Shown in pieces: positions 1 to 52,423 of a stretch of 52,423 nucleotides of DNA. Numbering within the stretch: the first letter of the stretch is position 1; each line of letters opens with the position of its first letter. Position numbers and translations under genes: made by a program. The notes under the pieces were generated by a model. The model did not search any database and was not told the origin of the DNA. It saw only the letters and a program-made list of their open reading frames with translations. This stretch comes from Chloroflexota bacterium (GTDB taxonomy: Bacteria; Chloroflexota; Dehalococcoidia; Lucifugimonadales; Lucifugimonadaceae): the NCBI GenBank assembly GCA_024275195.1, contig JAJRZP010000118.1, positions 1 through 52,423 of the forward strand, read 5' to 3'.

Positions 1-420
1 GGCATCTCCCCAATCGATGCCGCGCAGCACATCGGCAGCAACGTCATTCGACACCCTCTCAAGAACCCGCACCATGCGATCGACATCGATTAGCCCGGAA
101 ACTTCAACAGCTTTGTTGACTTCCATATGTTCGAGTACATCGGCGATTTCATCATTCGAAAGACTTCCCAGAAGTGCTCGCCGGTTTTCAGGCTCAAGAT
201 CAGCCAGGACTTCAGCTTTGTCTGGTACTCGTAGTTCCTGTAGTTCGGATAACGCCTGTTGAGCCTCACCCGACTGAACGAGCTCTTCAATCGACTCCTG
301 AATCTCATCCAGTTGCTCGGCATCAGGAGTGATCGTGTGGTGAGCGCGAGAATCCGACTCTGAATCTGGGCTCAGGGTGTTGTCTGGCTTGAAATCGTCC
401 AAGTTGTCGCGATCGCGCAT
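1..420 (-). CDS. mgtE: Magnesium transporter MgtE, N-terminal part (cut by window edge)
   Basis: The first 140 codons of a leftward gene whose 3' end lies outside the window. Translating from the ATG at 418-420 gives a polar N-terminus and then the helical repeats typical of the MgtE N domain: motifs such as VLADLEPENRRALL, EIADVLEHME and DVAADVLRG, which follow the family pattern of Leu/Glu-rich superhelix repeats that sense cytoplasmic Mg2+. The CBS pair and the membrane channel domain would follow beyond position 1, so transport function cannot be confirmed here. The acidic leader of about 35 residues is longer than in many MgtE proteins. Assignment rests on repeat pattern only. Confidence 0.72.
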   Translation of the reverse strand, partial: MRDRDNLDDFKPDNTLSPDSESDSRAHHTITPDAEQLDEIQESIEELVQSGEAQQALSELQELRVPDKAEVLADLEPENRRALLGSLSNDEIADVLEHMEVNKAVEVSGLIDVDRMVRVLERVSNDVAADVLRGIDWGDA

Positions 421-502
421 GTGCCACCGCCGTGTTTACTACAACGCGGGAATCACAACATCGTACTAGGCATTCCCTGTCGGGTGCCTGAACGAACTTG
501 AA

Positions 503-1339
503 CTAAACAGTCCAACTAATGATCACAGGGCGGTGTGGTTCCGCCCATTTCAATCTCAGCCCGCCCTCGACCTCAACAAGTGAATCGTCAAGTACTTCCG
601 ACAGCTTCTCAGATTTATCGGAACCGGATGCAACAAACAACCTGGCCTGACATTCAGCCAGCGCCTGCTCTCGGTCTCTGAAAGGTCTGGGAAGCCACTC
701 TCCCAGATTTATTCTCTCGAAATTGATCGACAGGTCAGTTAGGAGATCCTCGATCTGGGGCAGCGTTGGAAGCTGTATACGCTCTTCGCCGTGAACGGAT
801 GGCCACAGTGACAGGTATGTAGCGGTGGCTGGGCGTTCAAATGAGATTAGCGCAACCGCCTTACGTGCATGCTCGTTTAATTGTCTGATGAATTGTTCGA
901 TGGCTGTAACGGTGTAAACGACGTGGGCGCAGACTACGAGGTCGTGTGGTTCGACCTGGGCTTCCTCCCACGTGGTTGCGAGGATCGAAACATTTTTTAT
1001 GCCCCATGCCTCAGTGGTTGCGATCAGTTGTTCTCGCATCGCCTCTGACGGCTCGACTGCGGTCACGTGAGCGCAGGTCTCAGCAAGCGGGATCGTCAAC
1101 CTGCCGCCACCTGCGCCGACATCGAGAACCGTTTCATCCTGTGAAACCAGTTCAGCCAGCTTTTCCGCGGTGTTATCCGGTGCCGATTCGCCACGTTTCG
1201 GGGGCACGAATCGATGTGCTACTGGGCGCCAGAAGTCGTCAGAAACCAACTCTTCTCGAATACGATCTGATTGGGCATGCTCGGCCTCAACCGCCTTCTG
1301 CCACGCCATCCCGGCCCGAGTTGTGTTTCGTTCAGTCAT
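503..1339 (-). CDS. Class I SAM-dependent methyltransferase
   Basis: A 278-residue protein with a Rossmann-type methyltransferase core. Motif I is clear (ETVLDVGAGGGRLTIPLAE, around residues 90-108) and is followed by the acidic end of strand 2 (VTAVEPSE) and a motif IV-like strand (HDLVVCAHVVYTV). The substrate cannot be read from sequence; the C-terminal half has no recognisable targeting domain. It starts at the ATG at 1337-1339 and reads leftwards towards the mgtE-like gene, about 80 bp away, so co-transcription is possible. It is divergent from the isomerase gene at 1531. SAR202-type genomes carry many such orphan methyltransferases; three occur in this window. Confidence 0.8.
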   Translation of the reverse strand: MTERNTTRAGMAWQKAVEAEHAQSDRIREELVSDDFWRPVAHRFVPPKRGESAPDNTAEKLAELVSQDETVLDVGAGGGRLTIPLAETCAHVTAVEPSEAMREQLIATTEAWGIKNVSILATTWEEAQVEPHDLVVCAHVVYTVTAIEQFIRQLNEHARKAVALISFERPATATYLSLWPSVHGEERIQLPTLPQIEDLLTDLSINFERINLGEWLPRPFRDREQALAECQARLFVASGSDKSEKLSEVLDDSLVEVEGGLRLKWAEPHRPVIISWTV

Positions 1340-1530
1340 CGAATGTCATTCCTACGTTCTCATCGCCTAAATCAAATCGGTAACATGCCCCATCCAGCCT
1401 GCTATCCCGATAAGCTTGGTTTCCGTTCAGAGGTTAGTAACGTGTTTACGCGAAACTAAGTTGTTGGATTATGCCAACAGCACGATGTTTTGCGTGCAAT
1501 TTGTCGTGATATTCGCGGAAAGGTTCTCTC

Positions 1531-2394
1531 ATGTTGTTAGGTGTTGCGGGTCTGGTACCAGGCGACTGGAAATCAATCGACGGGTCCGTGCTCGACAACG
1601 TTGCCGAACACGGGTTCAAGACCGTTCAAATACGCGTTGATGACCCGCAGGCCATGAAAGATAAAGACGTAAAACGCCTTAAGTCGATGTTCGATGGCCG
1701 TGGATTCGAAATGCCTCAAACTGTCGGCAACTACGGCGGCAAGCTGATTGCGGAAGACGAATCAGTGCGCAAGAACGAGATTAAGTTCGTAAAGCGAATG
1801 GTGAACGTGACCGCGCGTCTCGGTAGCCCAAACACCTATCTTCGACCCGGAAGCCTTAACCCAAAGGGTGCATGGTTGCCCCATCCTGACAACCACTCAG
1901 ACGAAGTATTCGATCGACTGGTCGACAGCACGAAGCAGATTTGCCAAGTTGCGGAGAACGAGGGAATCATGATGGCGGTCGAGGGAGGCACGGTCTGCCC
2001 TATCGACTCTCCGCAGAGAATGAAAGACCTCATCGACGCCGTTGGCTCGAGAAATCTCGGACTGAATATGGACCCGGTCAACTTTGTTGGCTCCCTCGAC
2101 ATTGCCTACGACACCACAGCGCTCATCAACGAGTTCTACGATTTGATTCCTGACAGGATTGTTGGGTGCCATGCGAAGGATTTCACGGTGGTAGAAGGGC
2201 TTCTGCCTCACTTCAAAGAGTCGATCATCGGCCAACCCGGGAGCCTTCTGGACAATGAGGCGCTCCTGCTCGGTCTACAAAAGGTAAATCCGAGAGCGCA
2301 CGTCCTTGTTGAACACCTCCCTGCCGACAAGATACCCGTGGCTGCTGCGGGTATTCGAAAAATCGCCGACCATGTCGGTATCGAATGGGACTAG
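1531..2394 (+). CDS. Sugar phosphate isomerase/epimerase family TIM-barrel protein
   Basis: A 287-residue protein of the xylose-isomerase-like TIM-barrel superfamily. Features seen: an early strand with Asp (FKTVQIRVDD), a central metal-binding type Glu strand (GIMMAVEGGTVCP), LGLNMDPVNF with Asp, GCHAKDF with the His-x-Lys-Asp pattern common in this family, and a C-terminal HVLVEHLP strand with Glu. These fit a divalent-metal enzyme that isomerises or epimerises a keto-sugar or inositol derivative. The ATG at 1531 has GGAAAGG about 8 bp upstream. The SDR dehydrogenase gene follows 123 bp downstream and the two may form a small sugar-oxidation unit. The substrate is unknown. Confidence 0.8.
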   Translation: MLLGVAGLVPGDWKSIDGSVLDNVAEHGFKTVQIRVDDPQAMKDKDVKRLKSMFDGRGFEMPQTVGNYGGKLIAEDESVRKNEIKFVKRMVNVTARLGSPNTYLRPGSLNPKGAWLPHPDNHSDEVFDRLVDSTKQICQVAENEGIMMAVEGGTVCPIDSPQRMKDLIDAVGSRNLGLNMDPVNFVGSLDIAYDTTALINEFYDLIPDRIVGCHAKDFTVVEGLLPHFKESIIGQPGSLLDNEALLLGLQKVNPRAHVLVEHLPADKIPVAAAGIRKIADHVGIEWD

Positions 2395-2440
2395 AAGAGG
2401 TCCGGGTTTCGGGGTTTACGCAGACCAGAGCCGGATGTAA

Positions 2441-2473
2441 AACCGTTTGAGCGATATTTGAGCGTAAACGGTT
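2441..2473 (+). promoter_or_regulatory. Candidate operator: 11-bp direct repeat inside an inverted repeat
   Basis: The gap between the isomerase and SDR genes has TTTGAGCG twice (2446-2453 and 2457-2464), exactly 11 bp apart, one helical turn. Flanking it are AACCGTTT (2441-2448) and its exact complement AAACGGTT (2466-2473). Direct repeats with 11-bp phasing are typical of OmpR/PhoB-type regulator boxes; the inverted arms could instead bind a dimeric repressor. The site is 45 bp before the SDR start. Confidence 0.35.
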
Positions 2474-2517
2474 AACGATTTGTATAACAACCTGTTCTTG
2501 GATCTCAGGAGTCGACT

Positions 2518-3264
2518 ATGCCCGCCGATCTTTCCGGCAAACGAATAATCATCACCGGGGCTGCCACCGGAATCGGACGTTCAACGACGCTCCGGGTATC
2601 GGCATATGGTGCGAAGGTGGCGGCTTTTGATGTGAATGACGCTGACGGCGCCGCGACTATCAGCGATGTGAATGAATCAGGGGGCGACGCTCGCTACTGG
2701 CATGTCGATGTTCGTGATGAAACCGCAGTATCGGGAGCGGTAGCGGCGGCCGAGACATGGCTCGGTGGCGTGGATGTGTTGATTCATGTCGCCGGTGTCT
2801 TGCAGGGAGCCGCTATCGAGTTGGATAAATTTCCGGAAGAGGTCTGGGACACAGTTCTAGATATCAACCTGCGCGGGTCGTTCACCATTTGCAAATACGT
2901 TACCGGCGTTATGAAGAAGCAAGGAAAGGGTGTGATCATCCTCACTGCGTCTGGTGCAGGTGTCTACGGCGGTAGCTCGTCGCTTGCATACGGATCATCA
3001 AAGGGTGGCGTACACGGTCTGGCACTCGTAATGGAAAGCCATCTGGAGAAGTACAACATTCGTGTGAACGACGTGCTTCCGGGAGCAGTCGCCACCCCGT
3101 TGAAAGTTTCGAATGTAGAGGAAATGCACGAGGCTGGCGGTAGAGGCGGCAATCTCAAAGACAAGATCGGCGCGCTCGTATCACCCGATGAAATCTCGAA
3201 GGTCTACGCGTTCCTCGCCAGCGACGAGGCCAGCATGGTCAGAGGTAGCGTCCGAACGCAGTAG
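2518..3264 (+). CDS. Short-chain dehydrogenase/reductase (SDR)
   Basis: A 248-residue classical SDR that would oxidise or reduce an alcohol/ketone substrate with NAD(P). The cofactor motif ITGAATGIGRS is at residues 11-21, HVAGV replaces the usual NNAG region, INLRGSF carries the structural Asn, and the catalytic segment is TASGAG ... YGSSKGG, giving the Tyr-x3-Lys pair. FLASDEASMVRGS near the C-terminus is the usual SDR end, slightly short. The ATG at 2518 is preceded by CAGGAG. Asp in AFDVND after strand 2 suggests NAD rather than NADP preference. It follows the TIM-barrel isomerase and probably acts on a related polyol or sugar; this is inference. Confidence 0.9.
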   Translation: MPADLSGKRIIITGAATGIGRSTTLRVSAYGAKVAAFDVNDADGAATISDVNESGGDARYWHVDVRDETAVSGAVAAAETWLGGVDVLIHVAGVLQGAAIELDKFPEEVWDTVLDINLRGSFTICKYVTGVMKKQGKGVIILTASGAGVYGGSSSLAYGSSKGGVHGLALVMESHLEKYNIRVNDVLPGAVATPLKVSNVEEMHEAGGRGGNLKDKIGALVSPDEISKVYAFLASDEASMVRGSVRTQ

Positions 3265-3355
3265 CAGGGTAGTTTCTGGAATCCTTTGACTGGTGCCTGA
3301 TTCCATTTTTTTCCACGAAACAGCCAGTCAACATCGCTCTGGTGTGTGCCGCAGG

Positions 3356-4666
3356 TCAGGCGAAGAGGCTATTGCTTGCGATCTTACTGAGAGCCGTGTG
3401 ATCTTCGCCGAACATGCACAGCCCGTCACAATGGTCGCACAGGTCACTGAACGAGACATAGGCGAACGACATGTTGGAGAGGTCACTGAACGCGGGTCGG
3501 CTGAACTGAGCTAAAACCTGCTTCTTTCGATCGTCCGGTGCGACGATGTATAGATCGCAGGCGACATTGGGCATCGATCGAGCGAGATCCTCCAAACGCA
3601 GGATACCGGAGTAGATGGAGGTACTTTTCTCCACCTCGAACGCGCTTACGATTTCGCCCGTTCCTCGCTTCAGCCAGATTACATCGATCAATTCCACTGT
3701 GCTACGAACTTCTTCGGACGGCCAATCTTGGGCTGGTAGCTCAGGTATTGTTTCCTGAGCGAAAAAGTGACCGTCATAGACACGATGCCGGTCATTGCGT
3801 GCCACGTACACATCAAGGTTCAAGGCTCGACCGATTTTAATTAGCAGATACTGTATGTGGGTGTGTTCAGACTCCTCTCGATGCTCGGCCTGAACCTCTC
3901 GATGACGGGTCTCCGCAGATTTCTCGGCCTTTTCTTTTTCAGCCTGCGGAATGGCCTCCACATTGGGTTCGGTAGGTAGTTGCAGCGAGCCAATCTCAAA
4001 TAGCAGGCCAGCGAATGCTCCCAGATCTCGTGATAGGCGGTTGCGGGTCTCAGGCAAGGAGTTGATTCGTGCGTTGGTGTGGACAATGAGTTCACGCATC
4101 TTTCGATAGCTTTCCCACGATCCGAGCTTGGCCTTTTCGTTGAACAGATTGTTGAAACCCCTGACCATTGCCGTATTGAAGGGCGATATCCATTCAGGGT
4201 GCAAGAAGTAGACGATGTTGGCTACGGATGGACCGACACCTTTTATGCCAGCAGAAGCGAGACGGCTCATCTCTGCCAGTACCTGCTCCTCACTCTTTCC
4301 ATCAAGGCACGCCCGTAAAACCCCACCGAAAATACGTTGATTTTCAGGGCTTTCGTATATGTCAGGGATGCGAAGTTTCGGTTTCCAGTAAAAGGGATGC
4401 GCGGCACCCGCGAATACTTGCTTCTGCTCAGTGATGGCGTTCAACACAACTTCGAGCGGTGAGCCCTTGAAGTCGTTTCCGAATGTACCGGCGTCGATGC
4501 TATCGACCACGTCGCGGACGCCGCGGCGAATCGAACGAAAGGCCTTGAGGCGATCTTCACTATTGATGAACCATGTGTTGTAGACGGATTCCGTATCGGC
4601 CTTGTATCGATTTACGAGTTCGCCCAGTCTATTTTCTTGCATGCGCTCTAACGTGCCAACGCCCAT
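3356..4666 (-). CDS. Putative standalone nuclease: HhH-like N-half plus PD-(D/E)XK-like C-half
   Basis: A 436-residue protein of no exact family that I recognise. Residues 140-150 (GIKGVGPSVAN) look like a helix-hairpin-helix DNA-binding turn within a helical half. A charged, Glu/Lys/His-rich linker covers about 240-270. The C-terminal half has a nuclease-like core: Asp328 in ELIDVIW, then a strand with AFEVEKSTSIYSG (residues 342-354), giving an Asp...Glu-x-Glu-Lys arrangement seen in variant PD-(D/E)XK enzymes of restriction-like proteins. No partner methylase lies nearby, so a classical restriction-modification pair is not shown. It is convergent with the SDR gene. Defence or repair roles are possible but are inference. 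Confidence 0.55.
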   Translation of the reverse strand: MGVGTLERMQENRLGELVNRYKADTESVYNTWFINSEDRLKAFRSIRRGVRDVVDSIDAGTFGNDFKGSPLEVVLNAITEQKQVFAGAAHPFYWKPKLRIPDIYESPENQRIFGGVLRACLDGKSEEQVLAEMSRLASAGIKGVGPSVANIVYFLHPEWISPFNTAMVRGFNNLFNEKAKLGSWESYRKMRELIVHTNARINSLPETRNRLSRDLGAFAGLLFEIGSLQLPTEPNVEAIPQAEKEKAEKSAETRHREVQAEHREESEHTHIQYLLIKIGRALNLDVYVARNDRHRVYDGHFFAQETIPELPAQDWPSEEVRSTVELIDVIWLKRGTGEIVSAFEVEKSTSIYSGILRLEDLARSMPNVACDLYIVAPDDRKKQVLAQFSRPAFSDLSNMSFAYVSFSDLCDHCDGLCMFGEDHTALSKIASNSLFA

Positions 4667-4916
4667 TGTTCGATACCGGCGAGATAACTCTCTGCTGATT
4701 TTACCCTGATGAAATTACAGGCGATCATATATTTTCAACTGATCGGCCTGACCATAGCGGTATGAGGGTTCGATAGCTTTAAGTGATTGCTCAGCGAGAT
4801 GTTTGCTAACGAAATATTTACTCGTGGGCAACCATGCCTGAGTTGTCGAGTGATGCCGTAGGAGTTGGTGTGTGGTTGCGGTGAATCGCGGCGGTGCTGA
4901 ACGATGTTGGCTGGCG

Positions 4917-4945
4917 TGTCGTCCTTCGAGAGCCTCAGGATGACA
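4917..4945. repeat. REP-like imperfect palindrome
   Basis: TGTCGTCCT (4917-4925) pairs with AGGATGACA (4937-4945) with one G-T mismatch and an 11-nt loop containing GAGAGCCTC. Similar GTCATCC...GGATGAC palindromes occur as dispersed extragenic repeats in many bacterial genomes. The rest of the 4667-4979 gap shows no gene, tRNA or clear promoter. Confidence 0.35.
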
Positions 4946-4979
4946 TTTGGGGGTTTGGGAATCGATGGTCAGTCGCTAC

Positions 4980-5528
4980 TCATTCGGTTTTCACTATCAG
5001 CAGTAGTTCGATTCTGCTCGCCGTCTCAGCAATGCTGAGATTGGAGCTATCGATGACAGCAACCTCCGATTGGTCGCGCCAGCCCTGCATGTCATCGAAT
5101 ATTTTCTTGAGCATTTTCTCAGGCAGTCGGTCATGATCTGATCTACCACGATTCCTGTCGGCAATCACCCACCAACTCGGAAATAGTACGATCAAATTCA
5201 CGTCACACGGAGATAGCGCTGACACCCAACGATCAAGCCCTGAAGGCTCACAGGCAGGAAATACAACATCGTCAATAATGACCGCAATTCCTGAATCCAG
5301 GTAGTTCTTAGCCACAGATGCCACATTGTCGCGGGCAAGATCTAACTGCCGTTGTGTTTCGTCATTCCAACCATCTCGAGGATCGAGAAACCCAGATTTG
5401 ACCATCTCGCGAAATATATCGAGCGACAGGTGTGCGCAAGATTCGCTTGAACGAGAAGCCAACTCGCGAGCAACTGCCGACTTGCCTGCACCGGCAGGAT
5501 CTGTGATCAGAACAACGTGGTCTGCCAT
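4980..5528 (-). CDS. P-loop kinase-like ATPase
   Basis: A 182-residue AAA/NMP-kinase-like protein. The Walker A is DPAGAGKSA (residues 10-18), in which the usual first Gly is Asp. A Walker-B-like strand, GIAVIIDDVVF, follows at about residue 85, and RNRGRSDHDR resembles a lid with arginines. Size and layout fit small P-loop kinases such as gluconate, zeta-toxin-like or chloramphenicol phosphotransferase-like enzymes, but no specific family motif is visible. Its start is only 6 bp after the stop of the enolase-family dehydratase, so the two are co-transcribed and perhaps act on the same sugar-acid route. That functional link is inferred from spacing alone. Confidence 0.7.
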   Translation of the reverse strand: MADHVVLITDPAGAGKSAVARELASRSSESCAHLSLDIFREMVKSGFLDPRDGWNDETQRQLDLARDNVASVAKNYLDSGIAVIIDDVVFPACEPSGLDRWVSALSPCDVNLIVLFPSWWVIADRNRGRSDHDRLPEKMLKKIFDDMQGWRDQSEVAVIDSSNLSIAETASRIELLLIVKTE

Positions 5529-5534
5529 GTTCTT

Positions 5535-6680
5535 CTACTCTTGTTTCGCTGTGTCGCGCTTCTCCCAGCCGGGCCTGAACATACGGAGGAAGTTACTCTT
5601 GCCATAGGGGTGTTTCTTCGCTTCGTCTTCATTGAGCGTCACGCCAATTCCCGGAGCAGTTGGCATCGTCAGGTGTCCGTTCTCGACTCGGTGGAACCCC
5701 TTCAGAACATCAGCGACCCACGGCTCCAAAAAGTCGTCGAAGCATTCCTGGATAAACACGTTTGGCGTGACGGCATCAATGTGCAGGGCGACCATCGTCT
5801 TGAACGGGCTTTCGGCGTTGTGCAGGGCGATTTCAGCGTGGTGTGCCTCAGCAATTCCCGCAATCTGCAGTGAGCGCCATATTCCGCCCACACCGAGCGG
5901 CTCTGGATTAATCACATCGGTCACATTGTGGGATAAGAACTCACCAAACTCGTGAATGGCGTGCATCCGTTCACCCGCGATCATCCTGACTGGAATTCGC
6001 CGTGCGACTTCAACCAGTGCGCTCACATCGGTAGAGAGTACCGGTGTCTCGAACCAGGTAACATCGTAGTCCTCAAGCCAGTTGCCGATTTCGATCGCTG
6101 CATAGGTGCTGAACCGGTCATGAGCCTCGATCAATATGTCTACGTCATCGCCGACAGCATCGCGCACGGCACCGATCAGAGCCTTCGCCTCCCGAGTTTC
6201 CTTTCGGGAGAGCTGCATGTGAGCGTCGCCGAATGGGTCGAACTTGAGTGCGGTGTAACCTTTCGCCACAACTTCGGAAGCTTTCTCGGCAAACCCTTCT
6301 GGTGTCCGCTCGCCCGAGTACCAGCCATTTGCGTAGACTCGGACATTGTCACGGACCTTACCACCTAACAGCGTGTGGACGGGAACGTCCAGAGACTTTC
6401 CGAGGATGTCCCAACACGCCATCTCAATGCCGGCCATCGTCGAGGTGACTCGAATAAATGCGGTTAAATAAAGTTTGTGGAATATTTCATGGACGTTTCG
6501 AGGATCCATGCCAATAACAAGGTGCTTGATCTCCTCGATAGCAGCAACCCGTGGCTGAGTTTCAGAACCGCCCGTCGCTTCACCGACGCCGATTAAACCT
6601 TCGTCGGTTTCGACAACAACGAATATCCAGTTTTTCCAGGGATTTCCTACAACGACCGTTCTGATATCCGCGATCTTCAT
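5535..6680 (-). CDS. Enolase-superfamily (mandelate racemase/galactonate dehydratase-like) enzyme
   Basis: A 381-residue acid-sugar dehydratase of the DgoD-like branch. The capping domain includes MAGIEMACWDILGK. The barrel shows ALKFDPFG (catalytic Lys region), ILIEAHDRFS in place of the usual D-F-H-G-R, VTWFETPV and MIAGERMH (metal Glu residues), INPEPLGVGGI, and IALHNAESPF with the C-terminal His. Together these give the expected metal ligands and general bases for removing water from an aldonic acid to make a 2-keto-3-deoxy acid. The ATG at 6678-6680 is preceded by a weak purine-rich stretch. It heads an operon with the P-loop kinase. Enolase paralogues of this kind are an expanded family in SAR202 bacteria. 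Confidence 0.88.
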   Translation of the reverse strand: MKIADIRTVVVGNPWKNWIFVVVETDEGLIGVGEATGGSETQPRVAAIEEIKHLVIGMDPRNVHEIFHKLYLTAFIRVTSTMAGIEMACWDILGKSLDVPVHTLLGGKVRDNVRVYANGWYSGERTPEGFAEKASEVVAKGYTALKFDPFGDAHMQLSRKETREAKALIGAVRDAVGDDVDILIEAHDRFSTYAAIEIGNWLEDYDVTWFETPVLSTDVSALVEVARRIPVRMIAGERMHAIHEFGEFLSHNVTDVINPEPLGVGGIWRSLQIAGIAEAHHAEIALHNAESPFKTMVALHIDAVTPNVFIQECFDDFLEPWVADVLKGFHRVENGHLTMPTAPGIGVTLNEDEAKKHPYGKSNFLRMFRPGWEKRDTAKQE

Positions 6681-6754
6681 TCAACTGCTCCAACTGTTGC
6701 GACAGAGTTAACTCGATTCATAGGGGAATTGAGCCGACGGCAATTCTACTGTGT

Positions 6755-8842
6755 ATGGGCGAACTCAGGAGTGGAATCGGAAATCAGAATCTAGAATACA
6801 ATTTCGGTTCTCTGCAAATTCTTCTCCCACCTACACCGAGTCAATCCGACAGGCGACCAAAAGTGCCAAAAACAGTACAACCTGACTATCACTATCATCT
6901 GAAAACCGCCTCAAATCCCGCTATTAGTCCGGACGACAGAACAGTCGCATTTACGGTCCATCGATTCGATCGAGACTCTCACGTATCGATAACTGACATT
7001 TTCGTGAAGAGCCTGGACGATGCCACGCCACCGAACCAGATAACGACCACAGGCAAGGCATCGAAGCCGTCATGGTCGCCTGATGGAACGAAGCTAGCGT
7101 TCATCGATCAAGACGAGTCAGGCACGGACCAGATCTACCTGGGAGATATTTCGGGTGCGGGTGTGTCGCCCCTCACCAGTCAGGTTGCCAATGTGGACGC
7201 TTACGCGTGGTCTCCGGATCAAACCAGAATCGCGTTCAGGTCGCTGGTGTCAGGGCCCGACGAGCTCGATGCGATACACGCTGACTCTCACACACCAAAA
7301 ATACGCACAGCTCGCCGAATTCGTTATCGGCAGGATGAATTCGGATGGCGTGGTGATTCTTTTTACCACTTGTTCGTGGTGGATATCGCATCGAAAGAAG
7401 TGACGCAGATAACTTGCGGAGAGGGTGACGATGGTCCCCCGGTATGGTCGCCTGACGGTACGAAGATAGCGTTCATATCCGATCGAAACCACGAACGAGA
7501 ATTTACTTCAAAAACAGAACTGTTTGTGTGCAGTTCTGACGGTTCCGATCTTGTGCAGTGGTCGGGCGATATGTTCATGGTCGAGTCGATAGCCTGGTCG
7601 CCAGATTCCAGTCGTATCTCCGTGACAGCGGGCAGAAATAACACAGAAGTGGGTGGGTACGGTCTCACTACCCAGTCGTGCGTATACATAGTCGAACCGG
7701 GAGCGGAAACAATAAAACTTACCGACGACTCTATTCGACCCCACACCGCCGGTTCGGGGCTACCGGTCACACCCGACAGTCCGTTCATGATGTGGACAGA
7801 CGTGGACCGGCAGATCGTTTTCGGAGCCGATTCTAGAGGCCAGTCTCATGTTGTGATTGCCGACCCGACCACACCCGGAGAATTTCGTCTGGTAACTGAC
7901 GGATGGCACATCACCGAGATGACCGCAAGCTCAGGAGCAGGGTTTGCAATCGTGGCCGCAAGCTCTCCCACCTCGTATGGTGAGTTACATCTCATTGACT
8001 TGAACTCTGCGGATGTCCGTACTCTCACGAGTTTCAATACCGAATTTTTCGACAATCACACGCTGGCGACTCTCGAAAAATTCTCGATAACAAGAGATGG
8101 ATTTGAGATAGAGTCTCGCGTTTGGCTCCCACCGAATTTCGACCCTGCAAAGAAGTATCCGCTGTTGCTGGATGTTCATGGTGGGCCACACAGTACCTTT
8201 TACGATTCGTTCTACCCGATTCATCAGGTGGCTACCGGTGCCGGGTACGTGGTGGTTGCACCGAATCCGCGAGGATCGTGTACGTACGGCCTCGATTTTG
8301 CCATCGCGGTTCATGGCGATTGGGGGATCGGTGATTACGAAGATGTTATGGCTGCGATGGAGCTAGTTGCATCGCGTGACTACATCGACGAATCAAGAGT
8401 GGTGATTCACGGATCAAGCTATGGCGGGTTTATGTCATGTTGGGCTGTTGGACACACAGATCGGTTCAACGCTGCGGTGATCGGTGCTCCCGTGACGAAT
8501 CTGGAGAGTTTCTACGGAACGTCCGATATCGGCGTCAACTTTACCGAGACTCAGATCGGCGGCGAGCGGATTGAAGCAATCGAGCAGTACCGCAAACACT
8601 CTCCTCTCACCTACGTCAGAAACGTAAACACGCCGGTGTTGTTGCTGCACGGTGAAGACGATGTTCGGGTACCGATCGAACAGTCAGAACAGTATTTCGT
8701 TGCTCTAAAGCGATACGGCAAAGAAGTTGAGTTTGTTCGGCTTCCCGACACCAATCACGGTGTCTTCAAAGCGAAGCATCCCATGATCAGAAGTGGGTAC
8801 TTCGCACGAATGATCGACTGGTTCGACCGGCACAATTCCTGA
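6755..8842 (+). CDS. S9 family peptidase (prolyl oligopeptidase / acylaminoacyl-peptidase type)
   Basis: A serine peptidase with an N-terminal beta-propeller (repeated SWSPDGTKLAF, YAWSPDQTRIAF, VWSPDGTKIAF, AWSPDSSRI blades of WD40/TolB type) and a C-terminal alpha/beta hydrolase domain. The triad is visible: Ser555 in GSSYGG, Asp636 in HGEDDVRVP and His668 in DTNHGV, numbered from the ATG at 6755. Family members usually begin just before the SPDD propeller blade, so a GTG at 6863 giving MPKTVQPDY is an equally good start. No signal peptide is seen, so it probably acts on cytoplasmic oligopeptides. A bidirectional terminator follows. Confidence 0.93.
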   Translation: MGELRSGIGNQNLEYNFGSLQILLPPTPSQSDRRPKVPKTVQPDYHYHLKTASNPAISPDDRTVAFTVHRFDRDSHVSITDIFVKSLDDATPPNQITTTGKASKPSWSPDGTKLAFIDQDESGTDQIYLGDISGAGVSPLTSQVANVDAYAWSPDQTRIAFRSLVSGPDELDAIHADSHTPKIRTARRIRYRQDEFGWRGDSFYHLFVVDIASKEVTQITCGEGDDGPPVWSPDGTKIAFISDRNHEREFTSKTELFVCSSDGSDLVQWSGDMFMVESIAWSPDSSRISVTAGRNNTEVGGYGLTTQSCVYIVEPGAETIKLTDDSIRPHTAGSGLPVTPDSPFMMWTDVDRQIVFGADSRGQSHVVIADPTTPGEFRLVTDGWHITEMTASSGAGFAIVAASSPTSYGELHLIDLNSADVRTLTSFNTEFFDNHTLATLEKFSITRDGFEIESRVWLPPNFDPAKKYPLLLDVHGGPHSTFYDSFYPIHQVATGAGYVVVAPNPRGSCTYGLDFAIAVHGDWGIGDYEDVMAAMELVASRDYIDESRVVIHGSSYGGFMSCWAVGHTDRFNAAVIGAPVTNLESFYGTSDIGVNFTETQIGGERIEAIEQYRKHSPLTYVRNVNTPVLLLHGEDDVRVPIEQSEQYFVALKRYGKEVEFVRLPDTNHGVFKAKHPMIRSGYFARMIDWFDRHNS

Positions 8843-8909
8843 CTACGCGCCAATTCCCAATCTACGAACTCGGAACACGTGATAGATCGTGTTGAATACG
8901 CCCAAAAGA

Positions 8910-8938
8910 AAAGGGTCGGTGCGATGCACCGACCCTTT
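8910..8938. terminator. Bidirectional intrinsic terminator
   Basis: AAAGGGTCGGTGC (8910-8922) and GCACCGACCCTTT (8926-8938) form a perfect 13-bp stem with a GAT loop. A T-rich run lies on each side, so it can end both the rightward peptidase gene and the leftward response-regulator gene. Confidence 0.85.
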
Positions 8939-8958
8939 GGTTCTTCACAATATCTGGC

Positions 8959-9687
8959 TCAGGCGATCATCTGCAGAGGCGACACAAAGTCGGCTGCCTG
9001 CTCAACGTCACTCTCTGACATCGGCAACTGACCGGTTGACTCAAGGTAAGTAAGAATCGCGAATACACGTCCGTGCCTCTCACCATTTGAGTTGAACCCC
9101 AGCTTCGCCAGAACGCTGCTGATGTGGTGCTCTACTGTACGGGGCTGAATGAACAATGCTTCAGCGATTGCGCGGTTGGAATGGGCCTTCGCCATCAAAC
9201 CGAGAACCTGTAGTTCTCGCGGGCTCAGGTTTTTTAACGCGCCGCTCATCCTGACACCATCATCAGACGTTAGTTTCGAGACCATTGCGGGATCCAAAAC
9301 CGTTCGTCCGGCAGTCACGTCCTCGATTGACCGCACGATGTCACGAGTGTTTCGCAGTGTCGCCTTCAACAGAAAAGCCTTGCCTGCCGAATCGTCGCGC
9401 ATGAACTCTTTCAAGTACTCTCCGCGGTCGTGAGTCGAGAGCATGACAAGCCCGGTACGCGGACTGTCAACGCGTAGCTGTCGGGCAACCTGTATGCCAT
9501 TTATCATCGGCAGGCCGACATCAAGAATTGCGACGGATGGCTGAAGTGATTTTGCCATTGAGATGGCACTCCGTCCATCGGCCGCAACGCCTACCACTTC
9601 TAACCCCGGCTCCCGATCCAAAAGTAGCGCAAGGCTCTCACGTGTAAGTTCGTGATCGTCCGCTATTAGCACAGATATTGTTTGCAT
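8959..9687 (-). CDS. NarL/FixJ-family response regulator
   Basis: A 242-residue two-component regulator. The receiver domain has the acidic pair Asp10-Asp11, phosphoacceptor Asp56 in VAILDVGLP, and a conserved Lys in FLLKATLR. The LuxR-type HTH is at about 165-215 (LSPRELQVLGLMAKAHSNRAIAEALFIQPRTVEHH is the recognition core). Several C-terminal residues extend past the HTH. The gene is divergent from the archaellin cluster, with its start about 440 bp from archaellin 1, so it is a natural candidate to bind the intervening region. Two more NarL-type regulators lie at the far end of the locus. No cognate kinase sits beside it; the nearest is the hybrid kinase at 23412. Confidence 0.92.
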   Translation of the reverse strand: MQTISVLIADDHELTRESLALLLDREPGLEVVGVAADGRSAISMAKSLQPSVAILDVGLPMINGIQVARQLRVDSPRTGLVMLSTHDRGEYLKEFMRDDSAGKAFLLKATLRNTRDIVRSIEDVTAGRTVLDPAMVSKLTSDDGVRMSGALKNLSPRELQVLGLMAKAHSNRAIAEALFIQPRTVEHHISSVLAKLGFNSNGERHGRVFAILTYLESTGQLPMSESDVEQAADFVSPLQMIA

Positions 9688-9955
9688 TCGATTTCCCCTG
9701 TATGCGTTCAGGAATCTGACGGGATTACCTGATCGCTTGCCCCCGTTTCGATAGCGTTAGCTGAAGGCACAATACTGATGCCGGGTATCGCTAGCTGTTT
9801 TCTACCGAACGTATTCCCCTAATACTGTCCGGCGATGGTTCAGATGTCGTTAGAGCAACCCACGCGTCGTGCTAGGTGGCAATACATGAGTGCGCTCCCG
9901 CAGCCTCGTCGTATGCCGCACCCCGAAACCCATGTGGGTAGACACGCCGGGAGTC
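9688..9955. other. Divergent intergenic region before the archaellin cluster
   Basis: The 440-bp gap 9688-10127 separates the leftward response regulator from archaellin 1. I see no ORF of note in either strand. It must hold the promoters of both genes; the only element recurring elsewhere is the TTGG box at 9956. GGGAG...CTCCC arms surround that box. Confidence 0.4.
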
Positions 9956-9971
9956 TTGGTGTGCTCCCAAT
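9956..9971 (+). promoter_or_regulatory. Archaellin upstream box 1
   Basis: TTGGTGTGCTCCCAAT. It matches the TTGGWG-N4-CYCAAT element found upstream of all six archaellin genes, here 172 bp before the chosen start. TTGG and CCAA make it half-palindromic, as expected for a dimer-binding operator; a promoter element is the alternative. Confidence 0.5.
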
Positions 9972-10127
9972 ACCGCTTGTCTGGTCGTCGGAATACTGTT
10001 GCTGTAGTAGATAAATTTGAACCGGTCAGGTCGGGCGTTCACTCTCGTGCGTGCGCTCAATGCTGTTCTCCCATCCGATACAAGTGAGTTCAGGGAAAAA
10101 GATCAGGCCATGAGGAGCATCCGAGAG

Positions 10128-10859
10128 ATGATCACGAACAAGCTGGAAGCATGTGATGCCCGGCAGCAGCGCGGAATAACTGGACTGGAAACAGCAATCA
10201 TCTTGATTGCGTTTGTTGTAGTTGCTTCCGTATTTTCGTTCACAGTTCTGTCGACTGGCGTGTTCGCATCCGAGCGATCGAAAGAAACCGTCTATGCCGG
10301 GCTGGAGGAAGCTAAGAGCTCACTCGAACCCCGCGGCAGCGTCATCGCCTTTAAAGGGCGCGCAGGTACAACGACCGCTGACGACACAATATTTAAGATT
10401 CAGTTCGTTCTTTCTAACGCCATCGCGGGCGAATCGGTTGATTTGACCCCTCCTTATACGCTGGATGATTCTGGAACCGACCCGGACATCTCGTCAGGTG
10501 CTGAGTACAAAACTGTCATTTCATTTCAGGATAAGAACCAGTACCTTTCGGACGTACCCTGGACAATCGAACTGTTAGGACAGTCGTCAGGTGACTTCTT
10601 GCTGGAACAGGGTGAAAAAGCGGAAATCACAGTCTGGCTGCTGCAGCGACTAACCGGCGTGTCCGACCCACTCTCCAACAACGGCGTGGCAAGGTACTCA
10701 GCTTCCGATGTGAATGGCAGTAACGGAATTTTGACAACAGGGACGCTACTGAATGTGAACGACCAGTTCACTCTCGAGGTAAAGCCCGGAAGTGGTTCAA
10801 CTCTGGCAATCCAGCGAACTACACCGGCCCGACTCGATGCCGTTATGGATCTGAAGTAA
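10128..10859 (+). CDS. arlB: Archaellin 1 (archaeal-type flagellin)
   Basis: A class III signal peptide protein forming archaellum filament. After a short basic leader ending QQRG, the mature N-terminus begins ITGLETAIILIAFVVVAS, with Glu at +5 and a 20-residue hydrophobic helix. Cleavage by a preflagellin/type IV prepilin peptidase is expected between Gly and Ile. The remaining 200 residues are a Thr/Asp-rich beta domain ending LTIQRTTPARLDAVMDLK-like. The ATG at 10128 has GAGGAG 10 nt upstream and gives a 16-residue leader; an ATG at 10110 is possible. It is the most divergent of the six paralogues at the N-terminus (VFSFTVLSTGVF) and lacks the hairpin leader of copies 3-6. Confidence 0.88.
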   Translation: MITNKLEACDARQQRGITGLETAIILIAFVVVASVFSFTVLSTGVFASERSKETVYAGLEEAKSSLEPRGSVIAFKGRAGTTTADDTIFKIQFVLSNAIAGESVDLTPPYTLDDSGTDPDISSGAEYKTVISFQDKNQYLSDVPWTIELLGQSSGDFLLEQGEKAEITVWLLQRLTGVSDPLSNNGVARYSASDVNGSNGILTTGTLLNVNDQFTLEVKPGSGSTLAIQRTTPARLDAVMDLK

Positions 10860-10927
10860 CACTCGATAATCTTGAGAATCGTGCACTCGGCCAGTGGTTA
10901 CTCGCTGGTCGTTTGTCGTTAAAAGTA

Positions 10928-10943
10928 TTGGTGTCTACCCACC
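10928..10943 (+). promoter_or_regulatory. Archaellin upstream box 2
   Basis: TTGGTGTCTACCCACC lies 159 bp before archaellin 2. It keeps TTGGWG and CYCA but not the final AAT, so it is the weakest copy of the shared box. Confidence 0.4.
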
Positions 10944-11086
10944 TGAGATTGTGTGCCGTCCGACCGACTGCCAATTCCACAGTCTCTAACGTTTTATTAC
11001 AGGAGAGGTCTCATCAGGCACTGGCGCAAGTGGCGGTTCTTGGTGATTCCAGAAGACCAATTACGAGAACGAGGGGGACCGCAGAA

Positions 11087-11797
11087 ATGCTGTTCATTAA
11101 AGACTCGAAGGCAGGCACGCAAAGAGGGATCACCGGTCTTGAGACCGCTATCATCCTCATCGCCTTCGTTGTTGTGGCATCGGTATTCGCATTTACGGTT
11201 CTCTCAACAGGTATCTTTGCCTCTGAGCGATCCAAGGAGACTGTATTCGCAGGACTCGAAGAAGCGAAGAGCTCGATCGAGCCACGTGGATCAGTTATCG
11301 CCTACAAGGCAAATCGTGGTGGTACGGATACCATCTACAAAGTTTCGTGGGTCGTATCGAACGCAGTTGCCGGTGAACCGGTCGATCTGACACCACCATA
11401 CTCTGAAGGCGGTTCTGGAACCGACCCGGACATCGTATCCAATGCAGAGTACAAGACTGTCATCTCGTTTACGGACATCAATCAGCATCTGCCAGATGTG
11501 CCGTGGACCGTATCTTGGATTGGCAATGACAATGCGGACAATCTTCTCGAAGAGGGTGAAAAGGCAGAGATCACCGTTTGGTTGCTCACGCGGGCAACTG
11601 GAACCGCTATTACAGATGGAGCCTCCACCGGTTACTGGACAGCCGACTCTAATGGATCTTACGGCATACTCTCGACGGGTACGTTGATCGGCACGAACGA
11701 TCAGTTCACTCTTGAGATGAAGCCGGACAGTGGAGCGGTATTGACCATTCAACGAACAGCTCCGTCAAGGCTCGATACGATCATGGATCTCAAATAG
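11087..11797 (+). CDS. arlB: Archaellin 2
   Basis: A 236-residue archaellin. I chose the ATG at 11087 because GAGGGGG lies 9-10 bp upstream and because it gives a 14-residue leader (ending TQRG), the same length as in archaellins 3-6. The mature part starts ITGLETAIILIAFVVVAS; the next 35 residues (VLSTGIFASERSKETVF) are nearly identical to copies 3-6. The middle varies, with DNLLEEGEKAEITVWLL a shared block and GTNDQFTLEMKP near the end. The variable segment between (around residues 165-195) is where the paralogues differ most in length and sequence. A terminator follows 23 bp after the stop. Confidence 0.9.
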   Translation: MLFIKDSKAGTQRGITGLETAIILIAFVVVASVFAFTVLSTGIFASERSKETVFAGLEEAKSSIEPRGSVIAYKANRGGTDTIYKVSWVVSNAVAGEPVDLTPPYSEGGSGTDPDIVSNAEYKTVISFTDINQHLPDVPWTVSWIGNDNADNLLEEGEKAEITVWLLTRATGTAITDGASTGYWTADSNGSYGILSTGTLIGTNDQFTLEMKPDSGAVLTIQRTAPSRLDTIMDLK

Positions 11798-11820
11798 GTT
11801 CTGAAGTTTTATCGATTTCA

Positions 11821-11852
11821 AAAACAGCCATCGGGGTTCCGGTGGCTGTTTT
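11821..11852 (+). terminator. Terminator after archaellin 2
   Basis: A 14-bp stem: AAAACAGCCA plus TCGG pairs with CCGG plus TGGCTGTTTT, loop GGTT, ending in a T run. The same hairpin, with different loops, follows archaellins 3, 4 and 5. Confidence 0.8.
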
Positions 11853-11888
11853 GCGTAGCGACTCGTGAGAGCTACCCGTCCCCTCACG

Positions 11889-11904
11889 TTGGAGCCAACT
11901 CAAT
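11889..11904 (+). promoter_or_regulatory. Archaellin upstream box 3
   Basis: TTGGAGCCAACTCAAT, 162 bp before archaellin 3; a full match to TTGGWG-N4-CYCAAT. A second partly conserved block, CATAAC, follows after 17-18 bp. Confidence 0.5.
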
Positions 11905-11968
11905 ACCCCAGGTATTCCGCTGGTCATAACTTTGTATGCATAGCTGCGATGACTGTTGCTCAGTGCAA

Positions 11969-12050
11969 AGCCAGAACTGGTAAACGGAAGCAGTATTGAG
12001 GAAGACCAACTGGCTGCCGTCAGAAATGACGGAAATTAGGAGACATATAA
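11969..12050 (+). ncRNA. Structured archaellin leader RNA, copy 3
   Basis: 5' leader of archaellin 3. Stem 1 pairs AGCCAG (11969-11974) with CTGGCT (12010-12015) and encloses the conserved loop TTGAGGAAGACCA. Stem 2 is CCGTCA-GAAA-TGACGG (12017-12032), a perfect stem with a GNRA-type tetraloop. TTAGGAG (ribosome-binding site) follows 3 nt later. Both stems are kept with different bases in copies 4-6. Confidence 0.6.
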
Positions 12051-12782
12051 ATGCTTACGCACAACTTCGGTACGCCGAAGAACGAAAAGGGTATTACCGG
12101 TCTTGAGACCGCCATCATCCTTATCGCATTCGTGGTCGTTGCATCGGTATTTGCATTCACGGTTCTCTCGACAGGTATCTTTGCCTCAGAGCGTTCCAAG
12201 GAAACCGTATTCGCCGGACTCGAAGAAGCGAAGAGCTCGATTGAGCCACGTGGTTCAGTGATTGCATACAAGGGTCGTGTTGACACAACGACAGCAACCG
12301 ACACCGTCTACAAAGTTTCTTTTGTAATATCGAATGCGGTAGCTGGAGAGCCAGTTGACCTGACACCGCCGTACACCACGAACGACGCAGCGAGCGATCC
12401 AGACCTCGTGTCAAGCGCCGAGTACAAGACAGTAGTCTCGTACATCGACCAGAACCAGTTCTTGTCTGACGTTCCGTGGACAGTTTCCTGGATCGGAAAC
12501 AGCAACTCGGACAACCTCCTCGAAGAGGGTGAGAAGGCAGAAGTAACTGTTTGGCTGTTGAGACGTGACTTTGACGCTCAGGCTACTGACCCGACTGCCA
12601 ATAACGGTGTCGATTACTGGGCCGCAGCCGATGTCAATGGCTCGCGCGGTATGCTCTCCACCGACACCATCATCGGCACGAACGACCAGTTCACCATCGA
12701 AGTAAAGCCCGAAAGCGGCGCTGTGTTGACTATTCAGCGAACTGCACCTTCGAGGCTCGATACGATCATGGATCTCAAATAG
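12051..12782 (+). CDS. arlB: Archaellin 3
   Basis: A 243-residue archaellin with a 14-residue leader ending EKG and a mature start of ITGLETAIILIAFVVVAS. It shares the conserved helix and the ASERSKETVFAGLEEAKSS region with copies 2 and 4-6. The globular part has DNLLEEGEKAEVTVWLL followed by a variable loop (FDAQATDPTANNG) that is longer than in copy 2 and similar to copy 4. It ends in the common SGAVLTIQRTAPSRLD block. The ATG at 12051 has TTAGGAG 9 bp upstream. With box, leader and terminator of its own it looks like an independent transcription unit. Confidence 0.92.
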   Translation: MLTHNFGTPKNEKGITGLETAIILIAFVVVASVFAFTVLSTGIFASERSKETVFAGLEEAKSSIEPRGSVIAYKGRVDTTTATDTVYKVSFVISNAVAGEPVDLTPPYTTNDAASDPDLVSSAEYKTVVSYIDQNQFLSDVPWTVSWIGNSNSDNLLEEGEKAEVTVWLLRRDFDAQATDPTANNGVDYWAAADVNGSRGMLSTDTIIGTNDQFTIEVKPESGAVLTIQRTAPSRLDTIMDLK

Positions 12783-12805
12783 GTTCTGAAATCGATAGAA
12801 CTTCA

Positions 12806-12836
12806 GAAACAGCCACCGGGTTTCCGGTGGCTGTTT
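12806..12836 (+). terminator. Terminator after archaellin 3
   Basis: AAACAGCCACCGG pairs with CCGGTGGCTGTTT around a GTTT loop, ending TTTT. It is a variant of the shared archaellin terminator. Confidence 0.8.
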
Positions 12837-12873
12837 TGCGTAGCGACTCGTGAGAGCTACCCGACCTCTCGTG

Positions 12874-12889
12874 TTGGAGTCAACTCAAT
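12874..12889 (+). promoter_or_regulatory. Archaellin upstream box 4
   Basis: TTGGAGTCAACTCAAT, 163 bp before archaellin 4. It is followed by ACCCCGGAGTT and, 17-18 bp beyond the box, by GCCATACC, shared with copy 5. Confidence 0.5.
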
Positions 12890-12953
12890 ACCCCGGAGTT
12901 ATTTCTCGCCATACCTTTATGTAAACGGCTGTGCCGAATTCCGTGAAGCATCT

Positions 12954-13036
12954 GGTCAGAGCGACACACTGGCATCAGCAATGAGGAAGACCATTCTGAC
13001 CTCGTCCATATCGGACGGAAATTAGGAGATACGTAA
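12954..13036 (+). ncRNA. Structured archaellin leader RNA, copy 4
   Basis: Stem 1 pairs GGTCAGA (12954-12960) with TCTGACC (12995-13001); the loop holds ATGAGGAAGACCA. Stem 2 is CGTCC-ATATC-GGACG (13003-13017), with an added T-G pair at its base. AGGAG follows. The leader is almost identical over about 140 bp to copy 5. Confidence 0.6.
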
Positions 13037-13759
13037 ATGTTTACGCACAACTACGGTACGCCTAAAAGCGAAAAGGGAATAACCGGTCTTGAGACCGCGA
13101 TCATTCTCATCGCATTCGTAGTCGTAGCCTCGGTGTTTGCTTTCACGGTTCTCTCGACAGGTATCTTTGCCTCAGAGCGTTCCAAAGAAACTGTATTCGC
13201 CGGGCTCGAAGAAGCAAAGAGTTCGATAGAACCACGCGGCTCGGTTATTGCCTACAAGGGCAACGATGGCACCAACGACACGATCTACAAGATCTCGTTT
13301 GTGGTCTCCAACGCGGTTGCAGGAGAGCCAGTTGATCTGACTCCGCCTTACAACACAGATGACTCACTCACAGATCCAGACATTGTGGCAAGTGCCGAGT
13401 ACAAGACAGTAATCTCGTACATCGACCAGAACCAGTTCTTGTCTGACGTTCCTTGGACAGTTTCCTGGGTTGGAAACAGCAACTCGGATAACCTCCTCGA
13501 AGCGGGTGAGAAGGCAGAGGTAACTGTCTGGCTGCTTACACGTGACTTTTCAACTCAGGCCAGTGATCCAACGGCGACTGGCGGTGTCGAGTTCTACCCA
13601 TACGCCGACACGAACGGCGCACGCGGTATGTTGTCGTCCGACACAGTCATCACTACGAATGACCAGTTCACTGTCGAGATGAAGCCCGAAAGCGGCGCTG
13701 TGTTGACTATTCAGCGAACTGCACCTTCGAGACTCGATACGATCATGGATCTCAAATAG
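13037..13759 (+). CDS. arlB: Archaellin 4
   Basis: A 240-residue archaellin, leader MFTHNYGTPKSEKG then ITGLETAIILIAF. The globular domain is closest to archaellin 3 (QNQFLSDVPWTVSW and SNSDNLLE shared) and differs mainly in the segment after position 165 (FSTQASDPTATGG...PYADTNGARG). The ending is SGAVLTIQRTAPSRLD. The ATG at 13037 follows AGGAG by 7-8 bp. It is flanked by its own box, leader and terminator. Near identity of the leader DNA with that of copy 5 points to recent duplication or gene conversion. Confidence 0.92.
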   Translation: MFTHNYGTPKSEKGITGLETAIILIAFVVVASVFAFTVLSTGIFASERSKETVFAGLEEAKSSIEPRGSVIAYKGNDGTNDTIYKISFVVSNAVAGEPVDLTPPYNTDDSLTDPDIVASAEYKTVISYIDQNQFLSDVPWTVSWVGNSNSDNLLEAGEKAEVTVWLLTRDFSTQASDPTATGGVEFYPYADTNGARGMLSSDTVITTNDQFTVEMKPESGAVLTIQRTAPSRLDTIMDLK

Positions 13760-13782
13760 GTTCTGAAATCGATAGAACTTCA

Positions 13783-13814
13783 GAAACAGCCACCGGAAAC
13801 CCGGTGGCTGTTTC
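13783..13814 (+). terminator. Terminator after archaellin 4
   Basis: GAAACAGCCACCGG pairs with CCGGTGGCTGTTTC around AAAC; a perfect 14-bp stem. The T run is shorter than in copies 2 and 3, so termination may be leaky. Confidence 0.75.
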
Positions 13815-13850
13815 TATTAACACAGTGTGTGGGCTACCCGCCCCCACGGC

Positions 13851-13866
13851 TTGGAGTGGTCTCAAT
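13851..13866 (+). promoter_or_regulatory. Archaellin upstream box 5
   Basis: TTGGAGTGGTCTCAAT, 163 bp before archaellin 5, with GCCATACC downstream as in copy 4. Confidence 0.5.
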
Positions 13867-13930
13867 ATCCCGGAGTTCCTGCTCGCCATACCTTTATGTA
13901 AACGGCTGTGCCGAATTCCGTGAAGCATCT

Positions 13931-14013
13931 GGTCAGAGCGACACACTGGCATCAGCAATGAGGAAGACCATTCTGACCCCGTCCATATCGGACGGAAATT
14001 AGGAGATACGTAA
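13931..14013 (+). ncRNA. Structured archaellin leader RNA, copy 5
   Basis: Stem 1 GGTCAGA (13931-13937) with TCTGACC (13972-13978); stem 2 CCGTCC (13979-13984) with GGACGG (13990-13995). Across about 140 bp I see one difference from copy 4, a T to C change that turns the basal T-G pair of stem 2 into C-G, so pairing is kept. Confidence 0.6.
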
Positions 14014-14730
14014 ATGTTTACGCACGCCTTCGGCTCGCCGAAGAACGAAAAGGGAATAACCGGTCTTGAGACCGCGATCATTCTCATCGCATTCGTAGTC
14101 GTAGCCTCGGTGTTTGCTTTCACGGTTCTCTCGACAGGTATCTTTGCCTCTGAGCGTTCCAAAGAAACTGTATTCGCCGGACTCGAAGAAGCAAAAAGCT
14201 CGATCGAACCACGCGGCTCGGTTATTGCCTACAAGGGCAGAGTCGGTTCGACAGAAACAATTTTCAAAGTGGAATTCGTCGTGTCTAACGCCGTTGCCGG
14301 TGAGCCTGTCGATTTGACAGCTCCTTACACCGAAGGCGGAACGGGCACAGATCCAGATATTGTTTCGAACGCCGAATACAAAACTGTGATTTCGTACACA
14401 GACCAGAACCAGTATCTTCCAGACGTACCCTGGTCACTTGATTGGGTAGGTAACGATAACGGCGACAGTCTGTTGGAAGCGGGCGAGAAGGCTGAAATAA
14501 CCGTTTGGCTTCTTGAGCGAAACACCGGCACAGCGATTGGTTCTGATGACAGTGTGGGCGAATACGCGGCGGCAGACGGAAACGGTTCATCAGGCATTCT
14601 GAATACTGGCGGCACGCTCATTGGCACGAACGACCAGTTCACTATCGAAATGAAGCCCACCAGCGGTGCGGTGCTGACTATTCAGCGAACTGCTCCCTCA
14701 AGGCTCGACACGGTCATGGATCTGAAGTAG
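14014..14730 (+). CDS. arlB: Archaellin 5
   Basis: A 238-residue archaellin, leader MFTHAFGSPKNEKG. The N-terminal helix block matches copies 3, 4 and 6. The globular half is closer to archaellin 6 than to 4: QNQYLPDVPWSLDWVGN and the KPTSGAVLTIQ ending are shared with 6. The variable insert (NTGTAIGSDDSVGEYAAADG) is distinctive. So its leader DNA groups with copy 4 while its C-terminal half groups with copy 6, a mosaic pattern expected from recombination between tandem copies. The ATG at 14014 follows AGGAG. Confidence 0.92.
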   Translation: MFTHAFGSPKNEKGITGLETAIILIAFVVVASVFAFTVLSTGIFASERSKETVFAGLEEAKSSIEPRGSVIAYKGRVGSTETIFKVEFVVSNAVAGEPVDLTAPYTEGGTGTDPDIVSNAEYKTVISYTDQNQYLPDVPWSLDWVGNDNGDSLLEAGEKAEITVWLLERNTGTAIGSDDSVGEYAAADGNGSSGILNTGGTLIGTNDQFTIEMKPTSGAVLTIQRTAPSRLDTVMDLK

Positions 14731-14755
14731 TTCCTGACCTCAACTAGGAACACAT

Positions 14756-14788
14756 GAAACAGCCACCGTGATTACGGTGGCTGTTTTC
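14756..14788 (+). terminator. Terminator after archaellin 5
   Basis: GAAACAGCCACCGT pairs with ACGGTGGCTGTTTTC around GATT. The stem matches the other archaellin terminators, with the apical bases changed in a paired way (CCGT/ACGG against CCGG/CCGG). Confidence 0.8.
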
Positions 14789-14823
14789 GTATAGGTCGTA
14801 TGTGGGTTTCCACACCCCAATCG

Positions 14824-14839
14824 TTGGAGTGCCCCCAAT
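14824..14839 (+). promoter_or_regulatory. Archaellin upstream box 6
   Basis: TTGGAGTGCCCCCAAT, 161 bp before archaellin 6. It has TTGG-N7-CCAA, the clearest palindrome among the six copies. Confidence 0.5.
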
Positions 14840-14901
14840 GTTGGAATCCGCTGTTTCCCAATAGTTTATAAGCATGGCTGATTTAACTGGCCGAGTAACA
14901 C

Positions 14902-14984
14902 GGTTAGCAACTCGATACCAGAGCAGCAAATGAGGATGACCTGCTGACCTCGCCTATCCGGCGATAACTAGGAGATAGTCACAA
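14902..14984 (+). ncRNA. Structured archaellin leader RNA, copy 6
   Basis: Stem 1 pairs GGTTAGCA (14902-14909) with TGCTGACC (14942-14949), one G-T pair; the loop holds AATGAGGATGACC. Stem 2 is TCGCC-TATCC-GGCGA (14950-14964). AGGAG follows 6 nt later. Bases differ from copies 3-5 but both stems remain. Confidence 0.6.
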
Positions 14985-15710
14985 ATGTTTACGCACAACT
15001 ACGGTACGCCTAATAGCGAAAAGGGAATCACCGGTCTTGAGACCGCGATCATTCTCATCGCATTCGTAGTCGTAGCCTCAGTGTTTGCTTTCACGGTTCT
15101 CTCGACAGGTATCTTTGCCTCTGAGCGTTCCAAAGAGACGGTATTTGCCGGGCTCGAAGAAGCGAAGAGCTCAATTGAGCCACGTGGATCAGTCATTGCC
15201 TACAAGGGCCGCGTGGACACCACAAGCGCTACTGACACGATCTACAAAGTCGTCTTTGTAGTATCTAACGCGGTTGCCGGTGAACCTGTCGACCTGACAG
15301 CTCCGTACACCACCGATGGATCGGGGACAGACCCTGACATTGTCTCAAATGCTGAGTACAAGACCGTAATCTCGTACACCGACAGCAACCAGTATCTTGC
15401 AGACGTCCCCTGGTCACTCGACTGGGTCGGCAACTCCAACTCGGACAGCTTGCTTGAAGCCGGAGAGAAGGCTGAGATCACGGTGTGGTTACTCGAGCGA
15501 GCAACTGGTGTTACAAACGCTACTGACTCGAACGGCGTTGGTGGATGGGATGCCGCAGACGCCAACGGTGCCAACGGCATACTTGAAAGTGGCACGCTGA
15601 TCGGTACGAATGACCAGTTCACTATCGAGATGAAACCCACCAGTGGTGCGGTGCTTACCATTCAGCGAACTGCTCCGTCCAGACTCGATACAGTTATGGA
15701 CCTCAAGTAA
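14985..15710 (+). CDS. arlB: Archaellin 6
   Basis: The last of the six archaellins, 241 residues, leader MFTHNYGTPNSEKG and mature start ITGLETAIILIAF. It shares SNQYLADVPWSLDWVGN and the KPTSGAVLTIQ ending with archaellin 5. The variable insert is TGVTNATDSNGVGGWDAADANG. The ATG at 14985 follows AGGAG by about 9 bp. Unlike copies 2-5, it is not followed by the standard terminator but by a longer hairpin pair before the accessory genes, so some transcripts may run on into the ArlC-like genes. Confidence 0.92.
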   Translation: MFTHNYGTPNSEKGITGLETAIILIAFVVVASVFAFTVLSTGIFASERSKETVFAGLEEAKSSIEPRGSVIAYKGRVDTTSATDTIYKVVFVVSNAVAGEPVDLTAPYTTDGSGTDPDIVSNAEYKTVISYTDSNQYLADVPWSLDWVGNSNSDSLLEAGEKAEITVWLLERATGVTNATDSNGVGGWDAADANGANGILESGTLIGTNDQFTIEMKPTSGAVLTIQRTAPSRLDTVMDLK

Positions 15711-15720
15711 GAAGTCATTC

Positions 15721-15798
15721 CTCATCAATAAACTTCGCTCCTGGTCGCTCTTGTGGTCAGGAGCGAAGCGATTGATGAGAGGCAATAACAGCCTCTCA
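15721..15798 (+). terminator. Two mutually exclusive hairpins after archaellin 6
   Basis: Hairpin A: CTCATCAAT plus CTTCGCTCCTG (15721-15743) pairs with CAGGAGCGAAG plus ATTGATGAG (15758-15779), about 20 bp with a 14-nt loop. Hairpin B: TGAGAGGC (15776-15783) pairs with GCCTCTCA (15791-15798). The arms overlap at 15776-15779, so both cannot form fully. No T run follows A. It may weaken transcription into the motor genes or stabilise the archaellin mRNA end. Confidence 0.5.
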
Positions 15799-15861
15799 GG
15801 CTGTCTTGCCAACGTCTGATTTACGTAATCTAGTTACCAGCTACCCGGAGGACGCCCAACC

Positions 15862-15993
15862 ATGGCCGAAGTTACCGACTTAGAGCAGCGCCTTAAGGAT
15901 CTGGAAGAAGAGATAAGAATTCTCAAAGAGACGGTTTTTCCGTTGATCGCGGATATCCGTGCGAGGGTTCTCTCACCAGGGGATGAGTTTTAG
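15862..15993 (+). CDS. Small ArlC-like coiled-coil protein (43 aa)
   Basis: A 43-residue ORF with ATG at 15862 and GGAGG 12-13 bp upstream. It reads as one amphipathic coiled coil: LEQRLKDLEEEIRILKETV, then VFPLIADIRARVLSPGDEF. Heptad spacing of Leu/Ile, followed by a short Pro-containing end, resembles the archaeal ArlC (FlaC) pattern, which is a coil ending near Asn-Pro-Phe. The next gene starts 2 bp after its stop and itself begins with an ArlC-like coil, so the two probably pair. Its role would be in the cytoplasmic switch/collar under the archaellum motor. Small size limits confidence in the family call, but placement and frame support a real gene. Confidence 0.65.
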   Translation: MAEVTDLEQRLKDLEEEIRILKETVFPLIADIRARVLSPGDEF

Positions 15994-15995
15994 CT

Positions 15996-16919
15996 TTGGC
16001 TGCCGAAGACGCTCGAATGAAAGCCGGTCTGAAGACCGCCGAGGACGAGCTTAACCTCATCAAGAATCAGGTCCAGCAGACACTGCTCGATATCCGCGAG
16101 CATATTCTGGACGCGACCAATCCGTTCAGTGCCATTGACGATGCTCTGACCGATGAGGATGAGATCGAATTTGGTGACGACTTCATGGGTGGTGGTGGAG
16201 CCGCAGGTGCTGACGGTGCCGATGGCGAGGACGGTGACGGCGAGGGTACCGACGGTGAAGACTCTGATGAAACAGATGAGCTTGCGGACGGTGAAGACGG
16301 TGAGGAATCGGATGACGAACTCCTCGACGAACCGGACTCGAAAATCGTTGAAGACCTTCCTGACGACGGCTATATGGATGACGAAATAATCGACGATGGC
16401 ATGGGCAGTGGCATTTCTTCTGACAGGGGTGGCGACGAACAGGTCTTCGAGGAAGAAGAGGTCGTCCCATATGATGATGAAGACTTCGAGCTAGATGAAG
16501 AGCCTTCAGAAGAAGAACTGGAATTGGACGAGCCCGCGGAACTATCTACCGATGGATCGGCGATCGGTGCCGACGGAACGGCTCCAACTCTGGTCGCAGA
16601 CTTCGATGTACTTACGATGGCAGGCTTGGTCCGCTGGGTTGCGGTGACAACTGAGCGACTTGGCCCAAACAGGACAGAGATTCTTTTAGATGCCTTCGAG
16701 GCCGCCGGTCGAATAGCGCCATCCACACGTGCTGTTCTCCATCACCTGATGGCTCTGACCGAAGAAGACCCTTCTGAAGTTGTGCCCGTTCGAGAAATCG
16801 TCTCAGCCATGGTTCGAATGGAAGGCGTTCTGGATACCAACACCGGCTCCGATAGCAGTCGGCTGCTCAGCATGTTGATGGATGTCGACGACGATCCAAT
16901 GGATCGTCTGTTCGGATAA
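15996..16919 (+). CDS. ArlC-ArlD/E-like fusion, archaellum cytoplasmic accessory protein
   Basis: A 307-residue, extremely acidic protein. Residues 10-45 form a coil ending ILDATNPF, matching the Asn-Pro-Phe end of archaeal ArlC. Residues 50-195 are a low-complexity Asp/Glu/Gly linker. Residues about 200-255 (LTMAGLVRWVAVTTERLG ... ILLDAFEAAGRIAPSTR) fit the ArlD/E domain, whose archaeal members read as an L-x-E-W helix, then a second helix with LLDYYE..GWI. In haloarchaea ArlC and ArlE are likewise fused, and these proteins link the motor to chemotaxis. The start is TTG at 15996, 2 bp after the previous stop, or ATG at 16017. A C-terminal helical region of about 50 residues is extra. Confidence 0.75.
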   Translation: MAAEDARMKAGLKTAEDELNLIKNQVQQTLLDIREHILDATNPFSAIDDALTDEDEIEFGDDFMGGGGAAGADGADGEDGDGEGTDGEDSDETDELADGEDGEESDDELLDEPDSKIVEDLPDDGYMDDEIIDDGMGSGISSDRGGDEQVFEEEEVVPYDDEDFELDEEPSEEELELDEPAELSTDGSAIGADGTAPTLVADFDVLTMAGLVRWVAVTTERLGPNRTEILLDAFEAAGRIAPSTRAVLHHLMALTEEDPSEVVPVREIVSAMVRMEGVLDTNTGSDSSRLLSMLMDVDDDPMDRLFG

Positions 16920-16928
16920 GCATTCGAG

Positions 16929-16975
16929 GTTAATTGGGACGGGGCGATCATCGTGATCGCCCCGTCCCAATTAAC
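16929..16975 (+). terminator. 22-bp perfect hairpin
   Basis: A stem of 22 bp without mismatch, G plus TTAATTGGGACGGGGCGATCA against its complement at 16954-16975, loop TCG. It is the most stable hairpin seen in the window. There is no T run after it, so it may act as a strong pause, a processing site or an mRNA end stabiliser between the accessory gene and the ArlG-H-I-J genes. 16976-17168 holds no ORF. Confidence 0.6.
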
Positions 16976-17189
16976 GGCCTGTCAACAATGACATTTAGCA
17001 CTCATTCGCGAACCCTCCACACCCAGCCCACAACTTATTCGTGCGTGAATATTCGAGTGGCAATGCATCATAGACTCCAGATGAATCTGTGTTGGTAATT
17101 ACCGCGCAGGCAATCCCGGAGTCCGCACCGGGCAATCATCCCGCTAATAAATTCATGGAGAGTTCGTCATCGACAAAGCAATCACAACC

Positions 17190-17702
17190 ATGCTCCTCAC
17201 CATCGCCGGTGTTATAGCAGCAGTTGCAGTGATGAACGCCGTGTACCCGGCAGTGACCCGTAGCTCGAGCGCAGTAGCCTCTGCGGCAGGCACGGTCGAC
17301 GAACGAATAAGAACGAACATCTCGGTAGTTCAGTCGGTCGGAGAACTAAACTCTTCAAGCAGTTGGGTCGACACGAACTCAAATTCTCTATTCGATTTCT
17401 TCATCTGGAGCAAGAACGTCGGTGATATCCGAGTTCTGGCCGTTGATGAAGTCGATATCTTCTTTGGCCAGCCCGGCGGTATTGAGCGGATCCCACACGA
17501 AGACGACGCCGGTGGTACCTATCCACAGTGGTCTTACACATTCGAAGGCGGCGCAACCGAATGGGGTCTCGCAGCCACTGTTCGGTTCGACATCAAGTTC
17601 GACGACGGTTGCCCCGGAACCTGCACTAAACCGACTGGAACTTACTTCATCCGGGTGATCACACCAAACGGTGTCGCCGCGGAAAGCTATTTCTCGATGT
17701 AG
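17190..17702 (+). CDS. arlG: ArlG-like archaellum stator protein
   Basis: A membrane-anchored protein with one N-terminal hydrophobic helix (MLLTIAGVIAAVAVMNAVYPAV) and a beta-sandwich domain. The pattern DERIRTNISVVQSVGEL ... FDFFIWSKNVGDIRVLAVDEVDIFFG matches ArlG, where the segment after the helix reads R-T-x-I and is followed by a strand ending KN-x-G. ArlG with ArlF anchors the motor to the cell envelope. The ATG at 17190 has no ribosome-binding site. An in-frame ATC at 17169, 6 bp after GGAGAG, would add IDKAITT, a better match to the charged N-terminus expected; a non-standard start or a lost ATG is possible. Two Cys in DDGCPGTC could form a disulfide. Confidence 0.75.
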   Translation: MLLTIAGVIAAVAVMNAVYPAVTRSSSAVASAAGTVDERIRTNISVVQSVGELNSSSSWVDTNSNSLFDFFIWSKNVGDIRVLAVDEVDIFFGQPGGIERIPHEDDAGGTYPQWSYTFEGGATEWGLAATVRFDIKFDDGCPGTCTKPTGTYFIRVITPNGVAAESYFSM

Positions 17703-17750
17703 TTGGGATTCCCAGCAATATTCCTGAAACCAAATTCCTAGAAATTCACC

Positions 17751-18284
17751 ATGGGTACCGCAGTAGTCTCACTTTTCGCCTTCTTCCTGGTCATTGGTAC
17801 AACAATGACCGCGGTGAACACTGTCTTGAAAACCAGCTCGAACAATGCGGAGGCGCAGGCTTCAAGCAACAATCTGCTGATCGCCGATCTCGAAACCTCT
17901 GTAGCCCTCATATCGGCCAGTGCAACGACTGCCGGTGGTGTAACACAGGTTGATGTAGTGCTAACCAACGACGGAACCCGCACTCTCGCTTCATTTGGCA
18001 CGTGGGATGTCACGGTTCGCTACGACCAGGTGGGTGCTTCGAGCGAAGCTGTCCTGCTTACTCCTTACGCAGCCTCCACAGCAGACAACTCATGGACCGA
18101 TCTGTCGTTCTGGCTCGACTATGACAACTCGACAGCCGAACTTATCGAACCTGGACGCATCAACCAGCAAGAAGAAATGGTGATGCGAATTCAGTTGAAC
18201 CCTGAAGTTCAGGCATCAACTTCAGGTGAAGTGACGATTACTACCCCCACCGGACAGACCGGAACTATCTATTTCAATGGCTAA
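17751..18284 (+). CDS. arlF: ArlF-like archaellum stator protein, copy 1
   Basis: A 177-residue protein with an N-terminal membrane helix (AVVSLFAFFLVIGTTMTAV) and an external immunoglobulin-like beta domain. The strand pair VTQVDVVLTNDGTRTLASFGTWDVTVRYD corresponds to the ArlF motif in which a strand ends TVxNTG and the next begins with xxxDVxVDG. In archaea ArlF binds the S-layer or envelope and holds the rotating motor. In a Chloroflexota cell, which may lack an S-layer, the partner is unknown. It sits 48 bp after the ArlG-like gene and 50 bp before a second ArlF-like gene. The ATG at 17751 has only a weak upstream purine run. Confidence 0.75.
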   Translation: MGTAVVSLFAFFLVIGTTMTAVNTVLKTSSNNAEAQASSNNLLIADLETSVALISASATTAGGVTQVDVVLTNDGTRTLASFGTWDVTVRYDQVGASSEAVLLTPYAASTADNSWTDLSFWLDYDNSTAELIEPGRINQQEEMVMRIQLNPEVQASTSGEVTITTPTGQTGTIYFNG

Positions 18285-18334
18285 CCCATGCACACGGTAA
18301 TCAAACGTACTTGCTGTCTGAATAGCGGTGAATC

Positions 18335-18865
18335 ATGTCCAGTCTGATAGTGGCGCTGTTCGCCGTGATGATCATCCTTGCGGCAATGGCAGGTTACGCA
18401 ACGAGCTCGGTTCAGTCTCAAGACAGGATCAACAACAGCGTGAAGGTCACCCGAGACAAAGCAGGTGAGATTTCTCGCACAAGTGTTGCATCTCTCGGCG
18501 CAACGGTAACGACAAATTCAAGGTTGGATTTCACCGTCCAAAACAACGGTCAATCCGACTTCAGGCGGGTGAGCGATTGGGACGTTGTTGTGTGGTACCA
18601 CGGAGCAACTGGAGCCGGTCTTGAAATCGATCGTCTCACATATACGACCTCAGCGACTCCTTCTGCAGGGGAGTGGACACTCAGAGGGATTTATGAGGAT
18701 GCCGGTACATCAGACCCGGAGGTTTACCAGCCCGGAATAGTCAATCCTAGTGAAGAATTCATTATCAGGGCGGAACTGGGACCGGCGGTGGCCACCAGTT
18801 CGAGCAATACGGTGACGCTCGCAGTTGAGCAGGGAATAGCGATCACCGCGGTATTTACGAACTAA
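18335..18865 (+). CDS. arlF: ArlF-like archaellum stator protein, copy 2
   Basis: A 176-residue protein built like its neighbour: N-terminal helix (LIVALFAVMIILAAMAGYAT), then the strand pair LDFTVQNNGQSDFRRVSDWDVVVWYHG, a loop with aromatic residues, and a terminal beta repeat. Shared layout (xWTD/EWTL ... PG-I-N-P/Q-x-EE) with copy 1 suggests an old tandem duplication. Archaeal loci normally have one ArlF and one ArlG, so three stator-like genes is a variation. The ATG at 18335 is close to GGTGAATC, a modest ribosome-binding site. Spacing to ArlH is 53 bp, and the genes from ArlG to ArlJ form one operon. Confidence 0.75.
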   Translation: MSSLIVALFAVMIILAAMAGYATSSVQSQDRINNSVKVTRDKAGEISRTSVASLGATVTTNSRLDFTVQNNGQSDFRRVSDWDVVVWYHGATGAGLEIDRLTYTTSATPSAGEWTLRGIYEDAGTSDPEVYQPGIVNPSEEFIIRAELGPAVATSSSNTVTLAVEQGIAITAVFTN

Positions 18866-18918
18866 CCAAGCTAGACGGTAGAGCCTAACCACTCTCCGAG
18901 TAAGACACAGCCAAAACC

Positions 18919-19626
18919 ATGGCAAACGAAGAAGGCCTCGCAAGCGTATCCACCGGTCAACCCGATCTGGATAAGAAAATGGGTGGAGGAATTCCGCTCG
19001 GCTCACTGACGCTGCTCGAAGGACAGTCAGACTCTGGAAAATCTGTGGTTTCTCAGCAACTCATCTGGGGTTCGCTGCAGTCTGGTCTTACCGTGACTTT
19101 GTTCACGACAGAAAACACCACCAAAAGCTTTCTGCGACAGATGAGCAGTTTAAACCTTGAGGTGATGGAGTTTCTGCTTCTGGGCCGGTTGAAGATCTAT
19201 CCGATCTCGGCCGGTAAACGAAAGCTCAGCGCCAAGCAAGTATTCGACACGATGGTTCGGAACATCACGCACGGCCCGCGTGTCGATCTGATCGTTGTCG
19301 ACTCCCTGACGACGTTCGTAACCCGTGGCTCCTGGGAGGATACAGCGTCTTACTTCGAGGAGTGCCAGATACTTGTCGGTGAAGCTCGAACAATAATCAA
19401 TGTGGCGTCGACCTACGCGTTCGATGACACCACCCTTGCGCGGCTGAGATCGATGTGTGATGCCCACCTGACTCTCCGTACTGAGGAAGTTGGAGATCAA
19501 CTCGTGAAAATTCTCGAGGTGGCGAAAATTCGCGGAGCTTCTAAGAACACAGGAAACATCGTCACTTTCGACATTGAGCCGGATCTCGGCATGAAAATCA
19601 TCCCGATCTCCAAGGCATCGGCATAG
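18919..19626 (+). CDS. arlH: ArlH, archaellum motor regulatory ATPase (KaiC/RecA-like)
   Basis: A 235-residue RecA-fold protein. The N-terminus has STGQPDLDKKMGGGIPLGSLTLLEG, the KaiC/ArlH opening in which a Gly-Gly-Gly-Ile-Pro turn precedes the P loop. Walker A is GQSDSGKS (residues 35-42) and Walker B is DLIVVDSLT (about 123-131). In archaea ArlH hexamers bind ATP and dock on ArlI to control assembly and rotation. The last residues (GMKIIPISKAS) match the family end. ArlI starts 9 bp after its stop. The motif set is complete, so it should bind nucleotide; catalytic Glu after strand 3 (FTTENTT) is also present. Confidence 0.93.
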   Translation: MANEEGLASVSTGQPDLDKKMGGGIPLGSLTLLEGQSDSGKSVVSQQLIWGSLQSGLTVTLFTTENTTKSFLRQMSSLNLEVMEFLLLGRLKIYPISAGKRKLSAKQVFDTMVRNITHGPRVDLIVVDSLTTFVTRGSWEDTASYFEECQILVGEARTIINVASTYAFDDTTLARLRSMCDAHLTLRTEEVGDQLVKILEVAKIRGASKNTGNIVTFDIEPDLGMKIIPISKASA

Positions 19627-19634
19627 GCATCTAG

Positions 19635-21575
19635 TTGGCAGTATTCGAACTCCCATTCAACGTCGTCGATGTAAGCGAACACGTATGTGACCGAGAGACG
19701 TGTGAGCTTGTTCAGCAACTCCCCACCGCGCTGAAGGAGGCTGCACTCTCGTACTCGTTTCTGCTTCGGTATCTTCACACGCTGCCAATTGCTGAAATAG
19801 GTATTCCCGTATACCACGAGGAGCTTGAGAAGAGCGACGGCGACGAAGAAACCCCAAACTTCATCTACAAGTCGAATACTGGCGAAATCTTCTTCCATGT
19901 ATTCCCAGATCCAGAGGGAATCCGGGACTGGTTAATCGCCATCGAGCCTTCTGTTGAGCATCCGAAGTTCCCGATGATCATGGCAGATATCGAAGAAGGC
20001 CTGATCGAATACACCAACGAGTTGGAATCAACGGAAGGCGACCAGCAACTCGCCGCAATGTTGCGTTGGACGCTCTCTCACATATTCAAGCAGCCAGTCG
20101 AAATGGACCTTGATGAAATCCTCGCCTTGCCTAAGGGGTTTCTCGGTGAAGAGATCGAAGAAGAAGAAGAAGGCCTAGCGTTATCGGGGGCAGAAGGTGA
20201 TTCTGCAACTTCGGACGAACAAAACGGTTCAACCGCGGTAGCAGTAGTGGAGAAGGTCGAGAAGACAGAGGCTAAACCCGCCAAAACGGGAGGAAAATCT
20301 GGCCTGTTCGCTCCGATCACCAAGCTATTTGGTGTTTCAAAAATCAATCTCGATATTGCCAAGAAGTACGGCTTGGATGAGGACGCCATCGAGGGGATCA
20401 AATACTCGATGGTTCGTGAAAAGGTGGGAATGGGAGTTCTTCAGCCGCTAATCAACGATCATCACATTGAAGATATCTCCTGCTCTGGCGTAGGTCAGAT
20501 ATTCGTTGAGCACAAAGTGTTCAAGTCGATGAAGTGCTCTTTCGGCTACCAGACGCACGCAGAACTCGACGAGCATGTTCTCCGCATGTCAGAGCGGATC
20601 AAGAAGCCTGTAACGTTCCGTCAGCCTGTTGTGGACGCATCTCTGCCCGATGGCTCACGTATCAACATCGTCTATGGCCAAGACGTATCTCTCCGCGGCA
20701 CGAACTACACGATCCGTAAATTCTCCGAAGAGGCCATCAGCATCATCCAGCTCTGTAAGTGGAAGTCGCTGAGTTGGGAGATGGCTGCATATCTCTCGAT
20801 CACCATCGAAGACGGCATGAACATGTTCGTGTCTGGTGAAACAGCATCAGGTAAGACAACGCTGATGAACGCCCTCTGCACGTTTATTGAACCTAACGCC
20901 AAAATCGTGTCCATCGAGGACACGGCTGAAGTAAACGTACCGCACAAAAACTGGATCAAAGAGGTAACCCGGAAGCCCAAACCCGGAGAAACCGACTCCG
21001 GAGTGGGAATGTTCGACCTACTTCGTGCTGCACTGCGTCAACGCCCAGAATTCATCATCATTGGTGAGATTCGTGGTGAGGAAGGGCTGATCGCGTTCCA
21101 GGCGATGCAGACCGGTCACCCGGTTATGGCAACCTTCCACGCGGCCTCCGTGCAAAAACTTATCCAGCGTCTCGTTGGTGACCCGATTCTTGTTCCGAAG
21201 AACTATGTCGACAACCTAAACATCGCGGTGATCCAAGTAGCCGTACGGCTGCCCGATGGCAAAATGGGGCGGCGCGCGATTGCAATCAACGAGATCGTGA
21301 ACTACGACTCTGCTGCCGATGCGTTCTCGTTCGTTGAAGTGTTCCAGTGGGACCCTGTAACCGACACATTTGAATTTACTGGCTTCAACAACAGCTACTT
21401 GCTCGAACAGATTATTGCCCCAGCCCGGGGATACCCGCCTGCCCGCAGACGCCAGATCTACTCACTTGTAAAACGGCGTGCCCGAATTCTCGAGAAACTG
21501 GCTGCGTCTGGCCTGGAGGAATATCAGGAGGTCTATCAGACGATCGCCAAGGCCATTAAGGACGGAGTGTTTTAA
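19635..21575 (+). CDS. arlI: ArlI, archaellum assembly and rotation ATPase
   Basis: A 646-residue secretion-superfamily ATPase that powers filament assembly and rotation. The N-terminal half carries an insert of low-complexity Glu/Ser/Ala/Lys (about residues 175-225) between the ArlI-specific N-domain and the core. The core has NTD2, then the P loop VSGETASGKTT (about 398-408), the Asp box around SIEDTAEVNVPH, Walker B EFIIIGEIRGEE (about 470-480) and the His box TGHPVMATFHAAS. VEHKVFKSM and HVLRMSERIKKPVTFRQP are typical of ArlI/TadA enzymes. The start is TTG at 19635. It lies between ArlH and ArlJ with 9- and 3-bp gaps. At about 100 residues longer than typical archaeal ArlI, the insert explains most of the extra size. 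Confidence 0.95.
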   Translation: MAVFELPFNVVDVSEHVCDRETCELVQQLPTALKEAALSYSFLLRYLHTLPIAEIGIPVYHEELEKSDGDEETPNFIYKSNTGEIFFHVFPDPEGIRDWLIAIEPSVEHPKFPMIMADIEEGLIEYTNELESTEGDQQLAAMLRWTLSHIFKQPVEMDLDEILALPKGFLGEEIEEEEEGLALSGAEGDSATSDEQNGSTAVAVVEKVEKTEAKPAKTGGKSGLFAPITKLFGVSKINLDIAKKYGLDEDAIEGIKYSMVREKVGMGVLQPLINDHHIEDISCSGVGQIFVEHKVFKSMKCSFGYQTHAELDEHVLRMSERIKKPVTFRQPVVDASLPDGSRINIVYGQDVSLRGTNYTIRKFSEEAISIIQLCKWKSLSWEMAAYLSITIEDGMNMFVSGETASGKTTLMNALCTFIEPNAKIVSIEDTAEVNVPHKNWIKEVTRKPKPGETDSGVGMFDLLRAALRQRPEFIIIGEIRGEEGLIAFQAMQTGHPVMATFHAASVQKLIQRLVGDPILVPKNYVDNLNIAVIQVAVRLPDGKMGRRAIAINEIVNYDSAADAFSFVEVFQWDPVTDTFEFTGFNNSYLLEQIIAPARGYPPARRRQIYSLVKRRARILEKLAASGLEEYQEVYQTIAKAIKDGVF

Positions 21576-21578
21576 GCC

Positions 21579-23153
21579 ATGGCACAGGGCATTCTCTCTC
21601 GTCTGGGTTTTAGCGACAAATCAAAGCAAGCTGCTGAAGACAATGCTCTCAGTGCAATTGAATCGCGCCCGAACGTCGATAAAAAACAGCTTGCATTCGA
21701 TCTTTTTACGCATATTTCATACATGGCGTCAATGGCTACTGCCAAGGCGTCGCGTGATGTCATGTTCCGGTACGCGGCGACGTTGAATCTTTCGTCTACT
21801 TCGTACTTTATGGACATAAACACGCTCGTGAACAGGCTGAAGTACGACTATTCAGAAGCATGTCGCGCAGTTGCCGATCGCACCAAGGAACACGACGTAT
21901 CGTCGTTGCTGCTTCGAATGTCGGGGTCTCTCGCATCCGGTGAAGATGAAGAGGAGTTTCTCACCCGTGAAGCTGCCGTGATGGCTGAGCTTTACCGGGC
22001 AACGTATGAAACCAATATCGAATCTCTACGGAAGTGGACCGACGCTTATTCAGCCATGATCGTATCGGCTGGTCTTATCGTAGTTGTTTCCATCATCTCG
22101 ATGATGATCTGGAGCCTCGGCCCGGGCATGATTCTGATGACCGGTACAGTCACCATGACTGTTGCGATCATTGGTAGTTGGACTATCTACATCGCCGCGC
22201 CCAAAGAGAACTATACGAGAACGGCCGGCCTGACCGCCACGAACCAGATAATTGCTCTAAAGCTCTTCAAGTATCTGGTTCCTGCCGGGTTTATTCTGGG
22301 CGCACTGGTAACTGTGCTAACAGGTGGGCAGTTGGGGATTGGGATGATCATTTTCGGCGTAAGTCTTCTGCCATCTGGTGTCATCATGAATCGGGATTCA
22401 AGCCGACTATTGAAACTCGATGCAGACGTCGCAACCGCAACCCGTATGCTCGGTGGTATTACCGATGCAATCGGCACTACGGTCAGTGACGCGTTGGGCA
22501 AAGTCGATAGACGTTCGCTTGGATCTCTCGAACAGTACTTCAGGCGTCTGGAAGTAAGAGTGCGATCAGGTATCACCCCTGACCGCTGTTGGGATCATCT
22601 GATCAAAGAATCTGGCTCCGAACTTATGGAGCGAACAATAAACATTTTCTGGGACGCTCTCACGATCGGTGGTAACCCGCTCGTCACCGGAAAAACTGCT
22701 GCGTTTTTCTCGGCAGAGATCTCACTATTGAGAGAAAAGCGTGCCCTCGTGGCTCAAACGTTCGGATACCTGACGGTTCCACTGCACGCCGCAATGGTTG
22801 GGCTGTTGATCTTCATCGTGAATGTCATGCAATTGTTTGCCGATACCATGTTGTCCGATACCGACTCGGTTGATCCGGGTGCCTCTGGAGCCTCGATTCC
22901 CGATATCGCGGGGTCGAGCGGGTTCAACACGTTCGCGAATGTGAACTTCGAGTTCCTGAACATAATTATCACTATGGTAGTGGTGGTTTTTACTATCGCG
23001 AATGCAGTGGCTCCATGGGCTGCAAGTGGGGGGCACCGCATGCGTGCCGGATACCAGATTGGTGTGATGATGATTGTATCGGGCGTTGCGATGACGGCTA
23101 TTCCTCCGATCTCGAGGATGATCTTCGTCACAATTTCTGCACCGGCATCCTGA
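21579..23153 (+). CDS. arlJ: ArlJ, archaellum polytopic membrane platform protein
   Basis: A 524-residue membrane protein of the T2SF/ArlJ family. Hydrophobic segments are seen at about 165-190 (MIVSAGLIVVVSIISMMIW), 190-210, 225-270, and three in the last 130 residues (MVGLLIFIVNVMQL, IIITMVVVVFTIANAVAPWA, IGVMMIVSGVAMTAIPPI). Two soluble helical domains separate them, with KTAAFFSAEISLLREKRA typical of the platform. It is the membrane scaffold on which ArlI turns. The start ATG at 21579 is 3 bp after the ArlI stop (TAAGCC), so they are probably translationally linked. Length and layout are normal for ArlJ. Confidence 0.93.
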   Translation: MAQGILSRLGFSDKSKQAAEDNALSAIESRPNVDKKQLAFDLFTHISYMASMATAKASRDVMFRYAATLNLSSTSYFMDINTLVNRLKYDYSEACRAVADRTKEHDVSSLLLRMSGSLASGEDEEEFLTREAAVMAELYRATYETNIESLRKWTDAYSAMIVSAGLIVVVSIISMMIWSLGPGMILMTGTVTMTVAIIGSWTIYIAAPKENYTRTAGLTATNQIIALKLFKYLVPAGFILGALVTVLTGGQLGIGMIIFGVSLLPSGVIMNRDSSRLLKLDADVATATRMLGGITDAIGTTVSDALGKVDRRSLGSLEQYFRRLEVRVRSGITPDRCWDHLIKESGSELMERTINIFWDALTIGGNPLVTGKTAAFFSAEISLLREKRALVAQTFGYLTVPLHAAMVGLLIFIVNVMQLFADTMLSDTDSVDPGASGASIPDIAGSSGFNTFANVNFEFLNIIITMVVVVFTIANAVAPWAASGGHRMRAGYQIGVMMIVSGVAMTAIPPISRMIFVTISAPAS

Positions 23154-23199
23154 TCGATTGACAACAGACCGGTCGGGCAGGCGAGAAAGGTAGTTCGCC

Positions 23200-23412
23200 A
23201 TGGTTCCCCCGGGCGTTGAGCCAGCAACTGAAAAGAAAGACGATGCCGCAATTGGCGGTGACGATCTTCTGGACGATATTTTTGCTGAAGATGACGGCGA
23301 GGACTCCGAGAGACTCGCTGCGTTTGCCGACCTTGAACAGTTGACCATGATCGAAGTTGCGGCCGAGACAGAAGCTGTGCTCGAAGAGCTCAAGATAAGG
23401 CAAGGCGGTTGA
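23200..23412 (+). CDS. Small acidic protein of unknown function coupled to the hybrid kinase
   Basis: A 70-residue, highly acidic protein (GGDDLLDDIFAEDDGEDSERLAAF) ending in a predicted helix, LTMIEVAAETEAVLEELK. I recognise no family. Its TGA overlaps the ATG of the following histidine kinase (TGATG at 23410-23414), a clear sign of translational coupling. It follows ArlJ by 46 bp with GAGAAAGG about 12 bp before its ATG. The acidic disordered part resembles in style the linker of the ArlC-ArlD/E-like protein. A role joining the sensor kinase to the archaellum is conceivable but not shown. Confidence 0.65.
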   Translation: MVPPGVEPATEKKDDAAIGGDDLLDDIFAEDDGEDSERLAAFADLEQLTMIEVAAETEAVLEELKIRQGG

Positions 23413-25064
23413 TGGCTCCTGACACGAGCTCAAATACTCGCACAGGCATGAATCGACAGCGTGGCGATGTGTCCGTCGTGAAGTCGCGCACCAAAACCAA
23501 CGCATCTAAGAATCTTATGCAGGCGCTGACGGCTTCAATCCCGCAGGCGATGGTGGCGCTCGATGGACGACGACGGATTCTGTTCACGAACGCAGTATTC
23601 GATCATATGTTTGGCACGAGCAGTATCGGCGACCGGCTTTCTGACTACTTCGATCCGCCGGGCCTGAGAGATATTCTCAAGCAGTGTTCACTCACGTCTC
23701 GGACCATCGAAAATCGCGAACTCGTGATAGCCCCTGACGATTTAACGGCTCCAGAAATCAGTTACAGCATCACCGCTACGCCTCATTCAGACGCTGAGCT
23801 AAAGTCAAAACTCTTACTTCTGATCGACGATACGACCGAAGGTTCTGACCGAGAAGATCGACTGATCGCCAATAGCCGCTTGGTGTCAGTTGGTGAAATG
23901 GCGGCCGGAGTAGCGCATGAACTGAACAACCCGCTCACAGCAGTGCTGGGATTCTCGCAACTAGCGATGCGTCAGGCAACTGACGACACGTTAAAACGCG
24001 ATCTTGAATCGATTGCTGACGAAGCCGAACGTGCCGGTCGAATTGTCGACAACCTCCTCACGTTCGCCCGATCTTCGGATCCGTCCAAAGAATCGCAGGT
24101 TCTTAATATCACCGAGTCGTTGCAAAAGATTCTCGTTCTTCGAGAGTATGAATGCCGGGTGAACAACGTTGAAGTAGTCACGTATTTCGGCGAAGGAACT
24201 CCGCTGACACTCGCCGATGCGCACCGTATGGAACAGGTGTTTATGAATCTGATCGGAAATAGCATCCACGCTATCGGCGAGGGTGTTGGGCACGGCACCA
24301 TTACAGTCGGGGTCGTTCATGACGAAAGCCGAATTCGAGTAAGCATCACCGATGATGGCCCCGGTATCTCGACAGCAAACCAGAAAATGGTATTCGAACC
24401 TTTCTTCACCACGAAACCGGTTGGAAAGGGAACCGGTCTCGGTCTTTCGATCTGCAAAGGCATTGTTGAAGATCACGGAGGGTCAATCCGAGTCGAGAGC
24501 GCGATCGGGCGTGGCACAACGTTCGTCGTGGAGATCCCGATAATCGAGGTAGTTGAGCAAGCGGATGTTCCATCTCCGATCACACCAGTACAGCCGAACA
24601 GCTACACCAAGCTAAAGATACTAGCCGTTGACGATGAGCGGTCTGTGACGATGCTCCTCAACCGGGCACTGATGGCACAGGGGCACGATGTAGATATCGC
24701 ACATGACGGAGCCGAGGCACTGCGAACGATATTCCTTAACGAGTACGATGCCATCCTCCTCGACGTGCGAATGCCAGGGCTTGGCGGGCCCGAGGTGTTC
24801 CGGAGTATCGAGGTATTACGACCTGATCTGGCGGACCGTGTGCTGTTTATCACCGGGGATACTGTTTCGCCTGACACGCGCATGTTCTTGGAGCAGACAC
24901 GCGTTGATGTTCTACACAAACCGTTCAGTCTAGAAGAACTCAGGCAGAGTATGGACAGATTCGCGGTTCAGAAGGAGCAGCGACCGACAGAGTCGGATTT
25001 GTCTGGACGACCAAATCTTTCAGCAGGTCTCACCCAGATGAAATCGGCAAGAAAAGCAAGCTAA
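23412..25064 (+). CDS. Hybrid histidine kinase with PAS-like sensor, HisKA, HATPase and C-terminal receiver
   Basis: A soluble hybrid kinase of about 550 residues. Order of domains: a basic N-tail, a PAS-like domain (about 30-140; ALDGRRRILFTNAVFDHMFG), HisKA with phospho-His in VAHELNNPLTAVLGF (about residue 168), HATPase with N box FMNLIGNSIHA, G1 DDGPGIS, F box FEPFFTT and G2 GKGTGLGLSI, and a C-terminal receiver with DDER, phospho-Asp in AILLDVRMPG (about 449) and HKPFS. There is no transmembrane segment, so it senses a cytoplasmic signal. It is coupled to the acidic gene upstream and is 76 bp from a NarL-type regulator. Linkage to archaellum genes suggests motility control. Confidence 0.95.
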   Translation: MAPDTSSNTRTGMNRQRGDVSVVKSRTKTNASKNLMQALTASIPQAMVALDGRRRILFTNAVFDHMFGTSSIGDRLSDYFDPPGLRDILKQCSLTSRTIENRELVIAPDDLTAPEISYSITATPHSDAELKSKLLLLIDDTTEGSDREDRLIANSRLVSVGEMAAGVAHELNNPLTAVLGFSQLAMRQATDDTLKRDLESIADEAERAGRIVDNLLTFARSSDPSKESQVLNITESLQKILVLREYECRVNNVEVVTYFGEGTPLTLADAHRMEQVFMNLIGNSIHAIGEGVGHGTITVGVVHDESRIRVSITDDGPGISTANQKMVFEPFFTTKPVGKGTGLGLSICKGIVEDHGGSIRVESAIGRGTTFVVEIPIIEVVEQADVPSPITPVQPNSYTKLKILAVDDERSVTMLLNRALMAQGHDVDIAHDGAEALRTIFLNEYDAILLDVRMPGLGGPEVFRSIEVLRPDLADRVLFITGDTVSPDTRMFLEQTRVDVLHKPFSLEELRQSMDRFAVQKEQRPTESDLSGRPNLSAGLTQMKSARKAS

Positions 25065-25139
25065 TTACTGATAAGCCATCCGCAGAACTCTGATCCCGTT
25101 ATCCATACCACACCAGAGCAACCAGAACAGAAATTCTCC

Positions 25140-25820
25140 ATGTATCAACACGATTTCACGGTCGCCGAGACCGAACAAGCAGCAACGCAGCCGGTCAAAG
25201 TCTTCTTGATTGAAGATCACATGGTCGTACGCGAAGGCACCAGGCGACTGCTTGAGCTAGATGGGCATGCGACTATCATCGGCGAGGCCAGCACTGGCGA
25301 AGATGCTCTCAACGACCCGGCTCTCGGTCTTGCAGATGTGGTGATGTGTGATGTGATGCTCCCAGGTATCGATGGCATCGAGACCACGAAGGGCGTTATG
25401 GAGAGATACCCACATGTGCGGGTGGTTATGCTCAGTTCATTCGGCGACACCCATCTGGGTCCAGCCCTCGAAGCTGGCGCGGTAGGGTACCTGCTAAAAA
25501 GAGCCTCTCAGGAAGAGCTTGTGCGAGCCGTAAAGGATGCCGCACGCGGCGGTTCCCCGCTTTCACCGGCGCTTAACGCGCTGCTGGTCGACCGATATCG
25601 TCAGATTCAAAACCAAACTACCGACAATCAGAACCTAACTGAGCGCCAGTCGAAGGTGCTGAAGATGGTCGCCGCGGGAGAGACCACCAAGGCAATCGCC
25701 GATGATCTGTTTCTCAGTCCTGCCACAGTAAAGCGTGAGTTAAGACACGTGTTCGATGTTATGGGTGTCAGCAACAGGGCGCATGCAGTTTCTGAGGCTC
25801 AGCGTCGCGGGCTAATCTAG
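25140..25820 (+). CDS. NarL/FixJ-family response regulator
   Basis: A 226-residue regulator. The receiver has Glu25-Asp26, phospho-Asp71 in VVMCDVMLPG and Lys in YLLKRASQ. The LuxR-type HTH covers about 160-215: LTERQSKVLKMVAAGETTKAIADDLFLSPATVKRE. It follows the hybrid kinase by 76 bp and is closed by a strong terminator, so kinase and regulator form a likely pair. The recognition helix is intact, unlike in the next regulator. Its targets are unknown; the TTGG boxes before the archaellin genes are candidates. Confidence 0.93.
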   Translation: MYQHDFTVAETEQAATQPVKVFLIEDHMVVREGTRRLLELDGHATIIGEASTGEDALNDPALGLADVVMCDVMLPGIDGIETTKGVMERYPHVRVVMLSSFGDTHLGPALEAGAVGYLLKRASQEELVRAVKDAARGGSPLSPALNALLVDRYRQIQNQTTDNQNLTERQSKVLKMVAAGETTKAIADDLFLSPATVKRELRHVFDVMGVSNRAHAVSEAQRRGLI

Positions 25821-25842
25821 CCTGATATCTCAGTCCGAATCA

Positions 25843-25879
25843 AAGAAAGCCCGTACTCATCTTGAGTACGGGCTTTCTT
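25843..25879 (+). terminator. Intrinsic terminator of the archaellum/kinase operon
   Basis: AAGAAAGCCCGTACTCA (25843-25859) pairs perfectly with TGAGTACGGGCTTTCTT (25863-25879) around TCT; 17 bp, followed by TTTG. It marks the end of the transcription unit. Confidence 0.9.
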
Positions 25880-26046
25880 GTTTGTTGCGGTTTTCACCCA
25901 GTGAAACGCGTCAGTTGTTTTCGAAGTACCTTTGAGCCCCACGGGTCAGTCGACTGACCCCGTGAGAATTCGCACCGGGCCTTCAGCAAGCCTAACGTTG
26001 AGATCACCGGCCAAAACCAGGTTTCTACGGCAAGGAATCAATTTAT

Positions 26047-26748
26047 ATGGATCACGACCAGTTCGATTTGAGCGATGAGTTAATGCTGTCGCCGATCAAC
26101 GTCTTGGTGTGCGACCACGAATCACTATTCCGAGAGATTCTTGTTTCCGCGCTCGATGATGAACCGACGATTAACATCGTTGGAGTAGTCGCTTCGGGCA
26201 TCGAAGCTATCGAATTTTCAAAAAATGTACAACCTGACGCCGTCCTTATGGATATCGAACTCGGGGACGGCCCGAACGGCATTGTCGTGGCGAACGATAT
26301 AAAAGAGGCCTTTCCTGATACCGGCATCGTTGTGCTGTCGGCACATCGTGACAAAGAATTTCTCGCGAGCTTCGTAGATAGCGGAACTGCAGGATGGTCG
26401 TATCTTCTGAAGCAGAGCATCACCGACATTCACTCGTTGGCGCGAGCGATCGAATCGGCAGCAGCAGGACAGGTCACAATGGATCCATCGATAATGAGCG
26501 ACCTCTTCCCACGCCGCCGATCTATTCTCGAACGACTGACACACAGCCAAATGGAGGCGTTGATGTTCATCTCGTCTGGATATGCTGATTCAGCTATTTC
26601 CGACGAACTCAAGATCAACGAGGATCTTGTCGAGCCGTTGCTGCAAACCATTTATACCGACCTCCACATCGACGACAGTAAAGAGGTAGATCGGCGGGTG
26701 CAGGCGACGTTGTTGTATCTGCAAGAAACCGCCCAGGTTTCCATCTAG
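26047..26748 (+). CDS. NarL-like response regulator with degenerate output domain
   Basis: A 233-residue regulator. The receiver is intact: phospho-Asp69 in AVLMDIELG, an acidic Asp23 (the first acidic partner is Cys22), and Lys in YLLKQSITD. The C-terminal part keeps the outline of a LuxR HTH (LTHSQMEALMFISSGYADSAISDELKIN) but the recognition helix reads EDLVEPLLQTIYTDL instead of the usual basic TVK-x-HI. It is acidic, so DNA binding is doubtful; it could act through protein contact. No good ribosome-binding site is seen before the ATG at 26047 (AAGGAATCAATTTAT). It is separated from the upstream regulator by a terminator, so it has its own promoter. Confidence 0.85.
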   Translation: MDHDQFDLSDELMLSPINVLVCDHESLFREILVSALDDEPTINIVGVVASGIEAIEFSKNVQPDAVLMDIELGDGPNGIVVANDIKEAFPDTGIVVLSAHRDKEFLASFVDSGTAGWSYLLKQSITDIHSLARAIESAAAGQVTMDPSIMSDLFPRRRSILERLTHSQMEALMFISSGYADSAISDELKINEDLVEPLLQTIYTDLHIDDSKEVDRRVQATLLYLQETAQVSI

Positions 26749-26870
26749 CTACCAGGTGATTGATCTCCACAGAACGTCTTGAAATTTGCCAGAGCGTTCT
26801 CCTGTGTCCCGCTCAAATCCTATCGTTACACCGGGCACTGACGGTCGGTAGTCGGGGTAATATCGCATAT

Positions 26871-27272
26871 GTGCCTGAACTACCGACATACGGCGATCTA
26901 CCGAACGATCCCGACGTAATCGCACCTGATGGCTCTGAGATCAGACTCCTGAAATCCAGCGATGACGGTTCGAGCATGGTTCACGCCCTTCTACAGCCCG
27001 GAACGGTCTCGCGTGCTGTTGAGCATCGTACTGTCGAGGAGTCATGGGTCTGTGTGGGCGGTAGAGGCGAACTCTGGAGGTCAACTGACGAGGGTGAGAA
27101 TGTGATCGCGTTACGCGACGGAGTCGAATGTGTAATTCCTCTCGGCACCAGATTCCAGTTTCGAGCAAGTTCTGGCGATCGCCCTCTGGAGATCGTTATT
27201 AAAACCACTCCGCCCTGGCCCGGTGATGCCGAAGCGGTTCGGTGCAAAGGAAAATGGGAAGCGACCATCTAA
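26871..27272 (+). CDS. Cupin-domain protein
   Basis: A 133-residue single-domain cupin. The motif-1-like segment HALLQPGTVSRAVEHRTVEESWVCVGGRGELW has the G-x5-H-x3-E spacing only loosely, and motif 2 is CVIPLGTRFQFRAS. One metal His/Glu pair seems present (EHRTVEE), so metal binding is likely but not certain. The GTG at 26871 fits the domain; a TTG at 26760 in the same frame would add 37 residues with no family resemblance. Ribosome-binding signal is weak (GGGG about 13 bp upstream). The function could be a small isomerase, sugar-binding or signalling role; nothing nearby decides it. Confidence 0.7.
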   Translation: MPELPTYGDLPNDPDVIAPDGSEIRLLKSSDDGSSMVHALLQPGTVSRAVEHRTVEESWVCVGGRGELWRSTDEGENVIALRDGVECVIPLGTRFQFRASSGDRPLEIVIKTTPPWPGDAEAVRCKGKWEATI

Positions 27273-27387
27273 GTTCGGTTCCTCCAACTTTCCTACACAT
27301 TCTCTGAATAAGTTCCACACATTCATCTTCTAACTTTGGTTGCAGGCAATCATTTCCGCCGGTAATACGGCCCGAGGTTATTAGAGA

Positions 27388-28023
27388 ATGTTCAAACGAA
27401 AAATCATGCTCGGAACGAGTGCAGGACTGATCGGTGCGCTCGCAATCGCAGGAGCAGCCTTCGCACAGGAAGGACCCGCCGATGGCGGCTCCGGCGACTC
27501 AGTAAGAGACCGTGTAGCCGAAATCCTCGGCGTAGACCGGGAAGCTCTCGACTCTGCGATGAGTACTGCGCGAACCGAGCGTAGAGAGGCAATGCAGAAT
27601 GAGCGACTCGCTGCACTTGTCGAAGCAGGGACTATCACCCAGGCACAGGTCGACGAGATCGACGCATGGAAAGACTCACGCCCAGAAGTCATGAACGAGC
27701 TGAAAAGGCTCGGACGTGGGCACGGTGTCGGCGGTGACCGGAGTATTGAGGCACGACTTGCGATTCTTGTCGAACAGGAAGTGATCACGCAGGCGGAAGC
27801 CGACGATGTCATCGCCTGGCGGGAAGCCAAACCTGAATATCTGGACGAGCTTCGTAGTGAGCTTCGTGGCGAACGCGATAGCCGACGTGGTCGCCACGGC
27901 CATGGGGATCACCAGCGCGGACGCGGTCATGGATTCGGTGGACGGGGGTACATGCAGCATGCTCCGGGGTCTGGCACAGGTACATCGTTTACTCTCCCGA
28001 ACGGTACTGAACTAAGCGTCTAG
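27388..28023 (+). CDS. Secreted repeat protein with His/Gly/Arg-rich tail
   Basis: A 211-residue protein with a Sec signal peptide (MFKRKIMLGTSAGLIGALAIAG, cleavage after AFA-Q near residue 27). The mature part has a tandem module: LAALVEAGTITQAQVDEIDAW and LAILVEQEVITQAEADDVIAW, each followed by a Lys/Arg-Pro-Glu segment. The tail is Arg/Gly/His-rich (RRGRHGHGDHQRGRGHGFGG) and could bind metal or polyanion. The repeat style is common in secreted Chloroflexota and Actinomycetota proteins of unknown role. The ATG at 27388 lies after GAGAATG... without a strong ribosome-binding site (GAGG at 27375). It is closed by a terminator and stands alone. Confidence 0.82.
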   Translation: MFKRKIMLGTSAGLIGALAIAGAAFAQEGPADGGSGDSVRDRVAEILGVDREALDSAMSTARTERREAMQNERLAALVEAGTITQAQVDEIDAWKDSRPEVMNELKRLGRGHGVGGDRSIEARLAILVEQEVITQAEADDVIAWREAKPEYLDELRSELRGERDSRRGRHGHGDHQRGRGHGFGGRGYMQHAPGSGTGTSFTLPNGTELSV

Positions 28024-28047
28024 GCATGTAGCCGCATCCTCCTGGAT

Positions 28048-28078
28048 AACGCCCGGTGAAAAATCGCCGGGCGTTTTT
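28048..28078 (+). terminator. Intrinsic terminator
   Basis: AACGCCCGG (28048-28056) pairs with CCGGGCGTT (28067-28075) and is followed by a run of Ts. It ends the secreted repeat protein gene. Confidence 0.85.
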
Positions 28079-28222
28079 CGCGCCCAGCCTGTCATAATGC
28101 TGCCGACATCAGAAACCCAAAAGCCTAATATGTTTCTGGCAAGCTGTTGATGATCCCAACAACTCGGATGAATGACAGAAATTGCTACGGAATGAACCTG
28201 AACCGACACAGGAATCTCAACA

Positions 28223-28909
28223 ATGGATCATCGCTCGGACAACAAAACACAACGACTGCAAAGGTGGTTCGAGGCGCACCCGAAGTGGGACCACGCTTCA
28301 TACGGCGAGTTCTTACACATCGGTGCCAACCAGACCATCTTTCAAATCGCCCTTGAGGAACAGGAAATCGATGCCAAAACGAAGGTTCTCGATACCGCCT
28401 GTGCCGTTGGGGGCAACGCCCGCTGGATGGCGTCTCTTTTCGGTTGTCGGGTTTACGGCAACGATATCGACGCAGAGGCACTGACAGTTGCTCGTGATCT
28501 CGCTGAAATCGAGAATATCTCCGATCTTTGCACCTTCGTAGAAGCCCCGGTTGAAGATCTGCCGTTTAACGACGACGTGTTCGATATGGTCGTGACTACC
28601 GACGTTTTTGATGCCTCCGAAGTAAAGCGTGTACTAAAACCCGGGGGAAAGTTCATTGCGATATCTCTTTTCGAAGACCCTAAAGTGACACCGCTTGAGT
28701 TGGTTCAGAACTGGGGACTGGAACTCGAGACATCACTCGATGTGACAGATCTGGCATTTGCCTTCAACCGTGCCAAAGAGACTGAGGCGCGGTTGCTGCA
28801 CGAATCTGGTCTGATTGGTGCTCGTGAACTGATTGAGATCATGAACAAGAGCATCGCTCCATACACACGAGGGGGTCGTCACTACATTTTGCGACTCAAG
28901 AAAAAGTAA
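28223..28909 (+). CDS. Class I SAM-dependent methyltransferase
   Basis: A 228-residue methyltransferase. Motif I is KVLDTACAVGGNARWMA (about residues 53-69), unusual in having Ala-Val in place of the Gly pair, motif II is VYGNDIDAEAL, motif IV MVVTTDVFDA and motif post-I DLCTFVEAPVEDLPF. These fit the Methyltransf_11 type; KPGGKFIAISLF is the usual later strand. The substrate is unknown. The gene is 19 bp upstream of the DapA-family gene and the three genes to 31050 form an operon. The gap before it (28079-28222) has no visible promoter of note. Confidence 0.83.
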   Translation: MDHRSDNKTQRLQRWFEAHPKWDHASYGEFLHIGANQTIFQIALEEQEIDAKTKVLDTACAVGGNARWMASLFGCRVYGNDIDAEALTVARDLAEIENISDLCTFVEAPVEDLPFNDDVFDMVVTTDVFDASEVKRVLKPGGKFIAISLFEDPKVTPLELVQNWGLELETSLDVTDLAFAFNRAKETEARLLHESGLIGARELIEIMNKSIAPYTRGGRHYILRLKKK

Positions 28910-28928
28910 CCGGTCCACCAGCGCACCA

Positions 28929-29852
28929 ATGACCACTAACCCATCAGAATCAACTCAGTACCGCGGAATCTTTGGAATCCCCGCTACTCCATTCCATGAA
29001 GATGAGACGCTCGACACCCGATCTCTGGAAAGTGTCCTGAATTTCTCAGTTGAGAACGGCTGTCACGGTATCGTCATGCCGGTCATGGCGAGCGAATATC
29101 AGTCGCTGACGGACTCCGAACGACGACAGGTGTTCGATATCACCACGAAAGTGGTTGATTCACGAATACCGACCGTGGCAGGCGTCACAGGCGTGTCGAA
29201 CATCCATTCCATCGAACTCGCCAGGTACGCAGAAGGCTCAGGCTTCGATTCGGTGATCGCCATGCCGCCGCATAGCTTGAAGCCAACGACATCTGAAGTT
29301 CTCGAATTCTTCGAACAACTCAGTGATGCGGTAAATATTCCAATCTGGATCCAGAACCACTCATTGGGTGCACCACTCAGTGCGGCTCAACTCTCCGAAC
29401 TGTGTGAAAACGTCGAGAACGTCGACTACATCAAAGAAGAGACCGCTCTCGCCGGACAGCTTGCATCTGTGTTGCTCGAACAGGCTGGTGATGCAGTCAA
29501 GGGCGTGATGGGTGGCATGGGCTGTAAATTCCTGGTTTCTGAGTTCAACCGCGGTATGTGTGGAAATATGCCCGCCTCACACTTCGGCGACATTCATTCT
29601 CGCATCTGGAACCTGCTTGAAGATGGCGACGAAGCCGGTGCGCGGGAAATTCAGACTCGAATGGCACCACTCAACAACTACGAAAGTCTCTACGGGCAGA
29701 GCGCGTTTAAAGAAATCCTGTTCCGACGGGGTGTTATCGCATCCACGACCACCCGATCGCCCGGCAGAAAATCGCTCGACGAATACGATCTGGCTGAGTA
29801 TGACGTGCTTCTAGCTGGAATCGACGACCTGCTGATCTGGAAGGCTTCATAA
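28929..29852 (+). CDS. DapA-family (dihydrodipicolinate synthase-like) aldolase or dehydratase
   Basis: A 307-residue TIM-barrel lyase of the DHDPS/N-acetylneuraminate-lyase family. The Schiff-base Lys is in VDYIKEET (about residue 168) and GVMGGMGCKFLVSEF fits the later Gly-rich loop. The usual catalytic Tyr of the Y-N-x-P motif is absent: the segment reads IWIQNHSLG. The GTTGE motif is replaced by PVMASEYQSL. The enzyme is thus unlikely to make dihydrodipicolinate; a role with 2-keto-3-deoxy sugar acids fits its partner, the enolase-family dehydratase, 4 bp downstream. If activity is retained, another residue must replace Tyr. Confidence 0.85.
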   Translation: MTTNPSESTQYRGIFGIPATPFHEDETLDTRSLESVLNFSVENGCHGIVMPVMASEYQSLTDSERRQVFDITTKVVDSRIPTVAGVTGVSNIHSIELARYAEGSGFDSVIAMPPHSLKPTTSEVLEFFEQLSDAVNIPIWIQNHSLGAPLSAAQLSELCENVENVDYIKEETALAGQLASVLLEQAGDAVKGVMGGMGCKFLVSEFNRGMCGNMPASHFGDIHSRIWNLLEDGDEAGAREIQTRMAPLNNYESLYGQSAFKEILFRRGVIASTTTRSPGRKSLDEYDLAEYDVLLAGIDDLLIWKAS

Positions 29853-29856
29853 GAGA

Positions 29857-31050
29857 TTGAAAATCGAAGCTATCGACCTCTTTTATGTCGCGCTCCCTGA
29901 CATCACCCGTACTGCCGACGGCACTCAAGACTCCCTGGTAGTCCGTGTTCGCACCGATAACGGACTCGAGGGCTGGGGCGAGTGCGATGCCTCGCCTCTG
30001 GTTTCAATGACGGCGTATGTGATGCCGATGTCTCACTCGAATATCATCAACATTCGCGAGGCTTTGATCGGCGAAACGATTGATTCACCTGAAGACGTTG
30101 TTCGACTCCGCGCAAGGGCAGGAGAGTTCGGACTCGATATCCAGCAACTCGACCATGCTGTCGCCGGTGCCGACATCGCGATGTGGGACGTTCTGGGTAA
30201 GCATGTCGGTGAGCCGGTATGGAGGCTGATCGGCCACAAGGCGTCGTATAAGAAGCTTCCGTATGCCAGCGTGCTTTTCGGTGACAACCCGGCTGAAACG
30301 CGCGCCATTGCCACTTCGATAGCCGAACGTAAATTCCGAGCCGCCAAGTTCGGGTGGGGTCCAATGGGTCGTGGGTCGCTGGGTGACGATATTGCTCTCG
30401 TTCAAGCGGCACGCGATGGGCTAGGTCAAGACGCCAAACTCATGGTCGACGCTGGTATTATCTGGGGTGACGATGTCGATGCTGCGTACGAGCGGGCAGT
30501 TGCATTCGCCGATCTGGGTGTTGTCTGGCTCGAAGAGCCGTTGCGAACTGAGGAAGTTGGTGCGTACAAGGCGCTGAGCGACCGGGTTCGTGCCGATGGC
30601 GTGCAGATAGGTATCGCGGGTGGTGAAGGAGCCGATTTCTACCGATCAGCCGATGACATGATGACGAACGCCGGACTCGACTTCGTTCAAATCGACGTTG
30701 GGCGCATCGGCGGAATCACGGAAGCAAAGCGGGTCGCCGATAGGGCGCATGAACTCGGCATCCAGTACGTCAACCACACGTTCAAGAGCCATCTTTCAGT
30801 AGCAGCGTCCATTCACGTCTTCGCCGGAATTGAAGAGTTTGACCTCATCGAGTACCCGGCGGGTGACTCACCCCTCGTGCTCGGCCTGACCGCCCCAACA
30901 GGTATATTCCGCGACTCTGAAGGTTTCGTGCAGGCGTCCGACAAACCCGGTCTGGGCGTCGAAGTAAATCTCGGAGCAATTCACGAATACCAACGCCATG
31001 TGAAAATCGAAATTGATGGCGAAGTTCTCTTCGAATCGGCCCAGCCGTAA
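29857..31050 (+). CDS. Mandelate racemase/muconate-lactonising-type enolase-superfamily enzyme
   Basis: A 397-residue enzyme of the mandelate racemase group. The barrel has AAKFGWGP (K-x-G-W in place of K-x-K), metal ligands LMVDAGIIWG, WLEEPLR and IAGGEGAD, then DVGRIGGI and the C-terminal His in VNHTFKSH. These fit a dehydratase or racemase of sugar acids. The start is TTG at 29857, 4 bp after the DapA-family stop; GAG lies upstream. Coupling of dehydratase and aldolase gives the core of a non-phosphorylative route from an aldonic acid to pyruvate and an aldehyde. Compared with the enolase at 5535 it lacks the HDR motif and belongs to a different subgroup. Confidence 0.9.
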   Translation: MKIEAIDLFYVALPDITRTADGTQDSLVVRVRTDNGLEGWGECDASPLVSMTAYVMPMSHSNIINIREALIGETIDSPEDVVRLRARAGEFGLDIQQLDHAVAGADIAMWDVLGKHVGEPVWRLIGHKASYKKLPYASVLFGDNPAETRAIATSIAERKFRAAKFGWGPMGRGSLGDDIALVQAARDGLGQDAKLMVDAGIIWGDDVDAAYERAVAFADLGVVWLEEPLRTEEVGAYKALSDRVRADGVQIGIAGGEGADFYRSADDMMTNAGLDFVQIDVGRIGGITEAKRVADRAHELGIQYVNHTFKSHLSVAASIHVFAGIEEFDLIEYPAGDSPLVLGLTAPTGIFRDSEGFVQASDKPGLGVEVNLGAIHEYQRHVKIEIDGEVLFESAQP

Positions 31051-31105
31051 TCCTTCCGGCCCGCGACCAATCTCCACCAGTACCGTTAGAAACCGACATA
31101 CGTTC

Positions 31106-31134
31106 TTGACGCGTGATGAAACGGTTCATAGAAT
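31106..31134 (+). promoter_or_regulatory. Sigma70-like promoter of groES-groEL
   Basis: TTGACG (31106-31111), 17-bp spacer, TAGAAT (31129-31134), both near consensus. The predicted start of transcription is near 31141, immediately before the CIRCE-like operators. Confidence 0.75.
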
Positions 31135-31141
31135 TCGTTGG

Positions 31142-31191
31142 CTGGCACTCTATGCCTGCGACTGCTAACAGTCAGCGTGGTTGAGTGCTAA
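31142..31191 (+). promoter_or_regulatory. Two overlapping CIRCE-like HrcA operators
   Basis: Consensus CIRCE is TTAGCACTC-N9-GAGTGCTAA. Site 1: CTGGCACTC (31142-31150)-N9-GACTGCTAA (31160-31168), 15 of 18 matches. Site 2: CTAACAGTC (31165-31173)-N9-GAGTGCTAA (31183-31191), also 15 of 18, with a perfect right arm. The two overlap by 4 bp and are offset by 23 bp, about two helical turns. HrcA control of groESL is expected. Confidence 0.7.
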
Positions 31192-31294
31192 TTGTGAATT
31201 CGGAAGGAAATGAGCCTGGTTTCGTGTGTCCGCACCATAATAACCATGTTCTGCCAACCGGTTTCAGTCGTCATGACTAAGGAGAAAATAACTA

Positions 31295-31591
31295 GTGGCA
31301 TTGAACCTCACACCTCTCGGTGACAGGGTAATCATCGAGCCTGCCGACGCAGAGGCATCAACCTCTCCCGGCGGGATCATTATTCCTGACACTGCAAAAG
31401 AAAAGCCCCAGCAGGGCGAAGTCGTAGCAGCCGGCCCAGGCCGAACTACCGACGAAGGCACGGTCATCGACATGCCGGTCAAGGTCGGTCAGACCGTCAT
31501 CTACTCCAAGTACGCGGGTACCGAGTACACAGAAGATGGAACCGACTACCTCATCGTTCGAGAGAGCGACATTCTCGCGATCGTCGACTAG
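31295..31591 (+). CDS. groES: Co-chaperonin GroES
   Basis: A 98-residue GroES. It has [28 protein letters not shown], the mobile loop with the IVxP-type hydrophobic triplet (GIIIPD), and the C-terminal [15 protein letters not shown]. It forms the heptameric lid of the GroEL cage. The GTG at 31295 is preceded by AAGGAG at 31279 with ideal spacing, so the start is firm. groEL follows 42 bp later with its own GGAG. The long 5' untranslated region of about 150 bp contains the CIRCE sites. Confidence 0.97.
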
Positions 31592-31633
31592 TCCATTCCG
31601 GACTAGCTGGCAAATTTTGGAGACAACTACGTA

Positions 31634-33262
31634 ATGGCAAGTAAAGAACTAAAGTTCGGCGATGAGGCTCGAGCCCGTCTTAAAGAGGGCATCGACATTC
31701 TCGCCGACACTCTGAAGGCGACTCTCGGCCCTCGTGGTCGAAACGTTATCGTCGACAAGAAATTCGGACCTCCGCAGGTCAACTCCGACGGCGTAACCAT
31801 CGCCAAGGAGATCGACCTCGAAGATCCATTTGCAAACATGGGTGCCCAGCTTCTCAAGGAAGTCTCAAAGAAGACCAACGATGACGCTGGTGATGGCACA
31901 ACCACTTCAACCGTTCTCGCCCAGGCAATTATCGCCGACGGATTCAAGAATGTTGCTGCAGGTGCCGACCCAATGGCACTCAAGCGTGGCATGGAATCAG
32001 CCATGGCTGCTGTTCGAGAGTCGATCGCTGCCCAGTCAACTCCGGTTGACTCGAAGGATCAGATCGAAAGCGTTGCGATTCTCTCTTCGCACGACGATGA
32101 GATGGGCTCTCTTATATCCGATGTCATGGACAAAGTCGGCAAGGACGGCGTCATCACCGTCGATGAATCGAAGTCTCTCTCGTATGAGACAGAGTTCGTT
32201 GAAGGTATGCAGATCGACCGTGGCTTCCTGTCGCCGTACTTCGTGACCAACCCGGAACGTCAGGAGACGGTTCTGACCGATCCTTACGTTCTGATCACTT
32301 CTCAGAAGATATCTGCGATCTCTGACCTGCTCCCAGTTCTCGAAAAGGTCCTTCAGACCAACAAGAACATCCTTGTCATCGCTGAAGACGTCGAGGGTGA
32401 GGCTCTCGCCACACTCGTCGTCAACAAGCTTCGAGGCACGCTGAACGTCGCAGCCGTAAAGGCTCCTGGCTTTGGTGACCGCCGAAAGGCAATGCTCGAA
32501 GACATCGCCATCCTCACCGGTGGCACGGTCATCTCCGAAGAAATCGGTCGCAAGCTCGACACGATTACTCTCGATGACCTCGGCAAGTGCAAACAGGTCG
32601 TCGTTTCTAAGGACGAGACCACATTTGTTGACGGTGATGGATCTGCCGACGCTCTCAAAGGCCGCAAGGCTGAGATCGAGACGCAGATCGCCGACACTTC
32701 ATCCGACTACGACCGTGAGAAGCTCCAGGAGCGACTCGCAAAGTTGTCCGGCGGGGTTGCCATACTCAAAGTAGGTGCAGCCACCGAAATCGAGATGAAA
32801 GAGAAGAAGCAGCGCATGGAAGACGCCCTTTCGGCTACTCGTGCGGCTGTTGAAGAAGGAATCGTTCCCGGTGGCGGAACAGTTCTGATTCGAGCCGCAG
32901 CGGCTCTCGAAAGCGTCAAGTCTGACGTTGATGATGAGCAGACCGGTATCGACATTCTTCGCCGTTCACTCGTCGCACCGATCAAGGTCATCGCAGCCAA
33001 CTCTGGTTTTGAGGGCGCTGTGATCCTTGCAAAGGTTGCTGAGAACGACGACAAGAACTTTGGTTTCGACGCTCACATCGGCGAGTACGGTGACATGGTC
33101 AAGATGGGTATTGTTGACCCGGCCAAAGTAACCCGAGCGGCTGTCGAAAACGCTGTATCCGTGGCTGGAATGATTCTCACTACCGAGACACTGATCAGCG
33201 AGAAGGATGAGCCAATGCCAGCGATGCCGGGTGGACCTCCTGGTGGAGACATGGGCTTCTAG
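31634..33262 (+). CDS. groEL: Chaperonin GroEL
   Basis: A 542-residue group I chaperonin with all family landmarks: [59 protein letters not shown] (the ATP-binding Asp and Thr motif), and the later [19 protein letters not shown]. The C-terminal tail is short ([12 protein letters not shown]) compared with the Gly-Gly-Met repeats of E. coli. It folds cytoplasmic proteins with GroES and ATP. The ATG at 31634 follows TTTTGGAG. Codon use and length are normal, which gives a good phylogenetic marker for the window. Confidence 0.98.
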
Positions 33263-33282
33263 CCTTTGCTTCAAGCAATTTG

Positions 33283-33315
33283 AAAGGGTCGCATCGAATG
33301 GTGCGACCCTTTTTT
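33283..33315 (+). terminator. Intrinsic terminator of groESL
   Basis: AAAGGGTCGCA (33283-33293) pairs with TGCGACCCTTT (33302-33312), followed by a run of Ts. The 33316-33483 stretch after it has no gene and leads into the convergent lipoprotein gene. Confidence 0.88.
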
Positions 33316-33483
33316 ATGCGTAATGGTCGGACTTTCACGCTCTCACACACGACGAGCCCGCCATCCGGTACTTCGCTCCCGGTTCTCGACCGGAGTGGAG
33401 AGACCGTCGGCGGCACACGAGTGGTGTTACCGGTCAGTCAGTTCGGAGAACGAGGAGGGTTCCCACGCGGAAGTGATACCGAC

Positions 33484-33990
33484 CTACTCGATGACAACAC
33501 TGGCAAGCAGATCCTCAAGCGACCGCTTTCCGTCAAGATAGTCGACCACATCTACCGCACGCAAAGATACAGTCGCGATTTCGCGCCTCTCGACGATCGG
33601 GACGATGATGATCTGCCCCAGTGGATCATCAAGGTAACTGACCGCGATAGACGCGAACTCGATCCACCGCACAAGCAATAGCTCAGATGGTTCGTTCACG
33701 ATCTGCTCGTACTTCACGATCACGTCAGATCCTCGAAATGCAACCGAACTAACTTCGAATCCTGAGACGACCTCCAGACTTACTTCCAGTGCCCGTGCAG
33801 GCTTGACCGCCGGGAGTTCCGTGGCATCTTGATAGGCTCTGGAGTCGCTTTGCGGTCGTACGGTTGGCGAACTTGTCGGCTGTAGTTCCACTGTCAGATC
33901 AGCGACATCCAAACCCGATCCACCGGTACACGCTGCAACGATGAAAAACACGCTTAGAGTGGTTGCTAACAGCGTTACTCGGGTTCTCAT
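33484..33990 (-). CDS. Lipoprotein of unknown function
   Basis: A 168-residue protein with a lipobox: MRTRVTLLATTLSVFFIVAAC, Cys at residue 21 preceded by VAA, so lipid-anchored at the outer face of the membrane. A Thr/Pro/Ser linker (to about residue 60) leads to a globular domain of alternating beta strands (EVSLEVVSGFEVSSVAF, VIVKYEQIV, IIIVPIVERREIATVSL) that I cannot assign. Its start overlaps the stop of the 737-residue secreted protein by 4 bp (ATGA, 33987-33990), so both are made from one mRNA and probably work together. Function unknown. Confidence 0.8.
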   Translation of the reverse strand: MRTRVTLLATTLSVFFIVAACTGGSGLDVADLTVELQPTSSPTVRPQSDSRAYQDATELPAVKPARALEVSLEVVSGFEVSSVAFRGSDVIVKYEQIVNEPSELLLVRWIEFASIAVSYLDDPLGQIIIVPIVERREIATVSLRAVDVVDYLDGKRSLEDLLASVVIE

Positions 33991-36200
33991 TTTCGACCCA
34001 GCTTCTGAGCCAGCAATAGCCGTTGGTACGACTGTTCGTAGAGCGAGAAACTGAGTCCAATATGTACTTCAGGCGGTATTCCTTGCTGGGCCATGGTCGA
34101 CTCGATACCTGAGCGTGTGACGCGACCGGTGCTGAACTCCAGTTCAGGGATTTCACCTGCTCGAGTCTGACGCCAGAGTGCCTCGGGAGACGAACCCTGT
34201 TGCCTCAAGTTGATGTACGACCGAGCCCGAACACCGAAGTCGGAATCCTGTAGTCCCTTGCCCATCTCTTGAATTGCACTGACCATGAATTGACCACTCG
34301 CTGCCGCGGTTTTACCGACACCGGTTAACTCGAACAGATCGACGCCGGCGGTTCGTTTCATTTCTTCCCACGCCGACAGCGCATCTGTTCCAAGTTCCTG
34401 ATATTCCTTCAGTAGAAACTTGAAGTTCTGCCTTGTTTCGAATTCGATCGAGTTATCGAGTGCTTTCTCAGCCGCGGCCCAGAGCCACTCATCTCTTTTA
34501 GCCTTGAGTTTGCCCTTCACCGGATCCCACAACTTAGCCTCGATGTAGTCGTACGCTGACTTCGTAGCCTTGCCTTCGAGTGCGGCGTAAGGATCCTTGC
34601 CAATGCCTTTGATGTCTTTAAACGGATCCTTTAGTTCGCCGTAAACGCTCTCTGGTGCCGAAGAAGCAGAACTCGCGGACATCTCGCGTCTGAACTCGTC
34701 CAACACGTCTCGTGATACTTCGTTGATTAACTGTTGCTCACCGTCGAGCGATCGTCCTTCAACTGATCGCTGCCATAAATATCCGGTGACGGCGCGGTAC
34801 GTTTCGACACCACGAGTGCTGTAAGAGGGGTCGATCGCATCTGTCAGGCTGGCGTAGAAATTTGTTCCGTCAGTCGAATAGTTCACACGTCCATCAGGAG
34901 TGACATAGATGCCAGTTTTGACCGACGTGCCATCGGCGCGTCTCAGTTCGATCACCTCGCCGCCTGCGGATCGAGTACGTATGAATCGACCTGTCTCCGG
35001 GTCTTCTCTCCAGAGCATCCCGGTAACAAGTTCGTACAACTCTTCACCACTCTCAGAATTGAGGCTGGAAGGAATAGGAACTTTCTTCGTCATCGCATCT
35101 ATCAGTGCATCGAACGAAAGACCCGGCCCGTCTGGGTCATCCGGTTGATCTTCTACATCAGTTGGAATATCACCAGCATCCTGCTGCTCCTGCCAGGCGA
35201 ACCCAGGCAGCGAGTCGTATACCGCGTCGGAGAAACCGTTCGAGTCCCCAAGATAGCTTTCCATCTGACTGCCAAGCCATGTTGCCAGTTCGTCGAGACC
35301 GTCTTTCATCTCGACATTGATCCGCTCTTCGGCGATCTCGGCCGTCATCCTGCCAAACGTGTTCAGCAGGTCGTCCAACGCCGCAACTGACCGGGATTCA
35401 CCGTCGGTCGAGAGTGAAGGCGGATCGGGGCTTTCGGCTGAATCTGAGCCGACGGGTTCAGCGGTTGATTCGAGCGCCGTTTCAGTCTCAGGATCGTCGG
35501 GATCGACCTTTTCGTAAACCCAGACGATCACGCACGCGTCGCAACGATCGATCCGCCCGTACACACGAAATTCACGATCATCTATCCGATAGCTCGGATT
35601 CTGCCTGGCCGACATTGTGTTCGACGGGGTTTCTTCGTCTATCGATATCGAATCGCCGAGAAGACCTGAGCCGCCGAGCGAGATCGAGAATGTTTTTCCC
35701 CGCGCGTAGAGTCCATATTCGGTTTTACCTGACCTCGTGACCGAGTATGCCCCTATCACATCAGTGATATCAACAGGATCTCTGCCATACTGCATTAATT
35801 CCGATGGGGGAGGCGAGAACGAGAAGACAGCCTGATAAGTCAACTCACCTTTTACTTCTCCGGTGACAATACTTTTCAGTACCTGACGAGACTCGAATGC
35901 CATTGAACTGTTGGTAATCGTTACAGTATCGATCCTATCGGTTGTATCTCGATCGATCGGTGTGCGTCCGCTCTCAGTTATCGTTACCAACTCTTTGATG
36001 TTCTCAAACACCAACGGCGCGTTGTCGGGATTGATGATCGTTTCGATCAACCGCCATTTCGTTGCCTCCGATCTCGATTGAGCGAATGCCCCGCCAGAGT
36101 CGGCAACAAGCATTAGCGATAGTACCGAGACCGCGATAAGCGCTTGGAACGCTATTTTGATGCGACCAGAATCTTGGTAACTGAAGAAATGTGTGTTCAA
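33987..36200 (-). CDS. Large secreted protein of unknown function
   Basis: A 737-residue exported protein. The signal peptide is at residues 15-41 (IAFQALIAVSVLSLML then a small-residue cleavage site around AFA-Q). Domains seen: an N-terminal beta-rich region (to about 240) with Cys pair CDACVIVW, an acidic Pro/Ser/Glu linker, a helical middle part (LDDLLNTFGRMTAEIAEERINVEM), repeats of a beta motif with TGIYVTPDGRVNYSTDGTN, and a helical C-terminus. I recognise no domain. It is translationally coupled to the lipoprotein. The start at 36198-36200 is ATG; GAGTTACTG region is weak as a ribosome-binding site. No catalytic motif stands out; a structural or cargo-binding envelope role is plausible but unproven. 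Confidence 0.75.
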   Translation of the reverse strand: MNTHFFSYQDSGRIKIAFQALIAVSVLSLMLVADSGGAFAQSRSEATKWRLIETIINPDNAPLVFENIKELVTITESGRTPIDRDTTDRIDTVTITNSSMAFESRQVLKSIVTGEVKGELTYQAVFSFSPPPSELMQYGRDPVDITDVIGAYSVTRSGKTEYGLYARGKTFSISLGGSGLLGDSISIDEETPSNTMSARQNPSYRIDDREFRVYGRIDRCDACVIVWVYEKVDPDDPETETALESTAEPVGSDSAESPDPPSLSTDGESRSVAALDDLLNTFGRMTAEIAEERINVEMKDGLDELATWLGSQMESYLGDSNGFSDAVYDSLPGFAWQEQQDAGDIPTDVEDQPDDPDGPGLSFDALIDAMTKKVPIPSSLNSESGEELYELVTGMLWREDPETGRFIRTRSAGGEVIELRRADGTSVKTGIYVTPDGRVNYSTDGTNFYASLTDAIDPSYSTRGVETYRAVTGYLWQRSVEGRSLDGEQQLINEVSRDVLDEFRREMSASSASSAPESVYGELKDPFKDIKGIGKDPYAALEGKATKSAYDYIEAKLWDPVKGKLKAKRDEWLWAAAEKALDNSIEFETRQNFKFLLKEYQELGTDALSAWEEMKRTAGVDLFELTGVGKTAAASGQFMVSAIQEMGKGLQDSDFGVRARSYINLRQQGSSPEALWRQTRAGEIPELEFSTGRVTRSGIESTMAQQGIPPEVHIGLSFSLYEQSYQRLLLAQKLGRK

Positions 36201-36442
36201 CGTGAGTTACTGTCAGCAGATGTTCGGCAGATGCCTTTATTCGAATGCAATCAGAACCCCGAGAATACTAGCGCATTGTTGTTTGAAACCAGAGGTTCAC
36301 CAATAGCAAGATCTGTGACACTCCGCGGTGCGGCAAAACTTCACTGAAGTTCGAACGGGTGACTCAAGTCGATCTCATCACTGAACAGGTTCACACGATC
36401 ACGCTGGCTACTGCTATCGCATAAGTTGAGCAGTACCCGGAG

Positions 36443-38146
36443 TTAGAATCCTGCACGCTTTGAGTGGATGCCGGTCGCACCAGATGGACGATTGCCCCGG
36501 TCATCTTCAGCTTGTGGTACTCCTGATCCGGTGGCACAGCGAACCTCAAAGATATGGTTGCCCGACTCGAAAGGCCAATCGTAACGCCAGACGACCCATG
36601 TGGTTTCACTGAGTGGCGACCTGAGTTCAGCCGCTTGCCATGGTCCGCCATCCACGCGGACCTCCACTTTAGACACTTCTTTTGCGCCAGCAAACGCGAT
36701 ACCGCCGACCGGCACAAAGGATTGGCCATCGACCTCGTATATCGAATCGCCATCCACGGTGTCGATCACTGAAGTCGGCTCAACTCTCGCGACCTCGTCC
36801 CATCCTCGCTGCACCCAGTACCCTTCTCTGTACTTGTCGGTAACCTCGATCGATTCGATCCACCGTGGTTGCTTCATGCCATATCGATCGGGAATCCAGA
36901 TACGGAGTGGGAATCCGTGTTCGATGGTGAGTAGTTCTCCGTTCCATGCGTAGCACAGCATTATCCGCTCATCATTCCGAACTAGATTGAGGTCGACCAC
37001 CTCATGGAATCCATCACCACAGGTGAAATCGAGATAGCGGGCATTCTCGTTCGGCTGGATACGTTCCAGTAAGTCCTGGACGCTAAAACCTGTCCACTGA
37101 GTCGTGCTGATCAAGCTCGATGCGATACGACCTGAGATGCAGGACAATGTGACGAATTCGCTTCTGGGTTCGAAATCCCTCCGCAGGTCATCAAGCGAAA
37201 GTGAAACGGGGTTCGCAACCAGGCCAGATACTGCCAGCGCCCATGTCGATCCGTCAATCACTGTCGGCCTTGTCCGAATTGAAACCTGATAGTGGTCTTT
37301 TACCGCCGTGTATTCAGGCCGTGTACCTGAAACCGGGATGACGGGGGCATTCGCATTCGGAAACGCCAACCTCTCAATTGCAGGTACAGGTTTTTCGACG
37401 GCCGACACCGCAGGATCGGTTGTTGATCCTGCTGTTGATGACGGAGTTCCGGGCGCCGTTTTCACTCCTGTATCTAGTTCACGACGAGCCGCTTGCGCAA
37501 GCAAACTGCCAATACCGGTACTCGCCACAGTTAATACGGCGACTGATGCACCGACTTTAACGACAAAATCTCGACGCCCGATACCCATGCTGTGGCTGGT
37601 GGTATCCGCCTCATGTGCGATCGCTTCTACATCACGACTGAAGCGGAACTGTACAAACTCGATCGCAACTCCCCAGACCATGAATAGTCCTGTCAACCAC
37701 AAGATAACGAGCACCGGGCTGACTGACGAGCCCTCGATGTAGATGCTCACGATGGACACTGTGGTGCCCACGACAGCACCGATACCGGCTGAGACTGACA
37801 GTGCCTGACGCCGACTGGAGTTCCTCGTGATCCAAGATATGACCCCACCGACTGCAGAACCTACGATGAGGACCTGAAGCACTGCAATGGCTCGTTCGGC
37901 GATCTTCGCTGTTTCTGAAATACCCAGACCGAATAACCGAAGAGCGTCGATCATCACGTCGATGCCGAAGGTGACGACTGGCCCGGGCAATACGCGCGTG
38001 ATCCAGTCGAACAGGTCATAGGGAGCGAACGGCAATCCAACGAGTTCAGATGCCAGATACAACACACCGAGAAGAGGTGCTGTCAGCAGCCCTCCGATAG
38101 CAATTCCTATTCCTATTTTTCCGGGGTTTTTCATCATGAGCCTCAC
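36443..38146 (-). CDS. Membrane-anchored sulfite-oxidase-like molybdopterin oxidoreductase
   Basis: A 567-residue protein. Residues 10-165 hold about four membrane helices. A twin-arginine-like motif follows inside the protein (GRRDFVVKV, residues 190-198) with a hydrophobic segment, as if a Tat-type catalytic subunit were fused to a membrane anchor. The catalytic domain (about 270-440) has the molybdenum Cys336 in LSCISG, and WTGFSVQDLLE, ERIMLCYAWNGELLT and HGFPLRIWIPDRYG are typical of the SuoX/YedY fold. A Mo-co dimerisation domain ends the protein (KVEVRVDGGPWQAAEL ... VWRYDWPFESG). It probably oxidises sulfite or reduces an S/N-oxide at the outer face. No cytochrome partner is adjacent. 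Confidence 0.88.
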   Translation of the reverse strand: MRLMMKNPGKIGIGIAIGGLLTAPLLGVLYLASELVGLPFAPYDLFDWITRVLPGPVVTFGIDVMIDALRLFGLGISETAKIAERAIAVLQVLIVGSAVGGVISWITRNSSRRQALSVSAGIGAVVGTTVSIVSIYIEGSSVSPVLVILWLTGLFMVWGVAIEFVQFRFSRDVEAIAHEADTTSHSMGIGRRDFVVKVGASVAVLTVASTGIGSLLAQAARRELDTGVKTAPGTPSSTAGSTTDPAVSAVEKPVPAIERLAFPNANAPVIPVSGTRPEYTAVKDHYQVSIRTRPTVIDGSTWALAVSGLVANPVSLSLDDLRRDFEPRSEFVTLSCISGRIASSLISTTQWTGFSVQDLLERIQPNENARYLDFTCGDGFHEVVDLNLVRNDERIMLCYAWNGELLTIEHGFPLRIWIPDRYGMKQPRWIESIEVTDKYREGYWVQRGWDEVARVEPTSVIDTVDGDSIYEVDGQSFVPVGGIAFAGAKEVSKVEVRVDGGPWQAAELRSPLSETTWVVWRYDWPFESGNHIFEVRCATGSGVPQAEDDRGNRPSGATGIHSKRAGF

Positions 38147-38316
38147 AACAACTTACGATCTCGCGCAGAGATTCGGATGCAGCGTCAATGCATCAGAGGG
38201 CTTCTGCCGAACGAATTACAGTGCTTTCTCTCATAACAATGCGTTCATGCAAGTATTATCTCGACGGTATCCACAATAACAGTGAATCAGTCTGACGCTA
38301 TCTATTCATACAGGAA

Positions 38317-38562
38317 CTAAGAAGCAAAGGCTGCGTTCATTCCTGAATTAGTCTGCAACCGAGTACTTGACGCAACGATACCGTCAGGAAGAATTCGCGT
38401 CATCCTATCGAGTATGTCGAGGGGAACAAACGCAATCAGCATAATTCGGAGGAAGGCGAGTTGCCCATCGCCAACTCCCAGCACGGTCAGGCTGATCTTG
38501 AACCCGTCGTCACTACAAATGACCATTTCTGGCATTCGACAATCCGAGTAACCTACCACCAA
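38317..38562 (-). pseudogene. Possible remnant of a second copy of the sulfite-oxidase-like membrane anchor
   Basis: An 81-codon leftward ORF. Its segment AFVPLDILDRMTRILPDGIV resembles residues 39-58 of the adjacent molybdoenzyme (PFAPYDLFDWITRVLPGPVV): about half the residues match, including P-x-D-x-x-D-x-x-T-R-x-L-P. The rest does not continue the alignment. A decayed duplicate is my preferred reading; a chance ORF or an independent small gene cannot be excluded. The surrounding 38147-38316 holds nothing else that I can name. Confidence 0.4.
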
Positions 38563-39257
38563 TGTTCACCAAAACTGCCAAATACTACGACGCTATCTAC
38601 TCATACAAGGACTACGAGGGCGAAAGCCAACTCATCACCTCAATAGTCCGTGAACGAATCTCGAACGCCAATACGATTCTCGATGTCGCATGTGGAACCG
38701 GCAAACACCTCGAACACCTAACGAAGAAGTTTAACTGCACAGGAATTGATCTCGATGCGGGAATGGTGGAGATCGCCAGTGACAGAGTTCCCGGCGTAAC
38801 CTTTCACACTGGCGATATGTGCGAATTTTCACTGCGTACCAAATTCGATGCTGTCTTGTGCCTGTTTTCGTCAATTGGATACACAAAATCTGTCGAACGT
38901 ATGGAGCAAGCGGTCGCCAGCATGGGAATGCACGTAAAATCCGGTGGGATCCTCGTCGTAGAACCCTGGCTAACCCCGGAAGCGTGGCTTGTGGGGCACA
39001 AAGATTCCAGCACTTACGAAACCGATGAATTTATAGTCACTCGAATGATGGTCTCCGAACCAATCGACCGCGGCCGACTCGTACTCGAATACATGATTGG
39101 CGACTCTTCAGGCATTTCACGAGTAACCGAAACCCACGAAATGGGCTGGTTTACCCACAACGAGTACCTTGCCGCCTTCGAAAAAGCCAAGCTCGACGTG
39201 GAACACCTCGAACAAGGACTAACCGGCCGAGGAATCTACATCGGGGGCAAACCATGA
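38562..39257 (+). CDS. Class I SAM-dependent methyltransferase
   Basis: A 231-residue methyltransferase. It opens KTAKYYDAIYSYKDYEGE, the usual lead helix of small-molecule methyltransferases, then motif I ILDVACGTGKHLEHL (about residues 40-54), an acidic strand-2 end GIDLDAGMVEIA, and FDAVLCLFSSIGY as motif IV. The pattern is that of the ubiE/glycine-methyltransferase-like or daunosamine-N-methyltransferase-like group (G-I-L-V-V-E-P-W-L). The ATG at 38562 is preceded by ACCACCA only, a weak site. The substrate is unknown. It reads away from the sulfite-oxidase gene. Confidence 0.85.
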   Translation: MFTKTAKYYDAIYSYKDYEGESQLITSIVRERISNANTILDVACGTGKHLEHLTKKFNCTGIDLDAGMVEIASDRVPGVTFHTGDMCEFSLRTKFDAVLCLFSSIGYTKSVERMEQAVASMGMHVKSGGILVVEPWLTPEAWLVGHKDSSTYETDEFIVTRMMVSEPIDRGRLVLEYMIGDSSGISRVTETHEMGWFTHNEYLAAFEKAKLDVEHLEQGLTGRGIYIGGKP

Positions 39258-39463
39258 GAACGGTCGAACTACGTTCCGAACGGTTCTGTACTCGCGTGCT
39301 GGCACACACGCAGGTTGTACGTGACAGCCCTCTCCTGTGAATAGCCCACACATTGCTAAACTGACGGGTAGTGGCAGCCAATCATGCATTCAGCGGTAAG
39401 TCGAACCCGCCGAGAATCGGCCAGGTGCACTACACTGGCGCCATAGTGAGCTAGCACAACGAT

Positions 39464-40723
39464 ATGGATTCTTTCCGCTTTGTACACGCGGCAGACCTTC
39501 ACATCGATTCACCTTTCGCGGGGGTCGGTGACACCGATAGCCGAGTAGCGACCCGTCTTCGAGAGGCAACTTATGAGGCCTTTCAGAACCTGGTCGATCT
39601 TTGCATTACCCGGAACGCCGATTTCCTCGTAATCGCCGGCGACGTTTACGATGGAGCCGACCGCTCAGTACGAGCACAGCTACGCTTCCGCAACGGGCTT
39701 GTAAAACTTGCCGAAAAAGGCATCCAGACGTTCGTTGTTCATGGCAACCACGACCCGCTCGATGGCTGGCAATCGTCGATTTCGTGGCCTGAGGGTGTCC
39801 ATATCTTCGGTGCAACTCCCGAATGGATAAAGTTCGAGAAGAATGGCGAGGTGGTCGCTGCAGTTCAGGGCATGAGCTACCCGAAACGTGAGGTAACCGA
39901 CAATCTCGCAGTTCAGTTCAGCCCACCTGAATCCGGCAACCTGTTCGCAATCGGCCTGCTTCACGCCAATGTCGGGGCGAACAGCGCACACCCGAACTAT
40001 GCTCCCTGCACAGTTGAAGACCTTTCTGAGTCTGGCATCGACTACTGGGCTCTGGGTCATGTTCATACTCGGCAGACTTTGAAGCGAGCAGACCCGGTAA
40101 TCGCCTATCCCGGCAATATACAGGGCAGGCACCCGAACGAAACGGGCGCACGGGGCGCGCTGGTGGTCGACGTTGATCCAAGCGGGGCTTCTCGATCTGA
40201 ATTTGTAGCACTCGATGTGGTTCGATGGGAACGGGCCGAAGTCGATATTTCAAATCTGGATACGATCGACAGTCTTGATTCTGCTATTCGACAGGCAACT
40301 GACAACCTCAGCGTTCAGGCGCAAGATCGAGATGTGGTGTGTCGCCTGGTACTCGTTGGCCGCGGTCCCCTGCATGAGCAACTCGCAGCGGGAGGCGCAG
40401 TTGAAGACCTGCTCGACGCAGTACGCGGCGTATGGAGCGGAGCGGGCTCTCCCTGGGTGTGGGTAGAGCGACTCGTCGATTCGACCCGGCCTGAAATCGA
40501 TATCGAATCTCGTGCAAAGCAGGATGACTTCCTCGGAGCCACTCTGAAACGTGCCCTGCTCTCGTCGATCGAGTCAGATGAGATCGAACGGTTGACCGAG
40601 GTTGTGTCAGACGTTTACAGCGGCCGACGAAATGCCCTTGAAAAGCCAGACGATGAGCAGGTATCAGCCTGGGCAGAAGAAGCTCGTTGGTACCTTGCCG
40701 AACTGTTGGAGCAGGGGAGATAA
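39464..40723 (+). CDS. DNA repair exonuclease, SbcD/Mre11-like (YhaO type)
   Basis: A 419-residue metallophosphoesterase of the SbcD/Mre11 group. Motifs: FVHAADLHIDSPF (motif I, D-x-H), VIAGDVYDGADRS (motif II), VVHGNHDPLDGW (motif III, G-N-H-D/E), LLHANVG and YWALGHVHTRQT (motifs IV, G-H-x-H). It would cut DNA ends or hairpins with the coupled ATPase. The next gene starts 1 bp after its stop, so they form a two-gene operon equivalent to yhaO-yhaN/sbcD-sbcC. The C-terminal region has the capping domain (about 280-400). The start is the ATG at 39464. Confidence 0.92.
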   Translation: MDSFRFVHAADLHIDSPFAGVGDTDSRVATRLREATYEAFQNLVDLCITRNADFLVIAGDVYDGADRSVRAQLRFRNGLVKLAEKGIQTFVVHGNHDPLDGWQSSISWPEGVHIFGATPEWIKFEKNGEVVAAVQGMSYPKREVTDNLAVQFSPPESGNLFAIGLLHANVGANSAHPNYAPCTVEDLSESGIDYWALGHVHTRQTLKRADPVIAYPGNIQGRHPNETGARGALVVDVDPSGASRSEFVALDVVRWERAEVDISNLDTIDSLDSAIRQATDNLSVQAQDRDVVCRLVLVGRGPLHEQLAAGGAVEDLLDAVRGVWSGAGSPWVWVERLVDSTRPEIDIESRAKQDDFLGATLKRALLSSIESDEIERLTEVVSDVYSGRRNALEKPDDEQVSAWAEEARWYLAELLEQGR

Positions 40724-40724
40724 C

Positions 40725-43700
40725 TTGCGACTAACAGGCATCAACATCGAAAACTTCGGGCCGTTCGCCGACAGAGAGTTCAGTGATCTTTCGGAACGGT
40801 TGACGCTACTGCAAGGCCCGAATGAAGCCGGTAAGTCGGCAATTCGAGCTTTCTTACGCTCAACTTTGTTCGGCTACGTAACGAAAGCCGACCGGGCATC
40901 GCTCCGAGAGCTTTTCCTTTACAAGCACTTCAAACCTGAAGCAGGTTCTGGTGCTGTTTCGCTTGTTACGTCCTCCGATACCAATTTCAACATCTACCGA
41001 CGTGACGGCAAGAAGCGTGGTGAAGTTGCTATCACCGGAGATGCCACCGGCAGTGAAGACCTTTTGCGTAGCCTGCTTGGCGGCATCGATAGCGAACTGT
41101 ATACAAATGTATTCTCGATATCGCTAAGTGAATTGCAGGTCATGTCGTCTCTCAACTCTGACGAGATTCGCGACAAGATCTATTCCGTAGGACTGGGGCT
41201 GGCAAACGTATCTCTCACAGATGCTCGGTCTGAACTCGATAACGAGCTTCGCAAGCTTCGCAGCCCGCGTGCGGGTCGAATGCGAAAACTCGAAAAAGAA
41301 CTTGCCGAGGCGCGTGCAAAACTTGAAGAAGCCCGACGCGGCAGCGATCAGTACACCGAGCTGGCGAATCAACTCGAACGGGTGATCGAACATATATACA
41401 CCCAGACCGCCGAGCTTGAAGAGATGCGCTCGGGAATCGAGCGTCAGAAGACACTTGTCACACTGCGAAAGCCCTGGGAGCGTAAAACTGAAATCGAACG
41501 ACAGATTTCGGAACTACCCGATAACGACAGCATTCCCGAAGATGGCTTACTGCAACTGGAGAATCTGGTTGAGCAGAAGCGCAGTATTCAGAATCAGATG
41601 GACGAAGGCGACCTCCGACAAGAAGAACGGAAGAAGGAATCGGAATCGGTTGGAGTCGTGGACAGCTTTATCGAGCATGGGGATGAAATCCGCAAACTCC
41701 TGATGGAGACTGCCTACTACACGAAGGCGGTTAACGGTCTTCCCGTTATCGAGCAGGAACTCGAGAAAGAACAGGCGCAACTCGATCGCGATCTGGCTGA
41801 ACTTGGCTGGACCGAAGAAGCTGTAACCAAGTTCGAAACACCAATGGATCTGCAGTCGAATCTCGAATCGGCAGGCCGTGAACTAACGACGGCGCGACGT
41901 AGTTATCAGGAAGCCGAACTCACCGTTCAGAGCCGAGCCGAGGACCGCGAGACCATAGCTGACGAAGGCTTTAAACTTGCGGGGGCTCGTGACGCACTGA
42001 CCGATGTTCCAGACACAACATCTGCTGAGCTTGAGAAAAAGCGCGACCGGTTATCACGGCTACGGGCTGCAATAGCCGACTCAGGATCGATTCGATCTGA
42101 GATGAACGAGGCTCAAAACAATCTCGCCGGTGCGCTTGCCCAATCCGAGACCGAGGATATCGGCGGATTCGTCGGTTCTATCCTGTTGCCAATCACCGTC
42201 ATCATAGTCGGAATCGCTTCTATGGTGTGGAGCTATATGAACGCCGAACTATCCGGCGGGCTGGCAGGACTACTGGCTCTCGTAGCCGGGATGATGCTCA
42301 TTTCACGCGCCAAAGCCGCAGGTGGCTTCAAGATCACGATTCGCAAGCCTGCGATCAGCGAAGCTAAAGATATAGCGAACGTTCAGGTTGAGGAGATTCA
42401 GGAACGACTTGATGCTGTCGGGAAAGAAATATCCGAAATTGCTGAGGAATTCGATATCAGCGATACGCCTTCGATCCGTGATGTTGAAGAGAAGGTTGGT
42501 GAACTCGACCGTTCACTGGACCTTCGCCGAAGATTCGAGTCTGTGTCGAGGGAGTTTGAGACCGCAGCGGCTCGTCTTGCGACCATCGATACTCGCCTGA
42601 GAGAGGCCCACAGTGCGCTCGCTCTCAGTTCGAACACACTCGCCGATGTTCAGAACAGATGGCAACTGCTTCTCGAGCGATCTGAATTACGTATTGATCT
42701 GGATCCATCTCAGGCTGCCAATGTCATGGCGAGTATCCGAACGCTGAAGAGCCAGCAGCGCACCACCGCCAGCCTGCGGATGCGCGTTTCTCAGATGTCG
42801 GACACCGCGGGCGAGATCGATTTCCGCCTGTCTGAAATTCTCAAAGCCGCAAACCTTCCAGAAGCGCCTGCCCAGCAAGGTACCCATGCATTGGAGGATC
42901 TTGCCAGGCGACTTCTCGCACACGACCGCGCAGTCGAACGCCGGAACCAGATCGCCGCTGAGATGGATGTTTGGGTGACCGAGTATCAGAACCTCGAAGG
43001 ACGTCTGGCAGAGTTCGACTCCAGAATCGGATCGCTGATTGAAAAGGGCGAAACATTTGATCACGAGGAGTTCAAAGCTCTCGCCATCCAGGTTCAAGAG
43101 CGCCGTGAACTTGAGCGCAAACTTGCCGAACTACTGGAAAACTCGCCGCTTATTAGCAACGAGGACGGTCAGTCGTACCGTGACGAACTGACATCGACTC
43201 CACATGAAGAAGCGGTCGCCAGATTGCAGCAACTGGAAGATGAAGAGAAGCGGTTACGCTCAATAGTCGATGAACTGCATGCCGAGCAGGGCAACTTACG
43301 ACGACAACAGCTTGAGTTCGAAAAATCTGGCCAGGCTCTGGAACTGCATTCGAAGATCAATGTTCTTGAAGAGAAGCTCCGAAATGACGCCCAACGCTGG
43401 GCGGTACTGACGATCGCCCGTGACATTTTCGAGCGAACTCGGGAAGAGTTCCAGCGTGAGCGCCAGCCCGCCCTTATGAAGTCGGCATCAAAGTATCTAT
43501 CCGATCTAACCCTTGGTCGTTACACGAGCGTTCGGGCAGTGATCGGTGAGAAAGAACAGGATCTTGAGGTTGTCGAGGGTGAGGCTCACACCAAGCGAGC
43601 CAACGAACTGAGCCGTGGCACTGCCGAACAGCTCTTCCTCGCGATGCGCTTCGCACTAATTGAGGAATATGCCAAGAATGCTGAGCCGATGCCGGTTGTT

Positions 43701-43934
43701 CTCGACGATATTCTCGTCAACTTTGACCCTGAACGTGCGAAGGCAGCCTGTAAGGTCATCATGGAACTCTCGGAACGGTTCCAGGTCATATTCCTAACCT
43801 GCCACCCTGAGACCGAGGCGATGTTCAACTCGGTCGCGCCTTCCGGCAAAAAGGCCCGTGCGGCAGCTATGAGCGTTATTGAGTTGAGCGGGACGACTGG
43901 TGCTGAACGACTCACTCTGGTCGAGCCAGCATAA
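40725..43934 (+). CDS. SMC-like ATPase, YhaN/SbcC-type
   Basis: A 1069-residue partner of the SbcD-like nuclease. Walker A is GPNEAGKS (residues 31-38); long coiled coils run from about 190 to 450 and from about 560 to 950, and Walker B is PMPVVLDDILVNFDPERAK near residue 990, after the ABC signature LSRGTAEQLFLAMRF. In the middle (about 480-525) are two hydrophobic segments, SILLPITVIIVGIASMVW and GLAGLLALVAGMMLI, which is a hallmark of YhaN rather than SbcC (zinc hook) proteins. The best start is the TTG at 40725, one base after the nuclease stop. A longer frame from 40602 overlaps the nuclease and lacks family support. Confidence 0.9.
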   Translation: MRLTGINIENFGPFADREFSDLSERLTLLQGPNEAGKSAIRAFLRSTLFGYVTKADRASLRELFLYKHFKPEAGSGAVSLVTSSDTNFNIYRRDGKKRGEVAITGDATGSEDLLRSLLGGIDSELYTNVFSISLSELQVMSSLNSDEIRDKIYSVGLGLANVSLTDARSELDNELRKLRSPRAGRMRKLEKELAEARAKLEEARRGSDQYTELANQLERVIEHIYTQTAELEEMRSGIERQKTLVTLRKPWERKTEIERQISELPDNDSIPEDGLLQLENLVEQKRSIQNQMDEGDLRQEERKKESESVGVVDSFIEHGDEIRKLLMETAYYTKAVNGLPVIEQELEKEQAQLDRDLAELGWTEEAVTKFETPMDLQSNLESAGRELTTARRSYQEAELTVQSRAEDRETIADEGFKLAGARDALTDVPDTTSAELEKKRDRLSRLRAAIADSGSIRSEMNEAQNNLAGALAQSETEDIGGFVGSILLPITVIIVGIASMVWSYMNAELSGGLAGLLALVAGMMLISRAKAAGGFKITIRKPAISEAKDIANVQVEEIQERLDAVGKEISEIAEEFDISDTPSIRDVEEKVGELDRSLDLRRRFESVSREFETAAARLATIDTRLREAHSALALSSNTLADVQNRWQLLLERSELRIDLDPSQAANVMASIRTLKSQQRTTASLRMRVSQMSDTAGEIDFRLSEILKAANLPEAPAQQGTHALEDLARRLLAHDRAVERRNQIAAEMDVWVTEYQNLEGRLAEFDSRIGSLIEKGETFDHEEFKALAIQVQERRELERKLAELLENSPLISNEDGQSYRDELTSTPHEEAVARLQQLEDEEKRLRSIVDELHAEQGNLRRQQLEFEKSGQALELHSKINVLEEKLRNDAQRWAVLTIARDIFERTREEFQRERQPALMKSASKYLSDLTLGRYTSVRAVIGEKEQDLEVVEGEAHTKRANELSRGTAEQLFLAMRFALIEEYAKNAEPMPVVLDDILVNFDPERAKAACKVIMELSERFQVIFLTCHPETEAMFNSVAPSGKKARAAAMSVIELSGTTGAERLTLVEPA

Positions 43935-43936
43935 CG

Positions 43937-44488
43937 ATGGTTCTGCGCCGAGACATTGACCTGCTTGATGTCGAGATCGTTACCGAACGCCTTATACTCC
44001 GCCCGATTCACCTGAACGATATTGCGCCGATTGCTCGGGAGTTCGACGAGCAGATAGCTCAGTACATGTATCCACCTGCGGCGAGATCGAGGATGGATGT
44101 CGCTCCGTTCATTGCCAACTCAATCGAAGGCCTCAGTAACAACACCAACCTTCAGATGGTTGCGATGAACAAGGTCTCGCCTGACGAGTTCGTCGGTTGT
44201 ATTGGGCTGCATGAGGTGGACACGCACACACCGGTACTGGGAATCTGGCTAGCTAAGAACTTTCATCGACAGGGACTTGGGCTTGAAGGTATTCAAGCTC
44301 TCTGCGGTTGGGCAGCTACAGAAATCGAGTGCGACTACCTGAAGTACCCGGTCGACCGAGCGAACATGCCCAGTAGGCGCATTCCCGAATCACTCGGTGG
44401 CGAGGTCGAAGATGAGTACGACCGTATTACCCCCGATGGCAGAACGCTGAACATCGTCGAATATCGGATAATCCCTGAAACGCCCTAG
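43937..44488 (+). CDS. GNAT-family N-acetyltransferase
   Basis: A 183-residue acetyltransferase of the RimJ/RimL type: ERLILRPIHLNDIAPI at the start, GCIGLHEVDTHTPVLGIWLAKNFHRQGLGLEGIQAL as strand 4 and the acetyl-CoA loop (Q-x-x-G-x-G/L), and DRANMPSRRIPESLG as the later strand with the conserved Asn. It would move acetyl from acetyl-CoA to an amino group of a protein or small molecule. The ATG at 43937 is 2 bp after the YhaN-like stop, so it is part of that operon. The substrate is unknown. Confidence 0.9.
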   Translation: MVLRRDIDLLDVEIVTERLILRPIHLNDIAPIAREFDEQIAQYMYPPAARSRMDVAPFIANSIEGLSNNTNLQMVAMNKVSPDEFVGCIGLHEVDTHTPVLGIWLAKNFHRQGLGLEGIQALCGWAATEIECDYLKYPVDRANMPSRRIPESLGGEVEDEYDRITPDGRTLNIVEYRIIPETP

Positions 44489-44519
44489 CTCTCGCTTTCT
44501 CTGTCGGCGGTGTCTTGAA

Positions 44520-45329
44520 CTACGTCTCGTCGGGCGAACCTTCGCGATCTGGCGACGTGACCGATAGACCCTCATAGAGACGGGTCATGCCCTCCAGCCA
44601 TTTTGTCTGCACCGATGGATCCCACGCCGGGTCGAAATCAGGGTACTTGGCGAGTATTCTGTCGGCCAATTCGAGCTTGATAGATTCGGCTGGATGAAAA
44701 ATTTCGGACGATGCCGTGACAGCCGGAGCATCTGGCTGCACGACCGGTGCGACTGCCACCCGTTGACGACCTGCGGCGGTAGTAGTCCTGCCTTTGCTGG
44801 CACCATGTCGTCCAGCAAGAATTCTTTTCGACAACTCAATACCTGCGGCTTGAGCTGCACGGATAAAGAATGCCTCACACTTTGTCAGCACGCCTTCTTT
44901 TGTGCCGAAAGACCGGAATGCCTCATGGAACTGGCCTTTGCTTGCACGGGCTAAATCCAGTTCGAATACCGGCACATAAAATCGCTCGAGAATCCGTCGT
45001 AGCAATGCTCGCCGGTCCTCGCCCTCAGCATGGACAAGAATTTCCAGATCGTGTGCCGGGTGGCCTTCATGATCGATGAGAGCCAGCACCTTGAGAGCCG
45101 TCATTAACTGAGTTCCGGAGCTGCCCGAGAACCGCGGGCCCCAAACCGATTTATCGATACGTTCTGGAATGCCATCGTCGAGAAGGAATTCCAAAAAAGT
45201 TTGGAATGTTCGGTACGGGACATATGGGGGAACAGCAGATGTTTGTTCTTGAAGGGTCATTTGAACTGGGAAACGGACATTCCAAGCTGGTGCATAGCCC
45301 ACAGTATCTCCCAGCAATTCCAAAGTCAA
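44520..45329 (-). CDS. DUF5343-family protein
   Basis: A protein with the DUF5343 pattern: YVPYRTFQTFLEFLLDDGIPERIDKSVWGPRFSGSSGTQLMTALK-like opening, then ALLRRILERFYVPVFELDLARAS, and the conserved FGTKEGVLTKCEAFFIRAAQAAGIELS block. These proteins look helical with a winged-helix-like character; no biochemical role is established. A Pro/Ala/Thr-rich linker (about 175-205) precedes a C-terminal segment with EIFHPAESIKLELADRIL. The TTG at 45329 or the ATG at 45260 (residue 24) are possible starts; the ATG matches the family start better. It is divergent from the ParB-like gene, with repeated TTGGAA sites between and in its 5' end. Confidence 0.7.
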   Translation of the reverse strand: MTLELLGDTVGYAPAWNVRFPVQMTLQEQTSAVPPYVPYRTFQTFLEFLLDDGIPERIDKSVWGPRFSGSSGTQLMTALKVLALIDHEGHPAHDLEILVHAEGEDRRALLRRILERFYVPVFELDLARASKGQFHEAFRSFGTKEGVLTKCEAFFIRAAQAAGIELSKRILAGRHGASKGRTTTAAGRQRVAVAPVVQPDAPAVTASSEIFHPAESIKLELADRILAKYPDFDPAWDPSVQTKWLEGMTRLYEGLSVTSPDREGSPDET

Positions 45330-45415
45330 ATAACTTTTGGAACGCTGATTTCCCGACGGGGACAGTTTATGAAACTACTTTTTGGAACGCGGAGAATAAC
45401 ATCATCGATTTGGAA
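45189..45415. promoter_or_regulatory. Cluster of TTGGAA operator-like repeats
   Basis: TTGGAA or its complement occurs seven times in 227 bp, where about 0.1 is expected by chance: complement at 45189, 45280 and 45318; direct at 45201, 45337, 45382 and 45410. The extended form is TTTGGAAYG. 45188-45207 is a palindrome ATTCCAAA-N4-TTTGGAAT. The cluster lies in the divergent promoter region and the 5' end of the DUF5343 gene. Likely binding site of one of the two flanking proteins. Confidence 0.6.
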
Positions 45416-45514
45416 TGCCATATGCGATTGATTTAGCTATCGATCCACATCCCGTTCCGAGAGGTTTGTAGATTCAAAACCTGGCTAGCCCCGGGATTAC
45501 ATGAGGAAAGCAAG

Positions 45515-46420
45515 TTGAAGATTCCGATAGACCAGATCTTCCCTGACCCTGATCTGCCACGCTCGAAGAGGCCGAATGGGCGTAGAGAAAATGCGCGCTC
45601 AGTACGTTCGAAACGCGACCCGGTGGTTCTGTCTACGGACAACGGCTACTTGCTGCTAGCAGGCGATCGAAAACTTACCGCGGCGAAAGAAGCCGGTGAA
45701 GTTACGGTGGAATGCACTGTCAAGGAAGAGGTCACTCCGCAGGAACGCTGGGAGCTGTCTCTGGCCGAGCAGTACCACTCATCTCTCGTCCCCGCGATGG
45801 AGTTGGGAAGAGCCTTCATGGAGTACCGGGACAGCCATGAGGTCACCCAGCAAGAACTGGCACGCCGGACCGGAATTACTCCGGGGACGATTCACCACTA
45901 CGAAAGTCTTATCCGCACGCTTGATCCGGGTCTTGGTGAAAAGGTAGACAGCGGAGAACTCACCTTTAAGGAGGCGCGTTCCATCGCTGACATTGAAGAC
46001 CATGTGCGACAGCGCGAGATCGCGCAGCCATTCATCGATGGACGGCTATCCAGCGTCCATGTTGAGCGGATCGTAGGACGCGCAAAAACCTCCGCGGCGC
46101 TGTCGATTGAAGACATTATCGAAGAGGTTGTAAACGGAAAGCGCGCACTTGAGCGTGAGCCAGAACCCGCTCCAGTGATCCAGCCGGCCATTCCGGTGGA
46201 GGCCGATACGGCATTGATCGAAAACGCCGTATTGAAAATTGCTGGCGAGTTGGAGGTGATGCAGCTACAGGTGATACCCGAATACCGACGATTGAAACTA
46301 ATCAGCAGTCTCAGGATTCTCGACAGTCGCCTCAAGTCGGCACTCGCGAATCTCAACGGAGGCGTAGCGGTAAGGTCGGCTGTTCCAAGGCAGTTCGCCC
46401 CAAGCAAAATCCCGGTGTAG
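45515..46420 (+). CDS. ParB-like protein with HTH domain
   Basis: A 301-residue ParB/Spo0J-type protein. The N-terminal ParB nuclease-like domain has the C-box equivalent NGYLLLAGDRKLTAAKEAGEV (residues 45-65; Gly-Asp-Arg in place of the common Gly-Glu-Arg-Arg), and a central HTH is VTQQELARRTGITPGTIHHYESLIR (about residues 110-135). The N-terminal domain is short and the first 20 residues read MKIPIDQIFPDPDLPRSKRP, as in CTP-dependent ParB proteins. The start is TTG at 45515 after AGGAAAG. There is no ParA partner nearby, so plasmid partition is not shown; a DNA-bound regulator is more likely. It may bind the TTGGAA sites. Confidence 0.8.
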   Translation: MKIPIDQIFPDPDLPRSKRPNGRRENARSVRSKRDPVVLSTDNGYLLLAGDRKLTAAKEAGEVTVECTVKEEVTPQERWELSLAEQYHSSLVPAMELGRAFMEYRDSHEVTQQELARRTGITPGTIHHYESLIRTLDPGLGEKVDSGELTFKEARSIADIEDHVRQREIAQPFIDGRLSSVHVERIVGRAKTSAALSIEDIIEEVVNGKRALEREPEPAPVIQPAIPVEADTALIENAVLKIAGELEVMQLQVIPEYRRLKLISSLRILDSRLKSALANLNGGVAVRSAVPRQFAPSKIPV

Positions 46421-46534
46421 GCGACAACCGATTTTCTGGAGCGTCGGCAGATCGGCCGACGCGTGACATCCAGATCGGCGTGCCAGACGGCACTCAAAAC
46501 TGAATATCGCGTAGAGACATGCAATTGAAATGCT

Positions 46535-46829
46535 GAGGTTTGTGCGGACACACAAACCTCACGCCGCCAGAACACTTCGTGGGCTCTGAAGTTTCTGGCA
46601 CAGTCTCCGCTGCGAGCCCATGTGCCCCTCCAATTACGCCTCCGGAGGGGCGCATCGCGTTAAGGGGTACATGAACCTTAACCCCGACCGTAACAGCTTT
46701 GTGCGTTCGCGAGAACCCCTTTGTTGTTCTGATGACCCGATAGTTAGCTATCCGGTAGCGTTTGAAAACTACCCGTTCCATGAATCAACGCCGGGTGGCG
46801 GGACAGAGGCGGGCCAGAAGTTCGACCGT
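46535..46829. ncRNA. Hairpin-rich non-coding region, possible structured RNA
   Basis: The 46421-46829 gap between convergent genes has no convincing ORF but several strong hairpins: GAGGTTTGTG/CACAAACCTC (46535-46560), CCAGAA...TTCTGG (46567-46598), TGTGCCCCTCC/GGAGGGGCGCA (46621-46654), GTTC-GCGA-GAAC (GNRA loop), and CCGATAG-TTAG-CTATCCGG. They could be terminators for the convergent genes or parts of a folded RNA. I find no RNase P, tmRNA, SRP or 6S hallmark. The strand is not known. Confidence 0.35.
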
Positions 46830-47672
46830 TTACTGAATGCCAAGAATTCCCGCTGCATTGTCGTGGAGAATCAGTTGCCGCGCCTCATCACGAATTTCCA
46901 GCTCTGCAAACTGCTCCATCCATGTGACTGGCGAAATGTATGGGTAGTCCGATCCGAACAATACTTTCTTGCGGAGCCGTCCCCCCGCTTCTGTTATTAG
47001 CTCTTGTGGAATGTAACGGGGGGCCCAGCCTGAAAGATCAATAAACACATTTGGCTTGTGCAACGCTACAGCCACTTGCTCCTGTATCCACGGCCATGCC
47101 GGGTGAGCCATGATTATTGTCAGCTCTGGATGTCGCGCTGCCAGTGAATCGACATGCGGGATCGGTCGCGAGTACGCCAGTTCGAACCCGCCGCCGCCGG
47201 GTGTGTTCGCACCGGCTGCTGCGTAGCCTGAGTGCATCAGCACCGGGATACCCAACTCCTCGGCCTTCGAGAACAGCGGTGTGAACTTCGGGTCGTCTGG
47301 AAAGAACGCCTGATGAATCGGATGCAGCTTGAGTCCTCTCAGGCCGAGTACCGTAACCGCTCGTTCAAGCTCGCTCACCGCAGTATCGCCCTTCCTCGGA
47401 TCGACGCTTGCGAATCCCATCAAAACGTCGGGATGTGCCGCTACGGTTTCGGCGACATAGTCGTTGGGATCCGGCAAGTCACCGGTTTCAGTTTCGGCAT
47501 CGACCGAGAAGATTACCGCCATCGTGTCGATAGCACGGTAGGTCTCGACCATCTTCGCCACATCGTCGGGCTGATCGTTCATGCGGAACATCCTACGCAG
47601 CCCGGGTTCGATCCCGTATTCGGGGATACCGGGCATGCGCGGAATATGAACGTGGATATCGATTGCTTTCAT
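46830..47672 (-). CDS. Amidohydrolase family protein (ACMS decarboxylase-like)
   Basis: A 280-residue amidohydrolase-2 enzyme. Metal motif IDIHVHIP (H-x-H, residues 6-12), GLRGLKLHPI (His on strand 4 region), PVLMHSGY, LTIIMAHPAWPW and FGSDYPYI (metal Asp) are all present, in the order typical of 2-amino-3-carboxymuconate-6-semialdehyde decarboxylase-like proteins and resorcylate-type decarboxylases. So a Zn/Mn hydrolase or decarboxylase acting on a ring-derived acid is likely; the exact substrate is not readable. It starts at the ATG at 47670-47672 and reads leftwards towards the hairpin-rich region. Such enzymes are common in SAR202 genomes. Confidence 0.9.
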   Translation of the reverse strand: MKAIDIHVHIPRMPGIPEYGIEPGLRRMFRMNDQPDDVAKMVETYRAIDTMAVIFSVDAETETGDLPDPNDYVAETVAAHPDVLMGFASVDPRKGDTAVSELERAVTVLGLRGLKLHPIHQAFFPDDPKFTPLFSKAEELGIPVLMHSGYAAAGANTPGGGGFELAYSRPIPHVDSLAARHPELTIIMAHPAWPWIQEQVAVALHKPNVFIDLSGWAPRYIPQELITEAGGRLRKKVLFGSDYPYISPVTWMEQFAELEIRDEARQLILHDNAAGILGIQ

Positions 47673-47912
47673 TGGTAGATCCTGTTTCTGGTTGACCGTC
47701 GGGGATGATGCATCTCCGAAAACTACATGTGACTAACTGGAAGTTTGGCGCAAGGGTACGTTGTTCGAATCACGGTAGCTGTTCTGATCTCTTCTTTTCA
47801 AGGGGTAGGTTTGTGAGTGGAATCTAGCGAGTCCTGTCACGTTACTGTTATTGTTTGCAATTCCACTGGGTCTACCCAATGTGAACAGGATAGGCCGAAG
47901 GAACGCACACCA

Positions 47913-48599
47913 TTGGAAATAGTTATTTGCGACGACGATCCTAACCAGCGCGATTCGATACGCGTCTGCCTGGAAATCACCGCGACCGAGAATAGTTTCA
48001 CCGAGTTTGAACTCGGCTCTGACGCACTTGATCATCTCAAGAGAAACTCGGCTGACCTGATCTTTCTGGATATGGGACTGCCCGACCTTGATGGGTTAGA
48101 GGTGTTGCGAAAACTCCGTAGTTATACAGATGCGCCTGTGATTGTCGTAAGTGGAAACGACACTACTGAATCGGTCACCAAGGCGCTGACGATTGGAGCC
48201 GACGACTACATAACCAAGCCGTTTGTGCCTATCGAGCTTATGGCGCGCGTCGAGGCCGTAACTCGCAGGGCTACGGGTAGAGCGGTAGAGCGGACCACGT
48301 TTTCGCTCAACGGGCTGCTACTCGATTTCGACCGCAAGCAGGCTATCGTCGATGGTGAGAAGGTTGATCTGAATCTCACGGAGTGGGACGTACTAAAGGC
48401 GTTGCTGTCAGAGTCTGGTGTCGTAGTCGAGTACCCGGCGCTGAAAATGCAGGCATGGGGTAGCACCGATGTTTCCGATGCCGCCGTTCACATGGCGATT
48501 CGTCGGCTTCGCCAGAAGCTCAGGCATGATTCTGGCGATGGTGAGAGCGATGATTTGATCCGGTCGCATCGAGGAATCGGCTACTCGATCAACGGCTAG
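47913..48599 (+). CDS. OmpR/PhoB-family response regulator
   Basis: A 228-residue regulator with a receiver domain (acidic triplet CDDDPNQRD, phospho-Asp53 in LIFLDMGLPD, Thr/Ser region VIVVSGND and Lys in DDYITKPFVP) and a winged-helix Trans_reg_C domain (LNLTEWDVLKALLSE ... VHMAIRRLRQKLRHD ... LIRSHRGIGYSI). The TTG at 47913 has AAGGAA 9 bp upstream and the first domain begins right after it; an ATG at 47817 would add 32 residues with no receiver similarity. No histidine kinase is adjacent. It is divergent from the amidohydrolase. The target is unknown. Confidence 0.92.
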   Translation: MEIVICDDDPNQRDSIRVCLEITATENSFTEFELGSDALDHLKRNSADLIFLDMGLPDLDGLEVLRKLRSYTDAPVIVVSGNDTTESVTKALTIGADDYITKPFVPIELMARVEAVTRRATGRAVERTTFSLNGLLLDFDRKQAIVDGEKVDLNLTEWDVLKALLSESGVVVEYPALKMQAWGSTDVSDAAVHMAIRRLRQKLRHDSGDGESDDLIRSHRGIGYSING

Positions 48600-48700
48600 A
48601 CGTTGGTTCCCGAGGGCGTGATTCTTATTCGTGTAATGCGAATGCGAGGTACGTTGGGCACGCAGCGTCCCCCTGCAAAATCGACTTCGTGAATCGTGAA

Positions 48701-49999
48701 CTATGCCTTCGGTTTCATCGGGAGGATGAGTGAGAGCGCGGCTCCCACGGCGGCGATGATTCCGGCGAAGATTATTACGCCCTGAAAGCCGTTCGCCTGA
48801 TTGATGTAGCCTGCCGCGATTGGCGTGAGTGAACCGATGACCGCTCCGCCCGAGAACATCAATGCCGTGCCAGAGCCCTCCGAGCCTTTGTCGATCATGT
48901 CCATTGCGGCTGCGTTGATGATCGGCATTACCGAGAAGAAGAACAGTCCCAGAACTGCAATGAGCAACGTCATGGTCCAGCCGGAGTCGAACTGAAGAAA
49001 CAAGAAAATCAGGATTGTCATTGCTGTCATCGCAAAAGATATGACAGGACGACGGCCGATCCGGTCGGACACGTTGCCCATGATCGGGGTGGATATGATT
49101 CCTGCCATCGTGATCAGCGCCACGTGGACGCCAACGAATGTGTCGGAGTAGTCGAGCTCTTCCCGCATATATATGACAAGGAAGACCTGGAACGAGTTGT
49201 GAATCGCACCGCGCAAGGCTCCGAGCAGTGCCATTCCGAGGACGCCGGGGTTCGTGAGCAGGCGTCTGGCAGAACCGAAATACTCGGAGAGTGTCACCTT
49301 TCCTGACGACTCGGCACCAGCGGTCTTGAATCTGGCAATGACAACGAAGCCGGTCATGAACATTGGTATCGAGACGATGACGGCGAGCCATCGCCAATCG
49401 ATTCCGCTGAACACGACCCATGATCCGATGGTTCCGGCGAGCAGGAATCCGATGACTAACGGGGAAGTGGTATTTCCTATCTGGGCACCGGTCAGGTGGG
49501 CTGCCATCGCGAATCCACGCCGTTGCGGATATCGGGCGGCGAGTGTTCCGAATGCCGGGGCGTGCCACATAGAGGTGCCGAAGCCGACTACCGCGACGCC
49601 GACCAGGAGAATCCAGTAGACGGGTGACACCCCGATGATGACGTAGCCGGTTCCGACCATCAGCATCGAGGCGAGAAGTAGCCATGCGATCTTCTTCCTG
49701 AACATGTCGGTCAGGATTCCGGCAGGGATGTTTGCGACTCCTGACGAGATGGACTGCACCGACGATATTCCGCCGATAGCGACGTCGCTAAGACCCAGAG
49801 TCGCTCGGATGCTCGGGATCATCACCAGCAGTGCCCCCTGACCGAAGTGTTTTATGCCGTGCCCGGCGGATAGCCCGTACATGAGACCCATACCAGTTTG
49901 CTTTCCTGAGAGGCCGGTAGAAGCCGACTGAGTCGTTGATTCGTCCTTCAGGGTTTTCGGCGTGTCGGCGATTGGGTCTGTTTTTGAAGTGTCTGTCAA
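48701..49999 (-). CDS. MFS transporter
   Basis: A 432-residue major facilitator with 12 predicted membrane helices. After a Thr/Ser/Lys-rich tail (TDTSKTDPIADTPKTLKD) come MGLMYGLSAGHGIKHFGQGALLVMI, the loop 2-3 motif IPAGILTDMFRKKIAW and, after the centre, the equivalent NVSDRIGRRPVISF; FGTSMWHAPAFGTLAARYPQRRG is the substrate-side signature of this subgroup. It imports or exports a small solute; the substrate is not known. The start is TTG at 49997-49999 (minus strand) after a Gly-rich upstream region. A longer frame running to 50647 overlaps the Crp/Fnr gene and is not used. Confidence 0.9.
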   Translation of the reverse strand: MTDTSKTDPIADTPKTLKDESTTQSASTGLSGKQTGMGLMYGLSAGHGIKHFGQGALLVMIPSIRATLGLSDVAIGGISSVQSISSGVANIPAGILTDMFRKKIAWLLLASMLMVGTGYVIIGVSPVYWILLVGVAVVGFGTSMWHAPAFGTLAARYPQRRGFAMAAHLTGAQIGNTTSPLVIGFLLAGTIGSWVVFSGIDWRWLAVIVSIPMFMTGFVVIARFKTAGAESSGKVTLSEYFGSARRLLTNPGVLGMALLGALRGAIHNSFQVFLVIYMREELDYSDTFVGVHVALITMAGIISTPIMGNVSDRIGRRPVISFAMTAMTILIFLFLQFDSGWTMTLLIAVLGLFFFSVMPIINAAAMDMIDKGSEGSGTALMFSGGAVIGSLTPIAAGYINQANGFQGVIIFAGIIAAVGAALSLILPMKPKA

Positions 50000-50152
50000 A
50001 GCGTGGTGAGTGTACGCCAATGCGGGGGGATTGAATTTGCCGGGGCGCTGTTTTCCACTCAGTGGCCGATTGTTGTGGAGGGTCGCTGTGAGGTTCCTTT
50101 CTCGTAGTATGTACGCACAGGCGCAAGTCTTTCGAGCAGGAGTATTTCGGAT

Positions 50153-50797
50153 TTGGCAGACGAACCCAGAGTGTCGAGCACCCGTGAGGTGATGGAACAG
50201 ATCAGGTCGGTGGGAACCCGCGTTTCGGTGAGAGCGGGCGACACCCTTTTTAACGAGGGGGCGGATCTGCTTGCCGTTCCGTTTGTGGAATCGGGCCGAA
50301 TACGTGTTTTCAAGCGGAGCGCTGAGGGTCACGAGATCACTTTGTATGACATCGACGCCGGTGATAGCTGTGTACTCGCCGCCGGGTCGATACTTGCGGG
50401 TGCGAGGTATCCGGCGATAGCGGTTGCCGATGGCCCGGTTGTGATGTGGTTGATCGACGGTCGGACAATGCTCGATCTGTTTGAGTCGAATCACGATTTC
50501 AGACGCTGGGTATTCGAGTTGCTGTCTACCCGGTTGTCCGGGTTGATGGGTCTGGTCGAGGAAGTGGCGTTCAAGAAGATGGACTCTCGCCTTGCCTCGT
50601 ATCTGATCGACCGAGCCGACGAAGCGGGGGAACTCGCCACGACTCACGAGGCGATTGCTACTGAGCTTGGCACGGCTCGGGAGGTCGTATCTCGAATCCT
50701 CAGGCAGTTCGAGGTTGAGGAGGCGATCGTGATCGGCAGAGGGCGAATTTCGATTTCAGATCGTTCGAAACTGGCTGTGCATGCCAGCAGGGTCTAG
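50153..50797 (+). CDS. Crp/Fnr-family transcriptional regulator
   Basis: A 214-residue regulator with an N-terminal cyclic-nucleotide-type beta-roll (RAGDTLFNEGADLLAVPFVESGRIRVF ... ILAGARYPAIAVADGPVVMWLIDG), a dimer helix, and a C-terminal winged HTH with ATTHEAIATELGTAREVVSRIL. There are no N-terminal Cys for an iron-sulfur cluster as in FNR, so it is Crp/Dnr-like; the signal is unknown. TTG at 50153 starts the gene. A perfect TGTGA-N6-TCACA site lies 6 bp after the stop, before the DUF2892 gene, and may be its own target. The MFS gene diverges from it. Confidence 0.93.
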   Translation: MADEPRVSSTREVMEQIRSVGTRVSVRAGDTLFNEGADLLAVPFVESGRIRVFKRSAEGHEITLYDIDAGDSCVLAAGSILAGARYPAIAVADGPVVMWLIDGRTMLDLFESNHDFRRWVFELLSTRLSGLMGLVEEVAFKKMDSRLASYLIDRADEAGELATTHEAIATELGTAREVVSRILRQFEVEEAIVIGRGRISISDRSKLAVHASRV

Positions 50798-50802
50798 CGC
50801 TG

Positions 50803-50845
50803 TGTGACCTGGGTCACAGAGAGAGCGGTGCGGTTCCGCTACTGT
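50803..50845 (+). promoter_or_regulatory. CRP-type operator and class II promoter before the DUF2892 gene
   Basis: TGTGA-CCTGGG-TCACA (50803-50818) is a perfect CRP-type palindrome, centred at 50810.5. TACTGT at 50840-50845 is a -10-like element, placing the start near 50852, that is 41.5 bp from the site centre, the classic activator position. The next gene encodes the DUF2892 protein, and the regulator gene is immediately upstream. Confidence 0.65.
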
Positions 50846-50880
50846 TTAGGTCGGTGGAAATATCAGTCAGGAGACAGGTT

Positions 50881-51096
50881 ATGTTTTCAAAGAATATGGG
50901 CGGCGTTGATCGGGGAATCAGGATAACTCTCGGTATCGTGCTTCTATCGTTGGTGGTGATTATCGATGGCCCGGTTCGGTTTGTCGGGCTTGTGGGATTG
51001 GTGCCTTTGCTGACGTCGACAGTTGGTTGGTGTCCGATCTATGCGGTATTCGGTATGCGGACTTGCCCGGTGCAGGGTTCGGCTGGTTCCCGTTAG
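50881..51096 (+). CDS. DUF2892-family small membrane protein (YgaP transmembrane domain-like)
   Basis: A 71-residue membrane protein. The pattern NMGGVDRGIRITLGIVLLSLVV, then GPVRFVGLVGLVPLLTSTVGWCPIYAVFGMRTC matches DUF2892, with its N-terminal N-M-G-x-x-D-R and the C-terminal G-W-C-P motif. Family members are fused to rhodanese in YgaP and are linked to sulfur or thiol handling. ATG at 50881 follows CAGGAGACAGG with good spacing, whereas an upstream in-frame start at 50854 gives no family sequence. It is expected to be under the Crp/Fnr regulator. The Cys in GWCP and TC are the likely functional residues. Confidence 0.85.
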   Translation: MFSKNMGGVDRGIRITLGIVLLSLVVIIDGPVRFVGLVGLVPLLTSTVGWCPIYAVFGMRTCPVQGSAGSR

Positions 51097-51141
51097 GGGT
51101 GGGGTTGTGCTCGGTTCGGGGGTGTGGGCTGGGTTGAGGGT

Positions 51142-51467
51142 CGTGTTGCCCGGCACCGCACACCACCGAAGGTCCCTCCGCAGGGGTCGGGATGGGGGGT
51201 GTGATGGGTCGCAGGTCGGACGATGGTTGTGGCTGGATGAAGTTGGATTGAGTTGTGATGCCGATCCCTGCACCATCGCCGAAGGTCCCTCCGCAGGGGT
51301 CGGGATGAGGAGGGGTGAGAGGCGATGTGCCGCGGGTCGGACGATAGTGGTGGTTGGATGAAGTGGGATTGAGTTGTGTTGCCCGACACCGCACTCCGCC
51401 GAAGGTCCCTCCGCAGGGGTCGGGATGAGGGGTGATGGGTCGCAGGTCGGACGTTGACGGTGGTTAG
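51142..51467. repeat. Tandem repeat, about 113-120 bp unit, three copies
   Basis: The core CCGAAGGTCCCTCCGC is followed by AGGGGTCGGGATG and starts at 51166, 51279 and 51399. Between copies lie GGTCGGACGATGG and GGATGAAGTTGGATTGAG, repeated with few changes. Unit 3 is cut after GGTCGGACG and runs into the DUF3105-like stop codon. CCCT-CCGC-AGGG can fold. The repeats are not coding on either strand in a stable way and match no IS or CRISPR pattern. Confidence 0.75.
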
Positions 51468-51979
51468 CGGTCGAGGTTGTCGCGGATGAATTCTACGATT
51501 TTGTCTTCGTCCAGTTCTTCGAGCACCACGAGCCTGCCGGGGGCAGCGAGGGCGATCATTGCGTCCATACCGGGGTATGGCGCCATGTAGACGGTCGGCG
51601 GGAATCGAGTCACGATTTCTTGCAGGTCGTTTTTTAGATCGGGATCGCACTCGTAGTCGTCACAGTTGTACTGGATCAGCATTTGGCCTGGCACGTGGGT
51701 GGCGTCTCGCTCCATCACGTGCTCCTGGATGGAGGGTGCGATTGGGCGGGTGCTAACTTGCTGCGCGGGAAGTAGCTCTGAGTGGCCGGGGCCCCATCCG
51801 GTTGGTGGGAGCGTTTTGGCGTTTGCGAAGAAGTAGCCTCCGCCTCCAACAACAACGATGACAGCGATAAGTATGAGCCCGATGTTTTTAAGGCGCGCCG
51901 TTCGCACAGCTTTCGAGTGCTCTCGGTTGCGCTCTCGGTTTCGTTCTTTACGTCGTTCTCGTTTTGCTTTCGTCGCCAA
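51464..51979 (-). CDS. DUF3105-like membrane-anchored protein
   Basis: A 171-residue protein: a strongly basic N-terminus (KAKRERRKERNRERNREH), one membrane helix (IGLILIAVIVVVGGGGYFF, residues 33-51), and an extracellular domain. That domain carries HVPGQMLIQYNCDDYECDPDLKNDL, IVTRFPPTVYMAPYPGMDAMIALAAPGR and FDE-type LDEDKIVEFIRDNLD, which follow the DUF3105 layout (Y-N-C, laPyp-x-md, I-a-l). The function of the family is unknown. Cys in YNCDDYEC may form a disulfide outside. The 3' end abuts the tandem repeats. The ATG at 51977-51979 has a weak upstream purine stretch. Confidence 0.75.
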   Translation of the reverse strand: MATKAKRERRKERNRERNREHSKAVRTARLKNIGLILIAVIVVVGGGGYFFANAKTLPPTGWGPGHSELLPAQQVSTRPIAPSIQEHVMERDATHVPGQMLIQYNCDDYECDPDLKNDLQEIVTRFPPTVYMAPYPGMDAMIALAAPGRLVVLEELDEDKIVEFIRDNLDR

Positions 51980-52423
51980 TGTTGGTTTCTTTCGGTGTGT
52001 TTGGTTCGCGCGGGTTTAGATGCGCGAGGCGGTCGGAGGGTTCAGATTGTTGCTGGCTTCGCAGATGTGGAAGGTGAATTTGTGCTTCCCGGTGCAGTGT
52101 GCGGCTTCCAGTTGTCGAGTTTGGTTGGTGAGGAAGCGTGTGAATGTTAGGGCTTTTTTGTTCGTTTAGACGAACATATTTACGTTGATTGCAGGTTAAA
52201 CGGATTTACGGCGTGGGTGGGTTGGGCTTGGATCGCTATTGTGATTGATTGCCTTTGAGGGTTGGTGCTTCTTTGGCGAGCCAGATCCCTTGTATGTTGT
52301 TTTGGGCCTCTCAAGATGCGTTTTGTTTGGCCAGCGGGCGGAGGACCCGAAGATCCCTTGGTAGCAAGTACCGCAGTGGAGCGTGAGTCTCCGCCCGCAT
52401 TGCTCTTGACCCGAACAGTCGCC
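51980..52423. other. Non-coding tail with two inverted repeats
   Basis: No convincing ORF in the last 444 bp. TGTTCG-TTTAGA-CGAACA (52159-52176) is a perfect 6-bp palindrome of operator type, in a T-rich stretch upstream of the DUF3105-like gene. GCGGGCGGAG (52334-52343) pairs with CTCCGCCCGC (52389-52398) across 45 nt. AGATCCCTTG occurs twice (near 52285 and 52352). Confidence 0.4.

Follow-up and report, generated by a model that had tools for sequence, protein, structure and literature searches.

In the genome of a marine SAR202 Chloroflexota bacterium (genus Ca. Lucifugimonas), a conserved leader stands before each of four archaellin genes; we read it, with reasonable though not high confidence, as the folded, cis-acting 5' region of a separately transcribed archaellin mRNA, in which a pseudoknot would stabilise the message and a factor bound to an unpaired joining strand would adjust output. 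The leader probably sets the amount of filament protein made, through either archaellin translation or mRNA stability. The window (the whole analysed stretch of 52,423 nucleotides) carries an archaellum locus, a type of filament locus reported in Bacteria only recently (PMC10444878, PMC12488501), with six archaellin genes in tandem; copies 3-6, hence four of the six, possess the leader. From 5' to 3', it consists of a hairpin (P1), a conserved joining strand, the pseudoknot strand, a second hairpin (stem 2) adjoining it and an SD-like element, which lies outside every covarying helix and is kept in all leaders of an 18-sequence alignment. The features of the region are as follows:

11823-11853, + strand: terminator-like hairpin AACAGCC..GGCTGTT, 3' of archaellin copy 2
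near 12808-12837, 13785-13814 and 14757-14787: counterparts of this hairpin
11922-11941, + strand: promoter-like AT-rich block CATAACTTTGTATGCAT, immediately 5' of P1 of leader 3, with counterparts at the other leaders
11942-11994, + strand: leader 3 P1 hairpin, outer GCTGC (11943-11947) with GCAGT (11990-11994); its apical loop contains the 5' arm of stem 1
11969-12015, + strand: leader 3 putative pseudoknot helix (stem 1), AGCCAG (11969-11974) with CTGGCT (12010-12015)
11997-12007, + strand: leader 3 joining-strand motif TGAGGAAGACC
12017-12032, + strand: leader 3 stem 2 hairpin CCGTCA-GAAA-TGACGG, arms 12017-12022 and 12027-12032
12038-12043, + strand: leader 3 SD-like AGGAGA, 7 bases 5' of the start codon at 12051
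12051-12782, + strand: archaellin copy 3
12927-12979, + strand: leader 4 P1 hairpin
12954-13001, + strand: leader 4 putative pseudoknot helix, GGTCAG (12954-12959) with CTGACC (12996-13001), plus A/T, giving 7 pairs
12982-12992, + strand: leader 4 motif TGAGGAAGACC
13002-13018, + strand: leader 4 stem 2 hairpin TCGTCC-ATATC-GGACGG, arms 13002-13007 and 13013-13018
13037-13759, + strand: archaellin copy 4 (Pfam Arch_flagellin)
13904-13956, + strand: leader 5 P1 hairpin
13931-13978, + strand: leader 5 putative pseudoknot helix, GGTCAG (13931-13936) with CTGACC (13973-13978), plus A/T as in leader 4
13959-13969, + strand: leader 5 motif TGAGGAAGACC
13979-13995, + strand: leader 5 stem 2 hairpin CCGTCC-ATATC-GGACGG, arms 13979-13984 and 13990-13995
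14014-14730, + strand: archaellin copy 5
14876-14927, + strand: leader 6 P1 hairpin, GCTG/CAGC, CTGG/CCAG, CGAGT/ACTCG
14902-14949, + strand: leader 6 putative pseudoknot helix, GGTTAG (14902-14907) with CTGACC (14944-14949), plus CA/TG, giving 8 pairs
14931-14941, + strand: leader 6 motif TGAGGATGACC
14950-14964, + strand: leader 6 stem 2 hairpin TCGCC-TATCC-GGCGA, arms 14950-14954 and 14960-14964
14985-15710, + strand: archaellin copy 6

An earlier note on this DNA had described two stems whose pairing persists while their sequence changes, together with a constant motif GAGGAWGACC, and had proposed a covariance model and a covariation test. All stem arms that it had placed before copies 3-6 are present, as is the motif, and the only base distinguishing leaders 4 and 5 over about 130 bases (T13002/C13979) indeed turns a T-G pair into C-G. 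Judged from this near-identity, leaders 4 and 5 are a recent duplicate or the product of conversion, and for this reason they were counted as one sequence.

A covariance model matched 18 leaders, in six of the 19 genomes of the genus (six species). Since MAFFT misaligns stem 2 in the copy-3 class, we aligned the sequences by hand for the tests of stems 1 and 2; 17 of the 18 rows of this alignment reproduce the source DNA exactly, and one lacks a tail base outside all helices. In an unbiased helix scan of the 18 leaders, stems 1 and 2 ranked first and second among about 700-1600 possible helices, and none of 200 alignments simulated along the tree reached the value of either stem, which bears out the claim of pairing maintained despite differing sequence. 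Control counts on alignment A1 gave 95.5% of cells paired, as against 87.1% after shuffling (0/500) and 21-50% with slid partners. No single base pair was significant alignment-wide, a statistic that has low power with 17 sequences; we therefore relied on helix-level, chimera and permutation tests. Stem 1 differs between paralogue classes and hardly within them (within-class permutation 8151/20000), whereas stem 2 covaries within classes too (103/20000). The motif GAGGAWGACC is exact in 15 of the 18 leaders; copy G017c is without it and without most of stem 1, and in copy G009c stem 1 is weakened.

The two stems of the earlier note are thus real, but the shape drawn from them was incomplete: it missed the P1 hairpin, and stem 1 does not enclose a simple loop. 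P1 also emerged from the unbiased helix scan. Its chimera permutation gave 0/20000 across all leaders and, inside paralogue classes, 19/20000 (summed z -10.3), its pair counts were reached in 0/500 controls, and RNAalifold, unprompted, predicted stem 2 together with the outer and the apical segments of P1. In leader 3, P1 folded from its own two halves has -14.1 kcal/mol (z -2.95 against shuffles); nested MFE z-scores are modest in the four leaders of the window, at -1.0 to -2.0. Because the apical loop of P1 contains its 5' arm, stem 1 is, as far as the alignment tells, the helix of an H-type pseudoknot: the loop pairs downstream, and both helices have covariation support (P1 0/20000, stem 1 0/200). 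G-U cells outnumber A-C cells (19 versus 5, p 0.007), an asymmetry that points to an RNA made from the sense strand and that, like the position of the leader, fits a cis-acting mRNA element. A scan of the window against Rfam 15 at the gathering threshold returned 0 matches, and a lax search of the region produced chance-level matches on gene-end hairpins and coding sequence and none on the leaders. What the earlier note had called a covarying structured leader RNA of a form unknown to it accordingly stands in its covariation and in its lack of an Rfam match, with the architecture amended.

All 18 leaders lie directly 5' of tandem archaellins, and the covariance model found none elsewhere in the searched genomes. 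A family-wide search yielded weak matches only (E 0.02-0.08), none of them beside archaellins; the scattered matches of a plain motif search across the order were uninformative. Other genera also have structured archaellin leaders, of different layout. The best reading is a lineage-specific leader RNA, so far found only in Ca. Lucifugimonas. The terminator-like hairpin and the conserved upstream block that precede each leader support our reading. The hairpin also recurs 5' of the relatives' leaders; our terminator scanner required at least five T, a rule that these gene-end hairpins do not satisfy, and it consequently did not list them. The AT-rich block is conserved across the 18-leader alignment but is not a sigma-70 consensus; no such promoter consensus was found, so that the start site proposed below is conjectural. 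No terminator-like sites were detected inside the leaders.

In the mechanism that we favour, the mRNA would start at or near P1, and the pseudoknot would seal its 5' end and keep the CUGR strand off the partly complementary SD (YUAGG); through these two effects, the folded leader would keep the mRNA both stable and translatable. A factor may bind the conserved joining strand AAUGAGGAWGACC and so adjust archaellin output; for this role a protein is likelier than a small molecule. Modelled SD exposure is on average somewhat higher with stem 1 constrained to its pseudoknot pairing. Weighing against our reading are the absence of covariation in the competing helix between the downstream strand and the SD, the modest nested MFE z-scores, the missing sigma-70 consensus and the degenerate copies G017c and G009c.

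Another account, possible although we lean against it, is that the leader passively stabilises the mRNA or enhances its translation, protecting the 5' end and leaving the SD open for a very abundant protein, with neither regulation nor ligand. The structure stops just 5' of an SD lying outside the covarying helices, some structure is kept in each archaellin paralogue class, and the differently built leaders of other genera also suit this account; however, the unpaired joining strand is almost invariant in sequence among paralogues and species, a degree of conservation that a passive stem would not require. Conservation of this strand within an H-type pseudoknot could instead reflect a ligand-sensing riboswitch, with the pseudoknot as aptamer and the downstream strand (S1b) pairing alternately with the P1 loop and with the SD, to which it is weakly complementary in most leaders. 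We consider such a riboswitch distinctly improbable: the S1b-SD pairing shows no covariation (2464/20000) and so lends that switch no support, and the leader precedes archaellins of one genus only, has no association with metabolic genes and lacks an Rfam match. Rather unlikely, too, is the broader proposal of a new switch class sensing a ligand or an archaellum protein, whose toggling strand would exert feedback on a filament acquired from Archaea, and in which an RNA device may have evolved independently for each archaellin class of the family.

Other readings fare worse. It is very improbable that a transcription factor uses the inverted repeats as its operator or promoter sites; every copy is near a putative promoter and further conserved upstream boxes resemble DNA sites, but the letters of the arms vary freely while pairing stays, where the site of a DNA-binding protein would retain its letters, and the preference for G-U over A-C speaks against it as well. 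An upstream reading frame from ATG AGG AWG ACC that governs translation has hardly any probability: 15 of the 18 leaders have ATG or TTG in front of the motif, yet G017c and the two copy-3-class leaders of G013 (CCG) lack the start codon, the A/T change falls at a second codon position, and neither frame, stop position nor peptide is conserved across the 18 leaders, so that we rejected this candidate. Equally remote is translational repression of the CsrA type, as in flagellin leaders, acting through AGGA, which occurs in every SD and in the motif of 16 of the 18 leaders; this was discarded because none of 37 genomes from the genus, family and order contained a csrA gene, while E. coli, B. subtilis and T. 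maritima controls were positive. An Hfq-dependent sRNA partner was likewise dismissed, Hfq not having been found in the six leader-bearing genomes.

Among known RNAs, H-type pseudoknot riboswitches of the SAM-II and preQ1 types, in which the SD lies in or beside the pseudoknot strand, resemble the leader in that a 5' hairpin loop pairs downstream and a conserved joining strand is present; here, in contrast, a second hairpin separates the pseudoknot strand from the SD, and Rfam gives no match even under lax settings. The stabilising 5' UTR of E. coli ompA, on which Hfq acts, likewise has stem-loops 5' of an SD that stays open, and its mRNA encodes a very abundant surface protein, but it contains no pseudoknot, whereas the archaellin leader has a predicted one and Hfq was not found. 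The leaders of flagellin mRNAs controlled post-transcriptionally by CsrA-FliW (B. subtilis hag, C. jejuni flaA; PMC6529632, PMC4894983) share with it a filament-protein mRNA and GGA motifs at both leader and SD; unlike them, the present genes are archaellins, csrA was not found, and the putative pseudoknot carries a long conserved motif. How Bacteria control imported archaellum genes is not described in PMC10444878 and PMC12488501, and a conserved pseudoknot leader, suggestive of post-transcriptional control over which archaellin is made and how much, would be an early clue; Ca. L. marina JH1073, which is in culture, carries the leader as well, so that experiments on it are feasible. Chloroflexota archaellum loci as published in these two studies are of the same type as that in the window, L. 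marina having six tandem archaellins, four of them preceded by the same leader, followed by flaGFHIJ; a search of both papers for leader, UTR or transcript found no description of a leader RNA.

The genome carrying the window (contig C98) is 2.7 Mb in size and falls into SAR202 group I of the Chloroflexota; its genus includes Candidatus Lucifugimonas marina JH1073, with a complete chromosome (CP046147; G013). The archaellum locus is organized as follows.

Archaellum locus of the window
10161-15710: six tandem archaellins
18919-19626: KaiC-like ArlH
19635-21575: T2SSE-type ATPase
21579-23153: T2SSF-type membrane protein

According to the passages found of two papers, the cultured strain shares this gene order, with flaGFHIJ after six flaB copies (PMC10444878), and Litorilinea is the source of a solved archaellum from the same phylum (PMC12488501); these passages contain no mention of a leader RNA. 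Archaellin copies 4 and 5 are near-identical from the promoter region into the N-terminal coding part (12900-13260 vs. 13877-14237) and have divergent upstream DNA, which suggests a recent duplication or gene conversion.

The leader arms and the GAGGAWGACC motif are present where an earlier note had placed them before copies 3-6, and the single change between leaders 4 and 5 (T13002/C13979) indeed turns a T-G into a C-G pair. Because these two leaders share approximately 130 bases and differ at this one, they count as one data point. Comparison of upstream regions among same-genus genomes revealed the same leader before archaellins in five more species, and a covariance model of 79 positions recovered 18 copies in 6 of the 19 genomes of the genus, all directly 5' of a tandem archaellin. 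Arrays contain three or four leaders in five genomes and one in G006, whose array is truncated by the contig end. Archaellin copies 1 and 2 and scattered single-copy archaellins lack the leader, and neither the rest of these genomes nor another 57 genomes of the family gave the model a comparable hit. The helices contain 19 G-U cells vs. 5 A-C cells (p 0.007); since A-C is the wobble of the other strand, the RNA is assigned to the archaellin-sense strand. Sequence comparison thus shows both the strand of the predicted RNA and its restriction to archaellins.

The covariance model and statistical covariation test proposed in the earlier note bore out both stems. In a structural alignment of 17 leaders, every possible helix received a score from its compensatory changes and its broken pairs, and stem 1 (the first stem of the earlier note) and stem 2 (the hairpin following it) ranked first and second; among 200 null alignments, generated along the leader tree so that each column kept the number and kind of its changes, none held an equally good helix (0/200). 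A shuffle control agreed (0/500), and pairing fell to 21-50% with slid partners. Stem 2 changes even among orthologous leaders. Stem 1 is almost fixed inside each paralogue class, and its support therefore comes from between classes only. No single base pair was significant alignment-wide, the sequences being so few. Of all single column pairs, columns 25 and 82 of the class A alignment score highest (E 0.58), and their combination is non-canonical: these columns, the first base of P1 (the long 5' hairpin) and the base after CAGY, read G and A in 13 leaders and A and G in 4, are mixed in none, and may form a G-A/A-G pair at the P1 base. Two further nested helices emerged from the same scan.

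Leader helices
Stem 2 before copy 3: CCGTCA/TGACGG, CCGTCT/AGACGG, CCATCC/GGATGG
Stem 2 before copies 4-5: CGTCC/GGACG, CCGTT/AACGG, CCGCC/GGCGG
Nested helix 1 (helix scan): RCUG (leader start) paired to CAGY (5' of the motif)
Nested helix 2 (helix scan): variable, on either side of the stem 1 5' arm

Combined, the nested helices give P1, one long irregular hairpin, as in G017 (GCUG..ACCAC..UGCUC[gcaaGGCCAGa]GGGCA..GUGGU..CAGU) or in two adjacent L. marina copies (AUUCGA/UCGAAU vs. AUUCAG/CUGAAU). With the stem 1 arm masked, 5' and 3' halves taken from the same leader folded at a mean of -13.7 kcal/mol vs. -9.3 for halves of different leaders, matched by 0/20000 permutations overall and by 19/20000 when halves were exchanged only inside a paralogue class. 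Against shuffles, z summed to -10.3, and pair counts confirmed P1 (0/500). RNAalifold, supplied with no structure, predicted stem 2 as well as P1 in its outer and apical portions. The apical loop of P1 contains the 5' arm of stem 1, which makes stem 1 a pseudoknot helix; the two stems of the earlier note covary as described, and its two-stem shape gives way to a pseudoknot with a further hairpin. In hand-drawn models the loop strand has about 4-8 nucleotides before and 0-5 after, and the geometry would be ordinary H-type. The joining strand is formed by the conserved AAUGAGGAWGACC, stem 2 comes 0-1 base after the pseudoknot strand, and the Shine-Dalgarno sequence (SD) lies a few bases past stem 2. 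Comparison shows this predicted structure of P1, stem 1 and stem 2; P1 and stem 1 presumably form simultaneously.

A terminator-like hairpin precedes each leader, followed by a conserved upstream box and an AT-rich block that stops where P1 starts; each copy therefore appears to be a separate transcription unit with a putative mRNA start near P1. A sigma-70 consensus was not found before the leaders. The conserved DNA 5' of each (11860-11925, 12850-12910, 13830-13890, 14800-14865) contains a GGG..CCC dyad together with TTGGAGTG..CCAATACC; it recurs before archaellin copy 1 and is possibly an activator site.

The downstream strand of stem 1 is weakly complementary to the SD, and modelled SD exposure is somewhat higher on average when this strand is held in the pseudoknot; the competing helix shows no covariation. 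No terminator-like site was found inside any leader and no conserved leader peptide was detected; neither CsrA nor Hfq was found. Taken with the upstream context, these observations lead us to favor a cis-acting leader rather than a ligand riboswitch; the leader would stabilize the mRNA and keep it translatable while some factor reads the joining strand. The effect on translation or decay and a binding partner of the joining strand are inferred. TGAGGAWGACC is also similar to the ribosome-binding region that single-copy archaellins carry immediately 5' of ATG (TTGAGGAGACC, TTGAGGAGCCAGACC; L139, L198, L140-L142; window 10110-10130), and an old ribosome-binding site may be the origin of the motif.

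Archaellins of other genera likewise have predicted structured leaders with both-sided changes and different layouts, a lead from raw change counts in small sets (4-9 sequences): 6/29 predicted pairs in one set and 9/34 in the other (L145, L150, L161, L190; L143:5432, L144:4979, L146:7021, L159:6976). The first four loci carry GUGCAU..AUGCAC as well as a long GACCGGCGUC..GGCGGUC stem approximately 125 bases before the archaellin start. Leaders of L148, L157 and L163 (G036 and relatives) have, by eye, a part order similar to the Lucifugimonas leader (a stem from near a promoter-like block, then a motif like UGAGA..ACC, then a hairpin and the SD), a resemblance in layout.

The earlier note had known of no described RNA of this form; no Rfam family matched the leader, and none of the papers searched linked SAR202 to an RNA motif. 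As a kind of element, structured leaders are already known; the present archaellin leader is a new, genus-restricted type of pseudoknot among them.
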